Below, one piece after another: positions 1-64,000 of a stretch of 64,000 nt of DNA (positions within the stretch are counted from its first letter, which is position 1; each line of letters opens with the position of its first letter). The stretch spans positions 3,460,866-3,524,865 of the forward strand of contig NZ_LT732529.1 in the NCBI RefSeq assembly GCF_900156865.1. The letters are read 5' to 3'. This DNA is from Litchfieldia sinesaloumensis (lineage in GTDB: Bacteria; Bacillota; Bacilli; Bacillales; Bacillaceae_L). The notes under the pieces are model-generated. The model did not search any database. It had not been told where the DNA came from and saw nothing but the letters and a program-made list of their open reading frames with translations. A program made the position numbers and the translations under genes.

Positions 1-1064
1 ATTGCACTTTGCTTGTCCTGAACTGGATAACCAGCTTTTCTTGTGTTGTCTTGTGCTGCTCTAGTAATCCCCAAAACAACTGGGTTTACAAATTCCAAGT
101 GACTTGGGTTGTTTGCGAGATTTATATGTGTTACATGCTCCTTAGGACCTTTATACGTACGATCTGCTCCTAAGTGGTACTTCACATCTCCAGACCAACC
201 ATAGTTAATTCCTCTAGAACCTTCTGAAGGAATTAAATCTTTATTTGGTGAATGGTGGAATTCAGAGAAAATGAGTTCATATGGCTTATGCAGAACATGT
301 GCTAACACATTTAAACGGCCGCGGTGAGCCATACCGATCATAATATTGTCGGTACCATCACTACTGCCTTCTTGTATTAATCGTTCTAGCATTGGTACAA
401 GCATATCTAACCCTTCGATTGAGAATCGCTTTTGACCGACAAATGTTTTGTGTAAAAATTTCTCAAAACCATCAACATTCATGAGTCTTTCTGCGAGTTG
501 TTTCTTTTCCTCTGCAGTAAGCTTTAAGTCAATGCCATTTACCTCAACTTGCTGTCTCAACCACTGTCTCTCATCTTCCAGGTCAACATGCGCAAATTCA
601 AACGCAATTGTTTGAGTATAAACAGATTTTAATTGTTCATATGCATCCCAACCATTTTTAACAGTTGGAGGTGCTTCCTCCCAAATATACGATGCTGGGA
701 TGTCCATTAAATCTTCTTTTGTTAAACCGTAGTAACCAGGTTCTAAAATGCTGGTATCTGGCATCGGTCTAGTGCGAATCGGGTATATATCTGCAGCTAG
801 ATGTCCGTATGCACGAATGTTTTTTATTAGTTTTGCTCCTGATGTAATCGTCTTGATAGTCTTCGGTGAGATACCCCCACTTACTACCTCTGCTGTTGCC
901 GCCTGCTCGTCTGCTGGTGGTGGCCCAAGTTCCTCAAAAAGCGCTTTCACAGAAGGGTCGACTGAACTCGGATCATTCTTGTAATTTTCATACATGTCAA
1001 AGACATAACCCATATTCGGGCCATAGAATGATTCCCACACATTTTTCCTTTGTTGGTTATCCAT
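1..1064 (-). CDS. odhA: 2-oxoglutarate dehydrogenase E1 subunit, N-terminal part (cut by window edge)
   Basis: Thiamine-diphosphate E1 component of the 2-oxoglutarate dehydrogenase complex (TCA cycle): decarboxylates 2-oxoglutarate and passes the succinyl group to E2. Only about 354 N-terminal residues are inside the window; family members are about 940-950 residues, so the rest lies to the left. The protein begins MDNQQRKNVWESFYG and carries the E1 motif MAHRGRLNVL near residue 246. The ATG at 1062-1064 follows a GGAGG at about 1074-1078. The gene is not seen as a complete open frame because its stop is outside the window. It is divergent from the Crp/Fnr gene. A palindrome ATTACA-TGT-TGTAAT lies just upstream of the ribosome site (1082-1096). 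Confidence 0.93.
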   Translation of the reverse strand, partial: MDNQQRKNVWESFYGPNMGYVFDMYENYKNDPSSVDPSVKALFEELGPPPADEQAATAEVVSGGISPKTIKTITSGAKLIKNIRAYGHLAADIYPIRTRPMPDTSILEPGYYGLTKEDLMDIPASYIWEEAPPTVKNGWDAYEQLKSVYTQTIAFEFAHVDLEDERQWLRQQVEVNGIDLKLTAEEKKQLAERLMNVDGFEKFLHKTFVGQKRFSIEGLDMLVPMLERLIQEGSSDGTDNIMIGMAHRGRLNVLAHVLHKPYELIFSEFHHSPNKDLIPSEGSRGINYGWSGDVKYHLGADRTYKGPKEHVTHINLANNPSHLEFVNPVVLGITRAAQDNTRKAGYPVQDKQSA

Positions 1065-1537
1065 TTTTGATTAGCCTCCATATTACATGTTGTAATATTT
1101 ACATAGACAATATTGATGTTTCATAGGATTATGATGTCTACCCCTACTATACCTTATTTTCCACTGATTTCTAGTAAAATGCTTACATTGGAAAATACTC
1201 AAAAAAATACCGAAAAAACAGGCAAAATAAGAGTTTTTTAATAGTCAAAATCCTTACTAAATATGTTATTCTTATCTTATAGTCGAAATCAGAAAGTTTC
1301 CTTGATTTAAATCAAGTTTTAAAAGGAATTTTACTGTAAACAAAATATCATTAGATTTGGAATAACATAAAGTGAAACTCTATTGTAGTACATCATTCCT
1401 CTTGAAGTAAAGGAATGTAAAAAGGAATTCATTACCCTTACACTTTTGAAAAGAAAAGTCCGTTTAGACTTCGGCAAGGTAGGTAAAAAATAGTACAACA
1501 GGAGTCCGCATTTTATGGGCATTTGAAAGGAGAAAAA
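1065..1537. other. Divergent intergenic region odhA / Crp-Fnr gene
   Basis: No gene is convincing here. A possible leftward odhA -10 (TATAGT, 1146-1151) has no good -35. A partly symmetric GTAA-N5-TTAC sequence lies near 1172-1186. The dyad ATTACA-TGT-TGTAAT at 1082-1096 is in the odhA leader. A perfect FNR-type palindrome is at 1301-1316 (separate entry). Confidence 0.5.
1301..1316. promoter_or_regulatory. FNR-type palindromic operator
   Basis: CTTGATTTAAATCAAG is a perfect 16-bp palindrome containing TTGAT-N4-ATCAA, the consensus for FNR-type Crp-superfamily regulators. It is about 220 bp upstream of a gene whose recognition helix carries the FNR-like ETISR sequence. A weak TACTGT at 1332-1337 would place it near -40 of a rightward promoter. 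Auto-regulation is inferred. Confidence 0.65.
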
Positions 1538-2239
1538 GTGTTCTGTATGATCAGCAGTCCACATGATCCAAGCTTTATACGTCTAGTACCTATTTTTCAA
1601 GGTTTAAATGAGGAGGAATTGGGCCTTTTACAAAAGGTTACTCAAGTCCGTGATTACCGTAAAGGGGATGTGATTTTTCGAGAAGGAGACCCTTCCGACA
1701 CTCTTTATATCATTGGTGAAGGCATTATAAAAATTACAAAAGTCGCAGAGGACGGAAAGGAACAAATAGTTCGTCTTTTATTCCCAGATGATTTTTTCGG
1801 CCAATCCGCCATGCTACAATCGGAAAATCATTACGCGAATGCGGTAGCAATTAATGATACCGTTATCTATATTATTCAAAAGCAGGACTTTTTTAATACA
1901 TTAGAGCGAAATCATAAAATGGCCCTTCGCTTTATGAGAGCGTTAAATGAGCGAATTTATCAGGCCGACGAGTGGATGAGCCTACTAAGCCTAATGGAAG
2001 TCGAGCAACGGTTGGCAAGCGTACTTCTTTTGTTCAATAATCGCGTTCGCTCAGAGGATGGACGATTCACTCTTCCTATAACGAAAAAAGTACTGGCGTC
2101 TCTAATCGGTACAACACCTGAAACCATTAGTCGAAAATTCGTCAAGTTTGTTTCTGAAAATCTGATTGAAATGAATGGTCAACGAGAGGTTCATATCCTC
2201 GACCTCGAGGGGTTAAAAAAGAAGGCAAAAACAATATAA
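1538..2239 (+). CDS. Crp/Fnr-family transcriptional regulator without Fe-S cysteines
   Basis: DNA-binding regulator: cyclic-nucleotide-fold sensor domain (about residues 15-125), long dimer helix, then a winged HTH (about 160-225). The recognition helix reads TPETISRKF; the E-x-x-S-R pattern is that of FNR, which reads TTGAT half-sites. Only one cysteine is present, near the N-terminus, so an FNR-type [4Fe-4S] cluster is not possible and the signal is unknown. The frame is open from a TTG at 1523, but the AAAGGAG at 1526-1532 lies inside that extension. The GTG at 1538 (5-nt spacing) or ATG at 1547 is the real start; I chose 1538 (233 residues). Monocistronic, followed by a terminator. Confidence 0.85.
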   Translation: MFCMISSPHDPSFIRLVPIFQGLNEEELGLLQKVTQVRDYRKGDVIFREGDPSDTLYIIGEGIIKITKVAEDGKEQIVRLLFPDDFFGQSAMLQSENHYANAVAINDTVIYIIQKQDFFNTLERNHKMALRFMRALNERIYQADEWMSLLSLMEVEQRLASVLLLFNNRVRSEDGRFTLPITKKVLASLIGTTPETISRKFVKFVSENLIEMNGQREVHILDLEGLKKKAKTI

Positions 2240-2248
2240 ATTGTTATT

Positions 2249-2275
2249 AACCCACTGTATAGAAGTGGGTTTTTT
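2249..2275 (+). terminator. Rho-independent terminator after the Crp/Fnr gene
   Basis: AACCCACT / AGTGGGTT stem with a 7-nt loop followed by TTTTTCTTT. Confidence 0.85.
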
Positions 2276-2369
2276 CTTTGAAAAGGATTTGATAATAAGG
2301 ATCATTTTAATTATAAGGGATTGAATCTTCTTTCTACTAATTTCAGATTCTATGGTTTATAACCCCATA

Positions 2370-2406
2370 AAAAGGGCCTGACCAATCTTATGGTCGGGCC
2401 CTTTCA
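2370..2406 (-). terminator. Terminator of the M23 hydrolase gene
   Basis: A 14-bp near-perfect stem (2371-2384 with 2391-2404) around a 6-nt loop. Reading leftward it ends in TTTTTATG, just after the stop codon of the M23 gene. Confidence 0.88.
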
Positions 2407-2409
2407 TTA

Positions 2410-3705
2410 TCAATATGACACGTATCGTAATGGATCAACTGCGTTTGAATGGGAGGCTTGATAAGGACCATCATAAATTTCAAAATGAAGGTGCGGCCCT
2501 TTCGAATCTCCAGTATTCCCCATATAACCTATTAAATCGCCCTTTTTCACTTGGTCATACTGGCCAACAAAGCGTTCTTGTAGGTGTGCATACAGAGTTG
2601 TCATCTGGCGTCCATTGATATAGTGAGTAATTATGACGATATTTCCATAGCTACTACTAAAGTTTGATCGTGTAACTGTACCGCTAGCGGCCGCATAAAT
2701 AGGAACATTTCCTTGACGACCACCTTTCCCAATATCAATTCCATAGTGCATTCTTCCCCAACGCATTCCAAAACCAGAGGTTAATCGTCCCGTTGCTGGG
2801 TTCATAAACGCTCCATTGTCCACAACAGGCGGTGGAGATGATGGTGGAGGTGTAGAGCCTTCAGCTTCAGCCTTTTTCCGTTCTTCCTCAGCTCTTCTTT
2901 GTTGTTCCTCTAGTTCCTTTTGCCTTTTGTTCCAAGCTTCTATCTCCATTTGGATTGCCTTTTCCTGCGCAGCTAATAATTCTCCAATATTCTCCAATTC
3001 ATGGAGCTCATCATGCATCTTTTGCTCCTCAACCTCCAGCTGAGCCATTACTTTATTTTGTTCTTGAATTTGTGCTTTAAGCTGGATCTCTAACTGGTCA
3101 AGTTCCTTTAACTGGGCTTCCTGCTTTGCAAGTAAGACTTTTACTTCATCTTTATTTGCTTCAAGTTGTTTAACGTCCGTTTCATGTTCGTGCATAATTT
3201 CACGGTCTGCTTGTACAAAAGCTGATACTGCACTGATCCGGTTTATGAAGTCATTAAAGGTTTTAGCACCAAGTAAAACGTCCACATATGCAACGACTCC
3301 ACCACTTTGCTGAAGACTTCGCATCCGCTCTTTGATTAGCTCATCCCGCTTTTGAATCCGTTCTTCAAGAACTTTCATTTCAGCCTCAAGAAGTTCAATT
3401 TCCTCTTTTCTTTCTTGGACTTGGGCTTTTGTGTTTTCAATTTTACCTCGTGTTTCACCTACAGCAACATCAAGTCTATTAATTTCATCTTTGACAGTAT
3501 CTTGTTGTTGCTTAATGTCATTTAGAGTACCCTCTTTTTGAGAGATTTCTGACTCTAGTTCTGACTTCTTACCCTGAATTTCTTTTTTTTCATTTTCTAA
3601 TTTTTCATTTTCTTGAACAGCTAATGCAGTATCAGGCATAGGTATCAATAAACTTCCTAGTCCTATTGATATACCCATCCAAACCATTAGAAGTTTTTTC
3701 TTCAA
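2410..3705 (-). CDS. Secreted coiled-coil M23 peptidase (EnvC/PcsB-like murein hydrolase)
   Basis: Exported cell-wall hydrolase or hydrolase activator. Residues 1-29 form a signal peptide ending at a likely AxA site (ALA). About 32-275 is a long heptad-rich coiled coil, then a Pro-rich linker (TPPPSSPPP), then a LytM/M23 metallopeptidase domain (about 305-427) with the zinc/catalytic motifs HYGIDIG, TLYAHL and PHLHFE intact. This layout is that of EnvC/PcsB/CwlO-type proteins, which are usually gated by FtsEX; no ftsEX lies nearby. The start is a TTG at 3703-3705 with a GGGGGA ribosome site about 9 nt upstream; a later ATG would truncate the signal peptide. Monocistronic. Confidence 0.9.
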   Translation of the reverse strand: MKKKLLMVWMGISIGLGSLLIPMPDTALAVQENEKLENEKKEIQGKKSELESEISQKEGTLNDIKQQQDTVKDEINRLDVAVGETRGKIENTKAQVQERKEEIELLEAEMKVLEERIQKRDELIKERMRSLQQSGGVVAYVDVLLGAKTFNDFINRISAVSAFVQADREIMHEHETDVKQLEANKDEVKVLLAKQEAQLKELDQLEIQLKAQIQEQNKVMAQLEVEEQKMHDELHELENIGELLAAQEKAIQMEIEAWNKRQKELEEQQRRAEEERKKAEAEGSTPPPSSPPPVVDNGAFMNPATGRLTSGFGMRWGRMHYGIDIGKGGRQGNVPIYAAASGTVTRSNFSSSYGNIVIITHYINGRQMTTLYAHLQERFVGQYDQVKKGDLIGYMGNTGDSKGPHLHFEIYDGPYQASHSNAVDPLRYVSY

Positions 3706-4356
3706 CTTACGGTATCCCCCTTCTACTAACCTAGCAATCTCTTATTTTCATAAGGGAAATAGTATACATCCCAAGCTATAAGTATCATATTTTGCTATAT
3801 ATTATCACGTTTTGTATTATAACATAAAAATTTGTCTCAAAACGTCAAAGTATTATTACAGTTTTATTTCAATAGAGTTTGAAATTACTGGCTTTTGTAA
3901 AGCTTTTCCGTGCCAATATTTTCCGCACTCCGGTTTATCTTCTTTTGTGTTGTACCCGAGTCCACGATGTGATAAATTTGAATTGCTAAAACACTTCTTA
4001 TAATCGTACAATCTGACTTCATAACATTATAAAAGTAGTTTGAATTTCTTTGTCATATTTTGTATGATAAAATCGACTGAAAAAAATTTCTAAGGTTTGA
4101 AATATCTGTGTGTTTTTTCATCTTTTTATGTGAAAGTATGCACTTTTGGTTAATTTGAAGTGGATATATCAAAATTCGCATTTTATGCCTTTTTTCTGCT
4201 TTGAAAAGAGGTCTTTTTATTTTTTTAGATGCGCTACTTAAGTTATCCACTATAGATGATTCTTGGTACAATTGATTTCATTAAAAGCTAGTTTCCAGAG
4301 AGAAAAAAAGGATTATACTTATACTTATTAAAGTTTTTAAAACGGAGGTTCTACAC
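3706..4356. other. AT-rich intergenic region before asnB
   Basis: A 650-bp gap. No RNA gene or promoter stands out. A protein-like frame without a start or ribosome site is open on the minus strand at 3856-4026 (see findings). The asnB ribosome site GGAGG is at the right end. Confidence 0.4.
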
Positions 4357-6261
4357 ATGTGCGGTTTTTTTGGATTTCTTCCTAATAAGGATATTGAGAT
4401 AAATGATTATTCACTTATGAAGGAAGCAACAAATATTATTCATCACCGTGGACCGGATGATAACGGTTTTTTTGAAAATGAGAATGTCTTTTTTGGATTT
4501 AGACGATTAAGTATTATTGATATAGAAGGTGGACATCAACCTTTATCCTATTTAGATAATCGCTATTGGATTATCTTTAATGGTGAAATTTATAACTATT
4601 TAGAACTGAGGGAGGACCTTGTTAGAAAAGGTCATGAATTTAACACAAGTTCAGATACCGAAGTTATTATAGCTGCATATCATGAATTCAAAGAAGATGT
4701 TGTTAATCATTTACGAGGAATGTATTCCTTCTTGATTTGGGACAGCCTTGAGGAAGTACTATTCGGAGCAAGGGATCACTTTGGAATTAAACCTCTCTAT
4801 TATGCACACACATCACTTGGTACTTTCTTTGGCAGTGAGAAAAAGAGTATTGACTATGTATTAAAAGACATTCAATCGTTAGAAATAAATAAAGTTGCAC
4901 TACATCACTATATGACATACCAATATCCTCCTGAACCATATACAATGCACGAGGGAGTAAATAAACTGCTACCTGGACATTATTTTAAGCTAAAAAGAAG
5001 CGGCAATATGGAAGTTGAACAATACTTCACGCCGAAATTTGAGTCAAAAGAGATAGACTTTGAAGATCTGAAAAACCAAGTGTTAGAAACACTGCGTAAA
5101 TCAGTTCAAATCCATATGAGAAGTGATGTTCCGGTTGGAAGTTTTTTATCAGGTGGGATTGATTCAAGTATCATTGTAGCACTCGCAAAAGAAGTTAATC
5201 CAAATATAAAAACCTTTACCGTTGGATTCGAACGAGAAGGATTTAGTGAAATTGATTTAGCAAAAGAAACTGCTGAATACATCGGTGTTGAGAATATCCA
5301 TAAAGTGATTACAGCGCAAGAATTTTTGGAGGAACTACCTAAAATTGTTTGGCATCTTGACGAACCAGTAGCAGACCCTGCCGCTATACCTTTGTATTTC
5401 GTTTCAAAAGAAGCAAAAAAACATGTTACTGTCGTCTTAAGTGGAGAAGGCTCCGATGAGCTTTTTGGAGGGTATAACATTTACCGTGAACCACTTGATC
5501 TTCAAAAATTCACTAGTCTACCAAAGCCAATTCAAAGTGGCTTAAAAAGAATAGGAAAAATTATTCCTGAAGGTGTAAAGGGTAAAAGTTATCTAGAAAG
5601 AGCGAGCCAAACAATTGAAGAACGGTATGTAGGAAATGCAAAGATTTTCCTTGAAGTTGAAAAACAAAGTTTATTAAAGAATTACGATGATACTCTTACT
5701 TATGATATATATACAAAGCCGTTTTATGATGAAGTTGAAAACTACGATGATCCAACTAAGATGCAATATATCGATATGCATACATGGTTAAGAGGAGATA
5801 TTTTGGTGAAAGCTGACCGGATGACAATGGCGAATTCACTAGAACTTCGTGTACCATTTTTGGATAAAGAAGTATTCGCATTGGCATCAAAAATTAAAAC
5901 GGAATATAAATTAACAGAAAGTACAACAAAGTACATTTTACGCCAAGCAGCAAAAGAAATTATTCCTGACGGTGCAATGAATCGTAGAAAACTAGGGTTT
6001 CCTGTACCTATACGTCATTGGATGGCGGATGAATGGTTTAATTGGATTAATACGCTTCTAGAAGAAGAAAAAGAAAACCCATTTGTAAACACAAATTATG
6101 TAATAGGATTATTAAAAGAGCATAAAGAAGGAAGAATTGATCATTCAAGAAAAATTTGGACGGTAGTTATTTTCTTACTATGGTATGCTCTACATGTGCG
6201 AGAAACCAGTTTGGAAGAGCTTCAATCTAAATTGATGAAGGAAGTAAATGTTACTGTTTAA
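4357..6261 (+). CDS. asnB: Asparagine synthetase (glutamine-hydrolysing), AsnB type
   Basis: N-terminal nucleophile glutaminase domain with Cys2 (MCGFFGF, about residues 2-210) and a C-terminal ATP-pyrophosphatase domain with the PP-loop SGGIDSS at about 264-270. At 634 residues it matches B. subtilis AsnB (632) closely from memory along the whole length, e.g. VPFLDKEVF and GFPVPIRHW. It transfers glutamine nitrogen to a carboxylate. In B. subtilis, AsnB is known to amidate meso-diaminopimelate of peptidoglycan rather than mainly make asparagine. The next gene is murE, which adds that same mDAP residue, so the peptidoglycan role is favoured here. ATG with GGAGG 8-12 nt upstream. Confidence 0.92.
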   Translation: MCGFFGFLPNKDIEINDYSLMKEATNIIHHRGPDDNGFFENENVFFGFRRLSIIDIEGGHQPLSYLDNRYWIIFNGEIYNYLELREDLVRKGHEFNTSSDTEVIIAAYHEFKEDVVNHLRGMYSFLIWDSLEEVLFGARDHFGIKPLYYAHTSLGTFFGSEKKSIDYVLKDIQSLEINKVALHHYMTYQYPPEPYTMHEGVNKLLPGHYFKLKRSGNMEVEQYFTPKFESKEIDFEDLKNQVLETLRKSVQIHMRSDVPVGSFLSGGIDSSIIVALAKEVNPNIKTFTVGFEREGFSEIDLAKETAEYIGVENIHKVITAQEFLEELPKIVWHLDEPVADPAAIPLYFVSKEAKKHVTVVLSGEGSDELFGGYNIYREPLDLQKFTSLPKPIQSGLKRIGKIIPEGVKGKSYLERASQTIEERYVGNAKIFLEVEKQSLLKNYDDTLTYDIYTKPFYDEVENYDDPTKMQYIDMHTWLRGDILVKADRMTMANSLELRVPFLDKEVFALASKIKTEYKLTESTTKYILRQAAKEIIPDGAMNRRKLGFPVPIRHWMADEWFNWINTLLEEEKENPFVNTNYVIGLLKEHKEGRIDHSRKIWTVVIFLLWYALHVRETSLEELQSKLMKEVNVTV

Positions 6262-6262
6262 T

Positions 6263-6293
6263 AGAGCCTATTCCAGAGGCTCTTCATTCTTTT
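6263..6293 (+). terminator. Weak terminator after asnB
   Basis: AGAGCCT / AGGCTCT stem with a 6-nt loop followed by TCATTCTTTT. Partial readthrough into murE is possible. Confidence 0.5.
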
Positions 6294-6427
6294 GAAAAGA
6301 AAATCCACTTTTGACTATTACAATGGGATTCTTTTTTAAATGTATTGTTTAGTGATGAACCGTAAACAATAAAAAAATTCTCATTCGTATTTGATATCAT
6401 CCCATAAACCTTTGAGGAGTGAACTTT

Positions 6428-7918
6428 GTGAGATTAAAAGAATTAACGGATAAACTGTTAATTAAACGGATAAGAAACGAACAAGATACTGAAATCACTG
6501 GTGTACAGTATGATTCTAGGAAGGTTGAATCAGGTCATCTTTTTATTTGTTTAAGAGGGTATACTGTTGACGGACATGACTTTATTGACCAAGCAATTAA
6601 TCAGGGAGCAATTGCATTACTTGTAGAAGAAGAAGTAGAAGTTCCTGGCCATATTACGACTATTCAAGTTCCTGATACAAGGCGAGCAATGGCGATTATT
6701 GCTGAAACGTTTTACCAATCACCAACCGCTACGTTACAAGTAATCGGCATTACAGGTACAAATGGGAAAACGACTACATCTAATATCATTCAACATATTT
6801 TAAACCATAATCAAAAACCAAGCGGTTTAATTGGTACGATTAATATTAAGTATAGTGATGTGGTGATTGAATCAAAAAATACTACACCTGACACATTGGA
6901 ATTGCAGCAGCTTTTCGATGATATGAAAAAGCAGAAGATGTCTCATGTTGTTATGGAAGTGTCTTCTCACGCATTATCACTTGGCCGTGTACGCGGAACA
7001 AACTTTAAAACTGCAATTTTCACCAATTTAACACAGGACCATCTTGATTATCATGAAAGTATGGAAGAATATGCTAACGCAAAAGGATTATTATTCTCTG
7101 GTTTAACAAACGAAAGCGTTGCAGTCCTTAATAATGATGATCCTATTTCTGAAAAGTATTCTTCAATTACATCAGCCCAGGTAATTAAGTATGGCATTGA
7201 TAAGGAAACAGATGTATATGCCACAGATATTAAATTGACACCAAAAGGCACAACGTTTACGTTACACACTTTTAGGGGCAAAGCTGAAGTAACCACTAAA
7301 CTCATCGGAAAGTTTAATGTTTATAATTTATTAGCTGCTATTTCAGCATGTTTGGTTGAGAACATTGAATTAGAGGCAATCATAAAAACAATTGAACAAA
7401 TTGATGGGGTACCGGGCCGATTTGAAACAGTCGATGCTGGTCAAGACTTTACCGTTATCGTTGATTATGCACATACACCTGATAGTTTAGAGAATGTGTT
7501 GAAAACAGCACGTCAGCTGTCAAAAGGTAAAATTACTTGTGTAGTTGGGTGCGGAGGAAACAGAGATGCTGGAAAACGCCCAATAATGGCTAGTATTGCA
7601 GAACAGTATAGCGATTATGTCTTTTTAACAAGTGATAATCCTAGAAAAGAAGATCCTCTCCAAATCTTAAATGACATGGAAAAAGGAATGGAAGGCAAAA
7701 ACTATTCCAAATTAGTTGATAGAAAGCAAGCAATTGAGGAAGCTTTATCTCGTGAGGCTACTACTAAATCAAAAGACGATTGTGTCATTATTGTAGGTAA
7801 AGGGCATGAGACCTATCAAATTATTGGGGATGTAACCAATCATTTCGATGATAGAGAGGTCGCTCGTGAGTTCCTTCAAGAGCGCATAAAACGAAAAGAC
7901 GAATCAATCGTGCAGTAA
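6428..7918 (+). CDS. murE: UDP-MurNAc-L-Ala-D-Glu:meso-diaminopimelate ligase (MurE), stand-alone copy
   Basis: Cytoplasmic Mur ligase that adds meso-diaminopimelate to UDP-MurNAc-dipeptide with ATP. It has the N-terminal UDP-binding domain, the ATP loop GTNGKTTT (about residue 108), the central motif VSSHAL, and the mDAP-specificity motif DNPRKEDP at about residue 403. About 496 residues, normal for the family. The frame opens at a GTG at 6419, but this overlaps GAGGAG (6414-6419); the GTG at 6428 with 8-nt spacing is the better start. In B. subtilis murE sits in the mraY/spoVD cluster; here it stands alone after asnB, so it may be a second copy. Confidence 0.9.
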   Translation: MRLKELTDKLLIKRIRNEQDTEITGVQYDSRKVESGHLFICLRGYTVDGHDFIDQAINQGAIALLVEEEVEVPGHITTIQVPDTRRAMAIIAETFYQSPTATLQVIGITGTNGKTTTSNIIQHILNHNQKPSGLIGTINIKYSDVVIESKNTTPDTLELQQLFDDMKKQKMSHVVMEVSSHALSLGRVRGTNFKTAIFTNLTQDHLDYHESMEEYANAKGLLFSGLTNESVAVLNNDDPISEKYSSITSAQVIKYGIDKETDVYATDIKLTPKGTTFTLHTFRGKAEVTTKLIGKFNVYNLLAAISACLVENIELEAIIKTIEQIDGVPGRFETVDAGQDFTVIVDYAHTPDSLENVLKTARQLSKGKITCVVGCGGNRDAGKRPIMASIAEQYSDYVFLTSDNPRKEDPLQILNDMEKGMEGKNYSKLVDRKQAIEEALSREATTKSKDDCVIIVGKGHETYQIIGDVTNHFDDREVAREFLQERIKRKDESIVQ

Positions 7919-8004
7919 TTAGAGAAACTTAACTGTTGTCAGATAATCATTTCTCAAAAAGGTTTTGGATCTCATAACGGTACCAATTCATTGTTCAAAA
8001 CACA

Positions 8005-8042
8005 TCAAAGCGTGAATTCATTTGAATTCACGCTTTAACTTT
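8005..8042. terminator. Bidirectional terminator between murE and the NRDE gene
   Basis: A 14-bp perfect stem AAAGCGTGAATTCA (8007-8020) with its complement at 8023-8036, flanked by A/T runs. It serves two convergent genes. Confidence 0.85.
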
Positions 8043-8059
8043 TATTGCAAACATAAACC

Positions 8060-8815
8060 TTAAGAGTTAATTGCAAAACGAAATTCTGGATCATTTTCTC
8101 CTTTAGCCGAAAACGTTCGTTCAATATACTCTACCTCAGTATCTGACATTAATAATACGGTTGAACTTCTTGTCCCGTACCCATCCGTTTGAATAAATAA
8201 CGAAGAAAGTATCCGTTCCCATTCAAGTGATACACCCGTTTTAGGCAGATGGCTGTCTTTTGGTCGATCTGTGTTTTGAAGTAAAGTAAAAAGGTTCTCT
8301 ACTAAATTCTCACCTTTGATAATTTCAGCGAGGCCCTCTTTACCTTTTTCAACCTTTGGCCAGTTTGTATCTAGCAAATGGTTACTAAGGCCATGGATAC
8401 CAGCCTTCACCTTAACAAGACTTTTTCCTACATTCGAATAATAATAGAGATCGTCTAAGTCTCCAACTAGAAGATTATAACCAGGATAGTCAGTATTTGT
8501 TTGTTCTAGTTGTTTCGTATAACCATCTAATTTCCCTTTATAAGTAAGAGCTTCTTTAACAAGACTTCCTCGAGATACTTTGCCTTCACTGCTCTCATTT
8601 AGGTCACGATAATTCGTTACGGCAGCAAACCGTCCAACTTTGGTAACACCCATCCAAGTTCCCTTTTTTTCAAGATCTCTTCCAGCTAGTAGATTCGGTT
8701 CATCCTCCCAGAAATGGGCCGGAGCCGTTAGCCTCTCGGTAAATTCATCCCTGTTTGCTGCAACGATCAACTTATAGACCGGATGTGCTTGATAAGCAAA
8801 CACGATTAAGCACAT
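8060..8815 (-). CDS. NRDE (TANGO2-like) family protein
   Basis: Begins MCLIVFAYQAHP, contains AANRDEF (the NRDE signature) and the conserved GRDLEKKGTWMGV stretch. The family has a predicted Ntn-hydrolase fold with Cys2 as candidate nucleophile; the bacterial role is not settled and I do not assign a substrate. An upstream in-frame ATG at 8836 exists, but GGGGCGGTGATTAC positions the ribosome on the ATG at 8815 and exposes Cys2 after Met removal. 251 residues. Confidence 0.85.
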   Translation of the reverse strand: MCLIVFAYQAHPVYKLIVAANRDEFTERLTAPAHFWEDEPNLLAGRDLEKKGTWMGVTKVGRFAAVTNYRDLNESSEGKVSRGSLVKEALTYKGKLDGYTKQLEQTNTDYPGYNLLVGDLDDLYYYSNVGKSLVKVKAGIHGLSNHLLDTNWPKVEKGKEGLAEIIKGENLVENLFTLLQNTDRPKDSHLPKTGVSLEWERILSSLFIQTDGYGTRSSTVLLMSDTEVEYIERTFSAKGENDPEFRFAINS

Positions 8816-8883
8816 GTAATCACCGCCCCTTTTCACAAATTATACCATCATCCTATAAGCTTAGTAATGTCTTTATTTCAAAC

Positions 8884-8912
8884 ACAAAAAACAGGGGCCT
8901 TTTGCCCCTGCC
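8884..8912 (-). terminator. Terminator of the acsA-ended operon
   Basis: CAGGGGC / GCCCCTG stem (8892-8898 with 8904-8910) followed leftward by TTTTTTGTG. It lies directly after the acsA stop and ends the SAM-riboswitch operon. Confidence 0.85.
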
Positions 8913-8913
8913 A

Positions 8914-10623
8914 TTAACTCACTACTTCTTTTTCTAATTCACGTTTTTTTAACTCTCTTCTTAAAATCTTCCCACTGATTTTAGTTTTTGGAAGTTCCTC
9001 TAACACTTCGATTTCCCTTGGTGCAGCATGAGCAGCAAGATGCTGTTTTACAAACACACGAATGTCTTCTAATAATTCCGGAGAAGAGTTGTATCCATTC
9101 TTCAGAACGATAAATGCCTTTACAATTTCCCCTCTTATCACATCAGGCTTTCCTATAACACCAGCTTCAGCAACCGCTTCGTGTTCAATCAGTTTGCTTT
9201 CGACTTCAAACGGTCCGATTCGCTCACCTGATGAATTAATCATATCATCGCTTCGCCCTTGGAAAAACACATACCCATCCTCATCAAGAATGGCTAAGTC
9301 GCCGGAGATATACCACCCGTTAATGAAATAGGAGTTATATTTTTCTTCATTTTTCCAAACTTCTCGCATGATGGATGGCCAAGATGCCTTGATGCCTAGG
9401 TGGCCGACTTGCCCATTTGGAAGTGGATTTCCGTCATCATCTAAGATCGCTACTTCAATTCCCGGAAAAGGTCTCCCCATCGAGCCAGGTTTGATAACCT
9501 CTGAAGGAAGATTAACAATTAATTGGCCTCCAGTTTCTGTCATCCACCATGTATCATGAATTCTTTTTCCTAGTTCTTCAATCCCCCAGACAATAACCTC
9601 AGGATTTAAAGGTTCACCTACACTTAATATGTGACGTAATGAACGTAGGTTGTATTTTTCTAACACTTTATTCCCTTCAGCCTTCAACATTCTGAACGCC
9701 GTTGGAGCACTATACCAAACTGTAACTCCTGTCTTTTCAATCGTCGAGTACCAGGAATCTGCATTAAATCTACCGCCATTTACAACGATTGATGCACGAT
9801 TTAGCCATGGAGCAAAGATTCCATACACTGTACCTGTTACCCAACCGGGATGTGCTGTGCACCAATATATATCATCCTCTTTTATATCGAGAACCCATTT
9901 TCCGGTTTGATATTGTTGAATCATTGCTCGATGCGCATGGACAATTCCCTTTGGTTTCCCAGTTGAGCCACTTGTATAATGGATATTAAGTCGATCATCT
10001 AAATCGAGCCATTCAACGATATCATCCTCTGACTCTGTTTCAGCCAATACCTTTACAAGTGAGATTTCATTCTCCTGACACTTTTCAGGTTCTTCAGTAA
10101 TAAAAACGGTTTCCAGTGAAGGTAATTCCTGTTTCGGTACCCGTTTTACCAACTCTGAGTCAGTAATAAGATAACGACCTTCACAGTCCGCAATACGATC
10201 CCGAACCGCATCCTCCATGAACGCTTCAAATAGCGGACCCGCAACTGCTCCAAGCTTAACCGCTGCAATCATCGCGATATACATTTGCGGATTCTTTGGT
10301 AAAAAGATAAATACGATATCACCTTTTTTGACTCCGAATTTTTTCAAAACTGTCGCAAGGTGGTCAGACTTATCCTTTATCTCTTTAAATGTATAAATTT
10401 GTTCCTCTTCCTCGTTAACATAGTGGAGGGCAACCTTCTCTCCGTATCCCTCTGCTACATGTCTATCGATACACTCATAGGCCATGTTTACTTGACCTGT
10501 TTTCTTCCAACTAAATTCCTTTTCAACGTTCTCCCAAGAAAAGTGCTGGTAGACTTTCTTATAATCTTGAAGATTATAGTTTCCATCAACAGGTTTTATG
10601 GCGTTTAATTGCGTGGTTGTCAA
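8914..10623 (-). CDS. acsA: Acetyl-CoA synthetase (acetate--CoA ligase)
   Basis: AMP-forming ligase: acetate + ATP + CoA to acetyl-CoA. 569 residues, very like B. subtilis AcsA (572). Visible motifs: the adenylation loop YTSGSTGKPKG (about 213), TWWMTETGG, the hinge GRSDDMINSSGERIG and the C-terminal catalytic-lysine segment KISGKILRR. The TTG start at 10621-10623 has GGGGAGAGGTG upstream. It begins only 19 bp after the ABC ATPase stop with no terminator between, so it reads as the last gene of the SAM-riboswitch operon. This is unusual, because acsA is normally tied to carbon control; recycling of the acetate released by MetY is a plausible reason (inference). A related short-chain acyl substrate cannot be excluded. 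Confidence 0.87.
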   Translation of the reverse strand: MTTTQLNAIKPVDGNYNLQDYKKVYQHFSWENVEKEFSWKKTGQVNMAYECIDRHVAEGYGEKVALHYVNEEEEQIYTFKEIKDKSDHLATVLKKFGVKKGDIVFIFLPKNPQMYIAMIAAVKLGAVAGPLFEAFMEDAVRDRIADCEGRYLITDSELVKRVPKQELPSLETVFITEEPEKCQENEISLVKVLAETESEDDIVEWLDLDDRLNIHYTSGSTGKPKGIVHAHRAMIQQYQTGKWVLDIKEDDIYWCTAHPGWVTGTVYGIFAPWLNRASIVVNGGRFNADSWYSTIEKTGVTVWYSAPTAFRMLKAEGNKVLEKYNLRSLRHILSVGEPLNPEVIVWGIEELGKRIHDTWWMTETGGQLIVNLPSEVIKPGSMGRPFPGIEVAILDDDGNPLPNGQVGHLGIKASWPSIMREVWKNEEKYNSYFINGWYISGDLAILDEDGYVFFQGRSDDMINSSGERIGPFEVESKLIEHEAVAEAGVIGKPDVIRGEIVKAFIVLKNGYNSSPELLEDIRVFVKQHLAAHAAPREIEVLEELPKTKISGKILRRELKKRELEKEVVS

Positions 10624-10642
10624 TTCACCTCTCCCCTTTCCG

Positions 10643-11356
10643 TTAACTAAGTAGTGCTAGTATTTCTGCTTTTAGCTGCGCTAATTTTACATCCCCACGG
10701 GATCTTGGTTTTGGCTCTTCAACTTGAATCGTTTGATAGAGTTCCCCAGGCTGTCCTTTTAAAATAACAATTCGATCACACAAATAAAGTGCTTCATCGA
10801 TATCATGAGTGACTAAAATCATTGTCGATTTGTATTTCTCCCAAATCGTTAAAAGCAAGTCCTGTAACTGCATTTTAGTAAAAGCATCAAGTGCACTGAA
10901 TGGCTCATCTAGGAGTAGTACTTCTGGTGCTGTAATTAGTGCCCGTGCGATTGATACTCTTTGTGCCATGCCACCAGATATATCCTTTGGATAGTGATTT
11001 TCAAAACCCTGTAATCCAACTAGTTTTACATATTCTTGTGCCTTTTCATTCTTCTGACTATCATTCTTTAGTCCAAATGAAATATTTTCTATAACCGTCA
11101 ACCATGGCATTAAACGAGATTCCTGAAAAATGACACCGACCTTCTCATGAACAGACTTAATTGTGTCACCATTGATTTTCACCGTTCCTGTATAATTCGA
11201 ATCTAACCCTGATAGGACACGCAGTAATGTGCTTTTTCCACATCCACTTGTACCTAGAACACCGATGATTTCACCTTGTTTTGTTTCAAAGTTAATATTC
11301 TTAAACCCCGTTGCACCATCTGAAAAGGTTCGTGAGACATTTTGAACTGCTAGCAT
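10643..11356 (-). CDS. ssuB: Sulfonate/taurine-type ABC transporter ATPase
   Basis: ABC ATPase of the nitrate/sulfonate/taurine importer class. Walker A GTSGCGKST (about 34-42), Q-loop in VIFQESRLM, signature ISGGMAQRVSIARAL, Walker B VLLLDEPFSALD and switch VTHDIDEAL are intact. 237 residues. It follows the permease by 14 bp and is 19 bp before acsA. The symbol marks family resemblance; the true substrate is unknown, although the S-box operon points to a sulfur compound. Confidence 0.82.
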   Translation of the reverse strand: MLAVQNVSRTFSDGATGFKNINFETKQGEIIGVLGTSGCGKSTLLRVLSGLDSNYTGTVKINGDTIKSVHEKVGVIFQESRLMPWLTVIENISFGLKNDSQKNEKAQEYVKLVGLQGFENHYPKDISGGMAQRVSIARALITAPEVLLLDEPFSALDAFTKMQLQDLLLTIWEKYKSTMILVTHDIDEALYLCDRIVILKGQPGELYQTIQVEEPKPRSRGDVKLAQLKAEILALLS

Positions 11357-11370
11357 TGTTTTTCATCCTT

Positions 11371-12207
11371 TCAGGCTTTCTTCGCAAAGCTGTCCTGCCA
11401 GTGAAGCGTTTTTTCCTCCGTTTTCTTTAAAATGGAGTCTGTTATCTTACCTAAAATTGCAAACAGGACAATGCTTGCAATGACCGTTTCTGGGGAGTAT
11501 GAATTTTGACCAACGACGAGCAAATACCCAATCCCTTGACTTGCTCCCATTAATTCAGCCGCAACAACAAACATCCAGCCAAGCCCCAACCCACTCCGAA
11601 TTCCTACTAGGAAGGACGGCAGTGACGCAGGCAGTATCACTTTTCTAATTAACTCCAGTGTGGAAAAATTATAGATCTTTCCGACCTCAATTAATTTTCG
11701 GTCAACACCCTGAATGCCAGACACAATATTTAAATAAACTGGAAAGAATACTCCGACCGCAATGAGGGTAATTTTTGAAGGTTCTGCAATTCCCATCCAA
11801 AGGATAAATAGGGGTACCCATGCCAGAGATGGAATGGAACGGAAGGCTTGAAACATTGGATCTAATAGTTGTTCAGCTATTTTAAAATAACCCACCAATG
11901 AACCAAATATGACCGCCGCAACGACCCCAATCAGAAAACCAAAAAAGATACGATATAATGTAATTCCAATATGTCCCCAGAGAGTACCATTTCCAGCAAA
12001 TTCAATGATCGTCGCTAGAATGACTGTAGGCGCTGGCATTAAATGCCCTTCAAGTACACCGATATGGCTTAAATACTGCCAAACTACTAGTAAAACCACA
12101 GGTATAATACTTCCAAGTAGGATAATTTTTAAATTTCCTGACAAAGCAAACTCACGCTTCGATTTCACTTTTATTTGTCTTGCTAACGTTTCACCTTTCG
12201 TACTCAT
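11371..12207 (-). CDS. ssuC: Sulfonate/taurine-type ABC transporter permease
   Basis: Membrane permease of 278 residues with six likely transmembrane helices and the EAA-type loop around GKIYNFSTLELIRKVILPASLPSFLVG (given here as IRKVILPASLP). The ATG at 12205-12207 has a perfect GGAGGAGG. Part of the MetY-SsuA-SsuC-SsuB-AcsA operon. Substrate predicted as an organosulfur compound from family and riboswitch context only. Confidence 0.82.
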   Translation of the reverse strand: MSTKGETLARQIKVKSKREFALSGNLKIILLGSIIPVVLLVVWQYLSHIGVLEGHLMPAPTVILATIIEFAGNGTLWGHIGITLYRIFFGFLIGVVAAVIFGSLVGYFKIAEQLLDPMFQAFRSIPSLAWVPLFILWMGIAEPSKITLIAVGVFFPVYLNIVSGIQGVDRKLIEVGKIYNFSTLELIRKVILPASLPSFLVGIRSGLGLGWMFVVAAELMGASQGIGYLLVVGQNSYSPETVIASIVLFAILGKITDSILKKTEEKTLHWQDSFAKKA

Positions 12208-12289
12208 TTTTACCTCCTCCTATCCCTCGGATTGCCATTTCTAGATAAACTCTTTGCGCCATGTCTTTTGGTTTAAAACCTTCAGCCAT
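12191..12289 (-). CDS. Candidate 32-codon small ORF overlapping the permease start
   Basis: Between ssuA-like and ssuC-like genes the minus strand reads ATG followed by AEGFKPKDMAQRVYLEMAIR and ends at TGA inside the permease start region, in another frame. The composition looks protein-like, but there is no Shine-Dalgarno before its ATG, and the frame opens only shortly upstream. It may be a small protein, a remnant, or chance. An imperfect 12-bp inverted repeat (12248-12259 / 12292-12303) overlaps it. Confidence 0.25.
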   Translation of the reverse strand: MAEGFKPKDMAQRVYLEMAIRGIGGGKNEYER

Positions 12290-12328
12290 CAGCGCATAGA
12301 GTTAAACGTTTAAAAAGGCACATTCCTC

Positions 12329-13324
12329 TTATTGTTTAATTACTTTTTTTGCAAATGATGGATTAATCAATTCGTCAACGATCGTATCTAACTCAACATC
12401 CTTTGAGATGATATCCTGTGCCTGGAGTACCTTTCCAGCTTCTGTTAACGCCTCAATTTGAGCATCACCTGGTACTGGATTTGAAAAATCATTCCGTTCA
12501 TTTAGTTGCTTATTTGCAACCTCTATATCAATATTTGCCGATTTCGCTAAGATATCCGCTGCCTCTTCTGGATTTTCTAGCACCCAGTTACGTGCCTTTT
12601 CATAAACCTCAATAACTTTTTCAACGTATTGAGGGTATTTTTCAGCAAACTCTGAACGGACATTTAATGTCCCGTACGTATTAGAATCAGCATTTCGATA
12701 AAATAGTTTTGCACCTGTTTCTATTTCAACTCTTGCCATGTGAGGATCGAGCCCTGACCATGCATCTATCTGATTAGAAGATAAAGCTGCTGCACCATCT
12801 CCATGCTGTAAATTGACGATTTCAACATCCGATGGGCTTAATCCTTCTTCGTTTAAGGCGCGCAATAGGAATATATAAGGATCCGTTCCAATAGTTGCTG
12901 CTACCTTTTTTCCTTTTAAATCACTTACACTTTGAATATCTGAATCTTTATTTGCCACTAGTGCAGTCCATTCCGGTTTTGAATAGATATAAACAGATTC
13001 AATCGGTGCACCATTTGCTTTCGCCATTAACGCAGCTGCCCCTGCAGATGAACTGAAGTCCGCACTTCCACTGTTTAAAAATTCTAGTGCCTTGTTACTC
13101 CCTTGACTAAGAACAAACTCAACTTCAATACCTTCTTCTTCAAATACTTCTTCAGCCCAACCGAACTCTTTTAAAACTAGGCTTGTCGGTGAGTAAAATG
13201 CGTAATCCAATATAATCTTCTTTGGCTTTTCGTTCCCATCGCTAGCTTTACTTGAACTATTCGAACAACCCACAATGCCGACTAACAGCAATACTGCTAT
13301 AAAAATGACACTTATTTTTTTCAT
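12329..13324 (-). CDS. ssuA: Sulfonate-type ABC substrate-binding lipoprotein
   Basis: 331-residue lipoprotein: signal peptide with lipobox IVGC (Cys20), Ser-rich spacer, then a periplasmic-binding-protein type 2 domain of the NMT1/SsuA class, with DYAFYSPTSLVLKEFGWAEE and GAAALMAKANGAPIESV. It is the solute receptor for the adjacent permease and ATPase and follows metY by 17 bp. The ligand is not readable from sequence; aliphatic sulfonates or another organosulfur source are likely given the S-box upstream. Confidence 0.82.
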   Translation of the reverse strand: MKKISVIFIAVLLLVGIVGCSNSSSKASDGNEKPKKIILDYAFYSPTSLVLKEFGWAEEVFEEEGIEVEFVLSQGSNKALEFLNSGSADFSSSAGAAALMAKANGAPIESVYIYSKPEWTALVANKDSDIQSVSDLKGKKVAATIGTDPYIFLLRALNEEGLSPSDVEIVNLQHGDGAAALSSNQIDAWSGLDPHMARVEIETGAKLFYRNADSNTYGTLNVRSEFAEKYPQYVEKVIEVYEKARNWVLENPEEAADILAKSANIDIEVANKQLNERNDFSNPVPGDAQIEALTEAGKVLQAQDIISKDVELDTIVDELINPSFAKKVIKQ

Positions 13325-13341
13325 TCCATTTTCCCCTTATG

Positions 13342-15141
13342 TTAGATTTCGCAAGCAAACGTTACAATCGTTCCTCTTAAACGCTGTGCTTCCTTATAGG
13401 TACAGCGGTTGTGAATAACATTTATGCCTGCTTCAGCTGCAATTTGTGCGGCAATTGGTGATATAACTCCTTCTTGTAGCCAGAAAATTCTCGGTTTCAC
13501 CTCAGTAGCTTCTCTAGCAATTTCAATTGCTGCTTCTGGACTTCTAAATACTTGAACCACATCAATCTCAAATGGCACATCCTTTATACTTGCGTATGCC
13601 TTTTCCCCAAGAACTTCTGTCTCTCTCGGATTAACGGGAACAATCTTATAGCCTAAGCGCTGCATTTTTCGTGCCAATCGGTTACTTGGTCGTGCCGGAT
13701 TGCTACTTAAGCCAACGATTGCTAATGTTTTCGCTCTTTGAGTTTCTACACCATTTATTTCCTCACGAACAATTGGTGACTGTAGAGCCCAGCGGATAAC
13801 TCCTTCATCGTTAACTACAACTTCACCCTTTTCCTCACCCTTAGAAGAAAGACCAGTCGCTTCATAAAATGCATGGTCTAGATCATTTTGTAGATCCCGA
13901 ACGGATTCAATTCCGACTGATAGACGGATGAGATCCTCTGTTACCCCAGTTAGTAGCAACTCTTCGGCACTTAACTGTTGGTGGGTTGTTGAAGCAGGGT
14001 GAATAATTAAGGATTTTGCATCCCCTACATTGGCTACGTGTGACCAGAGCGCGATATTGTCGATGACCTTTTTCCCTACATCACGACCACCTTTAATTCC
14101 GAAGTTCACAATTGAACCAAAGCCATTTTTCAAGTATTTTTTCGCCAATTCATAAGAAGGATGATCCTCAAGTCCCGGATAAGATACCCATTCCACTGCT
14201 GGGTGATTTTTCAGATAGTTTGCTAATTCCAATGCATTCTGATTATGTTTTTCAATTCGAAGATGCAGTGTTTCAAGTCCTTGTAAGAGATAAAATGCAT
14301 TTTGTGGACTTAGACACGAACCGAAATCGCGTAAAAGCTGTACACGTAGCTTTTGACTGAAAGCAAGTGTTCCGAAATCAAATGCATATCTTACCCCATT
14401 GTAGCTTCGGTCAGGCTCTGTAAAACCAGGGAATTTTGGATTATTCCAATTGAAGCGCCCTCCATCTACAACAAGACCACCAATGGTTGTTCCATGACCA
14501 CCAATCCATTTAGTAGCAGAATGGACTACAATATCAGCTCCCCATGTAATTGGTTTGCAAATATACGGTGAAGCAAAAGTATTATCAATAATGAGTGGAA
14601 TCTCCGCTTCGTGTGCAACTGCTGCAACTGCCTCTACATCTAAAACCTGCAAGCTTGGGTTTCCAATAATCTCTGCATAGACCGCTTTCGTCTTCGGCGT
14701 AATTGCTCTTCTAAAATTGTCTGGATCTTCTGGATCTACAAAGTGCACCTTAATTCCGTATTTAGGTAATGTTGTAGAAAATAAATTATATGTACCACCA
14801 TAGAGGTTAGTAGCTGCAACAATTTCATCACCCGCTTCAGCAATGTTCATAATAGCTAGCGCGATTGCCGCCATTCCTGATGATGTCGCTACTGCCGCAA
14901 CTCCGTCTTCTAATAGTGCAATTCTTTTTTCCAATACATCTACAGTTGGATTTCCGATTCTCGAGTAAATATTTCCAGGCTCATCAAGTGCGAATAAACT
15001 CCGTGCATGCTCTGAATTATGAAAAACATAAGAACTTGTTTGGTAAATAGGAACTGCTCGAGACCCAGTTGTTGGATCCGGTGATTGTCCTCCGTGTAAT
15101 AATAATGTCTCTAGGTCGTAGCTTTCAAATTGATGACTCAT
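13342..15141 (-). CDS. metY: O-acetylhomoserine sulfhydrylase fused to a CoA-binding domain
   Basis: Residues 1 to about 430 are a PLP-dependent Cys/Met-metabolism enzyme of the MetY type: [12 protein letters not shown] start, PLP lysine in SATKWIGGH (about 206), and [19 protein letters not shown]. It makes homocysteine from O-acetylhomoserine and sulfide, releasing acetate. Residues about 465-595 form a CoA_binding_2 (YccU-like) Rossmann domain: [36 protein letters not shown] and [12 protein letters not shown]. The reading frame runs through without interruption, so this is a real fusion. 599 residues against about 430 for MetY. ATG with GGGGGA. First gene after a SAM riboswitch, then ssuA-C-B and acsA. 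Confidence 0.88.
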
Positions 15142-15221
15142 CTATATTCCCCCATTAATTTTATTGGAAAACTAGGAATAAAAATTACAAATCCTCGAAC
15201 ACTTGAAATCGTCCAAGTCAT

Positions 15222-15375
15222 AAGAAAAACCCCCTTCAAGAAAGAAGAGGGTTTTTTCCTCCTCTTATCTCCCAGGTCTTTACACCTGATGGAATTAGCA
15301 CCTTTTCAAGATTAAACTTGAAGGTTGCCGGGTTTCGTAGGGCCATGTCCCTCCACCACTCTGGATAAGAGTCTT
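15222..15375 (-). promoter_or_regulatory. SAM-I (S-box) riboswitch with terminator
   Basis: Leftward RNA: P1 CTCTTATC (about 15365-15372) pairs with GATAAGAG (15262-15269). The conserved core AGAGTGGTGGAGGGA, GGCCC, GAAACCCGGCAACC and GGTGCTAATTCC are present. The expression platform is a strong terminator (AAAACCCCCTTC / GAAGAGGGTTTT, 15225-15256). SAM binding should switch off the metY operon. Confidence 0.96.
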
Positions 15376-15413
15376 TATTAAGTTAATGCGTTCCTGTTTT
15401 GCCTTATAAACGG

Positions 15414-15442
15414 ATTATAGTACGGTATTTTACCAATGTCAA
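15414..15442 (-). promoter_or_regulatory. Sigma-A promoter of the SAM-riboswitch operon
   Basis: TTGACA (15437-15442) and TATAAT (15414-15419) with 17-bp spacing, reading leftward into the riboswitch. Confidence 0.85.
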
Positions 15443-15553
15443 CACTTTTTAAAATATTTTACCTTATTGGAAAATTCACTTTGAGTTAATCTTCTTCTAT
15501 GAAATCTATGTAAACTCCGTACATATAAGACTTAAATTTTTTCCCTACGACTA

Positions 15554-15582
15554 TTGCTTTTATTGTAAAAACATTGTATATT
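15554..15582 (+). promoter_or_regulatory. Predicted promoter of the DoxX gene
   Basis: TTGCTT (15554-15559), 17-bp spacer, TATATT (15577-15582). The two Rex-like boxes lie just downstream. Confidence 0.55.
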
Positions 15583-15597
15583 AAGAGTGTAGAAAGT

Positions 15598-15684
15598 TAG
15601 TGAAAAATTTCACAAACTTACTATAAAAAGCTGGCAGCTCAAGCAATTATATTTTTTTATAACATCTTGTGAAAAGTTTCACAT
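15598..15684. promoter_or_regulatory. Two Rex-like operators upstream of the DoxX gene
   Basis: Site 1 (15598-15615) is TAGTGAA-N4-TTCACAA and site 2 (15667-15684) is TTGTGAA-N4-TTCACAT. Each has one mismatch to the Rex consensus TTGTGAA-N4-TTCACAA; centres are 69 bp apart. They lie between the likely transcription start and the gene, a position suited to repression by an NADH/NAD+ sensor. Rex itself is not in the window. Confidence 0.6.
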
Positions 15685-15698
15685 TATAAGTTAAAAGG

Positions 15699-15718
15699 AG
15701 CGATTAGAAGCGATTAGA
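15699..15718 (+). repeat. 10-bp tandem duplication between ribosome site and start codon
   Basis: AGCGATTAGA occurs twice in tandem, ending directly before the ATG at 15719. It places AAAAGGAG 18 nt from the start instead of 8 nt. Confidence 0.85.
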
Positions 15719-16222
15719 ATGGGAACATTCTTAAAAGGACCTAAAATGGCAGTTATTTGGACAGTATTACGTGTATGGTTAGGTATTCAGTGGCTAGAAG
15801 CCGGTTTTCATAAACTAACTGGGGGCTTTGACGCAAGTGGCTTCCTACAAGGTGCAATGGCTAAAGCAGGTGGTGACCACCCCGCAGTAGCAGGTTGGTA
15901 CGCAACATTTCTAGAAGGCTTTGCTGTTCCAAATGTGGAACTATTCAACACCCTTATTCCTTGGGGCGAAGTACTAGTTGGTCTTGGTTTAATTATTGGA
16001 TTTGCAACAATTCCAGCATTACTCGCAGGTGCATTCATGAACTTAAACTTCTTACTAGCCGGAACAATTAGCACAAACCCAACACTTTACACTGTAGCAG
16101 TTATTCTCTTATTCGCAGGCGCAGCAACATACTACTACGGCGTAGACAGATTCACAGTGCCTTACCTTACAAAGCGATTTAATGAGAAAAAAGAAACAAA
16201 AACGACAGCAAACATTGCGTAA
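15719..16222 (+). CDS. DoxX-family membrane protein
   Basis: 167-residue integral membrane protein with four predicted helices and the family-typical start region VLRVWLGIQWLEAGFHKL. DoxX/DoxD relatives are linked to quinone or thiosulfate oxidation in some organisms and to redox stress in others; no reaction can be assigned here. The Rex-like operators suggest induction when NADH is high. The ribosome site is abnormally far (18 nt) because of a 10-bp duplication. Monocistronic, ending in a shared terminator. Confidence 0.82.
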   Translation: MGTFLKGPKMAVIWTVLRVWLGIQWLEAGFHKLTGGFDASGFLQGAMAKAGGDHPAVAGWYATFLEGFAVPNVELFNTLIPWGEVLVGLGLIIGFATIPALLAGAFMNLNFLLAGTISTNPTLYTVAVILLFAGAATYYYGVDRFTVPYLTKRFNEKKETKTTANIA

Positions 16223-16224
16223 AT

Positions 16225-16265
16225 AAAAAGTGTTCCTCCTAAAAGTTAGGGGGAACACTTTTTTC
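16225..16265. terminator. Bidirectional terminator
   Basis: A long stem AAAAGTGTTCC-T-CCTAA pairs with TTAGG-G-GGAACACTTTT (16226-16262). It ends both the DoxX gene and the convergent small lipoprotein gene. Confidence 0.85.
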
Positions 16266-16414
16266 TATTCATCATCGATCTCGCCATCACCAATCTCATC
16301 TTCCTCTTCTATTTCTTCAATATCCTCGCCCTCTTCAGGTCTTTCGTCATCTCCACATCCCATTAAGAAAAACATTGGGAATGACAACAATAAGATCATT
16401 AACCACTTCTTCAT
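16265..16414 (-). CDS. Small acidic lipoprotein (49 residues)
   Basis: Reads MKKWLMILLLSFPMFFLMGC followed by an extremely acidic tail of about 28 residues that is nearly all Glu, Asp, Ile and Gly. The signal peptide ends in a lipobox (FLMGC), so Cys20 should be lipidated and the tail exposed outside the membrane. The ATG at 16414 has a perfect GGAGG 7-8 nt upstream, and a terminator follows the stop, so the gene is well formed although short. I recognise no family. The tail could bind cations; this is a guess from composition. Confidence 0.72.
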   Translation of the reverse strand: MKKWLMILLLSFPMFFLMGCGDDERPEEGEDIEEIEEEDEIGDGEIDDE

Positions 16415-16514
16415 TACAAAACCTCCTTTTTTCTAGACTTTCCAACCAATACCGAAATATGTAGACTAGAAATAGGAAAAGGTAAAAGTAGTCTAAAATT
16501 GGAGGTCTCTCAAC

Positions 16515-17432
16515 ATGAGAAAAATAAGATTAGGAACTAGCTCACTAGAAGTACCTGTTGTTGCGGTAGGTTGTATGAGGATTAATTCGTTGGAGAAAAA
16601 GGAAGCAGAAACGTTTGTTCAAACAGCCCTAGAAGTTGGGGCAAACTTCTTTGATCATGCTGATATCTATGGAAGTGGTGCATGTGAGGAAATTTTTGCG
16701 GATGCAATACATATGAGCGATGATGTACGAGAAAAAATTATACTTCAATCCAAATGCGGAATCCGTAAAGGAATGTTTGATTTTTCAAAAGAGCATATCA
16801 TCACTTCGGTTGAAGGAATTTTAAAACGACTTAAAACGGATTATCTTGATGTTTTACTTTTACATCGCCCAGATGCACTTGTGGAACCTGAAGAGGTTGC
16901 GGAAGCCTTTGATGCACTCGAATCCTCTGGTAAGGTTCGAAACTTTGGTGTTTCCAACCAAAAACCAATGCAGATTCAACTATTGAAAAAATATGTAAAG
17001 CAGCCAATCGTTGCGAATCAACTGCAACTTAGCATTCCAAATGCACATATGATTGCAAGTGGTGTTACAGTTAATATGCAAATTGATCAATCCATTAACC
17101 GTGATAGCGATGTACTAGATTTCTGCAGATTACATGATATTACTATTCAACCTTGGTCACCATTTCAATATGGTTTTTTTGAAGGTCCTTTTCTAGGCAA
17201 TGAAAAATGTCCTGAGTTAAATCAAAAAATTGATGAGATTGCCGAGAAATATGGTGTTTCTAATACGACGATTGCAATTGCCTGGCTTTTAAGACACCCT
17301 GCGAATATGCAACCAATTATTGGAACCATGAATCTCGAACGTTTAAAGGATTCTGTGAAGGCTAGTGAGGTACAACTAACAAGAGAAGATTGGTACAGTA
17401 TTTTTCAGGCTGCTGGTTATTTGCTTCCATAA
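16515..17432 (+). CDS. Aldo/keto reductase (YdhF-like)
   Basis: NADPH-dependent oxidoreductase with a TIM-barrel fold. Catalytic tetrad visible: Asp and Tyr in FFDHADIYG (about 46-54), Lys in LQSKCGI (about 82) and His in LLLHRPD (about 117). 305 residues; it lacks insertions and matches the YdhF branch of the family. Physiological substrate unknown. ATG with GGAGG 9-10 nt upstream. Monocistronic. Confidence 0.88.
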   Translation: MRKIRLGTSSLEVPVVAVGCMRINSLEKKEAETFVQTALEVGANFFDHADIYGSGACEEIFADAIHMSDDVREKIILQSKCGIRKGMFDFSKEHIITSVEGILKRLKTDYLDVLLLHRPDALVEPEEVAEAFDALESSGKVRNFGVSNQKPMQIQLLKKYVKQPIVANQLQLSIPNAHMIASGVTVNMQIDQSINRDSDVLDFCRLHDITIQPWSPFQYGFFEGPFLGNEKCPELNQKIDEIAEKYGVSNTTIAIAWLLRHPANMQPIIGTMNLERLKDSVKASEVQLTREDWYSIFQAAGYLLP

Positions 17433-17464
17433 AGCGGAATTTGCAACTACTCACTAGAAACCAA

Positions 17465-17512
17465 TCAAAAAAGGATTCACAAGGGAAACCAACTGTGAAT
17501 CCTTCTTTTTTA
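17465..17512. terminator. Bidirectional terminator between aldo/keto reductase and gabD
   Basis: AAGGATTCACA (17471-17481) pairs with TGTGAATCCTT (17494-17504), with T/A runs on both sides. Confidence 0.85.
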
Positions 17513-17527
17513 ATCGCGTTTTACATT

Positions 17528-18946
17528 TTATATACCTAGGGAAACATATTTTACTTCTAGATACTCTTCAATGCCATAATGTCCACCCTCACGACCAAGT
17601 CCACTTTGTTTGTAGCCACCAAATGGTGCTTGAGGCGTCGACGGTAGACCATCGTTTAAACCGACAATTCCGTATTCAAGACCCTCTACGATACGAATCC
17701 CTTCAGAGATATTTTCTGTAAAGACATAAGCCGCAAGTCCAAAAATGGAATTGTTTGCACGTTGAATGACTTCTTTTTCATCCTTGAAGATAGTGATTGG
17801 CGCTAGTGGACCAAAGGTTTCCTCCGTCATGCATAGCATATCGTCACTGGCATTTGATACAACAGTTGGTTCAAAAAACAGCCCATTTGCCGCTTTTCCT
17901 CCCGTTACTACTTTAGCTCCCTTTTTGATTGCATCATCTACATGAACTTGTACCTTAGCAACAGCCTCAGCATCAATAAGTGGTCCTATTTCTGTACCTT
18001 CTTCTAATCCATTCCCCATTTTTAGGTCTTTTACCTTAGCAGAGAACTTCTGAACAAATTCCTCCTCCATGTCCTTATGTACATAGATTCGATTTGAGCA
18101 TACGCATGTCTGACCCGCATTACGAAATTTTGCGGCAATTACGCCGTCTACTGCTTTTTCGAGATTCGCATTTTTTGTAATAATAACTGGCGCATGACCG
18201 CCTAACTCAAGTGAAATCTTTTTGACCGTGTCTGCTGATCCTTTCATTAACAGCTTTCCAACTTCGGTTGACCCTGTAAAGGTAAGCTTTCTCACACGGT
18301 TATCCGCTAACCAAACCTCACCAATTTCCTTCGCATCTCCGGTAATAACATTAATGACTCCCTTTGGAATCCCTACTTTTTCTGCTAACTCCGCTAGTTT
18401 CAAGGCGGTAAGTGGTGTTTGTTCAGCCGGTTTCACCACAACCGTACAGCCTGCAGCAAGGGCTGGTGCCACCTTTCTTGTAATCATTGCGGCTGGAAAA
18501 TTCCATGGGGTAATCGCTGCAATTACACCCACAGGCTGCTTGATGACAAATATCCGCTTGTTGCTTGTTGTCGCTGGAATTGTTTCGCCATAAACTCGCT
18601 TTCCCTCTTCTGCGTACCATGAAATAAACCCATTTGCGTATTGAACTTCTCCGAGCGCTTCTTTCAATGGCTTTCCTTGTTCAATCGTCATCGTTTTGGC
18701 TATTTCCATTTCATTTTCTTTTATCAGTTCAAACCAAGCACGAATATAGTTACCACGATCATATGCAGATAAAGCTGCCCATTTTGGAAAAGCATCGTTG
18801 GCTGCATCTACAGCTAAAGCTGCTTCATTCCTTCCACCAAACGGTACAGTCGCAACCACATCACCAGTAGCCGGATTATTCACCTCAAGAACAGAAAGGT
18901 CATTTCCGATCCATTCTCCATTGCAATACATTAAGTATTTTTGCAT
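17528..18946 (-). CDS. gabD: Succinate-semialdehyde dehydrogenase (GabD-like)
   Basis: Aldehyde dehydrogenase superfamily. NAD(P) fold, catalytic Glu in LELGGHAPVI (about 250) and nucleophilic Cys in NAGQTCVCSNRI (about 284; the second Cys three residues later is typical of the SSADH branch). 472 residues. It oxidises succinic semialdehyde to succinate in GABA breakdown; other semialdehydes are possible since gabT is not nearby. A TTG three bases upstream is also in frame, but GAGGTG favours the ATG at 18946. Confidence 0.85.
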   Translation of the reverse strand: MQKYLMYCNGEWIGNDLSVLEVNNPATGDVVATVPFGGRNEAALAVDAANDAFPKWAALSAYDRGNYIRAWFELIKENEMEIAKTMTIEQGKPLKEALGEVQYANGFISWYAEEGKRVYGETIPATTSNKRIFVIKQPVGVIAAITPWNFPAAMITRKVAPALAAGCTVVVKPAEQTPLTALKLAELAEKVGIPKGVINVITGDAKEIGEVWLADNRVRKLTFTGSTEVGKLLMKGSADTVKKISLELGGHAPVIITKNANLEKAVDGVIAAKFRNAGQTCVCSNRIYVHKDMEEEFVQKFSAKVKDLKMGNGLEEGTEIGPLIDAEAVAKVQVHVDDAIKKGAKVVTGGKAANGLFFEPTVVSNASDDMLCMTEETFGPLAPITIFKDEKEVIQRANNSIFGLAAYVFTENISEGIRIVEGLEYGIVGLNDGLPSTPQAPFGGYKQSGLGREGGHYGIEEYLEVKYVSLGI

Positions 18947-19048
18947 CAATGTTCACCTCGTTCCTATCGACGGATAGTATTTCCTTACCTTTAAAGGGGT
19001 ATGAAAGAGTAGGAAAACTCCACTCATCAGCACCCTACTTATTTCACA

Positions 19049-20002
19049 TTATTCCGTAAAACCAGTAGCTATTACAGTAACAATAATCTCGTCTTTTAAA
19101 TTATCGTTAATGACTGATCCAAAAATCATATTTAAATCCTCATGTGTCGCTGATGAAATGACATCAGCTGCTTCTTGAATTTCAAATAAGCTTAAATTTC
19201 TACCGCCCGTGATATTTAAAATTACCCCACGTGCTCCACTAATGGAAGTCTCAAGTAATGGGCTATTAATTGCCTTATGGGCTGCTTCAACTGCACGTCC
19301 TTCCCCTGCTGCCATACCAATTCCCATTAATGCCGTTCCACGATGGGACATGACCGTTTTCACATCAGCGAAGTCAAGATTGATTAAACCGGGTACAGCA
19401 ATTAAGTCTGATATCCCTTGAACCCCTCGAAGAAGAACATTATCAGCTTCGCGGAAAGCTTCAATCATCGGTGTTCGCTTATCAACTATCTCCAATAATT
19501 TTTCATTTGGAATAATGATTAATGTATCCACAGCTTCCTTCATTGCATCAATACCAGCGTCCGCATTAACAGCCCGTTTACGCCCTTCAAATCGGAATGG
19601 ACGTGTCACTACACCGATTGTTAAGGAACCTATCTTTTTGGCGATTCTTGCTATTTCAGGTGCGGCACCAGTTCCTGTGCCTCCGCCCATACCGGCAGTT
19701 ACAAAGACCATATCCGCTCCCTTTAACGCTTCCTCAATCTCCCTCTCACTTTCTTCCACTGCCCTCATACCAATTTGTGGGTTTGCACCAGCACCAAGCC
19801 CTCTTGTTAGGGATGCTCCAATTTGAATGGTTTTTTCTGCTTTAGATTGATTTAGGGCTTGTCCGTCCGTATTAACAGCAATGAACTCTACCCCTTCCAC
19901 CCCTGCTTCAATCATACGGTTTACAGCATTATTGCCACCGCCCCCGACACCCACTACCTTGATTTTTGCAAATTGATCTATGTATGGTTCAAACTCTAAC
20001 AT
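19049..20002 (-). CDS. ftsZ: FtsZ paralogue lacking the C-terminal linker and tail
   Basis: 317-residue tubulin-like GTPase. N-terminal start [23 protein letters not shown]-binding GGGTGTG (about 107-113) and T7 catalytic loop NLDFADVKT (about 207-215) are intact, so polymerisation and hydrolysis should be possible. It aligns closely with B. subtilis FtsZ (382 residues) up to TVIATGF, then stops two residues later; the whole linker and the conserved tail that binds FtsA, SepF, ZapA and EzrA are absent. The stop is followed by a hairpin, not by a frameshifted continuation. Strong AAGGAGG, ATG start. It is not in a dcw cluster (neighbours gabD and an amidase), so it is presumably a second ftsZ. 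Confidence 0.9.
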
Positions 20003-20068
20003 GTCATTTCCTCCTTACCGTCCATTCCCTTCTTCTTAAGAGAAGTCGGATTTATACTTATATACTTC

Positions 20069-20078
20069 GTAGTACTAC
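20069..20078. promoter_or_regulatory. Palindrome upstream of the FtsZ paralogue
   Basis: GTAGTACTAC is a perfect 10-bp palindrome within the leftward leader/promoter region of the tail-less ftsZ. Operator role is only a possibility. Confidence 0.25.
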
Positions 20079-20200
20079 TTCTCTTTTTGTCATGAATTTC
20101 CTCTAAAAACTAAAAAGAACCTGTTCTGGCACTTTATGAGCATAATATTAAATTTGTATTACAAACTAATCATAATAAATAGTGAAAGGATATGTAAGCC

Positions 20201-21187
20201 ATGCGAACTAGTATTGCATTACTAATAGTACTTTCTATTAGTTTCTTGTTTTCACATTCAGATGCAAATGCAAATAGAAGCGATAATACCTACGTCATTC
20301 AGGCAGGTGATACATTACCAGGGATTGCTAATAAATTTGAAACTACGGTAGATGAGTTAAAATACACGAATGGGTTACAATCCGATTTATTATTCGTTGG
20401 TCAAAAGCTTTGGGTACCCATTTCCTATGAGGTTTTGGTTGGTGACACCTTACAGGAGATTGCAACTATGTATCATTCCTCCCCTGAACAAATAAAAGCG
20501 ACAAATAAGCTTTCTTCTGAGAAAGTCATCCCTGGTACGGTTCTCAAAATTGCCCCTAAAAGGCTTAACATGCAAGGGGAACATATCTTAATGACAAAAG
20601 AAGAGTTCAAGAATTGGCTTTTCAACCAAAAAATCAAGCGTAAAATAAGCCTTATTCAGCAGCATCACACATGGATTCCAGCTTATGACCGCTTCAATGG
20701 AAATAATCACTTTGAACTATTGAAGGGAATGGAAAACTTCCACAAAAACAATATGGGCTGGAAACATATCGCCCAAAACATTACGACTTTTCCAGATGGG
20801 AAAGTTGCTGTTTCAAGGCCCCTATATATGGCACCAGAAGGTACAATAGGGAAAAGGGCAAATTCTGTTGGAATTGCTATTGAACATGTTGGAAACTTCG
20901 ATACCGGGCACGATAATATGACAAAAGAACAAAGCGAGACAATTATCTATGTTAATGCTGCATTAAGTATCCATTTCGGTTTGACACCTTCAGTTGATAG
21001 TATCACCTACCATCATTGGTGGAATATAAAAACCGGCGAAAGAGTATTGGATAAAGGGCCAGACTACAATGTAAAAACCTGTCCAGGAACAGGTTTCTTT
21101 GGAGGAAATTCCACAACTAGCGCCAGGAAAAACTTCTACCCGCTCATCATTCGTAAAATGGAAGAGCTCCAAAAGGAAATGAACTAA
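20201..21187 (+). CDS. LysM-repeat N-acetylmuramoyl-L-alanine amidase
   Basis: Exported peptidoglycan amidase. Signal peptide (about 1-25, ending ANA), two LysM modules (about 30-73 and 75-117), then an Amidase_2/PGRP-type zinc domain (about 150-325). Candidate zinc ligands: His in IQQHHTWIP, His in TYHHWW and the Cys of KTCPGTGFFGG. 328 residues. Cleaves the MurNAc-L-Ala bond. ATG with GAAAGGA. Convergent with the GntR gene. Confidence 0.87.
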   Translation: MRTSIALLIVLSISFLFSHSDANANRSDNTYVIQAGDTLPGIANKFETTVDELKYTNGLQSDLLFVGQKLWVPISYEVLVGDTLQEIATMYHSSPEQIKATNKLSSEKVIPGTVLKIAPKRLNMQGEHILMTKEEFKNWLFNQKIKRKISLIQQHHTWIPAYDRFNGNNHFELLKGMENFHKNNMGWKHIAQNITTFPDGKVAVSRPLYMAPEGTIGKRANSVGIAIEHVGNFDTGHDNMTKEQSETIIYVNAALSIHFGLTPSVDSITYHHWWNIKTGERVLDKGPDYNVKTCPGTGFFGGNSTTSARKNFYPLIIRKMEELQKEMN

Positions 21188-21230
21188 AGCAAAATCCACT
21201 CACCTATAATGGGCGAGTGGATTTTTTTTG
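21188..21230. terminator. Bidirectional terminator between amidase and GntR gene
   Basis: AAAATCCACTC (21191-21201) pairs with GAGTGGATTTT (21215-21225), followed by a run of T. Confidence 0.85.
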
Positions 21231-21938
21231 TTACACGGTCATTGTTTCAACTTTAAAATAATCAGGCTTTTCTCTCTTGAAGTCATATATATGAGCAATG
21301 CCCTTTGAAATATGTTCATCCACAACTGCTTCTGCTGTTAAGATATCTTTATTGTTTAAAGCTTGATATATCAATCTATGTTCATCGACAATATGTTCCC
21401 AGATTGTTGTTTCTGTTGTTATCAAACGAAGCATTCTTACCCGCTTATATTGCCCGTTCATCTGATCAATTCCATGCCATATACGATCCATGCCTAATCC
21501 TTTATAAATGAGTTCGTGAAATTCGTCATCACACGTCAAAAAGTCTTTGCTGTTTCCCTCTCGTAGTGCGATTTCCTGCATGATTAAATTCTTTTCCATT
21601 TTAAATAATGTTTCAGATGTTAATCTTTCCGTTGCCTCTCGAATCACCGCTAATTCAATTGCTCGCCTCATAAATCTAGATTCCTCAATTACTTTTGAGT
21701 CTATTAAGGATACAAACGTCCCAATTTGAGGTCTTATTTCAATTAAATTTTCCTTTGCGAGTTGCATCAAGGCTTCTCTAATAGGTGTTCGACTAACATT
21801 TAGCTGGGCACCAATTTCACTTTCAGAAATAAGCATACCTGGTTTTAATGATAAATCGATAATCTTACCGTATAGATATGAATAGACAAACTCTCTTCTA
21901 GTTCCTCTATCATTTTTTCTTAATTGATTGTAATCCAT
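21231..21938 (-). CDS. GntR-family (FadR/FCD) transcriptional regulator
   Basis: N-terminal winged HTH (about residues 10-75, with ISESEIGAQLNVSRTPIREAL) and a C-terminal all-helical FCD effector domain with conserved metal-ligand positions (CDDEFH, DEHRLIYQAL, VDEHI). An upstream in-frame ATG (22031) lies inside the promoter region; AAGGAGAGGGTAACG selects the ATG at 21938 (235 residues). No metabolic operon is adjacent, so the effector and targets are unknown. A dyad upstream may be its own operator. Confidence 0.85.
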   Translation of the reverse strand: MDYNQLRKNDRGTRREFVYSYLYGKIIDLSLKPGMLISESEIGAQLNVSRTPIREALMQLAKENLIEIRPQIGTFVSLIDSKVIEESRFMRRAIELAVIREATERLTSETLFKMEKNLIMQEIALREGNSKDFLTCDDEFHELIYKGLGMDRIWHGIDQMNGQYKRVRMLRLITTETTIWEHIVDEHRLIYQALNNKDILTAEAVVDEHISKGIAHIYDFKREKPDYFKVETMTV

Positions 21939-21996
21939 CGTTACCCTCTCCTTGAACGATTCCCACCATCTCTTATTGAAAACGCTTCCTATTATA

Positions 21997-22027
21997 TTAG
22001 TATAGTAGCATACAACTAATATACTAA
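21997..22027. promoter_or_regulatory. Inverted repeat upstream of the GntR gene
   Basis: TTAGTATA-N15-TATACTAA, with a nested GTAT-N6-ATAC, sits 60-90 bp before the start codon. Candidate auto-operator. Confidence 0.4.
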
Positions 22028-22229
22028 TCAATTTGATATTTTCATTTTTTTACAACTTCCGAAAAAAATATGGTGTTTCAAATATATTTTTCTTTACTGT
22101 ATATTAAAATGTCTTCCATGAAAGATAGTGTGAATACACTTTCGAAGAGTGACTACCTTAAACTTCAAACAACTTGGTTTGCTCATCTTTTATCTAATGG
22201 CTAGAAAACTTATAGATAACAGCCACAAT

Positions 22230-22254
22230 AAACGACCGCTCATTGGCGGTCGCT
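22230..22254 (-). terminator. Terminator of the DUF3231 gene
   Basis: CGACCGC / GCGGTCG stem with a 6-nt loop, followed leftward by TTTATTG. Confidence 0.75.
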
Positions 22255-22256
22255 CG

Positions 22257-23261
22257 TTATCTTCCAATTAGTTTTTGGCGATCCTGTGCTTGAGGAGGTT
22301 CCTCCATCCAACCGTTCTTAATCATGATATTGGCACCATCCTCTGCATATAACGATATTTCAGGGAGCATAGTTGCATATTTGACACCTAAATCTTTCCT
22401 CGGGCTCGCACCCATAGCCATTCCATAGTTACCGATTCCCGCTGCAATCATTCCCGATACATGAAACATAATCAATTTTTCAGAGAAAACAGTAGCGGTT
22501 GTACTAGTAATTGAGGTATCCCATATCATTGGAGCAGGTAAATTATCCTTTTTTAAGAAGTCGCTAAAAATATCAATATGCTTTTGAGCAATTTGTGAAC
22601 CCCTCACAAGATAATCTTTCACTTTCGGGTCGCGAACGGTCTGAGCAAAACCAATCATGAGCGCCTTTCCAATTGAATTCGTTTGAATATTTAAGTACAG
22701 GTGGGTTACCTCGTGCGCAATAAGGGGCCTTTTCTCCCCCAAAAACCCCGTTAAGAAGCTTTGTTTTTCTACAAAATCAACCTTTTCAGGGACCGATATA
22801 TATGGTGGCTTAACATACGTACCTTGCTTTAACATCAAATCACGTAGCATATCTTGAAGCATCACACTTTCATCTAATACACGTTTATGAAATTCAACGA
22901 TATCCGGACGTGTAACGATTCCTAAGGCAGCTCCACTTGAAGCCATTGCTAGAATAGACATATGACGGTAATACATCGAGATGAATGAGTCAGAAAAAAG
23001 CCTTGGTGCTTTCGGATTTACATCTCCATCTGTAAATCCAATCGGGATTGGAAACCGATTCTTTTTAAAAATATCTTCTAATATCGAGAGATGTGATTGT
23101 GAGACCTGCAAAACCTTCTCGCTAATTGGACGAATTTCTGGATCTTCTACCTTCTCTATAAAATATTTACTTACACAAAGAGCAAGTGAATCGTTCATAT
23201 ATTGCATCCATAAGGTGGACATTTCTGCAACTGTTAGCTGGATTTTCTCCTTATCCTTCAT
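22257..23261 (-). CDS. DUF3231-family protein (two homologous halves)
   Basis: 334 residues made of two related halves (about 10-165 and 175-325), each a helical bundle ending in a PP motif (YVKPP / MEEPP) and containing similar segments (SQSHLSILEDIFKKN and AQKHIDIFSDFLKKD). I recognise it as DUF3231, a Bacillales family of unknown function whose fold resembles ferritin-like or spore-coat-associated bundles. No signal peptide. ATG start at 23261. Monocistronic. Confidence 0.8.
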   Translation of the reverse strand: MKDKEKIQLTVAEMSTLWMQYMNDSLALCVSKYFIEKVEDPEIRPISEKVLQVSQSHLSILEDIFKKNRFPIPIGFTDGDVNPKAPRLFSDSFISMYYRHMSILAMASSGAALGIVTRPDIVEFHKRVLDESVMLQDMLRDLMLKQGTYVKPPYISVPEKVDFVEKQSFLTGFLGEKRPLIAHEVTHLYLNIQTNSIGKALMIGFAQTVRDPKVKDYLVRGSQIAQKHIDIFSDFLKKDNLPAPMIWDTSITSTTATVFSEKLIMFHVSGMIAAGIGNYGMAMGASPRKDLGVKYATMLPEISLYAEDGANIMIKNGWMEEPPQAQDRQKLIGR

Positions 23262-23354
23262 CTATGAAATTCCCCTTTTGATTTATAAAGTATATGTAGT
23301 ATTTCCCAAAAGGAATATTTCTATTAAATTGTCTATACTTGTCCAATCAACTTG

Positions 23355-23385
23355 AAAAGGACCCCAGCACATAGCTGAGGTCCGA
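23355..23385 (-). terminator. Terminator of the lactonase gene
   Basis: GGACC-C-CAGC / GCTG-A-GGTCC stem (23359-23383), followed leftward by TTTTC. Confidence 0.8.
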
Positions 23386-23389
23386 ATTG

Positions 23390-24439
23390 TTATACGTTTA
23401 GAAACTTCACACAAACTGGATAAGGTACTGTAATATCGGAATCCACTAGGGTTAATTTTCCAGTTTCGATATTTCTAGAATAAAGAACGAGGTTACTTGA
23501 CTCTTGGTTCGAACCGACAATGAATCTTTCTGTTGGGTCAAAGACAAAGTCACGTGGCCAATTACCTTCTGATGAAACCCTTTCAATTAAGGTAAGTTCA
23601 CCGGTTTCCTCATTTACTTGGAAAACCGCTATACTATTATGTCCACGATTTGAAACGTAAACAAACTTTCCATCTTTAGAAATGTGTATCGCACTACCCT
23701 GGCTATTTTCAGTAAAGTCTTCAGGAATCGTTGAAATATATTGAAGTTCAGTAAAACTGCCATTGCTACTGTCATAGGAGAGAGTAATTACTTCGTTACT
23801 TAACTCTGTCATTACATAAGCATGCTTTCCGTTTGGATGAAATGCAATATGTCTTGGCCCACTTCCTGGGCGAACCTGCAAACTTTGTGCCTCTTTTAGA
23901 GCCCCATCGGTAACTTCATAGGTAATAACTTTATCTATCCCTAAATCAACAGCTACCGCATACTTTTCGTCCGGAGTAAAGCCTGAAAAATGGGTATGAG
24001 GCTTTTCCTGCCTTTCATGTGGGCCTGTACCTTCATGTGCAACTACTGATTGAGATGTTCCAATCCTTCCCGTCTCAGCATTAACTGAAATAAGTTCAAT
24101 TGTACCTTTATGATAGTTGGCCGTTAATACTTGGTTATTCGCCTTATTTACACTAACATGACAAGGTGATGCACCTTCAGATACATAATGGTTTAATCGG
24201 TTTAATCCTCCATTTTGATTATCCATTTCATAAGCAGCAACACCACCAGATTCTCCGTCCTTTACAACTGAATAAAGAAAACGATTGTCCTGACTAATTG
24301 TTACATATGTAGGATTCTCCAAGGTTGCTGCGAGCCTAACATTCTCTATCTTTTGTTCGTCCGTATCCAATGTAAACGAATAAACACCTTTACTATCTCC
24401 TTTTGTATAGGTACCAACATAGCCAATAAATTTACTCAT
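23390..24439 (-). CDS. pgl: 6-phosphogluconolactonase (seven-bladed propeller type)
   Basis: 349 residues, the same length as B. subtilis YkgB/Pgl and close to it throughout from memory (e.g. GPHERQEKPHTH, GAGPRHIAFHP-like SGPRHIAFHPNGKHAYVM, and the ending VPYPVCVKF). Hydrolyses 6-phosphogluconolactone in the oxidative pentose phosphate pathway; cytosolic, with no signal peptide. Monocistronic with its own terminator. Confidence 0.92.
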   Translation of the reverse strand: MSKFIGYVGTYTKGDSKGVYSFTLDTDEQKIENVRLAATLENPTYVTISQDNRFLYSVVKDGESGGVAAYEMDNQNGGLNRLNHYVSEGASPCHVSVNKANNQVLTANYHKGTIELISVNAETGRIGTSQSVVAHEGTGPHERQEKPHTHFSGFTPDEKYAVAVDLGIDKVITYEVTDGALKEAQSLQVRPGSGPRHIAFHPNGKHAYVMTELSNEVITLSYDSSNGSFTELQYISTIPEDFTENSQGSAIHISKDGKFVYVSNRGHNSIAVFQVNEETGELTLIERVSSEGNWPRDFVFDPTERFIVGSNQESSNLVLYSRNIETGKLTLVDSDITVPYPVCVKFLNV

Positions 24440-24597
24440 AACTCTACCCCTTTCACACTATTTCCTATTCTATCAAGCACTATAGTACCTATACTTTACC
24501 ATTACCTCACAATGAAATGAAGTCCTCTGGATTTGTATTTCAAAGTTAAGCAAGGTACTATTATTGTGAGAAGACAATTTTGCATAGAGGTGTTAAC

Positions 24598-25464
24598 ATG
24601 AAACTTATAGCTTCTGACATGGACGGAACACTATTAGATGATCAAAATCAAATTAGTCCTGAAAATGTACAAGCCATTCAAAAAGCAATCGAAAAAGGGA
24701 TAAAATTTGTTGTTGCAACTGGGAGATCCTATGACTCTGCCATTAAGCCACTTCAAGCCGTTGGTTTGTCATGTCCTATTATCACTTTAAATGGCGCAGC
24801 CAGTTTTGACCTAAACTCTAAACAAATTCGAGATATTCCATTACATGTTTCAGTTTGCAGAAAAATTTTAGAGGTCTGCAAGAACGCTGACATGTATGTT
24901 GAATTTTTTACTGATGACGGAATTTACTCAACAGGAAATGAACAGTTTATGGACATTATGATAAAAATGTTTAAAAACATTCATACTGAATCAACAGAGG
25001 ATGAAATACGCGACATTATTGAAAGACGATTCCAAGAGGAAAAAGTTGAATATGTTAAGAACTATGAAGACCTTCTTTCTAATACAACTATTAAAATATA
25101 TAAACTACTAGGCTTCTCGCTCGACGAAGACACATTAAATCAAGCATATCAGCAACTCGAACATGAATCTGGCATTGTTATTACATCATCTGGTGAATTA
25201 AATCTCGAATTCAACCACCCTGATGCACAAAAAGGGATTGCATTAGAAGCTTTAGCTAATAGCATGGGTATTGAAATGAAAGATGTGATGGCATTAGGCG
25301 ACAATTTAAACGATAAAAGCATGCTGCTTTCTGCAGGTAGAGGTGTTGCAATGGGAAATGCAGTCGACGAGATAAAGAGCGTATGTACGTTTACGACGAG
25401 AACGAATAATGAAAATGGAGTTGCTTATGCAATAGAGGAAATGTTGAAAACATATAAAGAATAG
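24598..25464 (+). CDS. Cof-type HAD phosphatase
   Basis: HAD superfamily subclass IIB. Motif I SDMDGTLLDD (Asp nucleophile at about 8), motif II in VVATGRS, Lys before the cap, and motif III GDNLNDKSML. 288 residues. It dephosphorylates sugar phosphates, FMN or PLP in relatives; the substrate here is unknown. The frame extends to a TTG at 24580, but AGAGGTG with 7-nt spacing points to the ATG at 24598. Confidence 0.87.
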   Translation: MKLIASDMDGTLLDDQNQISPENVQAIQKAIEKGIKFVVATGRSYDSAIKPLQAVGLSCPIITLNGAASFDLNSKQIRDIPLHVSVCRKILEVCKNADMYVEFFTDDGIYSTGNEQFMDIMIKMFKNIHTESTEDEIRDIIERRFQEEKVEYVKNYEDLLSNTTIKIYKLLGFSLDEDTLNQAYQQLEHESGIVITSSGELNLEFNHPDAQKGIALEALANSMGIEMKDVMALGDNLNDKSMLLSAGRGVAMGNAVDEIKSVCTFTTRTNNENGVAYAIEEMLKTYKE

Positions 25465-25499
25465 GAAGGTTCGCTACTTGTGGCCCCTTCCTTTATTAA

Positions 25500-26351
25500 T
25501 TAAGTAGCGAACTTTTGACGATCGGCAACTCGATGAATATGAACTGTTAAATAAATCTTGTCATCTAACGAAATTTCCCTGTTAAAACTTTGCTGTAAAT
25601 AAGTAGCTATTTTTTCCATGCAAGCAAATGCCTCTGGAAATTTATACTGAGTTTGCTCGTAGAAAAAGTCATCGAGTGCAGGGGACACGTTTTCATGACG
25701 AACGAAGTCTGCAGCTAATAGTCGTAGATGCGATATAAAACGTTCATAGTTTACTGTGGTTTCTTCCAATTCCATATTAAAGTGATTCTCTACAATTTGT
25801 ATGATTTGATTTACAATCTCCGTCATTTGAAAGACACCTGCTACATTTTTAGATGACAGTTGACTATTTACTAAATGCAAAGCAATAGAAGCAGCTTCAT
25901 TTTCATCAAACCTAAAACCCGTTTCTTGTTCAATGATGTCAAGAGCCTTTAATGCAATTTGAAACTCTGGTTTATAATATTTATGGATTTCCCAAAGCAT
26001 CGCATTCTTCAAATGAATCCCTTGTTTATATCTTGTTATTGCAAAACTGATATGGTCTGTTAACGCAACATATAAATAATCATCTAATTTATTGGGAAGT
26101 TGTTTTTTGGCAATATCGATAATCTTTGATGAAATATTTAAGTAGACTTCTGAAGTATCTTCTAGTAGTTTCGCAAGTTTTTCGAAAACTCCGTGTCTTT
26201 GCAAGACAAAGGTCTTTTCAATTTTTGACGTATCAATTGTATCTCCAGATTTCCTTTGAAAGGCTAATCCCTTACCCATTACAACTACTTCTTGACCTAA
26301 TTCATTCATAGCCATGACTACATTATTATTCAATACCTTTTCAATTTTCAC
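25500..26351 (-). CDS. licT: LicT/BglG-family transcriptional antiterminator
   Basis: RNA-binding CAT domain (residues 1-58, KIEKVLNNNVVMA, GKGLAFQ) and two PTS-regulation domains with conserved histidines (LTDHISFAI; SIALHLVNSQL; VHIHRV). About 283 residues, very like B. subtilis LicT. These proteins stabilise an RNA antiterminator (RAT) and are controlled by PTS phosphorylation. The frame opens at a TTG inside AAGGAGGTGG; the GTG at 26351 with 7-8 nt spacing is the better start. No PTS permease, beta-glucosidase or RAT sequence is nearby, so it acts in trans or on a distant operon. Confidence 0.87.
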   Translation of the reverse strand: MKIEKVLNNNVVMAMNELGQEVVVMGKGLAFQRKSGDTIDTSKIEKTFVLQRHGVFEKLAKLLEDTSEVYLNISSKIIDIAKKQLPNKLDDYLYVALTDHISFAITRYKQGIHLKNAMLWEIHKYYKPEFQIALKALDIIEQETGFRFDENEAASIALHLVNSQLSSKNVAGVFQMTEIVNQIIQIVENHFNMELEETTVNYERFISHLRLLAADFVRHENVSPALDDFFYEQTQYKFPEAFACMEKIATYLQQSFNREISLDDKIYLTVHIHRVADRQKFAT

Positions 26352-26436
26352 CAAATCCACCTCCTTCAACTTGCATTCAAGAATACCACTTATATCTTTC
26401 TATCACAAATAAATAATACTACTACTTTTTGGAACA

Positions 26437-26490
26437 AAAAAGGCTATTTACGGTAATCTCCTTCACCGTAAATAGCCTTTATTTTTTTAA
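26437..26490. terminator. Strong terminator after brnQ
   Basis: A 16-bp perfect stem AAAGGCTATTTACGGT (26439-26454) with 26465-26480, loop 10 nt, with T/A runs on both sides. Confidence 0.88.
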
Positions 26491-26496
26491 TCAACC

Positions 26497-27840
26497 TTAT
26501 TCCTCAACTGGCTCTGGATTTAGAACCCCAGTCCTAATGATGCTAATTAAATATCCGATAACCCCGCCGATGATTGCTGGAACTACCCAACCCAACCCAA
26601 CGGAATATAAAGGAAGAACAGCTGCAAACAAGTCATTGACTGCAGCAATTTTAACACCTGCTGCATTTAACCCATCATTAACACTTAGAAGGAAGGTAAC
26701 AAGAATACTCACTTGATATACTTCCTTACGACCTTTAAATAATGGATGTAAGAAGGTTAGCGCCATTAAACAGATTGCTAAAGGATAAAGAGCAACTAAC
26801 ACTGGCACAGAGAAACTAATAATTGAATTCAAGCCAAAGTTAGATATAACCGCACTAAATAATGTAAAGATAACCGCCCATTGTTTGTAAGAAAGAGCCG
26901 GAACTAATTTTGTGAAATAAGATGCACAAGATGTGATAAGCCCGATACTTGTTGTTAAACATGCTGCTACAACGATTACAGCTAATATAACTTTACCGTA
27001 CCATCCAAAAAAGTGTTGTGACGCAGCAGCTAAGATAGAACCGCCATTATCAAGCAAACCAAGCCCTTCAACACTAGTTGCTCCCAAGAAAGAAAGTGAA
27101 GAATAAATGACAGCTAGTAAAACTCCTGCTACTAATGCAACTTTACCAGTTGAAATCATGATCTGGCGTTTGGTAGTTGCCCCACGATCCTTCATAATAT
27201 TAATAATAATGATTCCAAATACAAACGCTGCTAGAGCATCCATCGTGTTATAGCCCTCTTGGAAGCCTTTAAAGAAGCTATTCGTCATATAAGATTCTGC
27301 AGGTTCTTGAATCGCACCAATTGGATTCACAAACGCTGCTATAATAAGAATAGCAATTACTGCTAATAAAATTGGTGTTAACATTTTCCCAACAACATCA
27401 ACGAGCTTACTTGATTTCAAAGAAAAATATAATGTAACTCCAAAGAAAACAATAGTAAATAATAATAATGGCCAATAGCTTGATTGATTCTCTAAGAATG
27501 GCACAATTCCAATTTCATATGCAACAGTGTTCGTTCTAGGTATTGCAAAGAAAGGACCAATTGTTAGATAGAGTGCAACGGTAAAGAAAATACCGTAAAT
27601 TGGATTCACTCGGCCTGCCAAAGATTCCAAATCACTTTTACCTGAGAATGCTAAAGCTAATATACAAAGAACAGGTAACCCTACTCCTGTTATAACAAAA
27701 CCGAGATTTGCTGAAAAGACATTACTTCCAGCTAACTGGCCTAATTGTGGTGGGAAAATTAAATTTCCTGCTCCAAAAAACAATGCAAATAACATGAATC
27801 CTACTGCAACTGTGTTGCTAAATGATCCTCTAGTTGACAT
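26497..27840 (-). CDS. brnQ: Branched-chain amino acid transporter (BrnQ/BraB, LIVCS family)
   Basis: Twelve-helix cation symporter for Leu, Ile and Val, 447 residues. Typical N-terminus (FMLFALFFGAGNLIFPP) and GPFFAIPRTNTVAYEIG. Its promoter (TTGATT-17-TATATT) is preceded by a CodY-type box, which fits repression when branched-chain amino acids are plentiful. Ends in a strong terminator. Confidence 0.92.
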   Translation of the reverse strand: MSTRGSFSNTVAVGFMLFALFFGAGNLIFPPQLGQLAGSNVFSANLGFVITGVGLPVLCILALAFSGKSDLESLAGRVNPIYGIFFTVALYLTIGPFFAIPRTNTVAYEIGIVPFLENQSSYWPLLLFTIVFFGVTLYFSLKSSKLVDVVGKMLTPILLAVIAILIIAAFVNPIGAIQEPAESYMTNSFFKGFQEGYNTMDALAAFVFGIIIINIMKDRGATTKRQIMISTGKVALVAGVLLAVIYSSLSFLGATSVEGLGLLDNGGSILAAASQHFFGWYGKVILAVIVVAACLTTSIGLITSCASYFTKLVPALSYKQWAVIFTLFSAVISNFGLNSIISFSVPVLVALYPLAICLMALTFLHPLFKGRKEVYQVSILVTFLLSVNDGLNAAGVKIAAVNDLFAAVLPLYSVGLGWVVPAIIGGVIGYLISIIRTGVLNPEPVEE

Positions 27841-27966
27841 ATCTATTCCTCCTAAAACACCTTAGAAAATGTACTTTAGTTAGTATTTCCCAATCATATT
27901 ATCTAAGGCTGTAAATTATTCTAGTAAATTTAGAAAATTTATAAATGCTGTTTGATAGGAACTAAT

Positions 27967-28008
27967 ATATCACATGAAAAATTCAAAATCAACACTTTTC
28001 AGAAAATA
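27967..28008 (-). promoter_or_regulatory. brnQ promoter with CodY-type box
   Basis: Leftward -35 TTGATT (27987-27992) and -10 TATATT with 17-bp spacing. TATTTTCTGAAAAGT (27994-28008, minus strand) matches the CodY consensus AATTTTCWGAAAATT at 13 of 15 positions and abuts the -35. Confidence 0.7.
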
Positions 28009-28099
28009 AAGTTATATCAAAATATTTTTAAATAGTTTTTGTAAGTATTGGAATATAGTTCCATATACCTATTCGTGTGCTCCTTTTCCCGATCTATCT

Positions 28100-28258
28100 T
28101 TAAAAAAGAGAAAAGAGGCTAATCAATTCGGTTAGGAATTAATTGGCCTCTTTAAAATAATACTTTTGAAAAAATCCACAAATCAAACGTATTTCTCAAC
28201 TACAGTATTGGCCCCACCTTCGCCAAATACCATGATGACCACACATGTCATCCACCTG
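28100..28258 (-). ncRNA. Candidate small CcpA-controlled RNA or tiny mRNA
   Basis: A self-contained leftward unit of about 155 nt between the PAP2 gene and brnQ. Promoter TTGAAA-17-TATAAT (28287-28292 / 28264-28269), a perfect cre site in the spacer, a 5' hairpin (GATGAC / GTCATC, 28233-28251), and a terminator (AAGAGGC...AATT / AATT...GCCTCTT with a T-run, about 28104-28155). It contains an ORF of only 16 codons. It resembles the organisation of CcpA-controlled sRNAs such as B. subtilis SR1, but I see no SR1P peptide. Confidence 0.6.
28196..28246 (-). CDS. 16-codon ORF inside the small transcription unit
   Basis: Encodes MCGHHGIWRRWGQYCS, then TGA. AGGTGG lies 5 nt before the ATG, but almost at the predicted 5' end of the RNA, and the ATG is in the loop of the hairpin 28233-28251. 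The composition (two Cys, two His, two Trp, two Arg) is unusual. An alternative start 6 nt upstream in another frame is too close to the ribosome site. Translation is not proven. Confidence 0.35.
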   Translation of the reverse strand: MCGHHGIWRRWGQYCS

Positions 28259-28271
28259 ACTTTATTATAAA

Positions 28272-28285
28272 TGACAACGCTTACA
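28272..28285. promoter_or_regulatory. Catabolite-responsive element (cre)
   Basis: TGTAAGCGTTGTCA on the minus strand matches TGWAANCGNTNWCA at every defined position. It sits between -35 and -10 of the small leftward promoter, so CcpA binding should repress it. Confidence 0.8.
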
Positions 28286-28362
28286 TTTTCAAACAAAAGC
28301 ATTCAACAAGTTTCGACAATTAGTTATAGCAAATTTTTTTGGTGTTGGTTCTGTCCACAGAG

Positions 28363-29028
28363 TCAGCTTGTTCCGAGCCTTTTATAGTTGTGTGCTTGTC
28401 TATCTCTAATCCTCTGGAATGTCCAGATCGAGAATCCAATCCAAGTAGCACTCGCAAAATATCCACCAATTATATCTGTCGGATAATGTACCCCTAAATA
28501 AATTCTGCTTATCCCTATTCCTAAAATCATTGTTCCACTAAAGAATAGAAGAACAGTACGCCCCCACCTTTTTGGAATATGGCGCCATAACAAGAATGTC
28601 GTTATTCCATAAAACGTGAAGGCATTCATTGCATGCCCACTAGGAAAGCTATAGCCTGAAATTTCAACTAACCGGTGAAAGTCTGGTCTTGCCCGCTTAA
28701 ACAATGTTTTCAAGATGAAGTTCAACATGGGTGATCCCACCATCACACCGATAAACAAAACAAACTCTTGTCGATGCTTCAGTCGTTTATATAGAAACAA
28801 TAAAATAAAAAGAGATACGATGATAATTACCGGAGCTGAACCAATAAACGAAAGAAGTTCCATAAATACTGTCAGGTTAATAGTTTCCAGTCCTTGTACA
28901 AGTGCAATAATTTGACTATCAACACGAACAATGTCATGACTATGTACAAAATGTGCTAATAAGCCAAATACAATCAGTGAGAAAAGGCTAAAGACAAAAG
29001 CTATCGATAACTGACTTTTTAATTTCAT
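28363..29028 (-). CDS. PAP2-family membrane phosphatase
   Basis: 221-residue, six-helix membrane protein with the three acid-phosphatase motifs: KTLFKRARPDF, YSFPSGHAMNAF and SRIYLGVHYPTDIIGG. Likely an undecaprenyl-pyrophosphate or phosphatidylglycerophosphate phosphatase; sequence alone does not decide. No clear terminator follows, so the gene ends about 70 bp before the small cre-controlled promoter. Confidence 0.88.
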   Translation of the reverse strand: MKLKSQLSIAFVFSLFSLIVFGLLAHFVHSHDIVRVDSQIIALVQGLETINLTVFMELLSFIGSAPVIIIVSLFILLFLYKRLKHRQEFVLFIGVMVGSPMLNFILKTLFKRARPDFHRLVEISGYSFPSGHAMNAFTFYGITTFLLWRHIPKRWGRTVLLFFSGTMILGIGISRIYLGVHYPTDIIGGYFASATWIGFSIWTFQRIRDRQAHNYKRLGTS

Positions 29029-29099
29029 ATTCCCACACTTCTTCCATCTTAATACTGTTAGTATTTTTTGATGGAAATTGTTTATTCATTGCAGGTGGT

Positions 29100-30017
29100 T
29101 TAATTTCCATAGAAATGTTCACTAGTTCCATCGCCATGGTTCTTAATAATCTCGACAAACTTTGTTGATGCCGGTGATAGCGGTACATTTTTCATATAGC
29201 AGATGCCGATGCTTCGTTTGGGGATGCTTTCTGTAAGTTGGATTTCATGCAAGATACCTTGTCCTATATATTCTAGAGAAAACTCCTTCGTGACGCAGGC
29301 AATCCCTAGATTGCTTTTAGCAAACTCCAATAATAAATCATGAGAGCCTAGTTCGAACTCAGGCGAAATTCGCAAACCTTTGGTTAACAGGAATTCCTCC
29401 ACATATTTTCGTGATATTGTTTTTGGTTCAAGAAAAATCAACGGATAGTTGATCAATTCATTTATATTGACTGCCTTTCCCAAAAGGTTCTCATAATTCT
29501 TTCCACATACAAAAATGTCCTGAATATCCAAGCAAGGAATCTGCGCCAAGGTAGGATCACTGATTGGAAAGTTACATATGGCTATATCGACCTCTCCAAG
29601 TTTGAGTAAAGAAATAAGTTCCTCTGTCGTCCCATTTACAATTTTGAACTTTATATTTGGATATTCTATATGGAAGGTTTCCAAATGCTGAAGCAAAAAA
29701 TATTTGGATATCGTATCCCCTACCCCAATCCTCAACTCACCCTTTGTCAAATTTTTAAATTCTAGAATCATTTCTTCGCCGATAGTAAGTAGATTCATCG
29801 CTGAATGTACATATTCGAATAATAGGTTCCCTTCGTTTGTTAAGGTAACTCCTTTTGGTATACGATTGAACAACCTAACGTCAAGCTCTCTTTCTAGCTG
29901 CATCATCGCCTGACTGACTGCAGGTTGTGTCATATAAAGGTCCTTTGCAGCTTTTGAAAAGCTACCACATTTGGCTACCATACTAAAAACCTTATATAAA
30001 TCTAGTTTGCTTATCAT
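29100..30017 (-). CDS. LysR-family transcriptional regulator
   Basis: N-terminal winged HTH (GSFSKAAKDLYMTQPAVSQAM, quoted here as FSKAAKDLYMTQPAVSQ, residues about 16-45) and a LysR substrate-binding domain, 305 residues. Closest recalled relatives are CysL/YwfK-type regulators. An ATG seven codons upstream is possible, but AAGGAG favours 30017. Divergent from the CofE-like gene, which it probably controls; an ATAGTA-N8-TACTAT dyad lies between. Confidence 0.85.
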   Translation of the reverse strand: MISKLDLYKVFSMVAKCGSFSKAAKDLYMTQPAVSQAMMQLERELDVRLFNRIPKGVTLTNEGNLLFEYVHSAMNLLTIGEEMILEFKNLTKGELRIGVGDTISKYFLLQHLETFHIEYPNIKFKIVNGTTEELISLLKLGEVDIAICNFPISDPTLAQIPCLDIQDIFVCGKNYENLLGKAVNINELINYPLIFLEPKTISRKYVEEFLLTKGLRISPEFELGSHDLLLEFAKSNLGIACVTKEFSLEYIGQGILHEIQLTESIPKRSIGICYMKNVPLSPASTKFVEIIKNHGDGTSEHFYGN

Positions 30018-30079
30018 ATAAATACTCCTTATACCCAATATTAGATATATTAATTTTACTTATATCACATAATAATTGT

Positions 30080-30099
30080 ATAGTACTATTAGATACTAT
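30080..30099. promoter_or_regulatory. LysR-type dyad in the divergent region
   Basis: ATAGTA-N8-TACTAT between the LysR and CofE-like genes. It has the T-N11-A form of LysR operators. Confidence 0.45.
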
Positions 30100-30135
30100 T
30101 TACATTATACATATCAGCATGTAGGAGTGATTGTT

Positions 30136-31326
30136 TTGGAAAGAGTAGTTGGAACAGTTGTAAGGGGTTTGCGTGGCCCTATCATCAATAAAGGAGACAA
30201 CATTGAGCAAATCGTTGTAGACAGTGTTTTGAAAGCGTCTGAAGTTGAAGGGTTTGCTATCCAAGATCAAGATATTGTGACAATAACTGAATCCATTGTT
30301 GCACGTGCACAAGGGAATTATGCAACAATTGACCACATTGCAAAAGACGTAGAATCCAAATTTGGAAATGACACAATCGGTGTTATTTTTCCAATCCTAA
30401 GCCGTAACCGTTTTGCTACTTGTCTTCGTGGAATTGCAAAAGGGGCAAAAAAAATCGTTCTTATGTTAAGCTATCCTTCTGATGAAGTGGGTAACCATCT
30501 AGTTGACCTTGATTTACTAGATGAAAAAGGAGTAAATCCTTGGACAGATGTATTAACTGAACAGCAATTCCGTGAACTATTCGGACACAATAAACACACT
30601 TTTACTGGCGTTGATTACATTGATTACTATAAATCAATAGTTGAAGAATATGGTGTTGAGTGTGAAGTTATCTTCTCTAACAACCCGAAAACAATTCTAG
30701 ACTATACTAAGAGCGTTCTAACGTGTGACATCCACACAAGATTTCGAACAAAGAAAATACTCAAAGCAAATGGTGGAGAAGCAGTTTATAGCCTTGATAA
30801 TATTCTTTCTGAGTCGATCGATGGAAGTGGCTTTAATGAAGAGTATGGGTTACTTGGCTCTAACAAGGCTACTGAAGGAAGTGTTAAGCTCTTCCCAAAC
30901 AACTGCCAACCTATTGTCGATAATATCCAAGCAATCCTTAAAGAGAAAACAGGAAAAACTGTAGAAGTGATGGTTTACGGTGATGGTGCATTTAAAGATC
31001 CTATCGGGAAAATTTGGGAGCTTGCTGACCCTGTCGTTTCACCTGCCTACACAGCTGGTCTTGAAGGCACTCCTAATGAAGTAAAATTAAAATATCTTGC
31101 AGATAATAATTTTGCTGATTTAAAAGGTGAAGAACTTAAAAAGGCAATCTCTGAGTTTATCGCAAACAAAGAAGGTGACCTTGTTGGACAAATGGAAGCT
31201 CAAGGTACAACACCTAGAAGACTAACTGATTTAATTGGTTCACTCTCTGATTTAACCTCTGGTAGTGGTGATAAGGGTACTCCATTCATCTACATTCAAG
31301 GATATTTCGATAACTATACAAAATAA
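30136..31326 (+). CDS. CofE-like protein (coenzyme F420-0:L-glutamate ligase family)
   Basis: 396 residues of the F420_ligase family: start ERVVGTVVRGLRGPIINKGD, TESIVARAQGNYATIDHIA, GDGAFKDPIGKIWELADPVVSPA. CofE adds glutamates to F420-0 in F420-making organisms. Here no other cof/fbi gene is near, and Bacillaceae generally do not make F420, so the acceptor is probably something else. Longer than CofE of archaea (about 250). The start is a TTG at 30136 with AGGAG; the open frame runs upstream without a ribosome site. Confidence 0.8.
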   Translation: MERVVGTVVRGLRGPIINKGDNIEQIVVDSVLKASEVEGFAIQDQDIVTITESIVARAQGNYATIDHIAKDVESKFGNDTIGVIFPILSRNRFATCLRGIAKGAKKIVLMLSYPSDEVGNHLVDLDLLDEKGVNPWTDVLTEQQFRELFGHNKHTFTGVDYIDYYKSIVEEYGVECEVIFSNNPKTILDYTKSVLTCDIHTRFRTKKILKANGGEAVYSLDNILSESIDGSGFNEEYGLLGSNKATEGSVKLFPNNCQPIVDNIQAILKEKTGKTVEVMVYGDGAFKDPIGKIWELADPVVSPAYTAGLEGTPNEVKLKYLADNNFADLKGEELKKAISEFIANKEGDLVGQMEAQGTTPRRLTDLIGSLSDLTSGSGDKGTPFIYIQGYFDNYTK

Positions 31327-31332
31327 GTAATA

Positions 31333-31365
31333 GTAAGCTCCCTGTTATAGGGGAGCTTTTTTTAC
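31333..31365 (+). terminator. Terminator after the CofE-like gene
   Basis: AAGCTCCC / GGGGAGCTT stem with T-run. Confidence 0.85.
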
Positions 31366-31433
31366 GAATGAATGTTTGATATTTGCAATTTGTGGTATCC
31401 TCTTACTAGATAAAAAAGAGGAAGGATGATATT

Positions 31434-32294
31434 TTGTTTGATTTCGTAAACATCAATTGGGAGGTACTCCTTCTAAGCGCTGGTGTAACTCTTTTAAAAA
31501 TAATTGGGATTTTTATTGCGTTCTTTATTGTTAAAAAGATAGGTAATAAAGTCATTGGTCGGACCTTCACGAAATTACAAGATAAACAGAACATTTCGTT
31601 AGGACGAGCTCAAACGCTTCAGAAATTAATGGAAAATATACTTTCATATGCCTTAATTTTTATGTTGGTTGCCTCCATCTTTGGAATATTTAACATCCCT
31701 GTTGCCAGTCTGTTAGCAGGTGCTGGAATTGTTGGACTTGCAGTTGGATTTGGGGCACAAGGACTAGTGAGTGATGTTGTAACAGGTTTCTTCTTACTGC
31801 TGGAAAAGCAAATAGATGTTAATGATTATGTTACAATCGGGGCTATGGACGGGGTTGTCGAAGCCGTCGGCTTACGTACCACTCAAATTAGAGGATTCGA
31901 TGGAACCTTACATTACATTCCAAATCGTGATATTACGAGTGTGAGTAACCATTCTAGAGGAAATATGCGTGCTCTTGTTGATATCGGTATTGCCTATGGT
32001 GAAGACATTGATAAAGCGATAACTGTCATGCAAGAGGCCTGCGACAAGGCTGCTGCAGGTAATCCAATGATAGTTGACGGCCCTAATGTCATTGGTGTTC
32101 AAGCAATTGGTACCTCTGACATCATCTTACGCGTGATTGCAAAAACAGTGAACGGTGAACAATGGGGAGTGGAGCGCCAACTTCGAAAAGCGATTAAAGA
32201 AGCCTTTGACGAACATAGCATTGAAATTCCATTCCCACACCAAGTGACAATTCATAAAAATGGTGAAAATCCGCAAAAAATGAGACAGGCATAA
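31434..32294 (+). CDS. MscS-family mechanosensitive channel
   Basis: 286 residues: three N-terminal membrane helices, the pore helix/beta-domain stretch AGAGIVGLAVGFGAQGLVSD (about 97-116), then FLLLEKQIDVNDYV, followed by the cytoplasmic vestibule domain. Closest to B. subtilis YkuT from memory. Releases solutes on hypo-osmotic shock. TTG start with AGGATG. Confidence 0.88.
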   Translation: MFDFVNINWEVLLLSAGVTLLKIIGIFIAFFIVKKIGNKVIGRTFTKLQDKQNISLGRAQTLQKLMENILSYALIFMLVASIFGIFNIPVASLLAGAGIVGLAVGFGAQGLVSDVVTGFFLLLEKQIDVNDYVTIGAMDGVVEAVGLRTTQIRGFDGTLHYIPNRDITSVSNHSRGNMRALVDIGIAYGEDIDKAITVMQEACDKAAAGNPMIVDGPNVIGVQAIGTSDIILRVIAKTVNGEQWGVERQLRKAIKEAFDEHSIEIPFPHQVTIHKNGENPQKMRQA

Positions 32295-32298
32295 TGAT

Positions 32299-32334
32299 CG
32301 AAGGGGCATCCAACAAACTGGATGTCCCTTATCT
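32299..32334. terminator. Bidirectional terminator between MscS and codA
   Basis: AAGGG-G-CATCCA / TGGATG-T-CCCTT stem (32301-32330), with A/T flanks. Confidence 0.8.
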
Positions 32335-32335
32335 T

Positions 32336-33604
32336 TTACTTATTAAAATCAACTGTTTCCGTTTTTTCTAATGTAATCATTGTTTCGCTTGGTTTGGTTT
32401 CAGCAATGATGTTACCATTTCTAAATGAATAGCGAACCTTTGCCTGTTTGCGAATTGTCTCATATTCATTTTCAGCAGACATCACAATGAAGTTTGCTGG
32501 CTTTCCTACTTCAATTCCGTAGCGATCTTCAATATGCAGTGTTTTAGCACTATTTGCCGTAATTAAGTCGATTGAATTTACAATTTGCTCATATCCCATT
32601 AATTGTGATGCATGAATCCCCATATGAAGAACTTGAAGCATATTACCAGTACCTAGTGGGTACCATGGGTCAAAAATATCATCATGACCAAAGCAAACAT
32701 TTAGATTCGCTTCTAGTAGTTCTTTTACACGGGTTAGGCCCCTACGCTTTGGATACGTATCAAATCGTCCCTGCAGGTGAATATTTACCAGTGGGTTTGA
32801 TACAAAATTGATATTTGAAAGCTTTAAAAGGCGAAACAACTTATATGTGTAGGCATCATTGTAAGAACCCATTGCCGTAGTATGGCTTGCTGTTGTACGC
32901 ATTCCAAGTCCTCGCTCATATGCCTCTTTCGCCACTACCTCAACGAATCTTGATTGTTCATCATCAATTTCATCACAATGAATGTCGATTAAACGATCAT
33001 ATTTTTCTGCTAAATCAAATGCTACTTTCATTGAATCTACGCCATATTCACGCGTGAATTCAAAATGTGGGATTCCACCAACAACATCTGCACCCATTTT
33101 TAACGACTCTTCAAGCAACTCTGTCCCATTTGGGTAGGATAAGATCCCTTCTTGCGGGAACGCTACAAGCTGGATGTCCACGTAATTCTTCATTTCTTCC
33201 TTTACTTCTAGCATTGCTTTTAGTGCTGTAAGTGTTGGGTCAGTAACATCGACATGGGTACGAACATGCCCAATTCCTTGTGCAATTTGCCATTTTAATG
33301 CTGTTTTTGCACGTGTTTTTACATCCTCATGGGTTAAGGATTCTTTACGTTGTGACCAGCGTTGGATTCCCTCAAATAAAGTCCCACTCAAATTCCACTC
33401 AGGCTCACCAGCGGTTAAAGTCGTATCCAAATGGATATGCGGCTCAATGAAGGGTGGTAAAACGAGCGATCCACCCACATCGATCACTTCTTCATTTTCT
33501 GTTACTTCCTCTAGTTCTTGTGTTATTTTTTTAAATTGACCGTTTTTTATTATGAGGTTCCAAAGTCCATCTTTACCTCGTAGGGTTGCATTTTTAATAA
33601 TCAA
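32336..33604 (-). CDS. codA: Cytosine deaminase
   Basis: Amidohydrolase-superfamily enzyme converting cytosine to uracil, 422 residues. Metal ligands: EPHIHLD (about 55), DIHCDEIDD (about 210) and [10 protein letters not shown] (about 308). The TTG start at 33602-33604 overlaps the end of codB, with AAAGGTG inside codB, so translation is coupled. With codB it forms a cytosine salvage operon under a PyrR-type attenuator. Related deaminases (isoguanine, creatinine) are less likely given the permease. Confidence 0.88.
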
Positions 33605-34853
33605 CTGAAATCACCTTTGCTTCTTTTATTTTTCTTGCTTCCGCTAGTTTCATGAATACAAAATAGATGACGGCTGTCCCAAGTAAGGCATTTAGTGGTG
33701 TAATCCCTGGTGCTACTTGCGCAAATCCCATACCGACTGCCCATGCAGCAATAGAAACCCAGTTTACTTGTTTGAATGTCATTTTTTCAAAAGCAGCATA
33801 CTCTCTTCGTTTCACGAAAAAGTAATCCGTTATGATGATAGCACCGATAGAAGGAATCGCCGCACCTAGTAGTGTTAAGAATCCAACAAAGTTGTTATAC
33901 ATCCACATTGCAAGCATTGTCCCAACTAAACCATTCACTACTACAAATACCTTTTTAGGGATCTTCGTGATATTTGCAAACCCTAAGCCTGATGCATATA
34001 GGGCATTGTCATTTGTTGTCCAAATATTTAACCCAAGAACGATAATAGCCGGTATCATTAACCCTTGTAGGAACATAACCTCTGAAATATCTCCTAATCC
34101 ATAAGACATTGAGCCGATTGCACCGAATAAGAACATTAAGGAGTTTCCTAGAAAAAAGGCTATTACAGTTGCGATAACTGCTGACCGTGACGTTTTTGCA
34201 AATCGCGCAAAGTCAGGAGTTAACGTTCCTGCACTGATAAATGATCCGATACAGATCGTGAGTGCTGCTGATAGTGTAATGGATACAGTTGGTTTGTATT
34301 CCATTAGAGCACCTAGCCCACCTAAGCTATTGGTTGCTTCAACCGCAGAGTAACTACCTAGAACTGCAATTGATGGTACAGCTATAAATCCTAAAATAAC
34401 CAGTGCTTTCATTCCAAAAATTGAAGTTGCTGTCATTGCCAATCCAAAAATAAAGATTAAGGCATATACATTCCAGTCCATTGCATTTGCAACCGGGACT
34501 GCAAACATTGCTACCCCAACTCCAAACCAGCCAACTTGTGTGAATCCAAGTAAAAAGGATGGTAGATAGGAACCTTTATCTCCGAACGCATACTTTGCTA
34601 AAAGATGTGTTGATAATCCAGTCTTCGATGCGATATAAGCTAGGGTACCTGTGAAAATTCCTAGTGCTAAATTCCCAGCTAACACAATTACGATAGACTC
34701 TGAAAATGTTAATCCCATCCCTATTTCTCCACCAGCAAGCATACTTGCTGAGAAGAAAGTAAGACCTAGCATGACCGATAACATTTTCCAAAACCCATTT
34801 CGACTTGATTGTGGCACTGCTTGCCATGAAAACTCTGAATCCATTTTTTTCAT
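33594..34853 (-). CDS. codB: Cytosine permease (NCS1 family)
   Basis: About 419 residues, twelve helices, NCS1 purine-cytosine permease family. In-frame codons extend to 34919, but AGGAGGA precedes the ATG at 34853. First gene of codBA; the leader contains a PyrR-binding loop and terminator, tying cytosine uptake to pyrimidine supply. Confidence 0.88.
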
Positions 34854-34899
34854 GAATGACTCCTCCTGAATGATCATTTTCTGATACCAGAAGCAAGCA

Positions 34900-35045
34900 G
34901 AAAAAAAGAGGCTAATCACCAGTTATCCTGACAATTAGCCTCTTTATCTATAAAAAGATGCACAGGAATAGTTCACACATATCCCATGTCTTTAAATAGA
35001 ATCCGCCGTCCTTGTCAGCCTCTCTGGACTGAATTAAAGGTACCA
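34900..35045 (-). promoter_or_regulatory. PyrR-type transcription attenuator of codBA
   Basis: The leader contains AGTCCAGAGAGGCT (35017-35030, minus strand), which matches the PyrR-binding consensus ARUCCNGNGAGGYU exactly. Downstream is a 12-bp perfect terminator stem AAAGAGGCTAAT / ATTAGCCTCTTT plus T-run (34900-34946). UMP-bound PyrR should favour termination. Confidence 0.88.
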
Positions 35046-35062
35046 GTTATTTAATTAAAATT

Positions 35063-35091
35063 ATTATTGCAAATATATACTATTTCGTCAA
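35063..35091 (-). promoter_or_regulatory. Promoter of codBA
   Basis: TTGACG (35086-35091) and AATAAT (35063-35068) with 17-bp spacing, leading into the PyrR attenuator. Confidence 0.7.
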
Positions 35092-35363
35092 TAAAAATAT
35101 TATGAATGTTATGGTAGAAAATCATTTCCCCGAAAATAATAAAAGCCCCTCGCGGTTAGTGATGAGCATTTACCCGATGTTACACCAACCTCCGACACAC
35201 CCGCTATGTTCTTACATTCGACTGTTCTAATATTTTCTTAGTTTATCTCTCTGTGGATTTTATAACTTTGATTATTATTGTTAAGAAAGTAGAAATCGTA
35301 TCCGTTTATATGACAATTGATCTGCCTGTAACCCAAAACGTTAAACAGGTGAAACCGTTCTTT
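35092..35363. other. Intergenic region between codBA and the glycosylase gene
   Basis: No coding frame is convincing. A moderately GC-rich patch at 35145-35205 contains an imperfect dyad (GGTTAGTG ... CACCAACC), but I cannot assign a function. Confidence 0.3.
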
Positions 35364-35948
35364 TTAGATTTGCTTCCGAAGCTCTGATGCTAGAAATAGC
35401 ATATCTTCCAGGAGCAGTGGGTATAGGTTTGGTCTTCTTCTAGCTGCAAGCGGATGGTAAGCGACGGTTGTTTGATATCCATTCACCTGATAGAAGTTCC
35501 CTCTCAATCCCTTAACCTCTAGCTCTGGATTATCAAAAAATGATTGAACCGCCACATTTCCGAGACAAATAATAAGCTTAGGCTTCTGCTTTTCTAGTTG
35601 TCCCTGTAGGTGGTTCATACAGATTTTCCGTGTCTTCTCTTTTTCATAGGAACCTTTTGGCTGCCTTTTTAAAATATACGTGACATAGAATTGCTCCTTA
35701 TCCAGTCCTGCTTCATGAACCGCTTGTTGCAATGTCTCTCTTGTTCCACAAACGATTGGGTTTCCTTCACGGTCTTCCCGAGCACCTGGATTATCCAAAA
35801 TAACCATAATCGGTGCTTCTGGGTTTCCCTCTCCCCAAATCATCCGAGAGCCTTGCTTATACAGCCCACAATCCTGGCAATTCTTATGTTCTTCAGGTGT
35901 TGGATCCTCTAGCCACATAACCGGACAAAATGAATTCACTTTCAACAC
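35364..35948 (-). CDS. Uracil-DNA glycosylase superfamily protein (divergent family 4/5-like)
   Basis: 194 residues. It carries CQDCGLY near residue 24, a motif-A-like LDNPGARED, and motif B AYHPLAARRR, typical of the [4Fe-4S] glycosylases. The canonical third cluster cysteine (in KCRPP) is replaced: the equivalent stretch is ILKRQP, while the fourth (KICMNHL) is kept. Presumed uracil removal from DNA, but the changes make activity uncertain. Start ambiguous among GTG 35948, TTG 35945 and GTG 35936; GGGAG lies just upstream. Confidence 0.75.
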   Translation of the reverse strand: MLKVNSFCPVMWLEDPTPEEHKNCQDCGLYKQGSRMIWGEGNPEAPIMVILDNPGAREDREGNPIVCGTRETLQQAVHEAGLDKEQFYVTYILKRQPKGSYEKEKTRKICMNHLQGQLEKQKPKLIICLGNVAVQSFFDNPELEVKGLRGNFYQVNGYQTTVAYHPLAARRRPNLYPLLLEDMLFLASELRKQI

Positions 35949-36011
35949 ACTCCCTTTTGTTTAGAATAACCAATTTGGAGTGTGAGAATTAATAAGATTT
36001 AAAGAGTGGTA

Positions 36012-36046
36012 ATCAAAACAGCCCCGCTTAGGTGCGAGGCTGAAGG
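36012..36046 (-). terminator. Terminator of the ABC exporter operon
   Basis: CAGCC-C-CGC / GCG-A-GGCTG stem (36019-36042), then TTTTGATT leftward. Confidence 0.7.
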
Positions 36047-36060
36047 TATTTCGTACTTTA

Positions 36061-37899
36061 TTATTGCCGTACGGTACTTTCCCGGAGAATAAACTGACTG
36101 TCGTACATCTCAAAGTAAACCCCTTTTTTCGCCAGTAGTTCTTGGTGTGATCCTGACTCAATAATTTCACCTTGATGGATAACTAAGATTCGATCAGCAT
36201 TTTCAATAGTCTTCAGTCGGTGAGCGATAATAAAGCTCGTTCTCCCTTCTGTTAACCGATTAATTCCTTTTTGAATCTCGATTTCAGTAGTTGTATCTAT
36301 ACTTGAAGTAGCCTCATCCAGAATTAAAATATCTGAATCTGCTAGGATCGCCCGTGCAATTGCAATTAATTGGCGCTGTCCTTGGCTCAAGTTTCCCCCA
36401 CCTGAAGTTATGTGAGTATGATAGCCTTTAGGAAAATGCTTAATAAATTGATGTGCAGAAGCCATTTTAGCGGATGTAACAACATCGTCATCTGTAGCTC
36501 CCAACTTTCCATATCTGATATTCTCCATGATAGTACCAGAGAATAGGAACGTGTCTTGCAATACAACCCCTATCTTCTTCCTCAATGAACTAATTTGGTA
36601 GTCGCGAATATCTCGACCATCTACCTTGAGTACACCAGCAGTCACATCATAAAAACGCGACAATAAATTAATAATCGTTGTTTTACCAGAGCCGGTAGGA
36701 CCAACAAGTGCAATTTTCTCACCAGCTTTTACGCTGAAATCAATATTCTTTAAGATTGACTTACCTTCATCATATCCGAAATACACATGCGAAAACTCCA
36801 CGTTACCCTTTAATGAATCGACAACTTTGGCATTCCCTTTGTCCTCGATATCCGGAGTTTCATCCATTATTTCAAATACCCGCTCTGCACCGGCAATAGC
36901 CGATTGAAACATATTTAATAGATTTGAAAGCTGATTAATTGGCCTAAAAAACTGCCGAGAATAAAGCACGAAAGCCCCAATTATTCCTACACTTGCAAAA
37001 TCATAAACGGTCAATACCGCTCCAACCGCTATGACAAGTCCAAGGCCAAGATTATTTATGAAGTTGTTCACGGGACCCAAAAATCCCGACACTGTATCAG
37101 CATCCATAGCCGATTTCCGTAGACGCTCATTGATTTCCGAAAATTGTTGGTTACTTTTTTCCTCTACTCCAAATAATCGTATAACTTCACTACCTGCGAT
37201 AGATTCCTCGATTACTCCATTTAATTCTCCTAAATCGCGTTGTCTTTTAATAAAATGACTACTACTATATTTAATTAGCTTTTTTGTTGTAAAGATCATT
37301 AAAGGAATCACAAGTAGCGTTACAATTGCAAGCACCCAACTAAGTGAAAACATCGCAATAGATACTCCTGTAATCGTTAAAGTCGATGAGAGAATTTGAA
37401 TAACACTTTGACTTAATGCATTGTTCAAAGTATCGATGTCATTCGTCACCCTACTCATTAGATCACCGTGTGTCCGCTTGTCAAAGAATCGCAAGGAAAG
37501 TGTTTGTAGTTTATTAAATAGATTTTGTCGTAAACTACGTATTGTTTCAATCGATACTCGTACCATCATGAAGGTCTGTAGCCAAGTGAATAAGGCAATT
37601 CCTATATAAACAACTGCGAGTATCCCTAAAAAAATAACCGTACCAGCAATGTCTTTTGGAATGATATAACCATCGATAATAATACCGATTAAATAGGGTC
37701 CAACTAGCCCAAGAATTGTGGATAGGATAACAAAAATAATCGAGGTAACCAATGCCACTTTTTGTTTCTCCATTAGATCCCATATTCTTTTAATCGTACC
37801 CTTCCAATCCTTTGCTTTTTCGACAGGACCACTTAATCCTCGCGGTCCACGTACACGGTTCATCATATTGGAAGTCGACTGTGAACTCGTTTTACTCAT
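36061..37899 (-). CDS. ABC exporter half-transporter (YfiC-like subunit)
   Basis: 612 residues: six-helix membrane domain (about 40-340) and an ABC ATPase domain with Walker A GPTGSGKTT, signature NLSQGQRQL, Walker B ILILDEATSSID and the switch histidine in IIAHRLKTI. Second half of a heterodimer; its ATG overlaps the stop of the upstream subunit (ATGA). Similar to B. subtilis YfiC. Likely exports drugs or lipids. Confidence 0.88.
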   Translation of the reverse strand: MSKTSSQSTSNMMNRVRGPRGLSGPVEKAKDWKGTIKRIWDLMEKQKVALVTSIIFVILSTILGLVGPYLIGIIIDGYIIPKDIAGTVIFLGILAVVYIGIALFTWLQTFMMVRVSIETIRSLRQNLFNKLQTLSLRFFDKRTHGDLMSRVTNDIDTLNNALSQSVIQILSSTLTITGVSIAMFSLSWVLAIVTLLVIPLMIFTTKKLIKYSSSHFIKRQRDLGELNGVIEESIAGSEVIRLFGVEEKSNQQFSEINERLRKSAMDADTVSGFLGPVNNFINNLGLGLVIAVGAVLTVYDFASVGIIGAFVLYSRQFFRPINQLSNLLNMFQSAIAGAERVFEIMDETPDIEDKGNAKVVDSLKGNVEFSHVYFGYDEGKSILKNIDFSVKAGEKIALVGPTGSGKTTIINLLSRFYDVTAGVLKVDGRDIRDYQISSLRKKIGVVLQDTFLFSGTIMENIRYGKLGATDDDVVTSAKMASAHQFIKHFPKGYHTHITSGGGNLSQGQRQLIAIARAILADSDILILDEATSSIDTTTEIEIQKGINRLTEGRTSFIIAHRLKTIENADRILVIHQGEIIESGSHQELLAKKGVYFEMYDSQFILRESTVRQ

Positions 37900-39635
37900 C
37901 CATGATCAACCTCCTTTCCACTCTGTGTCGCATAAATGGCTTGATATGTTTCACTGATTTCCAGTAATTCAGCGTGTGTGCCGCTAGCCTCAATTTCTCC
38001 ATCTTTCATCACCAATATTTGATCTGCATTAATGATGGAAGATATCTTTGAAGAAATAATAAATACGGTTGTATTTTTGTATGATTTCCGTAACGCATGT
38101 TGAACTGCGCTTTCAGATAAGGCATCGATTGCGGAGGTTGAGTCATCAAGCACTAATATAGTCGGCCTGCGAATAAAAGCACGAGACATTGATAGACGTT
38201 GCTTTTGGCCACCCGATAAATTAGTTGCACCTTGCATCAAGGAATGGGCAAACTTATCGTCGAATCTCGATATAAACTCACTTGCAGCTGCTGATTCAAC
38301 CGCCTGCTCCAACTCACTACTTGTAGCATATTCCTTTCCGAAACGGACATTCTCTTCAATAGTCCCAGAAAACAAGGTCGCCTTTTGTGGGACGAAGCCG
38401 ATACTAGCACGCAAATGTTCAAGAGGGTAATTCTTGATATTAATTCCATCAATAAGAATTTCACCTGAATCTGGGTCATAGAGGCGGGGTATAAGTTTTA
38501 CTAGAGTTGATTTACCGCTTCCTGTGGTGCCGATAATTCCAATTGTTTTTCCTGACTCAGCTGTAAACGAAATATTCCGAAGTACGTTGTTTCCATTTTT
38601 ACTATAACTAAAATTCACCTGTCTAAATTCTACTTCACCCTTCAGTTCACTTTTTCTAAAAGACTGAACGGGTTCAGCTATGTCAATTTTCGTTTCAAGA
38701 GTTAGAAGAATTCTCTCTGCAGAAGGAAACGAGCGTGCAATTTGCATTAATACATGACTACTACTAATCAACCCATTCATCATAATGTTAAGGTAATTAA
38801 TAAATGCTAGGATGACACCCACCTGAAGTGTACCTTCATTCACCTTAATTACCCCTAACCAGAGCCCCGCAACTACTCCTAGATTGACAACGAACATCAT
38901 AATTGGCATAAGCGTTAAAATAAGTTGTTCAGCAGACATCAGTCTATTCGACAGCAAACGATTCACTTTATTAAAGTTTTCCTTTTCGTACTCTTGTCGG
39001 TCAAATGCTTTAATTACACGAATCCCCGCTAACGTTTCCTGAAGCTTTGTATTTACCTTATCCATCGCTTTTTGCACCTTAGCGTACAGCTTCCCAGACT
39101 TCATTGAGAAAAAATAGATAAAAGCAATCAGAACCGGAATTGATACTAATAGAACCGGAAACAGTTCTCTTGCTGTAAACCAAACGATTATGACTGAACC
39201 GATAAATAATAAAGGTCCTCGAACAAATATACGCAAAGTCATGATAACAGCCTGCTGTAAAGTCGTAATATCGTTCGTTGTTATCGTAATTAATTTACCT
39301 GTTCCAAACGAATCGATATTCTGATTTGAAAATTGGCCTATCTTTCTAAATACATCACGGCGGATGTCCGTAGAAAAATTCACAGCTGACTTCGCTGCAT
39401 AGATTGAACTACCCATTCCACCAATTAAACCAATAATTGCACACAGAAGCATGAGTAGTCCTAGTTTAATGACATATCCGTTATCTTGATTCGCAATTCC
39501 TGTATCTATCATCTTCTGCATAATATTTGGCTGGAAAAGGTCCATCACCACTTCTATACACATAAAAAGCGGTGCTAAGATTACATACCAAAGATATGGT
39601 TTAAGATACCGTATTAATTTTTTCATGGCTTTCAT
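37896..39635 (-). CDS. ABC exporter half-transporter (YfiB-like subunit)
   Basis: 579 residues, membrane domain plus ATPase. Walker A GTTGSGKST and signature NLSGGQKQRL are canonical, but the Walker B region is LVLDDSTSAID, where the catalytic Glu is Asp (DDS instead of DEA), and the switch-His position is ISSKISSI, lacking His. This is the normal asymmetry of heterodimeric exporters with one degenerate nucleotide site. Starts 12 bp after the PadR gene. Confidence 0.88.
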   Translation of the reverse strand: MKAMKKLIRYLKPYLWYVILAPLFMCIEVVMDLFQPNIMQKMIDTGIANQDNGYVIKLGLLMLLCAIIGLIGGMGSSIYAAKSAVNFSTDIRRDVFRKIGQFSNQNIDSFGTGKLITITTNDITTLQQAVIMTLRIFVRGPLLFIGSVIIVWFTARELFPVLLVSIPVLIAFIYFFSMKSGKLYAKVQKAMDKVNTKLQETLAGIRVIKAFDRQEYEKENFNKVNRLLSNRLMSAEQLILTLMPIMMFVVNLGVVAGLWLGVIKVNEGTLQVGVILAFINYLNIMMNGLISSSHVLMQIARSFPSAERILLTLETKIDIAEPVQSFRKSELKGEVEFRQVNFSYSKNGNNVLRNISFTAESGKTIGIIGTTGSGKSTLVKLIPRLYDPDSGEILIDGINIKNYPLEHLRASIGFVPQKATLFSGTIEENVRFGKEYATSSELEQAVESAAASEFISRFDDKFAHSLMQGATNLSGGQKQRLSMSRAFIRRPTILVLDDSTSAIDALSESAVQHALRKSYKNTTVFIISSKISSIINADQILVMKDGEIEASGTHAELLEISETYQAIYATQSGKEVDHG

Positions 39636-39647
39636 GAAAACTTCCCC

Positions 39648-40106
39648 TTACTTCTTGCTTTTCTTTTTTAATTGCTCGGTTACTCCATCAATAAAGGTAA
39701 TTAACTCCGTTACCTCCTCAGGATTTCCGCGCGTTTTTTTGACAACATTTCTAACCTCTTTTTCCCATCGCTCCATTGCGGACTTAAGCTTTACAAATTC
39801 TTTGGAGTTTCTCCAAGTCATTCTCTCCTTCCACTCTTCCCAAAAATCCCCATCATGTTTTATTTCTTCCAATCTATTTAAACCACTGGTATTGATTGAA
39901 TAAATTTTTTTGTTCCCATGCACATCCTGCCTTATTAAATCTTGATCTTCTAATTCTTGAAGGGCTGGGTATACTGTACCAGCACTTGCAGAATATGCAC
40001 CATTTGAACGATCTTCTAATTCCTTCATAATTTGATAACCATGCATAGATTCTTGCTTTAACAGATGTAATATTGCTAACTGAACAAACCCTCTTTTTCT
40101 TCTCAT
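39648..40106 (-). CDS. PadR-family transcriptional regulator
   Basis: Winged HTH in residues 1-85 (FVQLAILHLLKQESMHGYQIMK, shown as LAILHLLKQESMHGYQ; SASAGTVYPALQELED) with a helical C-terminal dimerisation tail. 152 residues; AAGGAGG selects the ATG at 40106, not the open extension to 40160. First gene of the PadR-YfiB-YfiC operon, so it most likely represses the exporter until a substrate binds. A palindrome sits inside its promoter. Confidence 0.88.
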   Translation of the reverse strand: MRRKRGFVQLAILHLLKQESMHGYQIMKELEDRSNGAYSASAGTVYPALQELEDQDLIRQDVHGNKKIYSINTSGLNRLEEIKHDGDFWEEWKERMTWRNSKEFVKLKSAMERWEKEVRNVVKKTRGNPEEVTELITFIDGVTEQLKKKSKK

Positions 40107-40131
40107 TTTAGCCTCCTTATTTATATCGGTA

Positions 40132-40160
40132 ATTATAATCGATATATCGATATTCCTCAA
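40132..40160 (-). promoter_or_regulatory. PadR-operon promoter with embedded palindrome
   Basis: Leftward TTGAGG (40155-40160), 17-bp spacer, TATAAT (40132-40137). ATCGATATATCGAT (40138-40151), a perfect 14-bp palindrome, fills the spacer and is the likely PadR operator. Confidence 0.75.
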
Positions 40161-40278
40161 TCGTAATCAAATAAAAAGTGGGTTCTTGAATAATTGCACA
40201 CATTTTCCAAATAATACAACGGTGGGATAGCTTTCCTTGGATATTAAATATCGAAATGGTTAAGGGGGAATTAAATCT

Positions 40279-40746
40279 ATGTTATTTCGAAGGCATGTAG
40301 TCTTTAACATTCTAATTGTTTTGTTTCCATGGCTAACATTGCTATTAATGGGGAAGCGAGATGTAAAGCGTTATTCATTTGCTGGTATCTTTATTATCTT
40401 TTTTGAGATACTCAACCATATGTATGGTTACAAACAGAAGTGGTGGAAGTTTTACGATAGACGCAGGTCATTTTTCAAGGATGAACTTCCGTTTAGCATT
40501 GGCCCTTATATGCCTTTGTCTATGTGGCTACTTAAGCTTTCATTTGGAAATTTTAAAAAGTTCATCACTCTCAATGTAGTTTTTGATGGCATCTTTGCTT
40601 TTTTCATTATGGATGTTTTTAAAAAATTTAAGATTATTAAGCTTAATAAATTATCCCGTTTACAATTTTTCTTCTATATTCATTACAAAGCATATCTTCT
40701 ATATGCCTTCCAGTACGTATATGAAAAATACAAAAGATATATTTAA
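40279..40746 (+). CDS. Hypothetical membrane protein, 155 residues
   Basis: Not recognised with certainty. Three to four hydrophobic segments (about 8-25, 32-46, 78-92, 98-115) separated by basic, aromatic-rich loops (KQKWWKFYDRRRSFF) and a Lys/Tyr-rich C-terminus. AAGGGGGA ribosome site 8-9 nt before the ATG, and a terminator follows. The look is that of small Bacillus membrane proteins of unknown function. Confidence 0.7.
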   Translation: MLFRRHVVFNILIVLFPWLTLLLMGKRDVKRYSFAGIFIIFFEILNHMYGYKQKWWKFYDRRRSFFKDELPFSIGPYMPLSMWLLKLSFGNFKKFITLNVVFDGIFAFFIMDVFKKFKIIKLNKLSRLQFFFYIHYKAYLLYAFQYVYEKYKRYI

Positions 40747-40751
40747 AACAG

Positions 40752-40797
40752 AGAGGCTACTTGATCCATTCAATCCAAGTAGCTTTATGTATTTTTT
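40752..40797 (+). terminator. Terminator after the hypothetical membrane protein
   Basis: GCTACTTG / CAAGTAGC stem with a 12-nt loop, then TTTATGTATTTTTT. Confidence 0.65.
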
Positions 40798-41019
40798 AGT
40801 CAGTATTATACTTAAGCCGAAAAACATTCAATCTATAAAAGACGAAAATTTTCTGTTTTAGATTATGTATATGAATCAGTTCAAATAATAAAGCGGATAT
40901 TTAGGAGCATTCTGGATATATAGTTCGGAAATTGCTTCTATTTTTAAGAAAACGGGATATTATGTCGACTAGACATGGCTTTATGCGGTTATATCACCGA
41001 ATCTATTATTATATCACGT

Positions 41020-41049
41020 TTGCTACTATGCTAATATTGTTGATATGAT
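41020..41049 (+). promoter_or_regulatory. Predicted promoter of the NCS1 permease
   Basis: TTGCTA (41020-41025), 18-bp spacer, TATGAT (41044-41049). The stretch 40798-41019 upstream of it holds no visible gene. Confidence 0.45.
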
Positions 41050-41096
41050 TATATTCAGTTAATCGAACTGAAGAGTTTAGTTACCAATAAAACATA

Positions 41097-41116
41097 TTTG
41101 TGAATTTATTCACAAA
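41097..41116. promoter_or_regulatory. Perfect Rex-type palindrome
   Basis: TTTGTGAATTTATTCACAAA is a full match to TTGTGAA-N4-TTCACAA with one extra symmetric base pair. It lies in the leader, just before the ribosome site GAGGAG of the NCS1 permease, where a bound repressor would block elongation. Confidence 0.65.
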
Positions 41117-41138
41117 TAGTAAAAGAGGAGTTGATAGG

Positions 41139-42536
41139 ATGGGAACTGATATCCAAGCAGATCAAAATCACGATGCAATGAGTGATGATTATTCATTGGA
41201 TAGGGTACCACTTAACAAGAGAAATATGGGTTGGTTAAGTATAACAAATATCACTTTCGGAATTGCTACAGCTATTTTTTATTTTCAAATGGGAAGTGTA
41301 ATGGCACTTCAATTTGGTGCTATTAATGCCATCATTTCAGCTATTTATGCGATTATCGTAGCCGGTATTCTTGGTACATTCATTGCTTACTTATCTGCAA
41401 AGTCAGGTATGAATGTCAATTTACTATCAAGGGGTGGCGGATTCGGATATATTGGCGCATCATTAACCTCCATCATTTATGCCACAAATTTCATCATGTA
41501 TTGTGCACTTGAAGGTTTAATTCTAGTGGCAGCAGTCCACGAATTTATACCTACTATTCCTGAGTGGGCCTTAATTCTTTTCTTCGGAACCATTGTCATT
41601 CCATTAAACTGGTTTGGAATCAAACAATTGGATAAATTACAGAAATGGTCACTGCCTCTTTTTGGCATCTTTTTAATTGCCGCAATTATAATGGCTGCTA
41701 TGACACCTTCTGTATATAATGGGAGCTTCTGGTCCTATATGCCAGAGAATGTACAAGTTGGAGGTACTGCTCTCTTGTTATGTATTGGTATGCAGCACGG
41801 CATTATGGGATTGACCCCCCTACTTGCATCTGATTACGCACGGTTCTTAAAACCTAAAGATTTGAAAATTGGGGCATTTGCAATTGGGTTCGTCCCACAA
41901 ATTTTCTGTTTTGGCGTTATGGGCGGATTAGGCATTTGGTTCGGTGTCCGACTGGGTGAACCAAATCCTGGTGTGTACATTGTCACCCTTCTAGGCATGT
42001 GGGGAGCTTTATTTACAATGATTACCCAAGTTCGAATTAACGTTACGAACATATATAGTGGTTCGCTATCTCTTTCAAACTTCTTTGAAAACATGTTTCA
42101 CTTTAAACCTGGAAGACGTTTTTGGGTTATTGTAACAGGAGTATCTGCCATCATTCTAATGCTTACAGATATCGTAAATCATCTCGGAACAGTTTTAACA
42201 TTTCAAGGTGTCTTCTTATTGTCTTGGGCGGCAATTTTAGTTACGGATGCTGTCTTTGTTAAAAGAATATTAAAAATTGGCCCTGGGTATTATGAAGCTA
42301 GACAAAAGAATTTATTTAAATGGAATCCCGTAGGTGTAACCGCATTGTTAGTTTCAAGTGCCCTTGGGACTATCGCGGCACTCGGTTTTATGGGAACCTT
42401 TTTACAAAGTACAGCTGCATTCTTTGCAGCAATACTTGCATCTATCCTCACAATACTAGTAGCAATAGCTACCAAGGGAAAATATTATATAAAACAAGAA
42501 GCAGCGGACATTAAAAAAGAAGAATACGTTGCTTAA
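41139..42536 (+). CDS. NCS1-family purine/cytosine-type permease
   Basis: About 465 residues with twelve predicted helices; NCS1 signature region around ITFGIATAIFYFQMGSVMAL and QVRINVTNIYSGSLSLSNFF. GAGGAG with 8-nt spacing picks the ATG at 41139 rather than the upstream extension. Substrate (nucleobase, hydantoin or similar) unknown; it is a different branch from the codB product. The Rex-type site suggests redox-linked control. Confidence 0.83.
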   Translation: MGTDIQADQNHDAMSDDYSLDRVPLNKRNMGWLSITNITFGIATAIFYFQMGSVMALQFGAINAIISAIYAIIVAGILGTFIAYLSAKSGMNVNLLSRGGGFGYIGASLTSIIYATNFIMYCALEGLILVAAVHEFIPTIPEWALILFFGTIVIPLNWFGIKQLDKLQKWSLPLFGIFLIAAIIMAAMTPSVYNGSFWSYMPENVQVGGTALLLCIGMQHGIMGLTPLLASDYARFLKPKDLKIGAFAIGFVPQIFCFGVMGGLGIWFGVRLGEPNPGVYIVTLLGMWGALFTMITQVRINVTNIYSGSLSLSNFFENMFHFKPGRRFWVIVTGVSAIILMLTDIVNHLGTVLTFQGVFLLSWAAILVTDAVFVKRILKIGPGYYEARQKNLFKWNPVGVTALLVSSALGTIAALGFMGTFLQSTAAFFAAILASILTILVAIATKGKYYIKQEAADIKKEEYVA

Positions 42537-42541
42537 CGGCT

Positions 42542-42573
42542 TTTACCCTCTACTTTATTGTAGAGGGTTTTTA
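42542..42573. terminator. Bidirectional terminator between NCS1 permease and hprK
   Basis: CCCTCTAC (42546-42553) pairs with GTAGAGGG (42560-42567), followed by TTTTTA. Confidence 0.8.
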
Positions 42574-42577
42574 CTTA

Positions 42578-43522
42578 TTACTTATCCGAATTCGTAAATT
42601 CTTCGTCAATTCTGCTCATGAATTCCTCTGCAGCGTTATATCCTTGTTGCCTTAGATACCAGTTGTTTGCGGCAGCCTCAATTAGACCTGCTACATCACG
42701 TCCAGGCTGTAACTGTATTTCAATTGATGGGATCTTCACACCCATATATTCCATTGTGTTAATCTCCTGGTCTAGATCATTATACAAGCCGTCCTTTTCC
42801 CATTTCGTTAAATGAATATCTAAGGAAATACGTGTTTCATCTTGAAATGCTTTACGTCCATACATCCGAACCACATTTAATAGGCCAATGCTTCGTAAAG
42901 CCAAGAACTCCTTTGTCTTTTCGTCATGTGTTCCTAAAATGGTTTGTGGACTTAGTTTTTTTAAAACAACAATATCATCCGCTACAAGTCGATGGCCTCT
43001 GCGAATCAGTGTATGTGCTGTCTCACTTTTCCCCACACCAGAGTTCCCACGAATAAGGATTCCTATCCCCGACACATTCATGCAAACCCCATGCACCGCA
43101 ATTTGCTCAGCTAATTCCTTTATCAAAAAAGAATCTAATTTAACAATAAAATCGGAAGTTACCTCAGGTTCATTTGTAACTAACAACGGAATTCCTTGCT
43201 CTAAACAATGATGTGTTAAATAGGTGAGTCCTTCCTCACCACACGTCACAATGAAACAAGGTGGGCGATATTGAACAATATTCCCTATTCGGATTCTACG
43301 TTCTTCTTTTGTTAGCTTATGTAAATAGGTAATTTCCTTTTTTCCAAGGATTTGAACTCGTTCAGTTGGAAAAAAGTCAAAATGCCCTACGAACTCTAGA
43401 CCGGGCCTATGTACCCTAGATTGTGTAATATTATGATGTAACTGGTCTTCACCAGCCAATACCTTTAATGAGAACTTACGAACCAAGTCTCCTACCGTAA
43501 CCTGTTTCAACCGGCCACTCAC
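42578..43522 (-). CDS. hprK: HPr kinase/phosphorylase-like protein, divergent
   Basis: 314 residues with N-terminal HprK domain and C-terminal kinase domain. The active-site His (VHGVCMNV), P-loop GNSGVGKSE and VADD motif are intact. The second signature, EIRGLGIINV in B. subtilis, reads ALRSIGLLNV here (Glu to Ala, Gly to Ser), and PVRPGRN is QLQPGRD. HprK phosphorylates and dephosphorylates HPr-Ser46 for CcpA control. It is not linked to lgt as in the usual hprK-lgt operon, so this may be a second, specialised copy. Clear ATG; monocistronic. Confidence 0.82.
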   Translation of the reverse strand: MSGRLKQVTVGDLVRKFSLKVLAGEDQLHHNITQSRVHRPGLEFVGHFDFFPTERVQILGKKEITYLHKLTKEERRIRIGNIVQYRPPCFIVTCGEEGLTYLTHHCLEQGIPLLVTNEPEVTSDFIVKLDSFLIKELAEQIAVHGVCMNVSGIGILIRGNSGVGKSETAHTLIRRGHRLVADDIVVLKKLSPQTILGTHDEKTKEFLALRSIGLLNVVRMYGRKAFQDETRISLDIHLTKWEKDGLYNDLDQEINTMEYMGVKIPSIEIQLQPGRDVAGLIEAAANNWYLRQQGYNAAEEFMSRIDEEFTNSDK

Positions 43523-43604
43523 CGCCCCATTTTGCTTATTTACATGAAATTATACTTTATCAGCAGTGAAAACGTCATCTAGATGTTACTAAAATCTCTG
43601 AAAA

Positions 43605-44447
43605 CTAATTCTCTTTCCCCTTAGATACAGGGTTTTCGTGATAAGAAATCCAATCGCTATAACTTCCAGCATATAGTCTTACGTTCTTAAACCCCGCCAT
43701 TTTTAAAGCTATATAGTTGGGAGTGGCTGTTACACCTGAACCACAATATACGATAATTTCAGCCTCTTCGTTGAGGTCTGTGAATCTCTTTTTCTGTTCT
43801 TCATTATCTTTAAATGCACCTTGATCCAATCCCTCAAGCCAACACTTATTAAGGGCTCCTGGGATATGCCCCGCGATTCGGTCAATGGGTTCAACTTCTC
43901 CAAGATAGCGGCTTTCATCTCTAGAGTCTATCAATATCGATGATGGAGACTTCTGGGCGACTATTTGTTTTACTTCCTCATAAGAAGCAAGCATATCCTC
44001 TTGAATATCCTCTACAAACAGAGCCGGTTTTACTTCAGGTACTTCGCTCGAAGTTGGATAACCCGCTTCTACCCAGCCTTTAAAGCCTTCGTTAAGAACA
44101 TAAACCTTGTCATGACCTATGTATGTCAACAACCACCAAAAGCGAGAGGCAAATTGGCCCTCTCCTCCATCATAGGCAATGACTGTTGTTGTATTATCTA
44201 TGCCCACCTTCTCAATCTCACGCTTAAACTGCGCCATATCCGGAAGCGGATGTCTTCCCCCGTGCTTTTTAACTGGAGCAGAAAGTTGCTTTTCTAAATC
44301 AAAATAGAATGCCCTTGGGATATGACTCTCGGTATAGAGTCTTCCTCCTTCTTCAGGGTCTCCTAATGCAAATCGGCAATCGATTATTCTTACATTCTCG
44401 TTATGTAGTTGTTCAACTACCCATTCTTTATTTACAACAAAATTCAT
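43605..44447 (-). CDS. Two-domain rhodanese-family sulfurtransferase
   Basis: 280 residues with an inactive N-terminal rhodanese domain and a C-terminal domain holding the catalytic loop VYCGSGVTATPN (Cys about 237). The CG-S-GVT loop type is that of 3-mercaptopyruvate sulfurtransferases rather than thiosulfate ones (CRKGVT). Cytosolic. Excellent GGAGGG ribosome site. Monocistronic. Confidence 0.87.
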   Translation of the reverse strand: MNFVVNKEWVVEQLHNENVRIIDCRFALGDPEEGGRLYTESHIPRAFYFDLEKQLSAPVKKHGGRHPLPDMAQFKREIEKVGIDNTTTVIAYDGGEGQFASRFWWLLTYIGHDKVYVLNEGFKGWVEAGYPTSSEVPEVKPALFVEDIQEDMLASYEEVKQIVAQKSPSSILIDSRDESRYLGEVEPIDRIAGHIPGALNKCWLEGLDQGAFKDNEEQKKRFTDLNEEAEIIVYCGSGVTATPNYIALKMAGFKNVRLYAGSYSDWISYHENPVSKGKEN

Positions 44448-44517
44448 ATTACTCCCTCCTTTATTTTGTTTGGGAAAGACCTCAATAGATCTTTACTAAA
44501 AATAATCCGTACTTCTT

Positions 44518-45714
44518 CTAACCATTCAGCTTCTTGATAAATACAACCTTAAGGTAGTTGCCCTCCTTGAATGACTGTAAGGTTTGGAAATCCTCTGGTA
44601 AAGAAAATTCCTCTACCAATTTATATGTACTGTTACTTTCCTTAAATGCCGTATCAATAAATCCTTTGAATTTCTTCATGTCAAATGATGCACTATTTGT
44701 GGAAGCAACAATTACCCCATTTTTCTCCGTAATGGCAATCGCTTCTATCAATAGATTTTTGTAATCCTTTTCAGCACTAAATGTAAATTTTTTCGACCTT
44801 GCAAAACTAGGTGGGTCAAGAATCACCACATCAAATTTCAAATTCTTTTTACCCGCATATTTAAAATAACGAAAAACATCCTCAACAATGATGTCATGTG
44901 CTTCATAATCGATTCCATTTACACTAAATTGTTCAATGGTTTTCGGTAGACTACGATTAGCCAAATCAACACTTGTTGTCTTTGTCGCACCACCCAATGC
45001 CGCATAAACAGAAAATGCCCCTGTATATGAAAAGGTATTTAACACTGTTTTCCCTTTTGCATACTTATCACGTATGGTCTTTCTCACATTACGCTGGTCA
45101 AGAAAAACCCCTACCATTGCTTCTTCGTTAAAATAGACAGCAAAGTGAACCCCATTCTCTTTTACAATAATCGGAAATTGACCTCGCTCTCCTGCTACAA
45201 ACCCATCTTCTTCTATAAACTTTCCTTCCGCACGAAACCTCTTTTTCTGGTAAATAGCTTTGTACTCAACTATATTTTGAAGCGCTGCTAGAATATCTTC
45301 AAAAAATGTATAAATTCCTTTACTGTACCAATTTATTAAGTAATACCCATCAAAGTAATCAATGGTGAGACCTCCAATTCCGTCTCCTTCTCCATTAAAA
45401 ACCCGAAAGGCATTCGTATCCTTTTCAACAAAGAATGACCTTCTTTTATCTAATGCAGCTTTAATCTTCCTCTCAAAAAATCCCTGATCAATCTTCTCAT
45501 TCTTATTCTTGGTTAGGACCCAGCCATATCCTTTGTTTTGCTTGCCGTAATATCCTTTTGCTATGAATTGATCCTTTTCATCGACCAGGTTAATTAATAC
45601 GCCCTCTTCTATTGAATTTATCTGTTCCATCACTTGTTTTGTGATAAGGGGGTAACCGCCTTTATACTTATTAGCGTATTTTGAAGGTACCTTTATATGT
45701 AATTCTGTTTCCAT
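44518..45714 (-). CDS. rlmI: Class I rRNA (cytosine-C5) methyltransferase, RlmI/YwbD type
   Basis: About 398 residues: N-terminal PUA-like domain, central EEHEH domain and a C-terminal Rossmann methyltransferase with VLNTFSYTGAFSVYAALGGA (SAM site) and VVILDPPSFARSKK. Relatives methylate C1962 of 23S rRNA. Two ATGs three codons apart (45723, 45714); GGGATGAAG favours 45714. Confidence 0.85.
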   Translation of the reverse strand: METELHIKVPSKYANKYKGGYPLITKQVMEQINSIEEGVLINLVDEKDQFIAKGYYGKQNKGYGWVLTKNKNEKIDQGFFERKIKAALDKRRSFFVEKDTNAFRVFNGEGDGIGGLTIDYFDGYYLINWYSKGIYTFFEDILAALQNIVEYKAIYQKKRFRAEGKFIEEDGFVAGERGQFPIIVKENGVHFAVYFNEEAMVGVFLDQRNVRKTIRDKYAKGKTVLNTFSYTGAFSVYAALGGATKTTSVDLANRSLPKTIEQFSVNGIDYEAHDIIVEDVFRYFKYAGKKNLKFDVVILDPPSFARSKKFTFSAEKDYKNLLIEAIAITEKNGVIVASTNSASFDMKKFKGFIDTAFKESNSTYKLVEEFSLPEDFQTLQSFKEGNYLKVVFIKKLNG

Positions 45715-45839
45715 TATCTTCATCCCATTCTATGGTCTTCTTTTCACCTATCATACAATTATCTTCACTAAAATCAAAGACGTCTTAGTGATTTGCTCAA
45801 GTTCACGTCCATAGAACCTCGAGGCCTTCCGCTGGAAAA

Positions 45840-45895
45840 TTAAATAGGGCCATCCTTCGCTACCTTCAAGTAACGAGGTACTGACCCTACTTCTA
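45840..45895 (-). terminator. Structured terminator of the parMR operon
   Basis: TAGGGTCA / TGGCCCTA outer stem (45845-45852 with 45882-45889) around an inner CCTCG/CGAAGG stem, then TATTTAATTTT leftward. Confidence 0.65.
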
Positions 45896-45903
45896 ATTAG
45901 TGA

Positions 45904-46500
45904 TTACTTATTCATGGCAGAAAGAAAATCCCCAAGAAGACTGTCTAAATCAGTGTCTTCCGTGGCCTCTTCCTCATTAGGTACTTCTTGTTTTGCCGTT
46001 TCCCACTTAAAATTATCTAAATCATCATCAAAGCTGTCAACCTCACTCGTCGCAGCAACTTCATTGTGTGATACTTCGTCCTCAAGTGATGGTTGAACTT
46101 TATGTTCCTCTACTGATATTTCCTCTTGAAGGTATAAGGCTTCATCCAAATCAACCGACTTACTATTTAACGACGCAAGAAGTGCAGTTGCACGTACTGG
46201 ATCCGATAGAAGCTGATGTATGATACTTCCTAGTAACGCCTCTGAATGTTCATGCTTTAACCAATTGCGTTGTGATTTACTTAATTTGTGAGGAAGTGGC
46301 ACAGTAATAACTTCTCGCTCTCTTGAATAGGACTGGCCGACACCCTGCATGACATACTCCGCTATCTTACTTGAAAAGTTTCTACGCTCTGTTTCTTTTA
46401 ACTTTTGGAGGTGTTTTAATAAATGATCAGGTGTATCGGATGGTACACGGAATGAAATGGCTTGGCCCCTTTTGACCTCAGTTGAGGTAGACTTTCTCAT
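45904..46500 (-). CDS. parR: ParR-like DNA-binding partition adaptor
   Basis: 198 residues. The N-terminal half (about 10-60) has the ribbon-helix-helix pattern (GQAISFRVP followed by two helices), then a helical dimer region; the C-terminal half is a long acidic linker ending in a short conserved-looking helix LDSLLGDFLSAMNK, the likely ParM contact. It is 14 bp downstream of the ParM gene, the standard order in actin-type partition operons. It should bind the iteron array upstream of parM and tether DNA to the filament tip. AAGGTG ribosome site. Confidence 0.78.
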   Translation of the reverse strand: MRKSTSTEVKRGQAISFRVPSDTPDHLLKHLQKLKETERRNFSSKIAEYVMQGVGQSYSREREVITVPLPHKLSKSQRNWLKHEHSEALLGSIIHQLLSDPVRATALLASLNSKSVDLDEALYLQEEISVEEHKVQPSLEDEVSHNEVAATSEVDSFDDDLDNFKWETAKQEVPNEEEATEDTDLDSLLGDFLSAMNK

Positions 46501-46514
46501 AAGATCACCTTATC

Positions 46515-47687
46515 TCATTTTTTAACTGGCTCTTGCGGTACTTTTTGCTTCTCCGTTTTTCTTACGAAATCTGTTATGAGCTTATAATAAGCATTGGCCA
46601 TCATCCAAATACTCTCTTTTTCATCCTCAAAGAATTCGATATTGTAGCCATCAAGGTTATTGTTCAAGGTCTTCATATAGTCCTTTAACACATTTGATCC
46701 ACCACCAACAAAATAGCAGATTTCAGTTTGCGAGTTTTTTAGCCATACATTACGTAGCAAGCGATATTGTTTTTTTGCTAAATCCAAGAGAATTCGATCT
46801 GTAATATCATGTACACTTGTCCGACTTCCTTTTACCATAATATGATTGCGATTATTTTTTCTTGTAATAATATCAACCACATCACGGCGACTGTCTAACT
46901 CGACTCCATGTTTAGACCGAATTTCTTCTCTGATTGCTTCTAATGATTCAGATACTCCAAGGTTAAATCCTTGCGCCTTATCATCATCGACAGTTCGATT
47001 ACGAATCACTGCAATATCAGTTGATAATCCGCCAATATCCTGAATTAGGATTCGTTTATCGATTAAATCTTTATTAATTACTTTCAAGTCATTATCCATA
47101 ACAAGATTAATATAAGCAGCAAATCCTTCTGGATATATTTTGACCTCATTAAATTTAATATTCACCTTTAATCCTTGATATCTTGGAGTCACGAGAAACT
47201 CTACCTGGTGAACAGAACCTGTAAGTTTTGATCGATATCCTGCATCCTTACCTTCCTTTACTTCACGAAGTGGCAGACCGGTTCCAAGTGTATAATTTGC
47301 ATCAATTATATTTTTTTGACGAGGGAAAGTTGAAGAATTTTCCTCCCTAACCGCATCCAATGCCAATGTTGCAAATAACATAATTAATGTCTGGTCCTCT
47401 TCTGATTTACTACTTCCCGGGTCCAACTCTGAAGCACTACCACTCTTTGTTGCTAAATGACCGACACGATAAATAACGTTATTATCCTTTAGGGCAGGGG
47501 AGTGGACCCTGATGTGAATTCCTTCAAGTGGATCCTTGCTATTTAACTCTTCTATTCCAATGACCGGACGGTCCTCAATATCTCTTGCAATAATATTAGG
47601 TATGTTTAATTCGTGCTCTAGCTCTCCAAAGATCGCCTTAATAGAGTCATTTCCAACATCAACTGCTGCAATTCTAGACTTAGACAT
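46515..47687 (-). CDS. parM: ParM/StbA-family actin-like ATPase
   Basis: 390 residues with the actin fold signatures: phosphate-1 AAVDVGNDSIKA (residues 7-18), phosphate-2 IQDIGGLSTDIAV (about 222-234) and adenosine motif FVGGGSNVLK (about 327-336). Closest to Gram-positive plasmid ParM/Alp proteins. It polymerises with ATP to push replicated DNA apart. Upstream lies an iteron array, downstream a ParR-like gene, so the cassette is complete. All flanking genes are chromosomal housekeeping genes (rRNA methyltransferase, proBA). Confidence 0.88.
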   Translation of the reverse strand: MSKSRIAAVDVGNDSIKAIFGELEHELNIPNIIARDIEDRPVIGIEELNSKDPLEGIHIRVHSPALKDNNVIYRVGHLATKSGSASELDPGSSKSEEDQTLIMLFATLALDAVREENSSTFPRQKNIIDANYTLGTGLPLREVKEGKDAGYRSKLTGSVHQVEFLVTPRYQGLKVNIKFNEVKIYPEGFAAYINLVMDNDLKVINKDLIDKRILIQDIGGLSTDIAVIRNRTVDDDKAQGFNLGVSESLEAIREEIRSKHGVELDSRRDVVDIITRKNNRNHIMVKGSRTSVHDITDRILLDLAKKQYRLLRNVWLKNSQTEICYFVGGGSNVLKDYMKTLNNNLDGYNIEFFEDEKESIWMMANAYYKLITDFVRKTEKQKVPQEPVKK

Positions 47688-47797
47688 TCAAACATCATCC
47701 CTTCAACTTAGTAGATTATTTTTTTCTGTATCTCTTTATTTAAAGGGTAGTAGAGATTACTAGATTCCACAATGACTACTAGTAAAAAGAAATATAA

Positions 47798-47974
47798 TTG
47801 TAAACCTGTAAACACCTTGTAAACATGTCGTTATTTGTAAACATTTCTGTATACAATGATTACAAAGGTGTACACATGTCGTCACGCCGGGTTGTATACT
47901 ACTTTGTAAACAAGTAAACGGTATTGTATACAATCTGTTTACACTTTATATACACGTAAACAAAAATGTATACA
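47798..47974. repeat. parC-like iteron array (TGTAWACA repeats)
   Basis: About 13 copies of an 8-bp near-palindrome TGTAWACA (variants TGTAAACA, TGTATACA, TGTACACA, TGTTTACA) in 177 bp directly upstream of parM. Positions include 47798, 47807, 47817, 47835, 47848, 47869, 47892, 47904, 47924, 47936, 47955 and 47967. Spacing is 9-20 bp, several near one helical turn. Position and form are those of a ParR-bound centromere and autoregulatory operator. Confidence 0.88.
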
Positions 47975-47977
47975 GCA

Positions 47978-48020
47978 AAAAAAGAGAGGGTATTTCCAAA
48001 TTCATAGAAATACCCTCTAG
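47978..48020 (-). terminator. Terminator of proBA
   Basis: AGAGGGTATTTC (47985-47996) pairs with GAAATACCCTCT (48007-48018), then TTTTTTT leftward. Confidence 0.88.
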
Positions 48021-48036
48021 CTTTTATCCTCTATTA

Positions 48037-49281
48037 TTACTTTATTTGCCCATTTCCTCTAATCGTATATTTGGTAGAAGTTAATGCTTGTAACCCCATT
48101 GGTCCACGAGCATGGAGCTTTTGTGTGCTTATTCCAATTTCAGCACCAAACCCAAATTCAAAACCATCTGTGAAGCGAGTTGATGCATTATGATAGACTG
48201 CTGCAGCATCGACCTCTGTTAGAAATTGCTCAACATTTTCAGTTGATTGAGAAACGATTGCTTCTGAATGTTTTGTTCCATATTGGTTAATGTGGGCAAT
48301 CGCCTCGCCTACATCTTCGACTACTTTTATGGCTACCTCTAGACCTAAGAATTCCCTTTCCCAGTCTTCCTTCGTTGCAGGAACTATATCATTTCCTATC
48401 TGTTGGACTCTATCATCTCCGTGTATACGGACGCCTTCAGCCTGTAGAGTCGTGATTAACTCACCTAGATATGTGGTCGCCCAATCCCTTTGAACGAGTA
48501 CATTTTCGATTGCATTACACACAGAAGGCCGTTGGGTTTTGGCATTTACCGTAATCTCGAATGCCATCTTCGCATCAGCCGTTTCATCTATATATACATG
48601 ACAATTCCCTGCACCTGTTTCCAGTACTGGAACCGTAGAATTTTGAACAACTGTTTGAATTAACTTTGCCCCACCTCGTGGAATTAGCACATCCAAATAC
48701 TCGTTTAACTTAAACATTTCAGATGCCGTTTCACGACTCGTATCTTCTAGTAACTGTACAGACTCAATTGGTAAACTGCTTAATTCAAGAGCATGCTGAA
48801 TGACTTTTACGATTGCTTTATTCGAATGAATGGCGGTTGAACTACCACGTAATAGCACTGCATTACCAGTTTTTAAACACAGACTTGACGCATCTACGGT
48901 TACATTTGGCCTCGCTTCATAAATCATGCCGACAACACCAAGAGGTACCCGAATCTGTGTAATCTGAAGGCCATTCGGACGCTCCCACTCCTCTACCACT
49001 TGGCCGATCGGATCATTAAGTTTTGTTAACTGAATCAGAGCATCTGCTATATCATGAATCCTCTGTTCGTCTAATTTTAATCGGTCTAGTAGGGATTCGC
49101 TCATACCATTTTCTTTTCCAGCCTGTAAGTCCTTTTCATTTTCTTCCATAATAAAAGCTTGTTCCTTGATAAGTTGTTCAGAAATAATTGAGAGTGCATG
49201 ATTTTTTTGTTCCGTTGTCGCTTTTGCTAAGATTTGTGCAGCCTTTTTTGCCATTTTTGCTTTTTGAATTAACTCACTCAT
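48037..49281 (-). CDS. proA: Gamma-glutamyl phosphate reductase
   Basis: 414 residues, aldehyde-dehydrogenase fold; catalytic Cys in [12 protein letters not shown] (about 254). Reduces gamma-glutamyl phosphate to glutamate semialdehyde in proline synthesis. Its ATG overlaps the proB stop by 8 bp, so the two are translationally coupled. Confidence 0.94.
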
Positions 49282-50401
49282 ACTCCATTCTCCTCTCTTT
49301 TTGACTTACCCAGTTATCTCTATGAATCACAACTCGTTGGTCACTGTTTACTTTAACCATCGCCTTTGTGCTTGATAGTCCTTTAATTTCTATTAATTGA
49401 TCAGAAGAAAAATTCACTTTTCCTTTCCCGATAATTTCTCCCTTTAGGTTTACAACCTCTACTACGTCATTGATTTTAAAATTCCCGATTATATTTGTAA
49501 CCCCTGCTGGCAGGAGACTTTTACCTTGTCGTAATATAGCCGCAACGGCTCCTTGGTCGATCTCAATTTTTCCATTTGGAATTGAATGTAATGCGAGCCA
49601 CTGTTTTGATGCTTTCATTCCTGGATGTGAGGAATTACCAATATAAGTTCCATCTCCCTTTCCAGCAAGAATATCAACCAATTTATCGTCTCCTGTTCCA
49701 GACCCTATAAATACTTTAACCCCCAAGCCCAATGCAGTCCTTGCCGCCTCTATTTTCGACTTCATTCCGCCAGTCCCTACCTTAGAGCCTGGTTCCGTAG
49801 CACCACTAACTAATTCTTCATGTATTTTATCAAGGAAGTTATACCTTTTTGCATCTGGATGTGTTCGTGGATTTTGATCATAGATTCCATTGACATCCGT
49901 AAGAATTACTAAAAAGTCAGCATGGACCAGACCACTTACTAAAGCAGATAACATGTCATTATCTCCGAAGTTTAATTCTTCTAGTGATACAGAATCATTT
50001 TCATTAATAATGGGAACCACATTTCGTTTTAGTAACTCAGAAAGAGTTGCATGCGCATTGTTGTATTGATCCTTGTAGAGAAAGTTCTGCCTCGTTAACA
50101 GTAATTGTGCGACAACGACCCCATGTTTTTTAAACTCCTCCGTATATCCTCTTAATAAAAGCCCTTGGCCAACTGCCGCCGCAGCTTGTTTGCCCGCTAC
50201 CGTTTTAGGGCGGGACGGATAACCAAGGTCCATAAAGCCTGCTGCAACAGCTCCAGACGAAATGAGAACGACCTCATGTCCTTTTTCCTTTAACAGTGCT
50301 ATTGCGTTAACATGCTCACGTAATTTCTCAATACTGAGGCCACCATTTTGATTCGTTAAAGAGCTACTGCCAATTTTGACAACAATTCGTTTCTTCTTCA
50401 C
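49274..50401 (-). CDS. proB: Glutamate 5-kinase
   Basis: About 375 residues: amino-acid kinase domain (KIGSSSLT start; [12 protein letters not shown]) plus a C-terminal PUA domain (from about 280). First step of proline synthesis. The frame extends to 50443 but GGGGTG precedes the GTG at 50401. Controlled by an upstream T-box. Confidence 0.92.
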
Positions 50402-50454
50402 TTCATTCACCCCGGATTGATAATCAACTACAATTTCAAACAAATCCTCTGTAT

Positions 50455-50697
50455 ATAAAAAAAGGCCCTTCCATCCCTATAAAAAGGACGAAAAGACCAT
50501 ATAACCTTTCGTGGTACCACCTTTATTGATACTGGATGCTCCAGTACCCACTCAATAGCCTTTAACGCGGGCAACGGCTAGGTTTTGCCTAGCAGTTCAA
50601 GGGACAGGTTCAATAGCATTGCAGGCGCGTAAAATCTTTCAGCCCATGAATTTTACTCTCTTTTACCTGAGGACTATCTACTGGTTCCCTATCATTA
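50455..50697 (-). promoter_or_regulatory. T-box leader of proBA (probably tRNA-Pro)
   Basis: Contains the T-box antiterminator core AAGGTGGTACCACG (about 50508-50524, minus strand), a Stem I region, and a terminator stem GGTCTTTTCGTCC / GGATGGAAGGGCC with T-run (50455-50500). The base of Stem I (AGGGA / TCCCT) brings GAACCTG into the specifier-loop position; CCU (50606-50608) would read proline. Confidence 0.9.
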
Positions 50698-50744
50698 CTT
50701 CATATTTATAATAAGTGTCACTTGCCGTTTATTAGATTAGGAAT

Positions 50745-50773
50745 ATTATGAATCAATTTTATATCGATGTCAA
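50745..50773 (-). promoter_or_regulatory. Promoter of proBA
   Basis: TTGACA (50768-50773), 17-bp spacer, CATAAT (50745-50750), leading into the T-box. Confidence 0.75.
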
Positions 50774-50867
50774 TGGATGCTTTTAAATCAAAATTACCAT
50801 TTATGAGCGGTATTATTTTTTTCTAAAATCCTAATAATAAACTGCAGTGCCTTGTCCATCATATTAG

Positions 50868-50903
50868 TTGACATAGGTATTAACATCTATATAATAATTA
50901 GTA
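50868..50903 (+). promoter_or_regulatory. ahpC promoter with PerR-type box
   Basis: TTGACA (50868-50873), 16-bp spacer, TATAAT (50890-50895). ATATAATAATTAGTA (50889-50903) matches the PerR box TTATAATNATTATAA at about 12 of 15 positions and covers the -10. A second weaker version follows at about 50912-50925. Confidence 0.65.
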
Positions 50904-50983
50904 TAAACAAGTAATAATTATAGATTTTTTAGTCAATAATGCTAATAATCTATTTTTAAATATTTTATTTGGAGGAATTTACT

Positions 50984-51553
50984 ATGTCACTTATTGGAAA
51001 AGAAGTACAACCATTCACAGCACATGCTTATCATGCAGGTTCAGGCGATTTTATTGAGGTTTCTGAACAAAACTTAAAAGGTCAATGGAGTATTTTCTGC
51101 TTTTACCCAGCTGACTTTACTTTCGTTTGCCCTACTGAACTTGAGGATCTTCAAAATCAATATGCAACATTAAAAGAATTAGGTGTTGAAGTATATTCTG
51201 TATCTACTGATACTCACTTCACTCATAAGGCATGGCATGATCATTCTGATGCTATCAGCAAAATTGAATATATTATGATTGGTGACCCTTCTCAAAGAAT
51301 TACACGTATCTTTGACGTTTTAGACGAAGAAGCTGGTCTTGCAGATCGTGGAACTTTCATCATTGATCCAGACGGTGTTGTACAAGCACTTGAAATCAAT
51401 GCAGGCGGAATTGGCCGTGACGCAAGCACTCTTGTTAACAAGATTAAAGCTGCACAATACGTTCGTAACAATCCAGGTGAAGTATGCCCGGCTAAATGGG
51501 AAGAAGGCGGAGAAACACTTAAGCCAAGCCTAGACCTAGTCGGCAAAATTTAA
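50984..51553 (+). CDS. ahpC: Alkyl hydroperoxide reductase subunit C (peroxiredoxin)
   Basis: 189 residues. Peroxidatic Cys in [10 protein letters not shown] (about 47) and resolving Cys in GEVCPAKW (about 167), typical 2-Cys peroxiredoxin. Reduces H2O2 and organic peroxides with AhpF. GGAGG selects the ATG at 50984; the frame extends to a TTG at 50969 within the leader. Followed by ahpF after 12 bp. Confidence 0.95.
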
Positions 51554-51565
51554 GGGGTGCTATAA

Positions 51566-53146
51566 ATGGTATTAGATGCTGATATTAAGCAACAATTAAC
51601 TCAATATCTTCAACTATTAGAAAATGATGTACTGCTCAAAGTCAGCGCTGGATCCGATGATGTATCAAAGGACATGGTTTCACTCGTTAATGAATTGAAA
51701 ACAATGTCACCGAAAATTAAAGTTGAGGATTCTCAATTAGAACGAACACCTAGCTTTAGTGTCAATCGAATTGGGGAAGATTCAGGTGTAACATTTGCTG
51801 GTATTCCCCTTGGACACGAATTTACTTCCTTTGTGTTAGCTCTTCTACAAGTTAGTGGACGAGCTCCAAAGGTTGAGCAGAAGCTAATAGATCAAATTAA
51901 AGACATTAAAGGTGAATATCACTTCGAAACTTATGTTAGCTTAAGTTGCCATAACTGTCCTGATGTTGTACAAGCACTTAACTTAATGAGCGTTCTCAAT
52001 CCTGGTATTACACATACTATGATTGATGGTGCTGCATTTAAAGAAGAAGTTGAGAGCAAAGATATCATGGCTGTTCCTACCGTATTTTTAAATGGAGAGA
52101 ATTTCGGCAACGGTCGTATGACCCTTGAAGAAATCCTCGCTAAAGTTGGTAGTGCTCCTGATGCTTCAGAGTTTGCTGATAAAGATCCATTTGATGTTCT
52201 TGTGGTTGGCGGCGGACCTGCTGGAGCAAGTGCAGCAGTCTATGCAGCTCGTAAAGGCATTCGTACTGGTATTGTTGCTGAACGCTTTGGCGGTCAGATT
52301 ATGGATACCCTTGGCATTGAAAACTTTATCAGTGTTAAGTACACAGAAGGCCCTAAGCTAGCAGCTAGTCTTGAAGAGCATGTAAAAGAGTACGATGTAG
52401 ATGTTATGAACTTACAGCGTGCCAAACGCATTGAAAAGAAAGACTATATTGAGGTTGAACTGGAGAACGGTGCTACTCTAAAAAGTAAAACCCTCATCCT
52501 TTCAACAGGTGCACGTTGGCGTAATGTTGGCGTACCTGGTGAAGTAGAGTTCAAAAACAAAGGTGTAGCCTACTGTCCACATTGTGACGGTCCATTGTTT
52601 GCAGGTAAGGACGTAGCCGTTATTGGTGGCGGAAACTCAGGTGTAGAAGCTGCCATTGACCTAGCAGGTATTGTAAAGCATGTAACAGTTCTTGAATTTA
52701 ATTCTGAACTAAAGGCTGATACAGTGTTACAAGATCGTCTCTTCAGTCTTCCAAACGTTACTGTTATTAAGAATGCCCAGACAAAAGAGATTACTGGTAC
52801 TGACAAAGTAAATGGAATTACGTATACTGACCGTGAATCTGGAAAAGAACATCATGTTGAACTTCAAGGTGTATTTGTCCAAATTGGTCTCGTACCAAAC
52901 ACAGATTGGCTTGATGGAACAATTGAACGCAACAGAATGGGTGAGATTGTTGTTGATAACCATGGTGCAACAAGTGTTCCTGGTGTATTTGCCGCTGGAG
53001 ATTGTACAAATAGTCCATATAAGCAAATCATCATTTCAATGGGATCAGGTGCAACTGCATCACTAAGTGCATTTGACTATATCATCCGAAATAATTGGGA
53101 TACAAATACAGATGAGTCTGGTAAGAAAACACTAGTTCATCAATAA
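51566..53146 (+). CDS. ahpF: Alkyl hydroperoxide reductase subunit F
   Basis: 526-residue flavoprotein. N-terminal tandem thioredoxin-like domain with CHNC (about 131-134) and a thioredoxin-reductase-like domain with FAD site [19 protein letters not shown], redox CPHC (about 338-341) and C-terminal GVFAAGDCT. Passes electrons from NADH to AhpC. Slightly longer than B. subtilis AhpF (509) by a C-terminal tail. Ends in a terminator. Confidence 0.94.
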
Positions 53147-53151
53147 TAATT

Positions 53152-53196
53152 CAAAGCAACTTTACTACCTAACCAGGTGTAAAGTTGCTTTTTTCG
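53152..53196 (+). terminator. Terminator after ahpCF
   Basis: AAGCAACTTTAC (53154-53165) pairs with GTAAAGTTGCTT (53179-53190), then TTTT. Confidence 0.88.
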
Positions 53197-53290
53197 TATT
53201 ATTAGTAAAAGACACTTTTACTAATATTTTCTATTTAATTACCTTCTTCACCATGCAAATAGGTAAAATGTAAAATTTTGTAAATAATAC

Positions 53291-53320
53291 TTGTCAAAGG
53301 TTTTTCTAGCTCTTTACAAT
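53291..53320 (+). promoter_or_regulatory. Promoter of the formate/nitrite transporter
   Basis: TTGTCA (53291-53296), 18-bp spacer, TACAAT (53315-53320). AT-rich symmetric sequence precedes it, but no clean Rex or FNR box. Confidence 0.55.
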
Positions 53321-53362
53321 AGAAGTAGTGACAACCTACATAAGAAAATGGAGGCTAGGGCC

Positions 53363-54205
53363 TTGGATTATATTAAACCTAATCAGTTAATCGAAGATGT
53401 TGCACAAACTGGTGCTTATAAAACCACCTTGAACATAAGTGATATTTTAATAAAAGGGATCTTATCTGGTGCCTTTTTGGGTTTTGCTACAACACTAGCC
53501 TTTACAGCTACAATTGAAACAAACTTGAGTATTGTAGGAGCTATAGTCTTTCCTGTCGGGTTTGTGCTTGTATTGTTATTAAGCCTCGAGCTGGTGACTG
53601 GCAACTTTGCGATGCTACCACTTGCAAGGATGAGAGGTCTTACTTCTAGTAAAAGGATGGTTTACAACTTTTTTTGGGCCTTTCTTGGAAATCTTCTAGG
53701 AAGCATTTTGTATGGAATATTATTTTATATCGTAGCAACAAAATTGGGACATATCACTCAAGGGGCGATGATTGACAAGATTATTACTGTAGCTGAAGGG
53801 AAAACTCTTGCATATAAAAGCCTTGGTGGAGATGGAATGATTGTTGTTATTACCAAAGCAATATTATGTAATTGGATGGTTACTTTAGGAGCTTTTATGG
53901 CATTTATTTCGAGTTCTACAATTGGAAAAATTGCTGCTATGTGGCTTCCTGTGTTTTTATTTTTTGCCCAAGGTTTTGAGCACGCCGTCGTAAATATGTT
54001 TGTCATTCCAACAGCTATATTTATGGGTGCAGATCTTACATTAGGTGATTGGTGGCTGTGGAATCAAATTCCTGTTACTATCGGAAACTTTATTGGTGGA
54101 TTTATTTTTACTGCGTTGGCACTTCATTTAGTTAATAAGAAAAAGGTAACAAAAACCGAAGCCATAATACTTAACTACCCCCATTTGAAGGATAAAGAAA
54201 TATAA
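53363..54205 (+). CDS. Formate/nitrite transporter family channel (YwcJ-like)
   Basis: About 280 residues with six helices of the FNT fold; FNT-typical segments KGILSGAFLGFATTLA, LELVTGNFAMLPLARM, CNWMVTLGAFMAF and GFEHAVVNMFVIP. Carries formate, nitrite or related monovalent anions. The TTG at 53363 with GGAGG 8 nt upstream is preferred over an earlier frame start that overlaps the promoter. A weak hairpin follows at 54218-54242. Confidence 0.87.
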   Translation: MDYIKPNQLIEDVAQTGAYKTTLNISDILIKGILSGAFLGFATTLAFTATIETNLSIVGAIVFPVGFVLVLLLSLELVTGNFAMLPLARMRGLTSSKRMVYNFFWAFLGNLLGSILYGILFYIVATKLGHITQGAMIDKIITVAEGKTLAYKSLGGDGMIVVITKAILCNWMVTLGAFMAFISSSTIGKIAAMWLPVFLFFAQGFEHAVVNMFVIPTAIFMGADLTLGDWWLWNQIPVTIGNFIGGFIFTALALHLVNKKKVTKTEAIILNYPHLKDKEI

Positions 54206-54265
54206 ATATATACAAATGGCCCTCCTATTAACTAGGGGGGCTGACTATCTTATTATCTATCAATA

Positions 54266-55729
54266 TTAATGATCGTGATTATTACCATCTTCAGGCAAAA
54301 TGGTTGGAACTTGTGACTCAGTGCCAGGTTCTACTAATAAGAACTGCCCCATCATGCCTTGATCCTCATGAAGCAATAAATGGCAGTGATACATAAGTGG
54401 AAAATTAGGGTCGGCATAGTCCCCAAACTCAACAACAATTCTCACCTTTGAACCATTGGGAACAAACACGGTATCCTTCCTTCCCTTCTCGTAATCAGAG
54501 GGAGCCTTTCCATTTATGTCCAATACTCGAAAAGCTGCATTATGAATATGGAAATTATGAGACCATCCAAAATTATTTATTTCCCATATTTCTGTTGCAC
54601 CCGCTGGAACAACCTCATCAATTCGGTACATGTCCATTAATTTATCATTAATCTTATTCTCCATTGTGAGTTTAAATTGACGGACTCTTGCATCTTCTGG
54701 TACCTCAATTGGTGGGACAGTTGATAGCTTTCCGTCAATTGGAGTCGAATCTGTTAACTCTGAAGCTGCAACAATTTTCAACAATTCAAATTCCCCATTG
54801 TCTAAACCTGCATTCCCCTTATAGCTGTGAAGAATCGTTTCATCGCCAGGCTCAAATTCAACTACAATTTCTGCACGCTCACCTGGACTTAGCATTATAC
54901 GATCTAATGTTACTGGCTCGTTTAGAAGCCCTGCGTCACTTCCTACAAGTTGAAACGACCTGTCATCTGAAAAACCGAAATTATAGGCCCTTGCGTTTGA
55001 GCCATTGAGAAGTCGAAAGCGAACTTGACTTGCTGTCACCTTCAGAAAAGGGTCATATGTTCCATTCACAAGTATTTCATCGCCCAATGTACCAAATATA
55101 CCCTCATCATCCATTGTTAACTGCCCATCATCTGTAAACAATTTGTCTTGTATAATGAGAGGAATATCATCTACCCCGTAGGTTGAAGGCAGTTTCTTTG
55201 AATCCTCATCGTCAATAATGAACATTCCAGCCAGTCCACTATAAACATGCTCCGCAGTTTTACCGTGTAAGTGTGGATGATACCAAGTAGTAGCGGACGG
55301 CTGGTCAATTGTCCAATGCGGCGTCCAGGTTTCCCCTGCCTCAATCATTTGGTGTGGACCTCCATCCATCACCGCAGGTAATAACATACCGTGCCAATGA
55401 AGGGTCGATGTTTCATTCATATTATTAGTAACTTGAAAAGAAACTTTGTCACCTCGTGAGGCTCTTATCGTTGGGCCAAGGTAGGATCCGTTGATTCCCC
55501 GAGTGTCTGCAAGCTTACCAGGTAGTAGTTCTGTTGTTCCTTCTTGCAAGGTTAACATAAAGTTTTTGGTACCATCTGGTTCAATTGTAGGGTCCACAAG
55601 TGGTGGAATCCTTAGTGGTTGTTCAAACTCTAATTCCCCCACATTTGTCATAATTTCTTCTTTGCCACAAGCTGTTAATAGTACAAGTAACATAAGTGAT
55701 ACTGTAAAAAATCTATAATTTAATTTCAA
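54266..55729 (-). CDS. Multicopper oxidase lipoprotein
   Basis: 487 residues. Signal peptide with lipobox LLTAC (Cys21), then three cupredoxin domains with all copper motifs: HWHG, HPHLHG, HNFHIH and HCHLLLHEDQGMM. The axial type-1 ligand is the final Met. Surface-anchored oxidase of phenols, Cu(I) or Mn(II) in relatives; substrate undefined. A His/Asp-rich C-terminus (GNNHDH) may add metal binding. Monocistronic. Confidence 0.88.
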   Translation of the reverse strand: MKLNYRFFTVSLMLLVLLTACGKEEIMTNVGELEFEQPLRIPPLVDPTIEPDGTKNFMLTLQEGTTELLPGKLADTRGINGSYLGPTIRASRGDKVSFQVTNNMNETSTLHWHGMLLPAVMDGGPHQMIEAGETWTPHWTIDQPSATTWYHPHLHGKTAEHVYSGLAGMFIIDDEDSKKLPSTYGVDDIPLIIQDKLFTDDGQLTMDDEGIFGTLGDEILVNGTYDPFLKVTASQVRFRLLNGSNARAYNFGFSDDRSFQLVGSDAGLLNEPVTLDRIMLSPGERAEIVVEFEPGDETILHSYKGNAGLDNGEFELLKIVAASELTDSTPIDGKLSTVPPIEVPEDARVRQFKLTMENKINDKLMDMYRIDEVVPAGATEIWEINNFGWSHNFHIHNAAFRVLDINGKAPSDYEKGRKDTVFVPNGSKVRIVVEFGDYADPNFPLMYHCHLLLHEDQGMMGQFLLVEPGTESQVPTILPEDGNNHDH

Positions 55730-55960
55730 TTTCTCCCTCTACTTTCTTTTCTTTCAACTGGTGTTTCGAAATTTTATCTTATTCTACTATTTTACCATAG
55801 TCTTTTTTAGTTCCCGAAATTGTCATTAAATCGACACACATTTATGAGAACAACTCAAAACCTTCACGATTCATTAAATCTCTAATCAGGTGGTACTTCT
55901 TTCTAATGAAACCAACTAGTATATCTAGTAACCTCAAAGATTCTGAAAAAATTAAAGAAA
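55730..55960. other. Intergenic region upstream of the S-box promoter
   Basis: AT-rich, no convincing gene or structure seen. Confidence 0.3.
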
Positions 55961-55965
55961 TACAC

Positions 55966-55994
55966 TTGACTTATTATTAAGATAAAGGTAATAT
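55966..55994 (+). promoter_or_regulatory. Promoter of the second S-box operon
   Basis: TTGACT (55966-55971), 17-bp spacer, TAATAT (55989-55994). Confidence 0.75.
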
Positions 55995-56017
55995 CAGAAT
56001 ATTAATTTTAATAATTA

Positions 56018-56195
56018 TTCTCTTATAAAGAGTGGCAGAGGGACTGGCCCTGTGAAGCCCGGCAACCATTCATATTTTCCGTTAAATATGAACAGGTGCT
56101 AAATCCTGCAAAATACTATGTATTTTGGAAGATAAGAGAGGTATTTACTATTCAAGTATAATTATACCTCTCATTATGAGAGGTTTTTTTATTTC
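56018..56195 (+). promoter_or_regulatory. SAM-I (S-box) riboswitch with terminator
   Basis: P1 CTCTTAT / GATAAGAG (56019 / 56131-56138), with the core AGAGTGGCAGAGGGA, TGGCCC, GAAGCCCGGCAACC and GGTGCTAAATCC. An antiterminator GAGAGGTAT / ATACCTCTC competes with the terminator ACCTCTCA / TGAGAGGT plus T-run (56166-56192). Confidence 0.95.
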
Positions 56196-56223
56196 CTATT
56201 AAATGATGAGAGGAGGAATTACT

Positions 56224-57333
56224 ATGTCAAATGCGATTGTTAAAGGTGCACCTGGTCATTACCGGATCGGTGAAGGAACATTAAAGGAATTGAGTTTACA
56301 TTTATCTGACCTCAATATCAAGAATATTCATATCGTATGCGGAAAACGTGCATGGAACGCTGTACAGCCATACTGGCCAGAAGAAATAACGGAATTGGCT
56401 GGGACAAATTTTACCACAGTAGAAGGTCATTGCACGTTAGCAACAATTGATTCTATTTCAGAAGACTTGATAAATACTTCAGCAGATGCGGTTATAGGAA
56501 TCGGTGGTGGGACTGCTCTAGATATTGCAAAAGCTTCAGCTGTAAAAGCTGGAATTAAATCCATCCTAATACCGAGTATTGCTTCAACCTGTTCAGCATG
56601 GACTCCCCTAAGCGTGTTCTATGACGAAAATGGTTCGTTCACACATTACACTGAATATCCTGTTGCGAATACCCTTGTACTAGTCGAGCCAGCCGTGATT
56701 GCCGAGGCACCAATACAATATCTACGTGCAGGTATAGGAGATACGTTAGCAAAGTATTATGAAGCTGATGCTTTAGTCTCTTCACTTTATAAGGACAGAG
56801 AACACCCTGTTTGGCTGAAAGTGTCTCAATTCTCAGCAGCTATATGTCGGGATGTACTTCTTAAGGACAGTACGGCTGCAATTGAAGCAGCTCTCAATAA
56901 CACCGTTTCCGAAGAGTTAACAAGAGTTATTGAAGCTATCATCGTCACTGGTGGAATGGTAGGTGGATTTGGTGGAAAAGCAGGAAGAATTGCCGGTGCC
57001 CACACCATACATAACGCCTTAACAGTGACAAAGGAAGCTAGGAACTTTTTACATGGAGAATTAGTTTCCTATGGCATTTTGGTTCAACTTGCCCTTGAAG
57101 GAAAAAATGATGAATTGAATAAACTGTTAGATTTGTATGAGGAATGGAGTTTCCCTGCAAGCTTAAAACAATTGGGAATTAATTATAAGAATCAAGAAAC
57201 TCTAGAAAAAATCATTGATAGAGCTCTCCTTCCCCAAGAATCTATACATTTCATGGATACGATTGTTACAAGTGAAAGTTTACTAGAGGCAATAAGAAAA
57301 CTAGAAAACTATGAATCAATAATTAATGCTTAA
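56224..57333 (+). CDS. GldA/YbdH-like iron-containing dehydrogenase in a methionine operon
   Basis: About 369 residues. NAD site GIGGGTALDIAKA (about 93-105), metal ligands Asp in GIGDTLAKYYEAD (about 170) and His in AGAHTIHN and NFLHGELVSYG. Family: GldA-type polyol/hydroxyacid dehydrogenases, with the YbdH (HcxA) branch nearest from memory. First gene after the SAM riboswitch and before metQNP, so the substrate is probably a methionine-related 2-hydroxy/2-oxo acid such as 4-methylthio-2-oxobutanoate (inference). GAGGAGG picks the ATG at 56224 rather than 56203. Confidence 0.82.
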   Translation: MSNAIVKGAPGHYRIGEGTLKELSLHLSDLNIKNIHIVCGKRAWNAVQPYWPEEITELAGTNFTTVEGHCTLATIDSISEDLINTSADAVIGIGGGTALDIAKASAVKAGIKSILIPSIASTCSAWTPLSVFYDENGSFTHYTEYPVANTLVLVEPAVIAEAPIQYLRAGIGDTLAKYYEADALVSSLYKDREHPVWLKVSQFSAAICRDVLLKDSTAAIEAALNNTVSEELTRVIEAIIVTGGMVGGFGGKAGRIAGAHTIHNALTVTKEARNFLHGELVSYGILVQLALEGKNDELNKLLDLYEEWSFPASLKQLGINYKNQETLEKIIDRALLPQESIHFMDTIVTSESLLEAIRKLENYESIINA

Positions 57334-57372
57334 TCAATTTAATACTAACACCAAGAAAAGAGGAATTTTATA

Positions 57373-58203
57373 ATGAAAAAATGGTTATTATCAATCTCAG
57401 TTTTATTACTTATTTCTATTTTAGCAGCCTGTGGAGGTAGTGATTCCAGTGGTTCTAAAGAAGAAGCAGACGGATTACTTAGTGATGGCAAGTTAGTAGT
57501 AGGAGTTACAGCCGGGCCACATGAGCAAATTACAGAAAAAGTTAAAGAACTTGCTGCAGAAGAGGATTTAGAAATTGAGGTAAAAGTTTTCACGGATTAT
57601 GTTATGCCTAACGTTGCCCTAGACGAAAAGGAAATTGATATGAATAGTTTCCAAACTGAGCCTTTCTTTGAAGCTATGAAAGAAGACCGTAATCTTGACC
57701 TGGTAAAGGTGGGAGACACTGTTACGTTCCCAATGGGAATCTACTCAACAGCCGTTAAGGGCATTGAGGAACTTGAAGACGGCGCAAAAATTGGATTACC
57801 AAGTGATCCAACAAATAGTGGCCGTGCCCTTCTACTCTTTGAAAAAGCTGGGTTATTAAAATTAGATCCTGAAAAAGGCCTTAATTCAACAGTGAGAGAT
57901 ATTGTAGAAAACCCTAATAATTACGAATTCATTGAGCTAGATTCAGCACAAATTGCTCGCCAGTTGGATGAGCTAGATGCAGCAGCAATTAACACAAACT
58001 TTGCAATGGAGGCAGGATTTGTCCCTTCAAAAGATGCTATTTTTATAGAGTCCAAAGATTCACCTTTTGCAAACCTAGTTGCTGTTAGAGCAGAAAATAA
58101 AGACGACGAAGCTATTCAGAAGTTTTTAGATTTATACCATTCAGATGAAGTAAAAGCATATATTGAAGAAACATTCGAAGGATCTATCATCCCTTCTTGG
58201 TAA
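57373..58203 (+). CDS. metQ: Methionine-binding lipoprotein MetQ
   Basis: 276 residues; signal peptide with lipobox LAAC (Cys20), then the NlpA/MetQ fold (VVGVTAGPHEQITEKVK, NSFQTEPFFEAM, GLPSDPTNSGRALLLFEKAGL). Receptor for methionine import. An inverted repeat follows before metN and may raise MetQ level over the ATPase and permease. Confidence 0.93.
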   Translation: MKKWLLSISVLLLISILAACGGSDSSGSKEEADGLLSDGKLVVGVTAGPHEQITEKVKELAAEEDLEIEVKVFTDYVMPNVALDEKEIDMNSFQTEPFFEAMKEDRNLDLVKVGDTVTFPMGIYSTAVKGIEELEDGAKIGLPSDPTNSGRALLLFEKAGLLKLDPEKGLNSTVRDIVENPNNYEFIELDSAQIARQLDELDAAAINTNFAMEAGFVPSKDAIFIESKDSPFANLVAVRAENKDDEAIQKFLDLYHSDEVKAYIEETFEGSIIPSW

Positions 58204-58216
58204 TATGTTCTCAACT

Positions 58217-58253
58217 ATGAGTGGAGCGATTTTATAGAGATCGCTCCACTCAT
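58217..58253 (+). repeat. Intercistronic hairpin between metQ and metN
   Basis: ATGAGTGGAGCGAT (58217-58230) is perfectly complementary to 58240-58253 with a 9-nt loop, and no T-run follows. It looks like an mRNA-stabilising or processing hairpin rather than a terminator. Confidence 0.75.
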
Positions 58254-58289
58254 GCTAATTTGGTTAAACGAAAAGGAGTGACCTTCCAA

Positions 58290-59330
58290 ATGATCGAACT
58301 TAAAGGAATCTCGAAAAGCTTTATAGGGAAAAAGGGATCAATTGATGCATTAAAGGATGTATCAATTTCAGTAGAAAAAGGACAAATATACGGTGTAATT
58401 GGCTATAGTGGTGCTGGTAAAAGTACTCTTATTCGCTGTGTAAACCTATTAGAAAAGCCTGACACAGGTTCTGTACTCGTAAACGATGTTGATTTAACGA
58501 AATTATCACCTGGAAAACTTCGAGAAGCACGCGGAAAAATCGGGATGATATTCCAGGGCTTTAATCTACTAAAAACGGCTACAGTATATGAAAACATTGC
58601 ACTTCCGTTAAAATTAACTGGCTTAAGTAAACAGGAAGTTGAAGAGAAAGTAACAAAATACTTAAAAATTGTTGGACTTGAGAATAAGCACCATGCCTAT
58701 CCTTCTGAGTTATCGGGTGGACAAAAGCAAAGAGTAGCGATTGCTCGTGCACTTGCGCATGAACCAGAGGTACTCCTTAGTGACGAAGCTACAAGTGCCT
58801 TGGATCCTGATACAACAGAAGCAATTCTTGAATTATTATTAAAAATTAATCGTGAGCTTGGAATTACAATCTTACTTATTACCCACGAAATGAATGTCAT
58901 CCAAAGAGTTTGTGACCGTGTTGCAGTAATGGAAAACGGTGAAGTAATTGAGGAAGGTAAAACAAGAGATATCTTCACATCTCCAAAACATACTACAACG
59001 AAAAAATTTGTTAATAGCCTATTCTCACATAATATCCCTAATGATATCCTGACAAGCTTAAAGGAAACGGGGCACGTTGTTTCCCTATCCTTCTTTGGAG
59101 AGTCTTCAGGAGAGCCAACCCTTGCACTAGTAAGTAAGAAATTTGATGTTTATCCAAACATCCTATCAGGCAGTATTACCCAATTAAAAGATGAATCATT
59201 TGGTCAGCTTTTGATTCACCTAAAAGGTGACTTCGCAGAAATTGAAAAAGCTGTATCATTTCTAAAACAACAACAGGTACTGGTAGAAGGAGTGGATTTA
59301 GATGAAGGAAAAAATAAACGAGTTTCTTGA
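58290..59330 (+). CDS. metN: Methionine ABC transporter ATPase MetN
   Basis: About 346 residues: ATPase domain (Walker A GYSGAGKST, signature ELSGGQKQRVAIARAL, Walker B VLLSDEATSALD) and the C-terminal NIL methionine-sensing domain (about 265-340), which gives feedback inhibition. AAAGGAG selects the ATG at 58290; the open frame upstream is in the hairpin. Overlaps metP by 29 bp. Confidence 0.94.
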   Translation: MIELKGISKSFIGKKGSIDALKDVSISVEKGQIYGVIGYSGAGKSTLIRCVNLLEKPDTGSVLVNDVDLTKLSPGKLREARGKIGMIFQGFNLLKTATVYENIALPLKLTGLSKQEVEEKVTKYLKIVGLENKHHAYPSELSGGQKQRVAIARALAHEPEVLLSDEATSALDPDTTEAILELLLKINRELGITILLITHEMNVIQRVCDRVAVMENGEVIEEGKTRDIFTSPKHTTTKKFVNSLFSHNIPNDILTSLKETGHVVSLSFFGESSGEPTLALVSKKFDVYPNILSGSITQLKDESFGQLLIHLKGDFAEIEKAVSFLKQQQVLVEGVDLDEGKNKRVS

Positions 59331-59976
59331 ACTTTGGGGTACTGACCTTTGGGACTCTACTCTCCAAACCTTTCAAATGGTGGGAATTTCCCTAGCCTTC
59401 TCTGTTATAATTGGGTTACCGTTAGGAATATTACTTGTCCTGACTCGTCCAGGAAAAGCGTTAGGCAATAAATATGTTTATCAAGTACTAAATGTCGTTA
59501 TTAACATCGTTCGCTCGATTCCATTCATTATCCTACTGTTCTTTATTCTTCCTTTTACAAAGCTAATTGTAGGCACATCAATCGGTGTGAAGGGTGTAAT
59601 TGTTCCATTAGTTGTATACACTGCTCCTTATATTGCTCGATTAATGGAAACTGCATTATTGGAAGTGGATCGTGGAGTCATCGAAGCATATGAAGCAATG
59701 GGAATCAAGACAAGACATATTATTTGGCATGTATTAGTTAGAGAGTCACGTTCGTCTATTGTTCTCGGATTAACGATTGCAACCATCGGATTAATCGGAG
59801 CAACGGCAATGGCAGGATTAGTTGGTGGCGGTGGGCTTGGCGACCTTGCCTATCGTTATGGACACCTACGATACGAAGTGGATGTTATGTATATAACCGT
59901 TATCCTGTTAATCATCCTTGTTCAAGGACTTCAATCAGCTGGTAATCGAATTGCAGCTCGATTGAAAAAAGACTAA
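59302..59976 (+). CDS. metP: Methionine ABC transporter permease
   Basis: 224 residues, five helices, MetI/MetP family (FQMVGISLAFSVIIGLPLG, EAYEAMGIKTRHIIWHVLV). Partner of MetN and MetQ for D/L-methionine uptake. GAAGGAG inside metN; translationally coupled. Confidence 0.93.
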   Translation: MKEKINEFLELWGTDLWDSTLQTFQMVGISLAFSVIIGLPLGILLVLTRPGKALGNKYVYQVLNVVINIVRSIPFIILLFFILPFTKLIVGTSIGVKGVIVPLVVYTAPYIARLMETALLEVDRGVIEAYEAMGIKTRHIIWHVLVRESRSSIVLGLTIATIGLIGATAMAGLVGGGGLGDLAYRYGHLRYEVDVMYITVILLIILVQGLQSAGNRIAARLKKD

Positions 59977-59987
59977 AAGAAAAATAA

Positions 59988-60030
59988 CGATAACCTAGTG
60001 GAATAGCATATGGCTACGCTAGGTTTTTTT
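59988..60030 (+). terminator. Terminator of the met operon
   Basis: AACCTAGTG (59992-60000) pairs with CGCTAGGTT (60017-60025), then a T-run. Confidence 0.85.
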
Positions 60031-60114
60031 ATTGGAAACAATTCATTACTAGGCTATCAACCTTCTATGATAGTATAATAGTTTAGTAGTTTTGAGCATC
60101 AAGGAGGCTTCATG

Positions 60115-61017
60115 ATGAAAGTAAATAAGGGAATATTGTTTGTATTATTGGGTGCAGGTTGCTATGGTTTTACACCTATTTTCGCAAAATTAGGATTTAG
60201 CTACGGTTACTCACTAGGGCAAATTAATATCGTTCAAATGATCATTTCCTCTGTGTTATTATGGTCTATCACTCTAATTAAACGCCCAAGTTTTAAAGGG
60301 CTAAGTAAAAAGAATATCCCGCAAATTATGATGACCGGTTGTTTTACCGGATTAACAAGTATCTTTTATTACGGTGCGATGCAATACTTACCAGCATCCT
60401 TAGCTATTATTTTAATGTTTCAGTTTGTTTGGATTGGTATTATTCTGGAGTGGATTTTCAGCAAAGTAAAACCTACTCCTATAACCGTCCTGTCCATCGT
60501 AACCATCTTAATCGGGGTCTTTTTCGCTTCCAATATAGTAAGTGGCAATATACAGGGATTACCAATTAAGGGCCTGCTTTTTGGGATCCTATCTGCATTC
60601 ACTTATGCAGGATTTATTTTTGCTAGTGGAAAAGTCGCGGTAGATGTCGACCCGTTGACCCGAACGACTATAATGGCTACTGGGTCTACTATCTTAATAC
60701 TGATCGTTTTCATCCGAGATATTCCAGCTGTATTTCCTTTAGAGACGAATCTTTTTACGACTGCAGTTGGGGTTTCACTATTTGGAGCAGTCCTTCCCCC
60801 ATTATTCTATGCAGTTGGAGCCCCACAAGTTTCCGGTGGAATTGCCAATATATTAACATCGATTGAATTACCGATTGCTATTTTATCGGCTAGTATCATA
60901 TTGTCAGAAACAGTAACGGAACTACAGTGGCTTGGTACAGCGATCATAATAGCAGCAATTGCAATAAATGAACTTGGTAACAAAAGGTATAATGTTCGTA
61001 GACACATTGATGTGTAG
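60115..61017 (+). CDS. EamA/DMT-family transporter
   Basis: About 300 residues with ten helices in two EamA repeats; drug/metabolite transporter superfamily. AAGGAGG with 7-nt spacing favours the second ATG (60115) of an ATGATG pair. Substrate unknown; such proteins usually export amino acids or metabolites. It has its own start after the met terminator, so it is not clearly part of the S-box operon. Confidence 0.85.
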   Translation: MKVNKGILFVLLGAGCYGFTPIFAKLGFSYGYSLGQINIVQMIISSVLLWSITLIKRPSFKGLSKKNIPQIMMTGCFTGLTSIFYYGAMQYLPASLAIILMFQFVWIGIILEWIFSKVKPTPITVLSIVTILIGVFFASNIVSGNIQGLPIKGLLFGILSAFTYAGFIFASGKVAVDVDPLTRTTIMATGSTILILIVFIRDIPAVFPLETNLFTTAVGVSLFGAVLPPLFYAVGAPQVSGGIANILTSIELPIAILSASIILSETVTELQWLGTAIIIAAIAINELGNKRYNVRRHIDV

Positions 61018-61081
61018 CATATTTGCTGTTACAGATTTTATGAAATTGTAACTGACCACTTTAGCTAAAAAAAACGAAACA

Positions 61082-61130
61082 TGAAAAGGCCTAGAATCAT
61101 CTTTGAAGATGTTACTAGGCCTTTTTTAAA
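61082..61130. terminator. Bidirectional terminator between EamA and MFS genes
   Basis: AAAAGGCCTAG / CTAGGCCTTTT stem (61084-61125) with an inner paired stretch and T-run. Confidence 0.88.
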
Positions 61131-61160
61131 GGTATGTCAAAAGAATCCTCTGTCTTTATA

Positions 61161-62516
61161 TTATCTAGCATATGTTTCCTTAATGGTAGACACAGATAAC
61201 GCCCCTATAACAAGAAAGACTCCTGAAATTAAGATCATCCCTGGCATTGATGAACCGAGCGCTGGGAACAATGCAAAACTTATACATGAGGCAATGATTT
61301 GTGGTAAGCAAATACTTCCATTAAAAAGACCTAGATACATCCCCATATTTTTCCCAGATAACGCATTTGTTAGCATTGTAAATGGGAATGTCATCATAGC
61401 TGCCCAAGCAATACCAATTAAGCTAAATGAGATAAATAAGGCAACCTGGTTATGCATAAAAAATACGGAACCAAAACCAATTCCACCTAATAGTAAACTA
61501 AGTGCATACCAAGTCTTGCGTTTATCATTTGCTACACGCGCCAACACTAGTGACCAAAGTACAGCTGCAATTGATTGTACAGCTGAGAGTATTCCGAACC
61601 AGTTCCCGGCTTCCTGATATGCTGGGCTAGCAGGATTAACAGTGTTCCACACGTTCTCAGCAACTGCTCCCGTACCATACGTCCATAAATACTGAAATCC
61701 CATCCAGCAAAATAATTGAACCAACGAAACAGTCCAGAATACTTTTGGAGCACGACGAAGTAACGTAAACACATTACTTTTTTCTTTTTTATCTTCATTT
61801 GTAATACCATGATAAGCAGCGTATTCTTCTGGTGTATACTCTTTTACTTTAAGTATGGTAAAGAGACTACAAATAATGAGAATAACTGCTCCCGCATAGA
61901 AGGAAATAACTACGGACTGTGGTACAACTCCTTTTGGAGCACTGTTTGAAACACCTAAAATGGTTAATAGAAATGGGAAAATACAAGCTAGCACTGCACC
62001 ACTATTCGATAGAAAACTTTGTATAGAATAAGCGAAGCCTTTTTGTTCCTCATTAACCATATCACCAACCATCATTTTGAATGGTTGCATGGCTACGTTT
62101 GATGAAACATCCATAAACAAAATAGCCACTGCTCCAAAGGTAAGAGCGGCTACTGGACCAAAACCAAAGCTCCCTGCATTAGGTAATAAACACATCACAA
62201 TTACTGCTACAATAGCACCTACAAGTAAATATGGGATACGGCGGCCAAGTCTTGGCATCCAGGTTCTATCTGAAAAATAACCTACAAGAGGCTGGACAAT
62301 CAGTCCCGCTAGTGGCGGTAATATAAAGAAAAACCCTAATGTATGGGGATCAGCACCAATTGTTTGAAAGATACGACCCATATTTGAACTTTGCAAAGAA
62401 AATGCCATTTGAACACCCAGGAACCCAAAGCTTATCATCCATATCATATGAATCGGAAGTGTTGGTAACTGCTGTTTAATGGATCCCTCATTATTTTTAT
62501 CTCGTTGACTTGCCAA
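61161..62516 (-). CDS. MFS sugar transporter (SLC45/maltose-sucrose type)
   Basis: 451 residues, twelve helices. GYFSDRTWMPRLGRRIPY is the A-loop motif of the GPH/SLC45-like disaccharide porters; FGWFG-type segments (GNWFGILSAVQS) and MFSLNG-type LGLFNGSICLPQ also fit. Likely imports maltose, sucrose or a related glucoside. TTG start at 62514-62516 with GGAGG 8 nt upstream. Two LacI-type operators flank a long leader. Confidence 0.82.
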   Translation of the reverse strand: MASQRDKNNEGSIKQQLPTLPIHMIWMISFGFLGVQMAFSLQSSNMGRIFQTIGADPHTLGFFFILPPLAGLIVQPLVGYFSDRTWMPRLGRRIPYLLVGAIVAVIVMCLLPNAGSFGFGPVAALTFGAVAILFMDVSSNVAMQPFKMMVGDMVNEEQKGFAYSIQSFLSNSGAVLACIFPFLLTILGVSNSAPKGVVPQSVVISFYAGAVILIICSLFTILKVKEYTPEEYAAYHGITNEDKKEKSNVFTLLRRAPKVFWTVSLVQLFCWMGFQYLWTYGTGAVAENVWNTVNPASPAYQEAGNWFGILSAVQSIAAVLWSLVLARVANDKRKTWYALSLLLGGIGFGSVFFMHNQVALFISFSLIGIAWAAMMTFPFTMLTNALSGKNMGMYLGLFNGSICLPQIIASCISFALFPALGSSMPGMILISGVFLVIGALSVSTIKETYAR

Positions 62517-62770
62517 CTTAATAACCTCCTAAAATACTATAGGCTCTAAATACTGTTTTCTTTTTCTAAGAAAGATACCTTTTGCGCAATCGTTTGCATA
62601 AAAAGTAAAGGTTTTCAAGTGTCTTTAATAAACAATTTAGTTTCAGATTTAATAACCCTTATGAACAAACTACATTAAACACAAAAGTAATACAGCCTTA
62701 ACATCTTCAATAAAAACATTTCTTTATTATAATATTGATTTAAGTTATGCGCAACCGTTTGCACTCATAC
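62517..62770 (-). promoter_or_regulatory. MFS promoter region with two LacI-type operators
   Basis: Operators GCGCAATCGTTTGC (62584-62597) and GCGCAACCGTTTGC (62749-62762), 165 bp apart, share GCAANCGTTTGC. A leftward promoter TTGCGC-17-TATAAT has its -35 inside the upstream operator (-10 at about 62728-62733). Binding by a MalR-like LacI protein or by CcpA is possible; a pair at this distance suits DNA looping. The leader is about 200 nt with no other feature seen. Confidence 0.7.
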
Positions 62771-62884
62771 TTTTTTTATTTTACGCAACTTAATTCAACC
62801 ATATTAACTCTCTCTAACCTATCTTTAACCAATTTATCTGGATTTCTCCCCTCCTCTTTTATAGTTTAAATAACAATTCAAAGA

Positions 62885-62902
62885 TTGTTCAATATTTCAC
62901 AA
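62885..62902. promoter_or_regulatory. Rex-like site upstream of adh
   Basis: TTGTTCAATATTTCACAA: one perfect half (TTCACAA) and one with two changes from TTGTGAA. About 110 bp before an alcohol dehydrogenase start. Alcohol dehydrogenases are classic Rex targets. Confidence 0.5.
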
Positions 62903-63008
62903 TATACTTTCTGATTTCCGTGATATTATTAATTTGTAAATGGTAAAGCATTTACTCTTCACTATAACAGTTAAGACAAAATGCAATTAGTCAAGGGAGA
63001 GATTGCAC

Positions 63009-64000
63009 ATGAAGGCTGTAGTAGTTAATTCAACTAACAGAGCAAACATTGAAGTTATTGAAAAGGAATTACGCGCACTAAAATCAGGCGAAGCTTTAGT
63101 AGACGTTGAGTATTGTGGTGTATGTCACACTGATTTACACGTTGCTGCCGGTGATTTTGGTAATGTAGATGGCCGTATCCTAGGACATGAAGGAATAGGT
63201 GTCGTATCTAAAGTTTCTGAAGATGTTACTAGCCTAAAAATTGGCGATAGAGTCAGTATTGCATGGATGTTTCAATCATGTGGTAGGTGTGAGTATTGTG
63301 TAACAGGTAGAGAAACATTTTGTCGTAATGTTAAAAACTCAGGTTATAGTGTTGATGGAGGAATGGCTGAACAATGTATCGTAACCGCTGATTACGCAGT
63401 AAAAGTACCTGATGGATTAGAACCAGCACAGGCAAGTAGTATCACGTGTGCCGGTGTTACTTGCTATAAAGCCATCAAGGTTGCTGATATTAAAGCTGGT
63501 CAATGGATTGTTATTTATGGCTGTGGTGGATTAGGTAATCTAGCCATCCAATATGCTAAACATGTATTTAACGCAAAAGTGATAGCAGTAGATATCAATG
63601 ACGACAAGTTATCACTAGCAAAAGAAATAGGTGCGGATATCACGATAAACCCTATCTCCCAAGGAGATGCGGATACAATTATTCAAGAACAAACTGGTGG
63701 AGCACACGCTGCAGTGGTTACGGCAGTTTCAAAAATTGCATTTAACTCTGCAGTCAATGCTGTACGTGCTTGTGGTAAAGTCGTCGCAGTAGGTTTACCA
63801 TCTGAAACAATGGATTTAAATATTCCTCGTTTGGTTCTAGACGGTATTGAGGTAGTCGGATCACTAGTTGGTACACGTAAGGATCTAGAAGAGGCTTTCC
63901 AATTTGGTGCTGAAGGTAAAGTAGTACCAGTTGTGCAAACTCGTTGTTTACATGAAGTACAAGATGTATTCGAAGAGATGGAGCAAGGTAAGATCCAAGG
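63009..64000 (+). CDS. adhA: Zinc-dependent alcohol dehydrogenase, AdhP/AdhA type (cut by window edge)
   Basis: About 330 residues visible; the last few residues lie beyond the window (family about 340-350). Catalytic zinc ligands in [10 protein letters not shown] (Cys about 37) and GHEGIGVV (His about 60), structural zinc Cys cluster [15 protein letters not shown], and NAD site [14 protein letters not shown]. Reduces acetaldehyde or oxidises primary alcohols with NAD. ATG with AGGGAGAG. A Rex-like site upstream suggests induction in fermentation. Confidence 0.9.

Follow-up and report, generated by a model that had tools for sequence, protein, structure and literature searches.

Bacterial chromosome segregation is attributed chiefly to ParABS, to SMC, and to effects of replication or entropy, and actin-type partition is regarded as the business of plasmids. 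In plasmid ParMRC systems, ParR bound to iterons forms the partition complex, at which ParM filaments insert and push or space the sister copies. What, then, does a cassette of this kind do in the chromosome of Litchfieldia sinesaloumensis? The cassette considered here consists of an actin-like parM, a parR-like gene, and an upstream cluster of the octamer TGTAWACA, and all three parts are present in the window, i.e., the whole stretch of 64,000 nucleotides that was analyzed. The initial annotation read them either as a plasmid module that had become domesticated or as a chromosomal system for segregation or positioning; the results support that pair of readings, of which a chromosome-moving role is the conditional part. 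Since the cassette resembles the actin-based machine that moves plasmid DNA, it may help to move the chromosome itself, and the reading preferred here, with a probability of about 0.6, is of a complete type II (actin-type) partition locus, carried by the chromosome and with that chromosome's origin-proximal region as its substrate.

The contig that holds the window accounts for 4,551,291 of 4,556,449 bases and also carries dnaA, so that the locus is chromosomal. A plasmid or chromid contig and an occurrence in one strain only had been named as findings that would speak against the annotation; the first is contradicted by this 4.55 Mb contig, and a single-strain island is likewise rejected, as many genomes match and the cassette occurs in many species. 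On the minus strand the order runs from a terminator that closes proA, through the 177-bp repeat cluster and parM, to parR, which starts 14 bp past the parM stop, and on to a hairpin (Table 1). Both genes are thus where the annotation had placed them. Of the terminator that it had put after parR, the hairpin stands, and the terminator scan does not list it. The flanks are also as described: proBA follows a T-box leader (50481-50704, minus strand; 92.5 bits, E 8.2e-21) that scores just below the Rfam gathering score of 93 and is unlisted at that threshold, and a methyltransferase-like ORF lies on the other side. Reading of the ORFs between 40000 and 56000 agrees that no rep, integrase, or transposase is apparent there.

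Table 1. Features of the partition cassette and its setting (window positions)
Feature	Position	Strand	Evidence
parC-like centromere candidate	47798..47974	.	TGTAWACA octamers and degenerate GTAWAC copies
parM-like actin ATPase gene, 390 aa, chromosomal clade	46515..47687	minus	Pfam, invariant motifs, Foldseek (weak model)
parR-like gene, 198 aa	45904..46500	minus	Alignment of 46; profile match to genes beside plasmid and distant parMs
Conserved C-terminal segment of ParR, candidate ParM-binding peptide (by inference)	45907..45945	minus	Alignment of 46
Intrinsic terminator between proA and parC	47985..48018	minus	Terminator scan: 2 found vs 1.6 in shuffles
Hairpin after parR, possible terminator	45842..45892	minus	z -2.84 for the folded stretch
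proA, upstream neighbor in own genus (context only)	48037..49281	minus	
Methyltransferase-like ORF, downstream neighbor in own genus (context only)	44518..45723	minus	Named by reading

By its domains the first protein is a ParM-like ATPase of the actin superfamily, as the annotation had it. Its matches above the Pfam cut-off are Alp7A_like_C (1.7e-37), MreB-like_C (2e-11), and ALP_N (7.7e-10), and the motifs DVGN, QDIGGLSTD, and GGG, which we take to be the nucleotide-site motifs of actins, are invariant across 42 ParM sequences. With a mean pLDDT of 56.8 the AlphaFold model is of low quality, which a narrow alignment of 42 close sequences probably explains; the model's top solved matches in Foldseek, which with a model of such low confidence serve as support only, are BtParM, Alp7A, pSK41 ParM, pCBH ParM, Clostridium botulinum ParMs, Dh-cParM1, and CorM. 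Substitution rates point to a stronger constraint on parM than on the flanking genes: in five pairs from its own genus dN/dS is 0.013-0.026 for parM and 0.047-0.055 for proA, with 0.045-0.070 for parR and 0.050-0.091 for the methyltransferase-like gene. These ratios are rough because dS is saturated (above 1); pN, at about 0.03 for parM against 0.08-0.09 for proA, points the same way.

The second gene is taken to be parR because it follows parM in 80/80 named loci, in all of which both proteins are present, and because a profile links it to the partners of plasmid and distant parMs. The gap between the two genes has a median of 13 bp over 150 loci. The profile, built from 46 members, was tried on the next gene after parM in 6 plasmids and in 6 distant loci and matches all 12, with scores from 99.6 down to 21.6 bits and E-values that refer to a set of this size; a seventh plasmid stretch (L178) stops short of any gene downstream of parM and is outside the 12. 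By sequence, then, the gene beside parM belongs to one family with other ParR adaptors, as in type II systems. Alignment of the 46 sequences gives a conserved N-terminal half, an acidic and variable linker, and a conserved C-terminal end with the consensus DDLLGDFLxxMNK, in which F192, M196, and N197 are invariant; this last segment may be what binds ParM. The ribbon-helix-helix fold claimed in the annotation is the part that was not confirmed, as the window's ParR has no Pfam match and the family has no PDB match, whether by sequence or by the fold of its model. That model has helices at 25-37 and 42-61, where the ribbon-helix-helix helices could sit, and its order of secondary structure is compatible with such a fold, which ParR may adopt.

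The third part is the putative centromere. The annotation counted about 13 TGTAWACA iterons; the strict octamer occurs at 8 positions in the cluster (at 47807, 47818, 47836, 47848, 47905, 47925, 47936, and 47967), and 12 copies are reached only if the hexamer core GTAWAC is counted. Spacing from core to core is mainly 8, 11-12, and 20-21 bp, the longer ones near one or two helical turns. The cluster itself exceeds chance: counted by strand, the window has 17 octamers against 6.15 expected, and 11 of the 17 fall inside the 177 bp. Upstream of parM in 80 regions of up to 400 bp each, the top-ranked 8-mer is TGTAAACA (79/80 regions), TGTATACA ranks seventh (71/80), and the other top-ranked 8-mers are mostly shifted copies of the same motif; the octamer has a median of 6 per region, compared with a mean of 0.05 in shuffled regions that preserve single-base content only. 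A larger set of 150 loci with both genes present, which combines two collections with some genomes in common and contains 141 distinct parM sequences, has at least one upstream TGTAWACA in 149 loci, at least two in 143, and at least three in 128 (140, 134, and 120 over the distinct sequences), with means of 0.007 within the genes and 0.027 in the 400 bp downstream. One locus (L162) has no exact upstream copy and six further loci have one. The TGTAWACA motif belongs to the cassette, and an iterated parC of the type II kind is thereby predicted upstream of the operon.

A stricter centromere test considered pairs of exact octamers at most 30 bp apart in 25 genomes, 17 with the clade and 8 without. 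Such a pair lies upstream of parM in 10/17 clade genomes; in G025 the only pair near the cassette is downstream of parR, and in the other six (G067, G073, G122, G136, G359, and G364) none is found at the cassette. Pairs also occur away from the cassette, at one to two places each, in 8/17 clade genomes, with clusters of three octamers in G231 (2796748) and G310 (3591441), and in 6/8 genomes without the clade; a reversed-pattern control gives 0-2 per genome. Additional clusters lie near the cassette in G025 and G310. As pairs are absent at some cassettes and present elsewhere, the data do not prove that each chromosome has just one centromere, and further centromeres may exist elsewhere in the chromosome.

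The repeats and the constraint on parM bear on a different function, in which ParM and ParR shape the cell or position something else and the iterons only autoregulate the operon. There is a precedent in filamentous cyanobacteria, where FcmB, an actin derived from a plasmid partition system, is required for rod shape (PMC12645912); FcmBC resembles the present pair as a chromosomal ParM-derived actin with a ParR-like partner. The ParM model here also matches the filament of cyanobacterial CorM, solved with CorR (PDB 9rmi), and the unusual constraint on ParM would fit such a role. FcmBC works in cell shape and is nearest to AlfA, and the available text of PMC12645912 mentions no centromere or centromere array for it. 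Moreover, autoregulation needs neither a multi-copy iteron array across families nor the fixed side of, and distance from, oriC described below, and a repurposed cytoskeleton is accordingly judged unlikely.

The distribution of ParM was followed in genomes, plasmids, and phages. ParM matches at E <= 1e-3 are found in 221/397 sampled genomes of the order, 201 of them strong (E below 1e-195, by hand count) and 20 weak; the cassette is dispensable in part of the order, as about half of the sampled genomes have no strong match. In a sample of the class, 52/398 genomes match at E <= 1e-30, of which 24 are 77-100% identical and 28 are at 44% or less, with a gap between. Of 72,556 plasmid records, 79 match, all at less than 60% identity (43.5% for the best-ranked), and 50,697 phage records yield two weak matches. 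Carriage on a low-copy plasmid or mobile element, by which a plasmid stability module would be recognized, is thus not what is found for this cassette. A tree of 68 ParMs places 54 chromosomal ones in a single group (SH-aLRT 100), separate from 7 plasmid ones; long branches (L173, L177, and others) leave its root and distant rows unsure.

The closest known systems are plasmid type II ParMRC and Alp7A-type modules (Alp7A, AlfA, BtParM, pSK41 ParM), which share the ALP_N/Alp7A_like_C ATPase, a small downstream partner, and upstream repeats, and whose parMs adjoin genes homologous to the ParR family described here. They differ in that the present cassette is chromosomal and near oriC, with a ParM that forms its own group at less than 60% identity to all plasmid ParMs and a ParR that is longer (174-210 aa in a selected set vs 134-151 aa in six plasmids) and has a different C-terminal end. 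Upstream of parM, five of seven plasmid relatives have none or one of the octamers and two have three.

One mobile element does carry a close relative. A related ParM turned up, in pattern scans of 2.9 million viral contigs, on two contigs of one element, L206; these are 86 and 116 kb long and identical across the 15.7 kb compared. The L206 ParM is 78% identical to the query, three copies of TGTATACA lie within 100 bp upstream of its gene, and an apparent terminator, seen by reading, follows immediately 3' of it. The ParR profile finds nothing in 29 kb of the longer contig and does find ParR in two control loci; the ParR alignment, used as the query against the viral collection, returned no relatives. 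Given its neighbors, a TcpC-type conjugation protein, an AAA_10 ATPase, and a replication-relaxation protein, L206 looks to be a conjugative-type element and not a plain phage. As far as one element and 29 kb of sequence allow, it looks built to use the ParR of its host.

L206 could also be taken as the client of a chromosomal cassette that exists to stabilize plasmids or mobile elements with matching iterons, or to exert incompatibility against them; the two plasmid relatives with three upstream octamers would fit this as well. Such elements look rare, however, at two contigs of a single one in 2.9 million, no plasmid record reaches 60% identity, and a service to extrachromosomal DNA leaves the conserved chromosomal parC and its distance from the origin unexplained, which makes this account highly improbable.

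The genomic setting separates what is local from what is conserved. The annotation proposed to look for conserved synteny between proBA and the methyltransferase gene; this holds inside the genus of the window, and elsewhere the neighbors differ while closeness to the origin persists. Both neighbors lie within the 5 kb flanks in 6/80 named loci, all of the own genus, and the arrangement is rejected as the conserved setting of the cassette; in one further genome, G282, a distance of about 9 kb separates proA and parM. The commonest shared neighbor family occurs in 17/80 named loci. A Pfam scan of 102 neighbors from 27 loci has transporters, dehydrogenases, and similar proteins among the 25 commonest of 140 families and no integrase or transposase among those 25; in PHROGs two neighbors match a tail-protein family and some match endolysin families.

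Position relative to the origin was examined in 71 genomes picked by hand from those with a strong parM match, most of them assembled in few contigs or having parM on a long one; the picks, which include G000, G002, G022, G025, and G051 and leave out a few genomes of few contigs, were made before most dnaA positions were known. Three (G318, G133, and G171) were dropped with parM and dnaA on different contigs. The remaining genomes, which represent 20 families and 30 genera, share one arrangement in 68/68 cases, with parM on the same side of dnaA and on the opposite strand, at 35-313 kb (median 91 kb); being related, these genomes are not independent events, and the distances taken by wrap-around (20/68, including 288 kb in G331) assume circular contigs. 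Four of the named records (L043, L079, L090, and L115) have the same arrangement at 69 to 217 kb from dnaA, and L057 is at about 37 kb, provided that its contig is the one that bears dnaA. The exception is L065 (Bacillus sp. EB01), where, if the shotgun scaffold is circular, parM and dnaA would be about 0.76 Mb apart, with parM on the other side of dnaA. As a control, the median distance between proA and dnaA over 23 genomes is 0.26 of the chromosome, as opposed to 0.016 (maximum 6.5%) for parM; proA is at least 10% of the chromosome away in 22/23, G282 alone being close and the next nearest at 10.6%. This single control gene is a thin yardstick. Of 47 genomes searched, 43 matched, and the 23 used are those from outside the own genus in which one main contig carries all three genes; genome sizes were rounded to 0.1 Mb, and the best match was taken (51-70% identical outside G282), so that paralogues are possible. 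Immediate neighbors vary between genera, and the side, strand, and origin distance of parM are kept.

Position might nevertheless be passive, the cassette being a domesticated module that was inherited vertically near oriC and kept there for expression or dosage, with no part in moving the chromosome. The tree fits a single acquisition, after which closeness to oriC could be ancestral, and some loci do have neighbor families in common. Most neighbors, however, differ across genera, yet the side, strand, and distance of parM persist, and proA, adjacent to the cassette in its own genus, has no such closeness in 22 of the 23 other genomes; simple inheritance of position is therefore considered quite unlikely, slightly more so than the cytoskeletal alternative.

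A locus so placed might have replaced ParABS, the known origin-proximal chromosomal partition locus (Soj/Spo0J/parS). This is rejected, as exact parS sites are present in 25/25 genomes tested (17 with the clade and 8 without). In the genome of the window, four parS sites lie at 3546855-3567803, between parM and dnaA, with ParA- and ParB-type genes in the same region; because of this order the cassette adjoins the parS region and does not replace ParABS. The two loci of this genome differ in their parts, as ParABS has a Walker-type ATPase and ParB, unrelated proteins that act at a different site, and neither ParM nor ParR here has a ParA or ParB match in the Pfam search, as the proteins of a ParABS locus would.

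By analogy with plasmid systems, the preferred reading, an actin-type locus acting on the origin-proximal region, would work as follows. Dimers of ParR would bind the TGTAWACA repeats of the adjacent parC, and also repress parMR; the parC-ParR complex would capture and stabilize the ends of polymerized ParM filaments, probably via the conserved C-terminal segment of ParR. The force of filament growth would pair and push apart, or position, the two new oriC-left copies, in parallel with ParABS/SMC. A broader proposal is more tentative and falls somewhat short of even odds: that many Bacilli have two origin segregation/positioning machines, ParABS/SMC and a second, powered by actin and equipped with a centromere of its own fixed to the left of oriC, and that at least one conjugative-type element parasitizes the latter. 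If true, no ParMRC before it would have been shown to act on a chromosome, and the conjugative-type element would supply host-matching parC repeats and ParM while it borrows the ParR of its host. The presence of the cassette in about half of the sampled order, together with its candidate centromere and a constant side of, and distance from, oriC, makes a chromosomal role for this supposedly plasmid-borne machinery directly testable in bacteria that are not known to be pathogens, and relatives with and without it offer a built-in comparison.

Chromosomal ParMs have been reported before: Dh-cParM1 (Desulfitobacterium) and Cb-cParM (Clostridium) have been characterized, and a Bacillus tropicus pair, Bt-cParM, is described as conserved in several Bacillus species (J Biol Chem 2025, PMC12270681). 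These cParMR systems are like the present one in having a chromosome-encoded ParM with a neighboring ParR, and in their high conservation; as far as their description goes, the present family differs in that it is a single large clade sharing one iteron motif and keeps to a fixed side of, and distance from, oriC. According to the same paper, chromosome segregation is a process in which ParCMR has so far not been implicated; the paper's main text has oriC once, in a reference title. An origin-proximal ParM family was not found in the open-licence PMC papers searched, preprints aside; the novelty of the family is limited by Bt-cParM, a possible member of the clade. G507, considered as a Bacillus cereus-type cParM, does not look like one on reading, with no recognized ParR adjacent and no TGTAWACA.

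Within the genus of the window, one member (G008) is without a strong ParM match. A link to sporulation through Spo0A was also considered and is uninformative, as Spo0A_C is present in 390/397 genomes; among the seven without it, G133 and G248 have strong parM matches.

The conserved position of the chromosomal ParM cassette to the left of the origin has a sole clear exception, L065 (Bacillus sp. EB01, HG964497.1), in which, assuming a circular scaffold, the cassette sits on the opposite side of dnaA at a distance of ~0.76 Mb; an inversion or a misassembly may be responsible for this placement. The remote iteron clusters in the clade genomes G231 and G310 are possibly further ParR sites, or they may have arisen by chance.

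Features outside the cassette
Feature	Location	Strand	Remarks
Three-octamer TGTATACA cluster, clade genome G231	G231:C1:2796748-2796781		distant from cassette
Three-octamer TGTATACA cluster, clade genome G310	G310:C1:3591441-3591485		distant from cassette
Extra iteron cluster, G025	L174:2747-2808		3' of parR, near cassette
Extra iteron cluster, G310	L175:2063-2187		~0.9 kb further upstream, near cassette
ParM region of conjugative-type mobile element	L206:9907-11143		ParM 78% identical to chromosomal family
Different, chromosomal-looking ParM-like gene	L173:2575-3669 (G507:C1)
Second, distant ParM-like gene	G003:C23:2753-3787		28% identity; one same-genus genome
T-box leader 5' of proBA	window 50481-50704	(-)	92.5 bits

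The ParM gene of the conjugative-type element (L206) is preceded by three TGTATACA repeats, and no ParR match was found within the 29 kb read; the element may use the ParR of its host. The observation also covers L203-L205, L207, and L208.

ParM-like genes of the L173 type, found in four genomes of one genus, share 30-34% identity with the window's ParM; in L173 itself the neighboring genes include no recognized ParR, and TGTAWACA is absent nearby. G008 (contig C38, L037), a genus member lacking a strong ParM match, yields a distant match only. The window's T-box leader scores slightly below the Rfam gathering score of 93.
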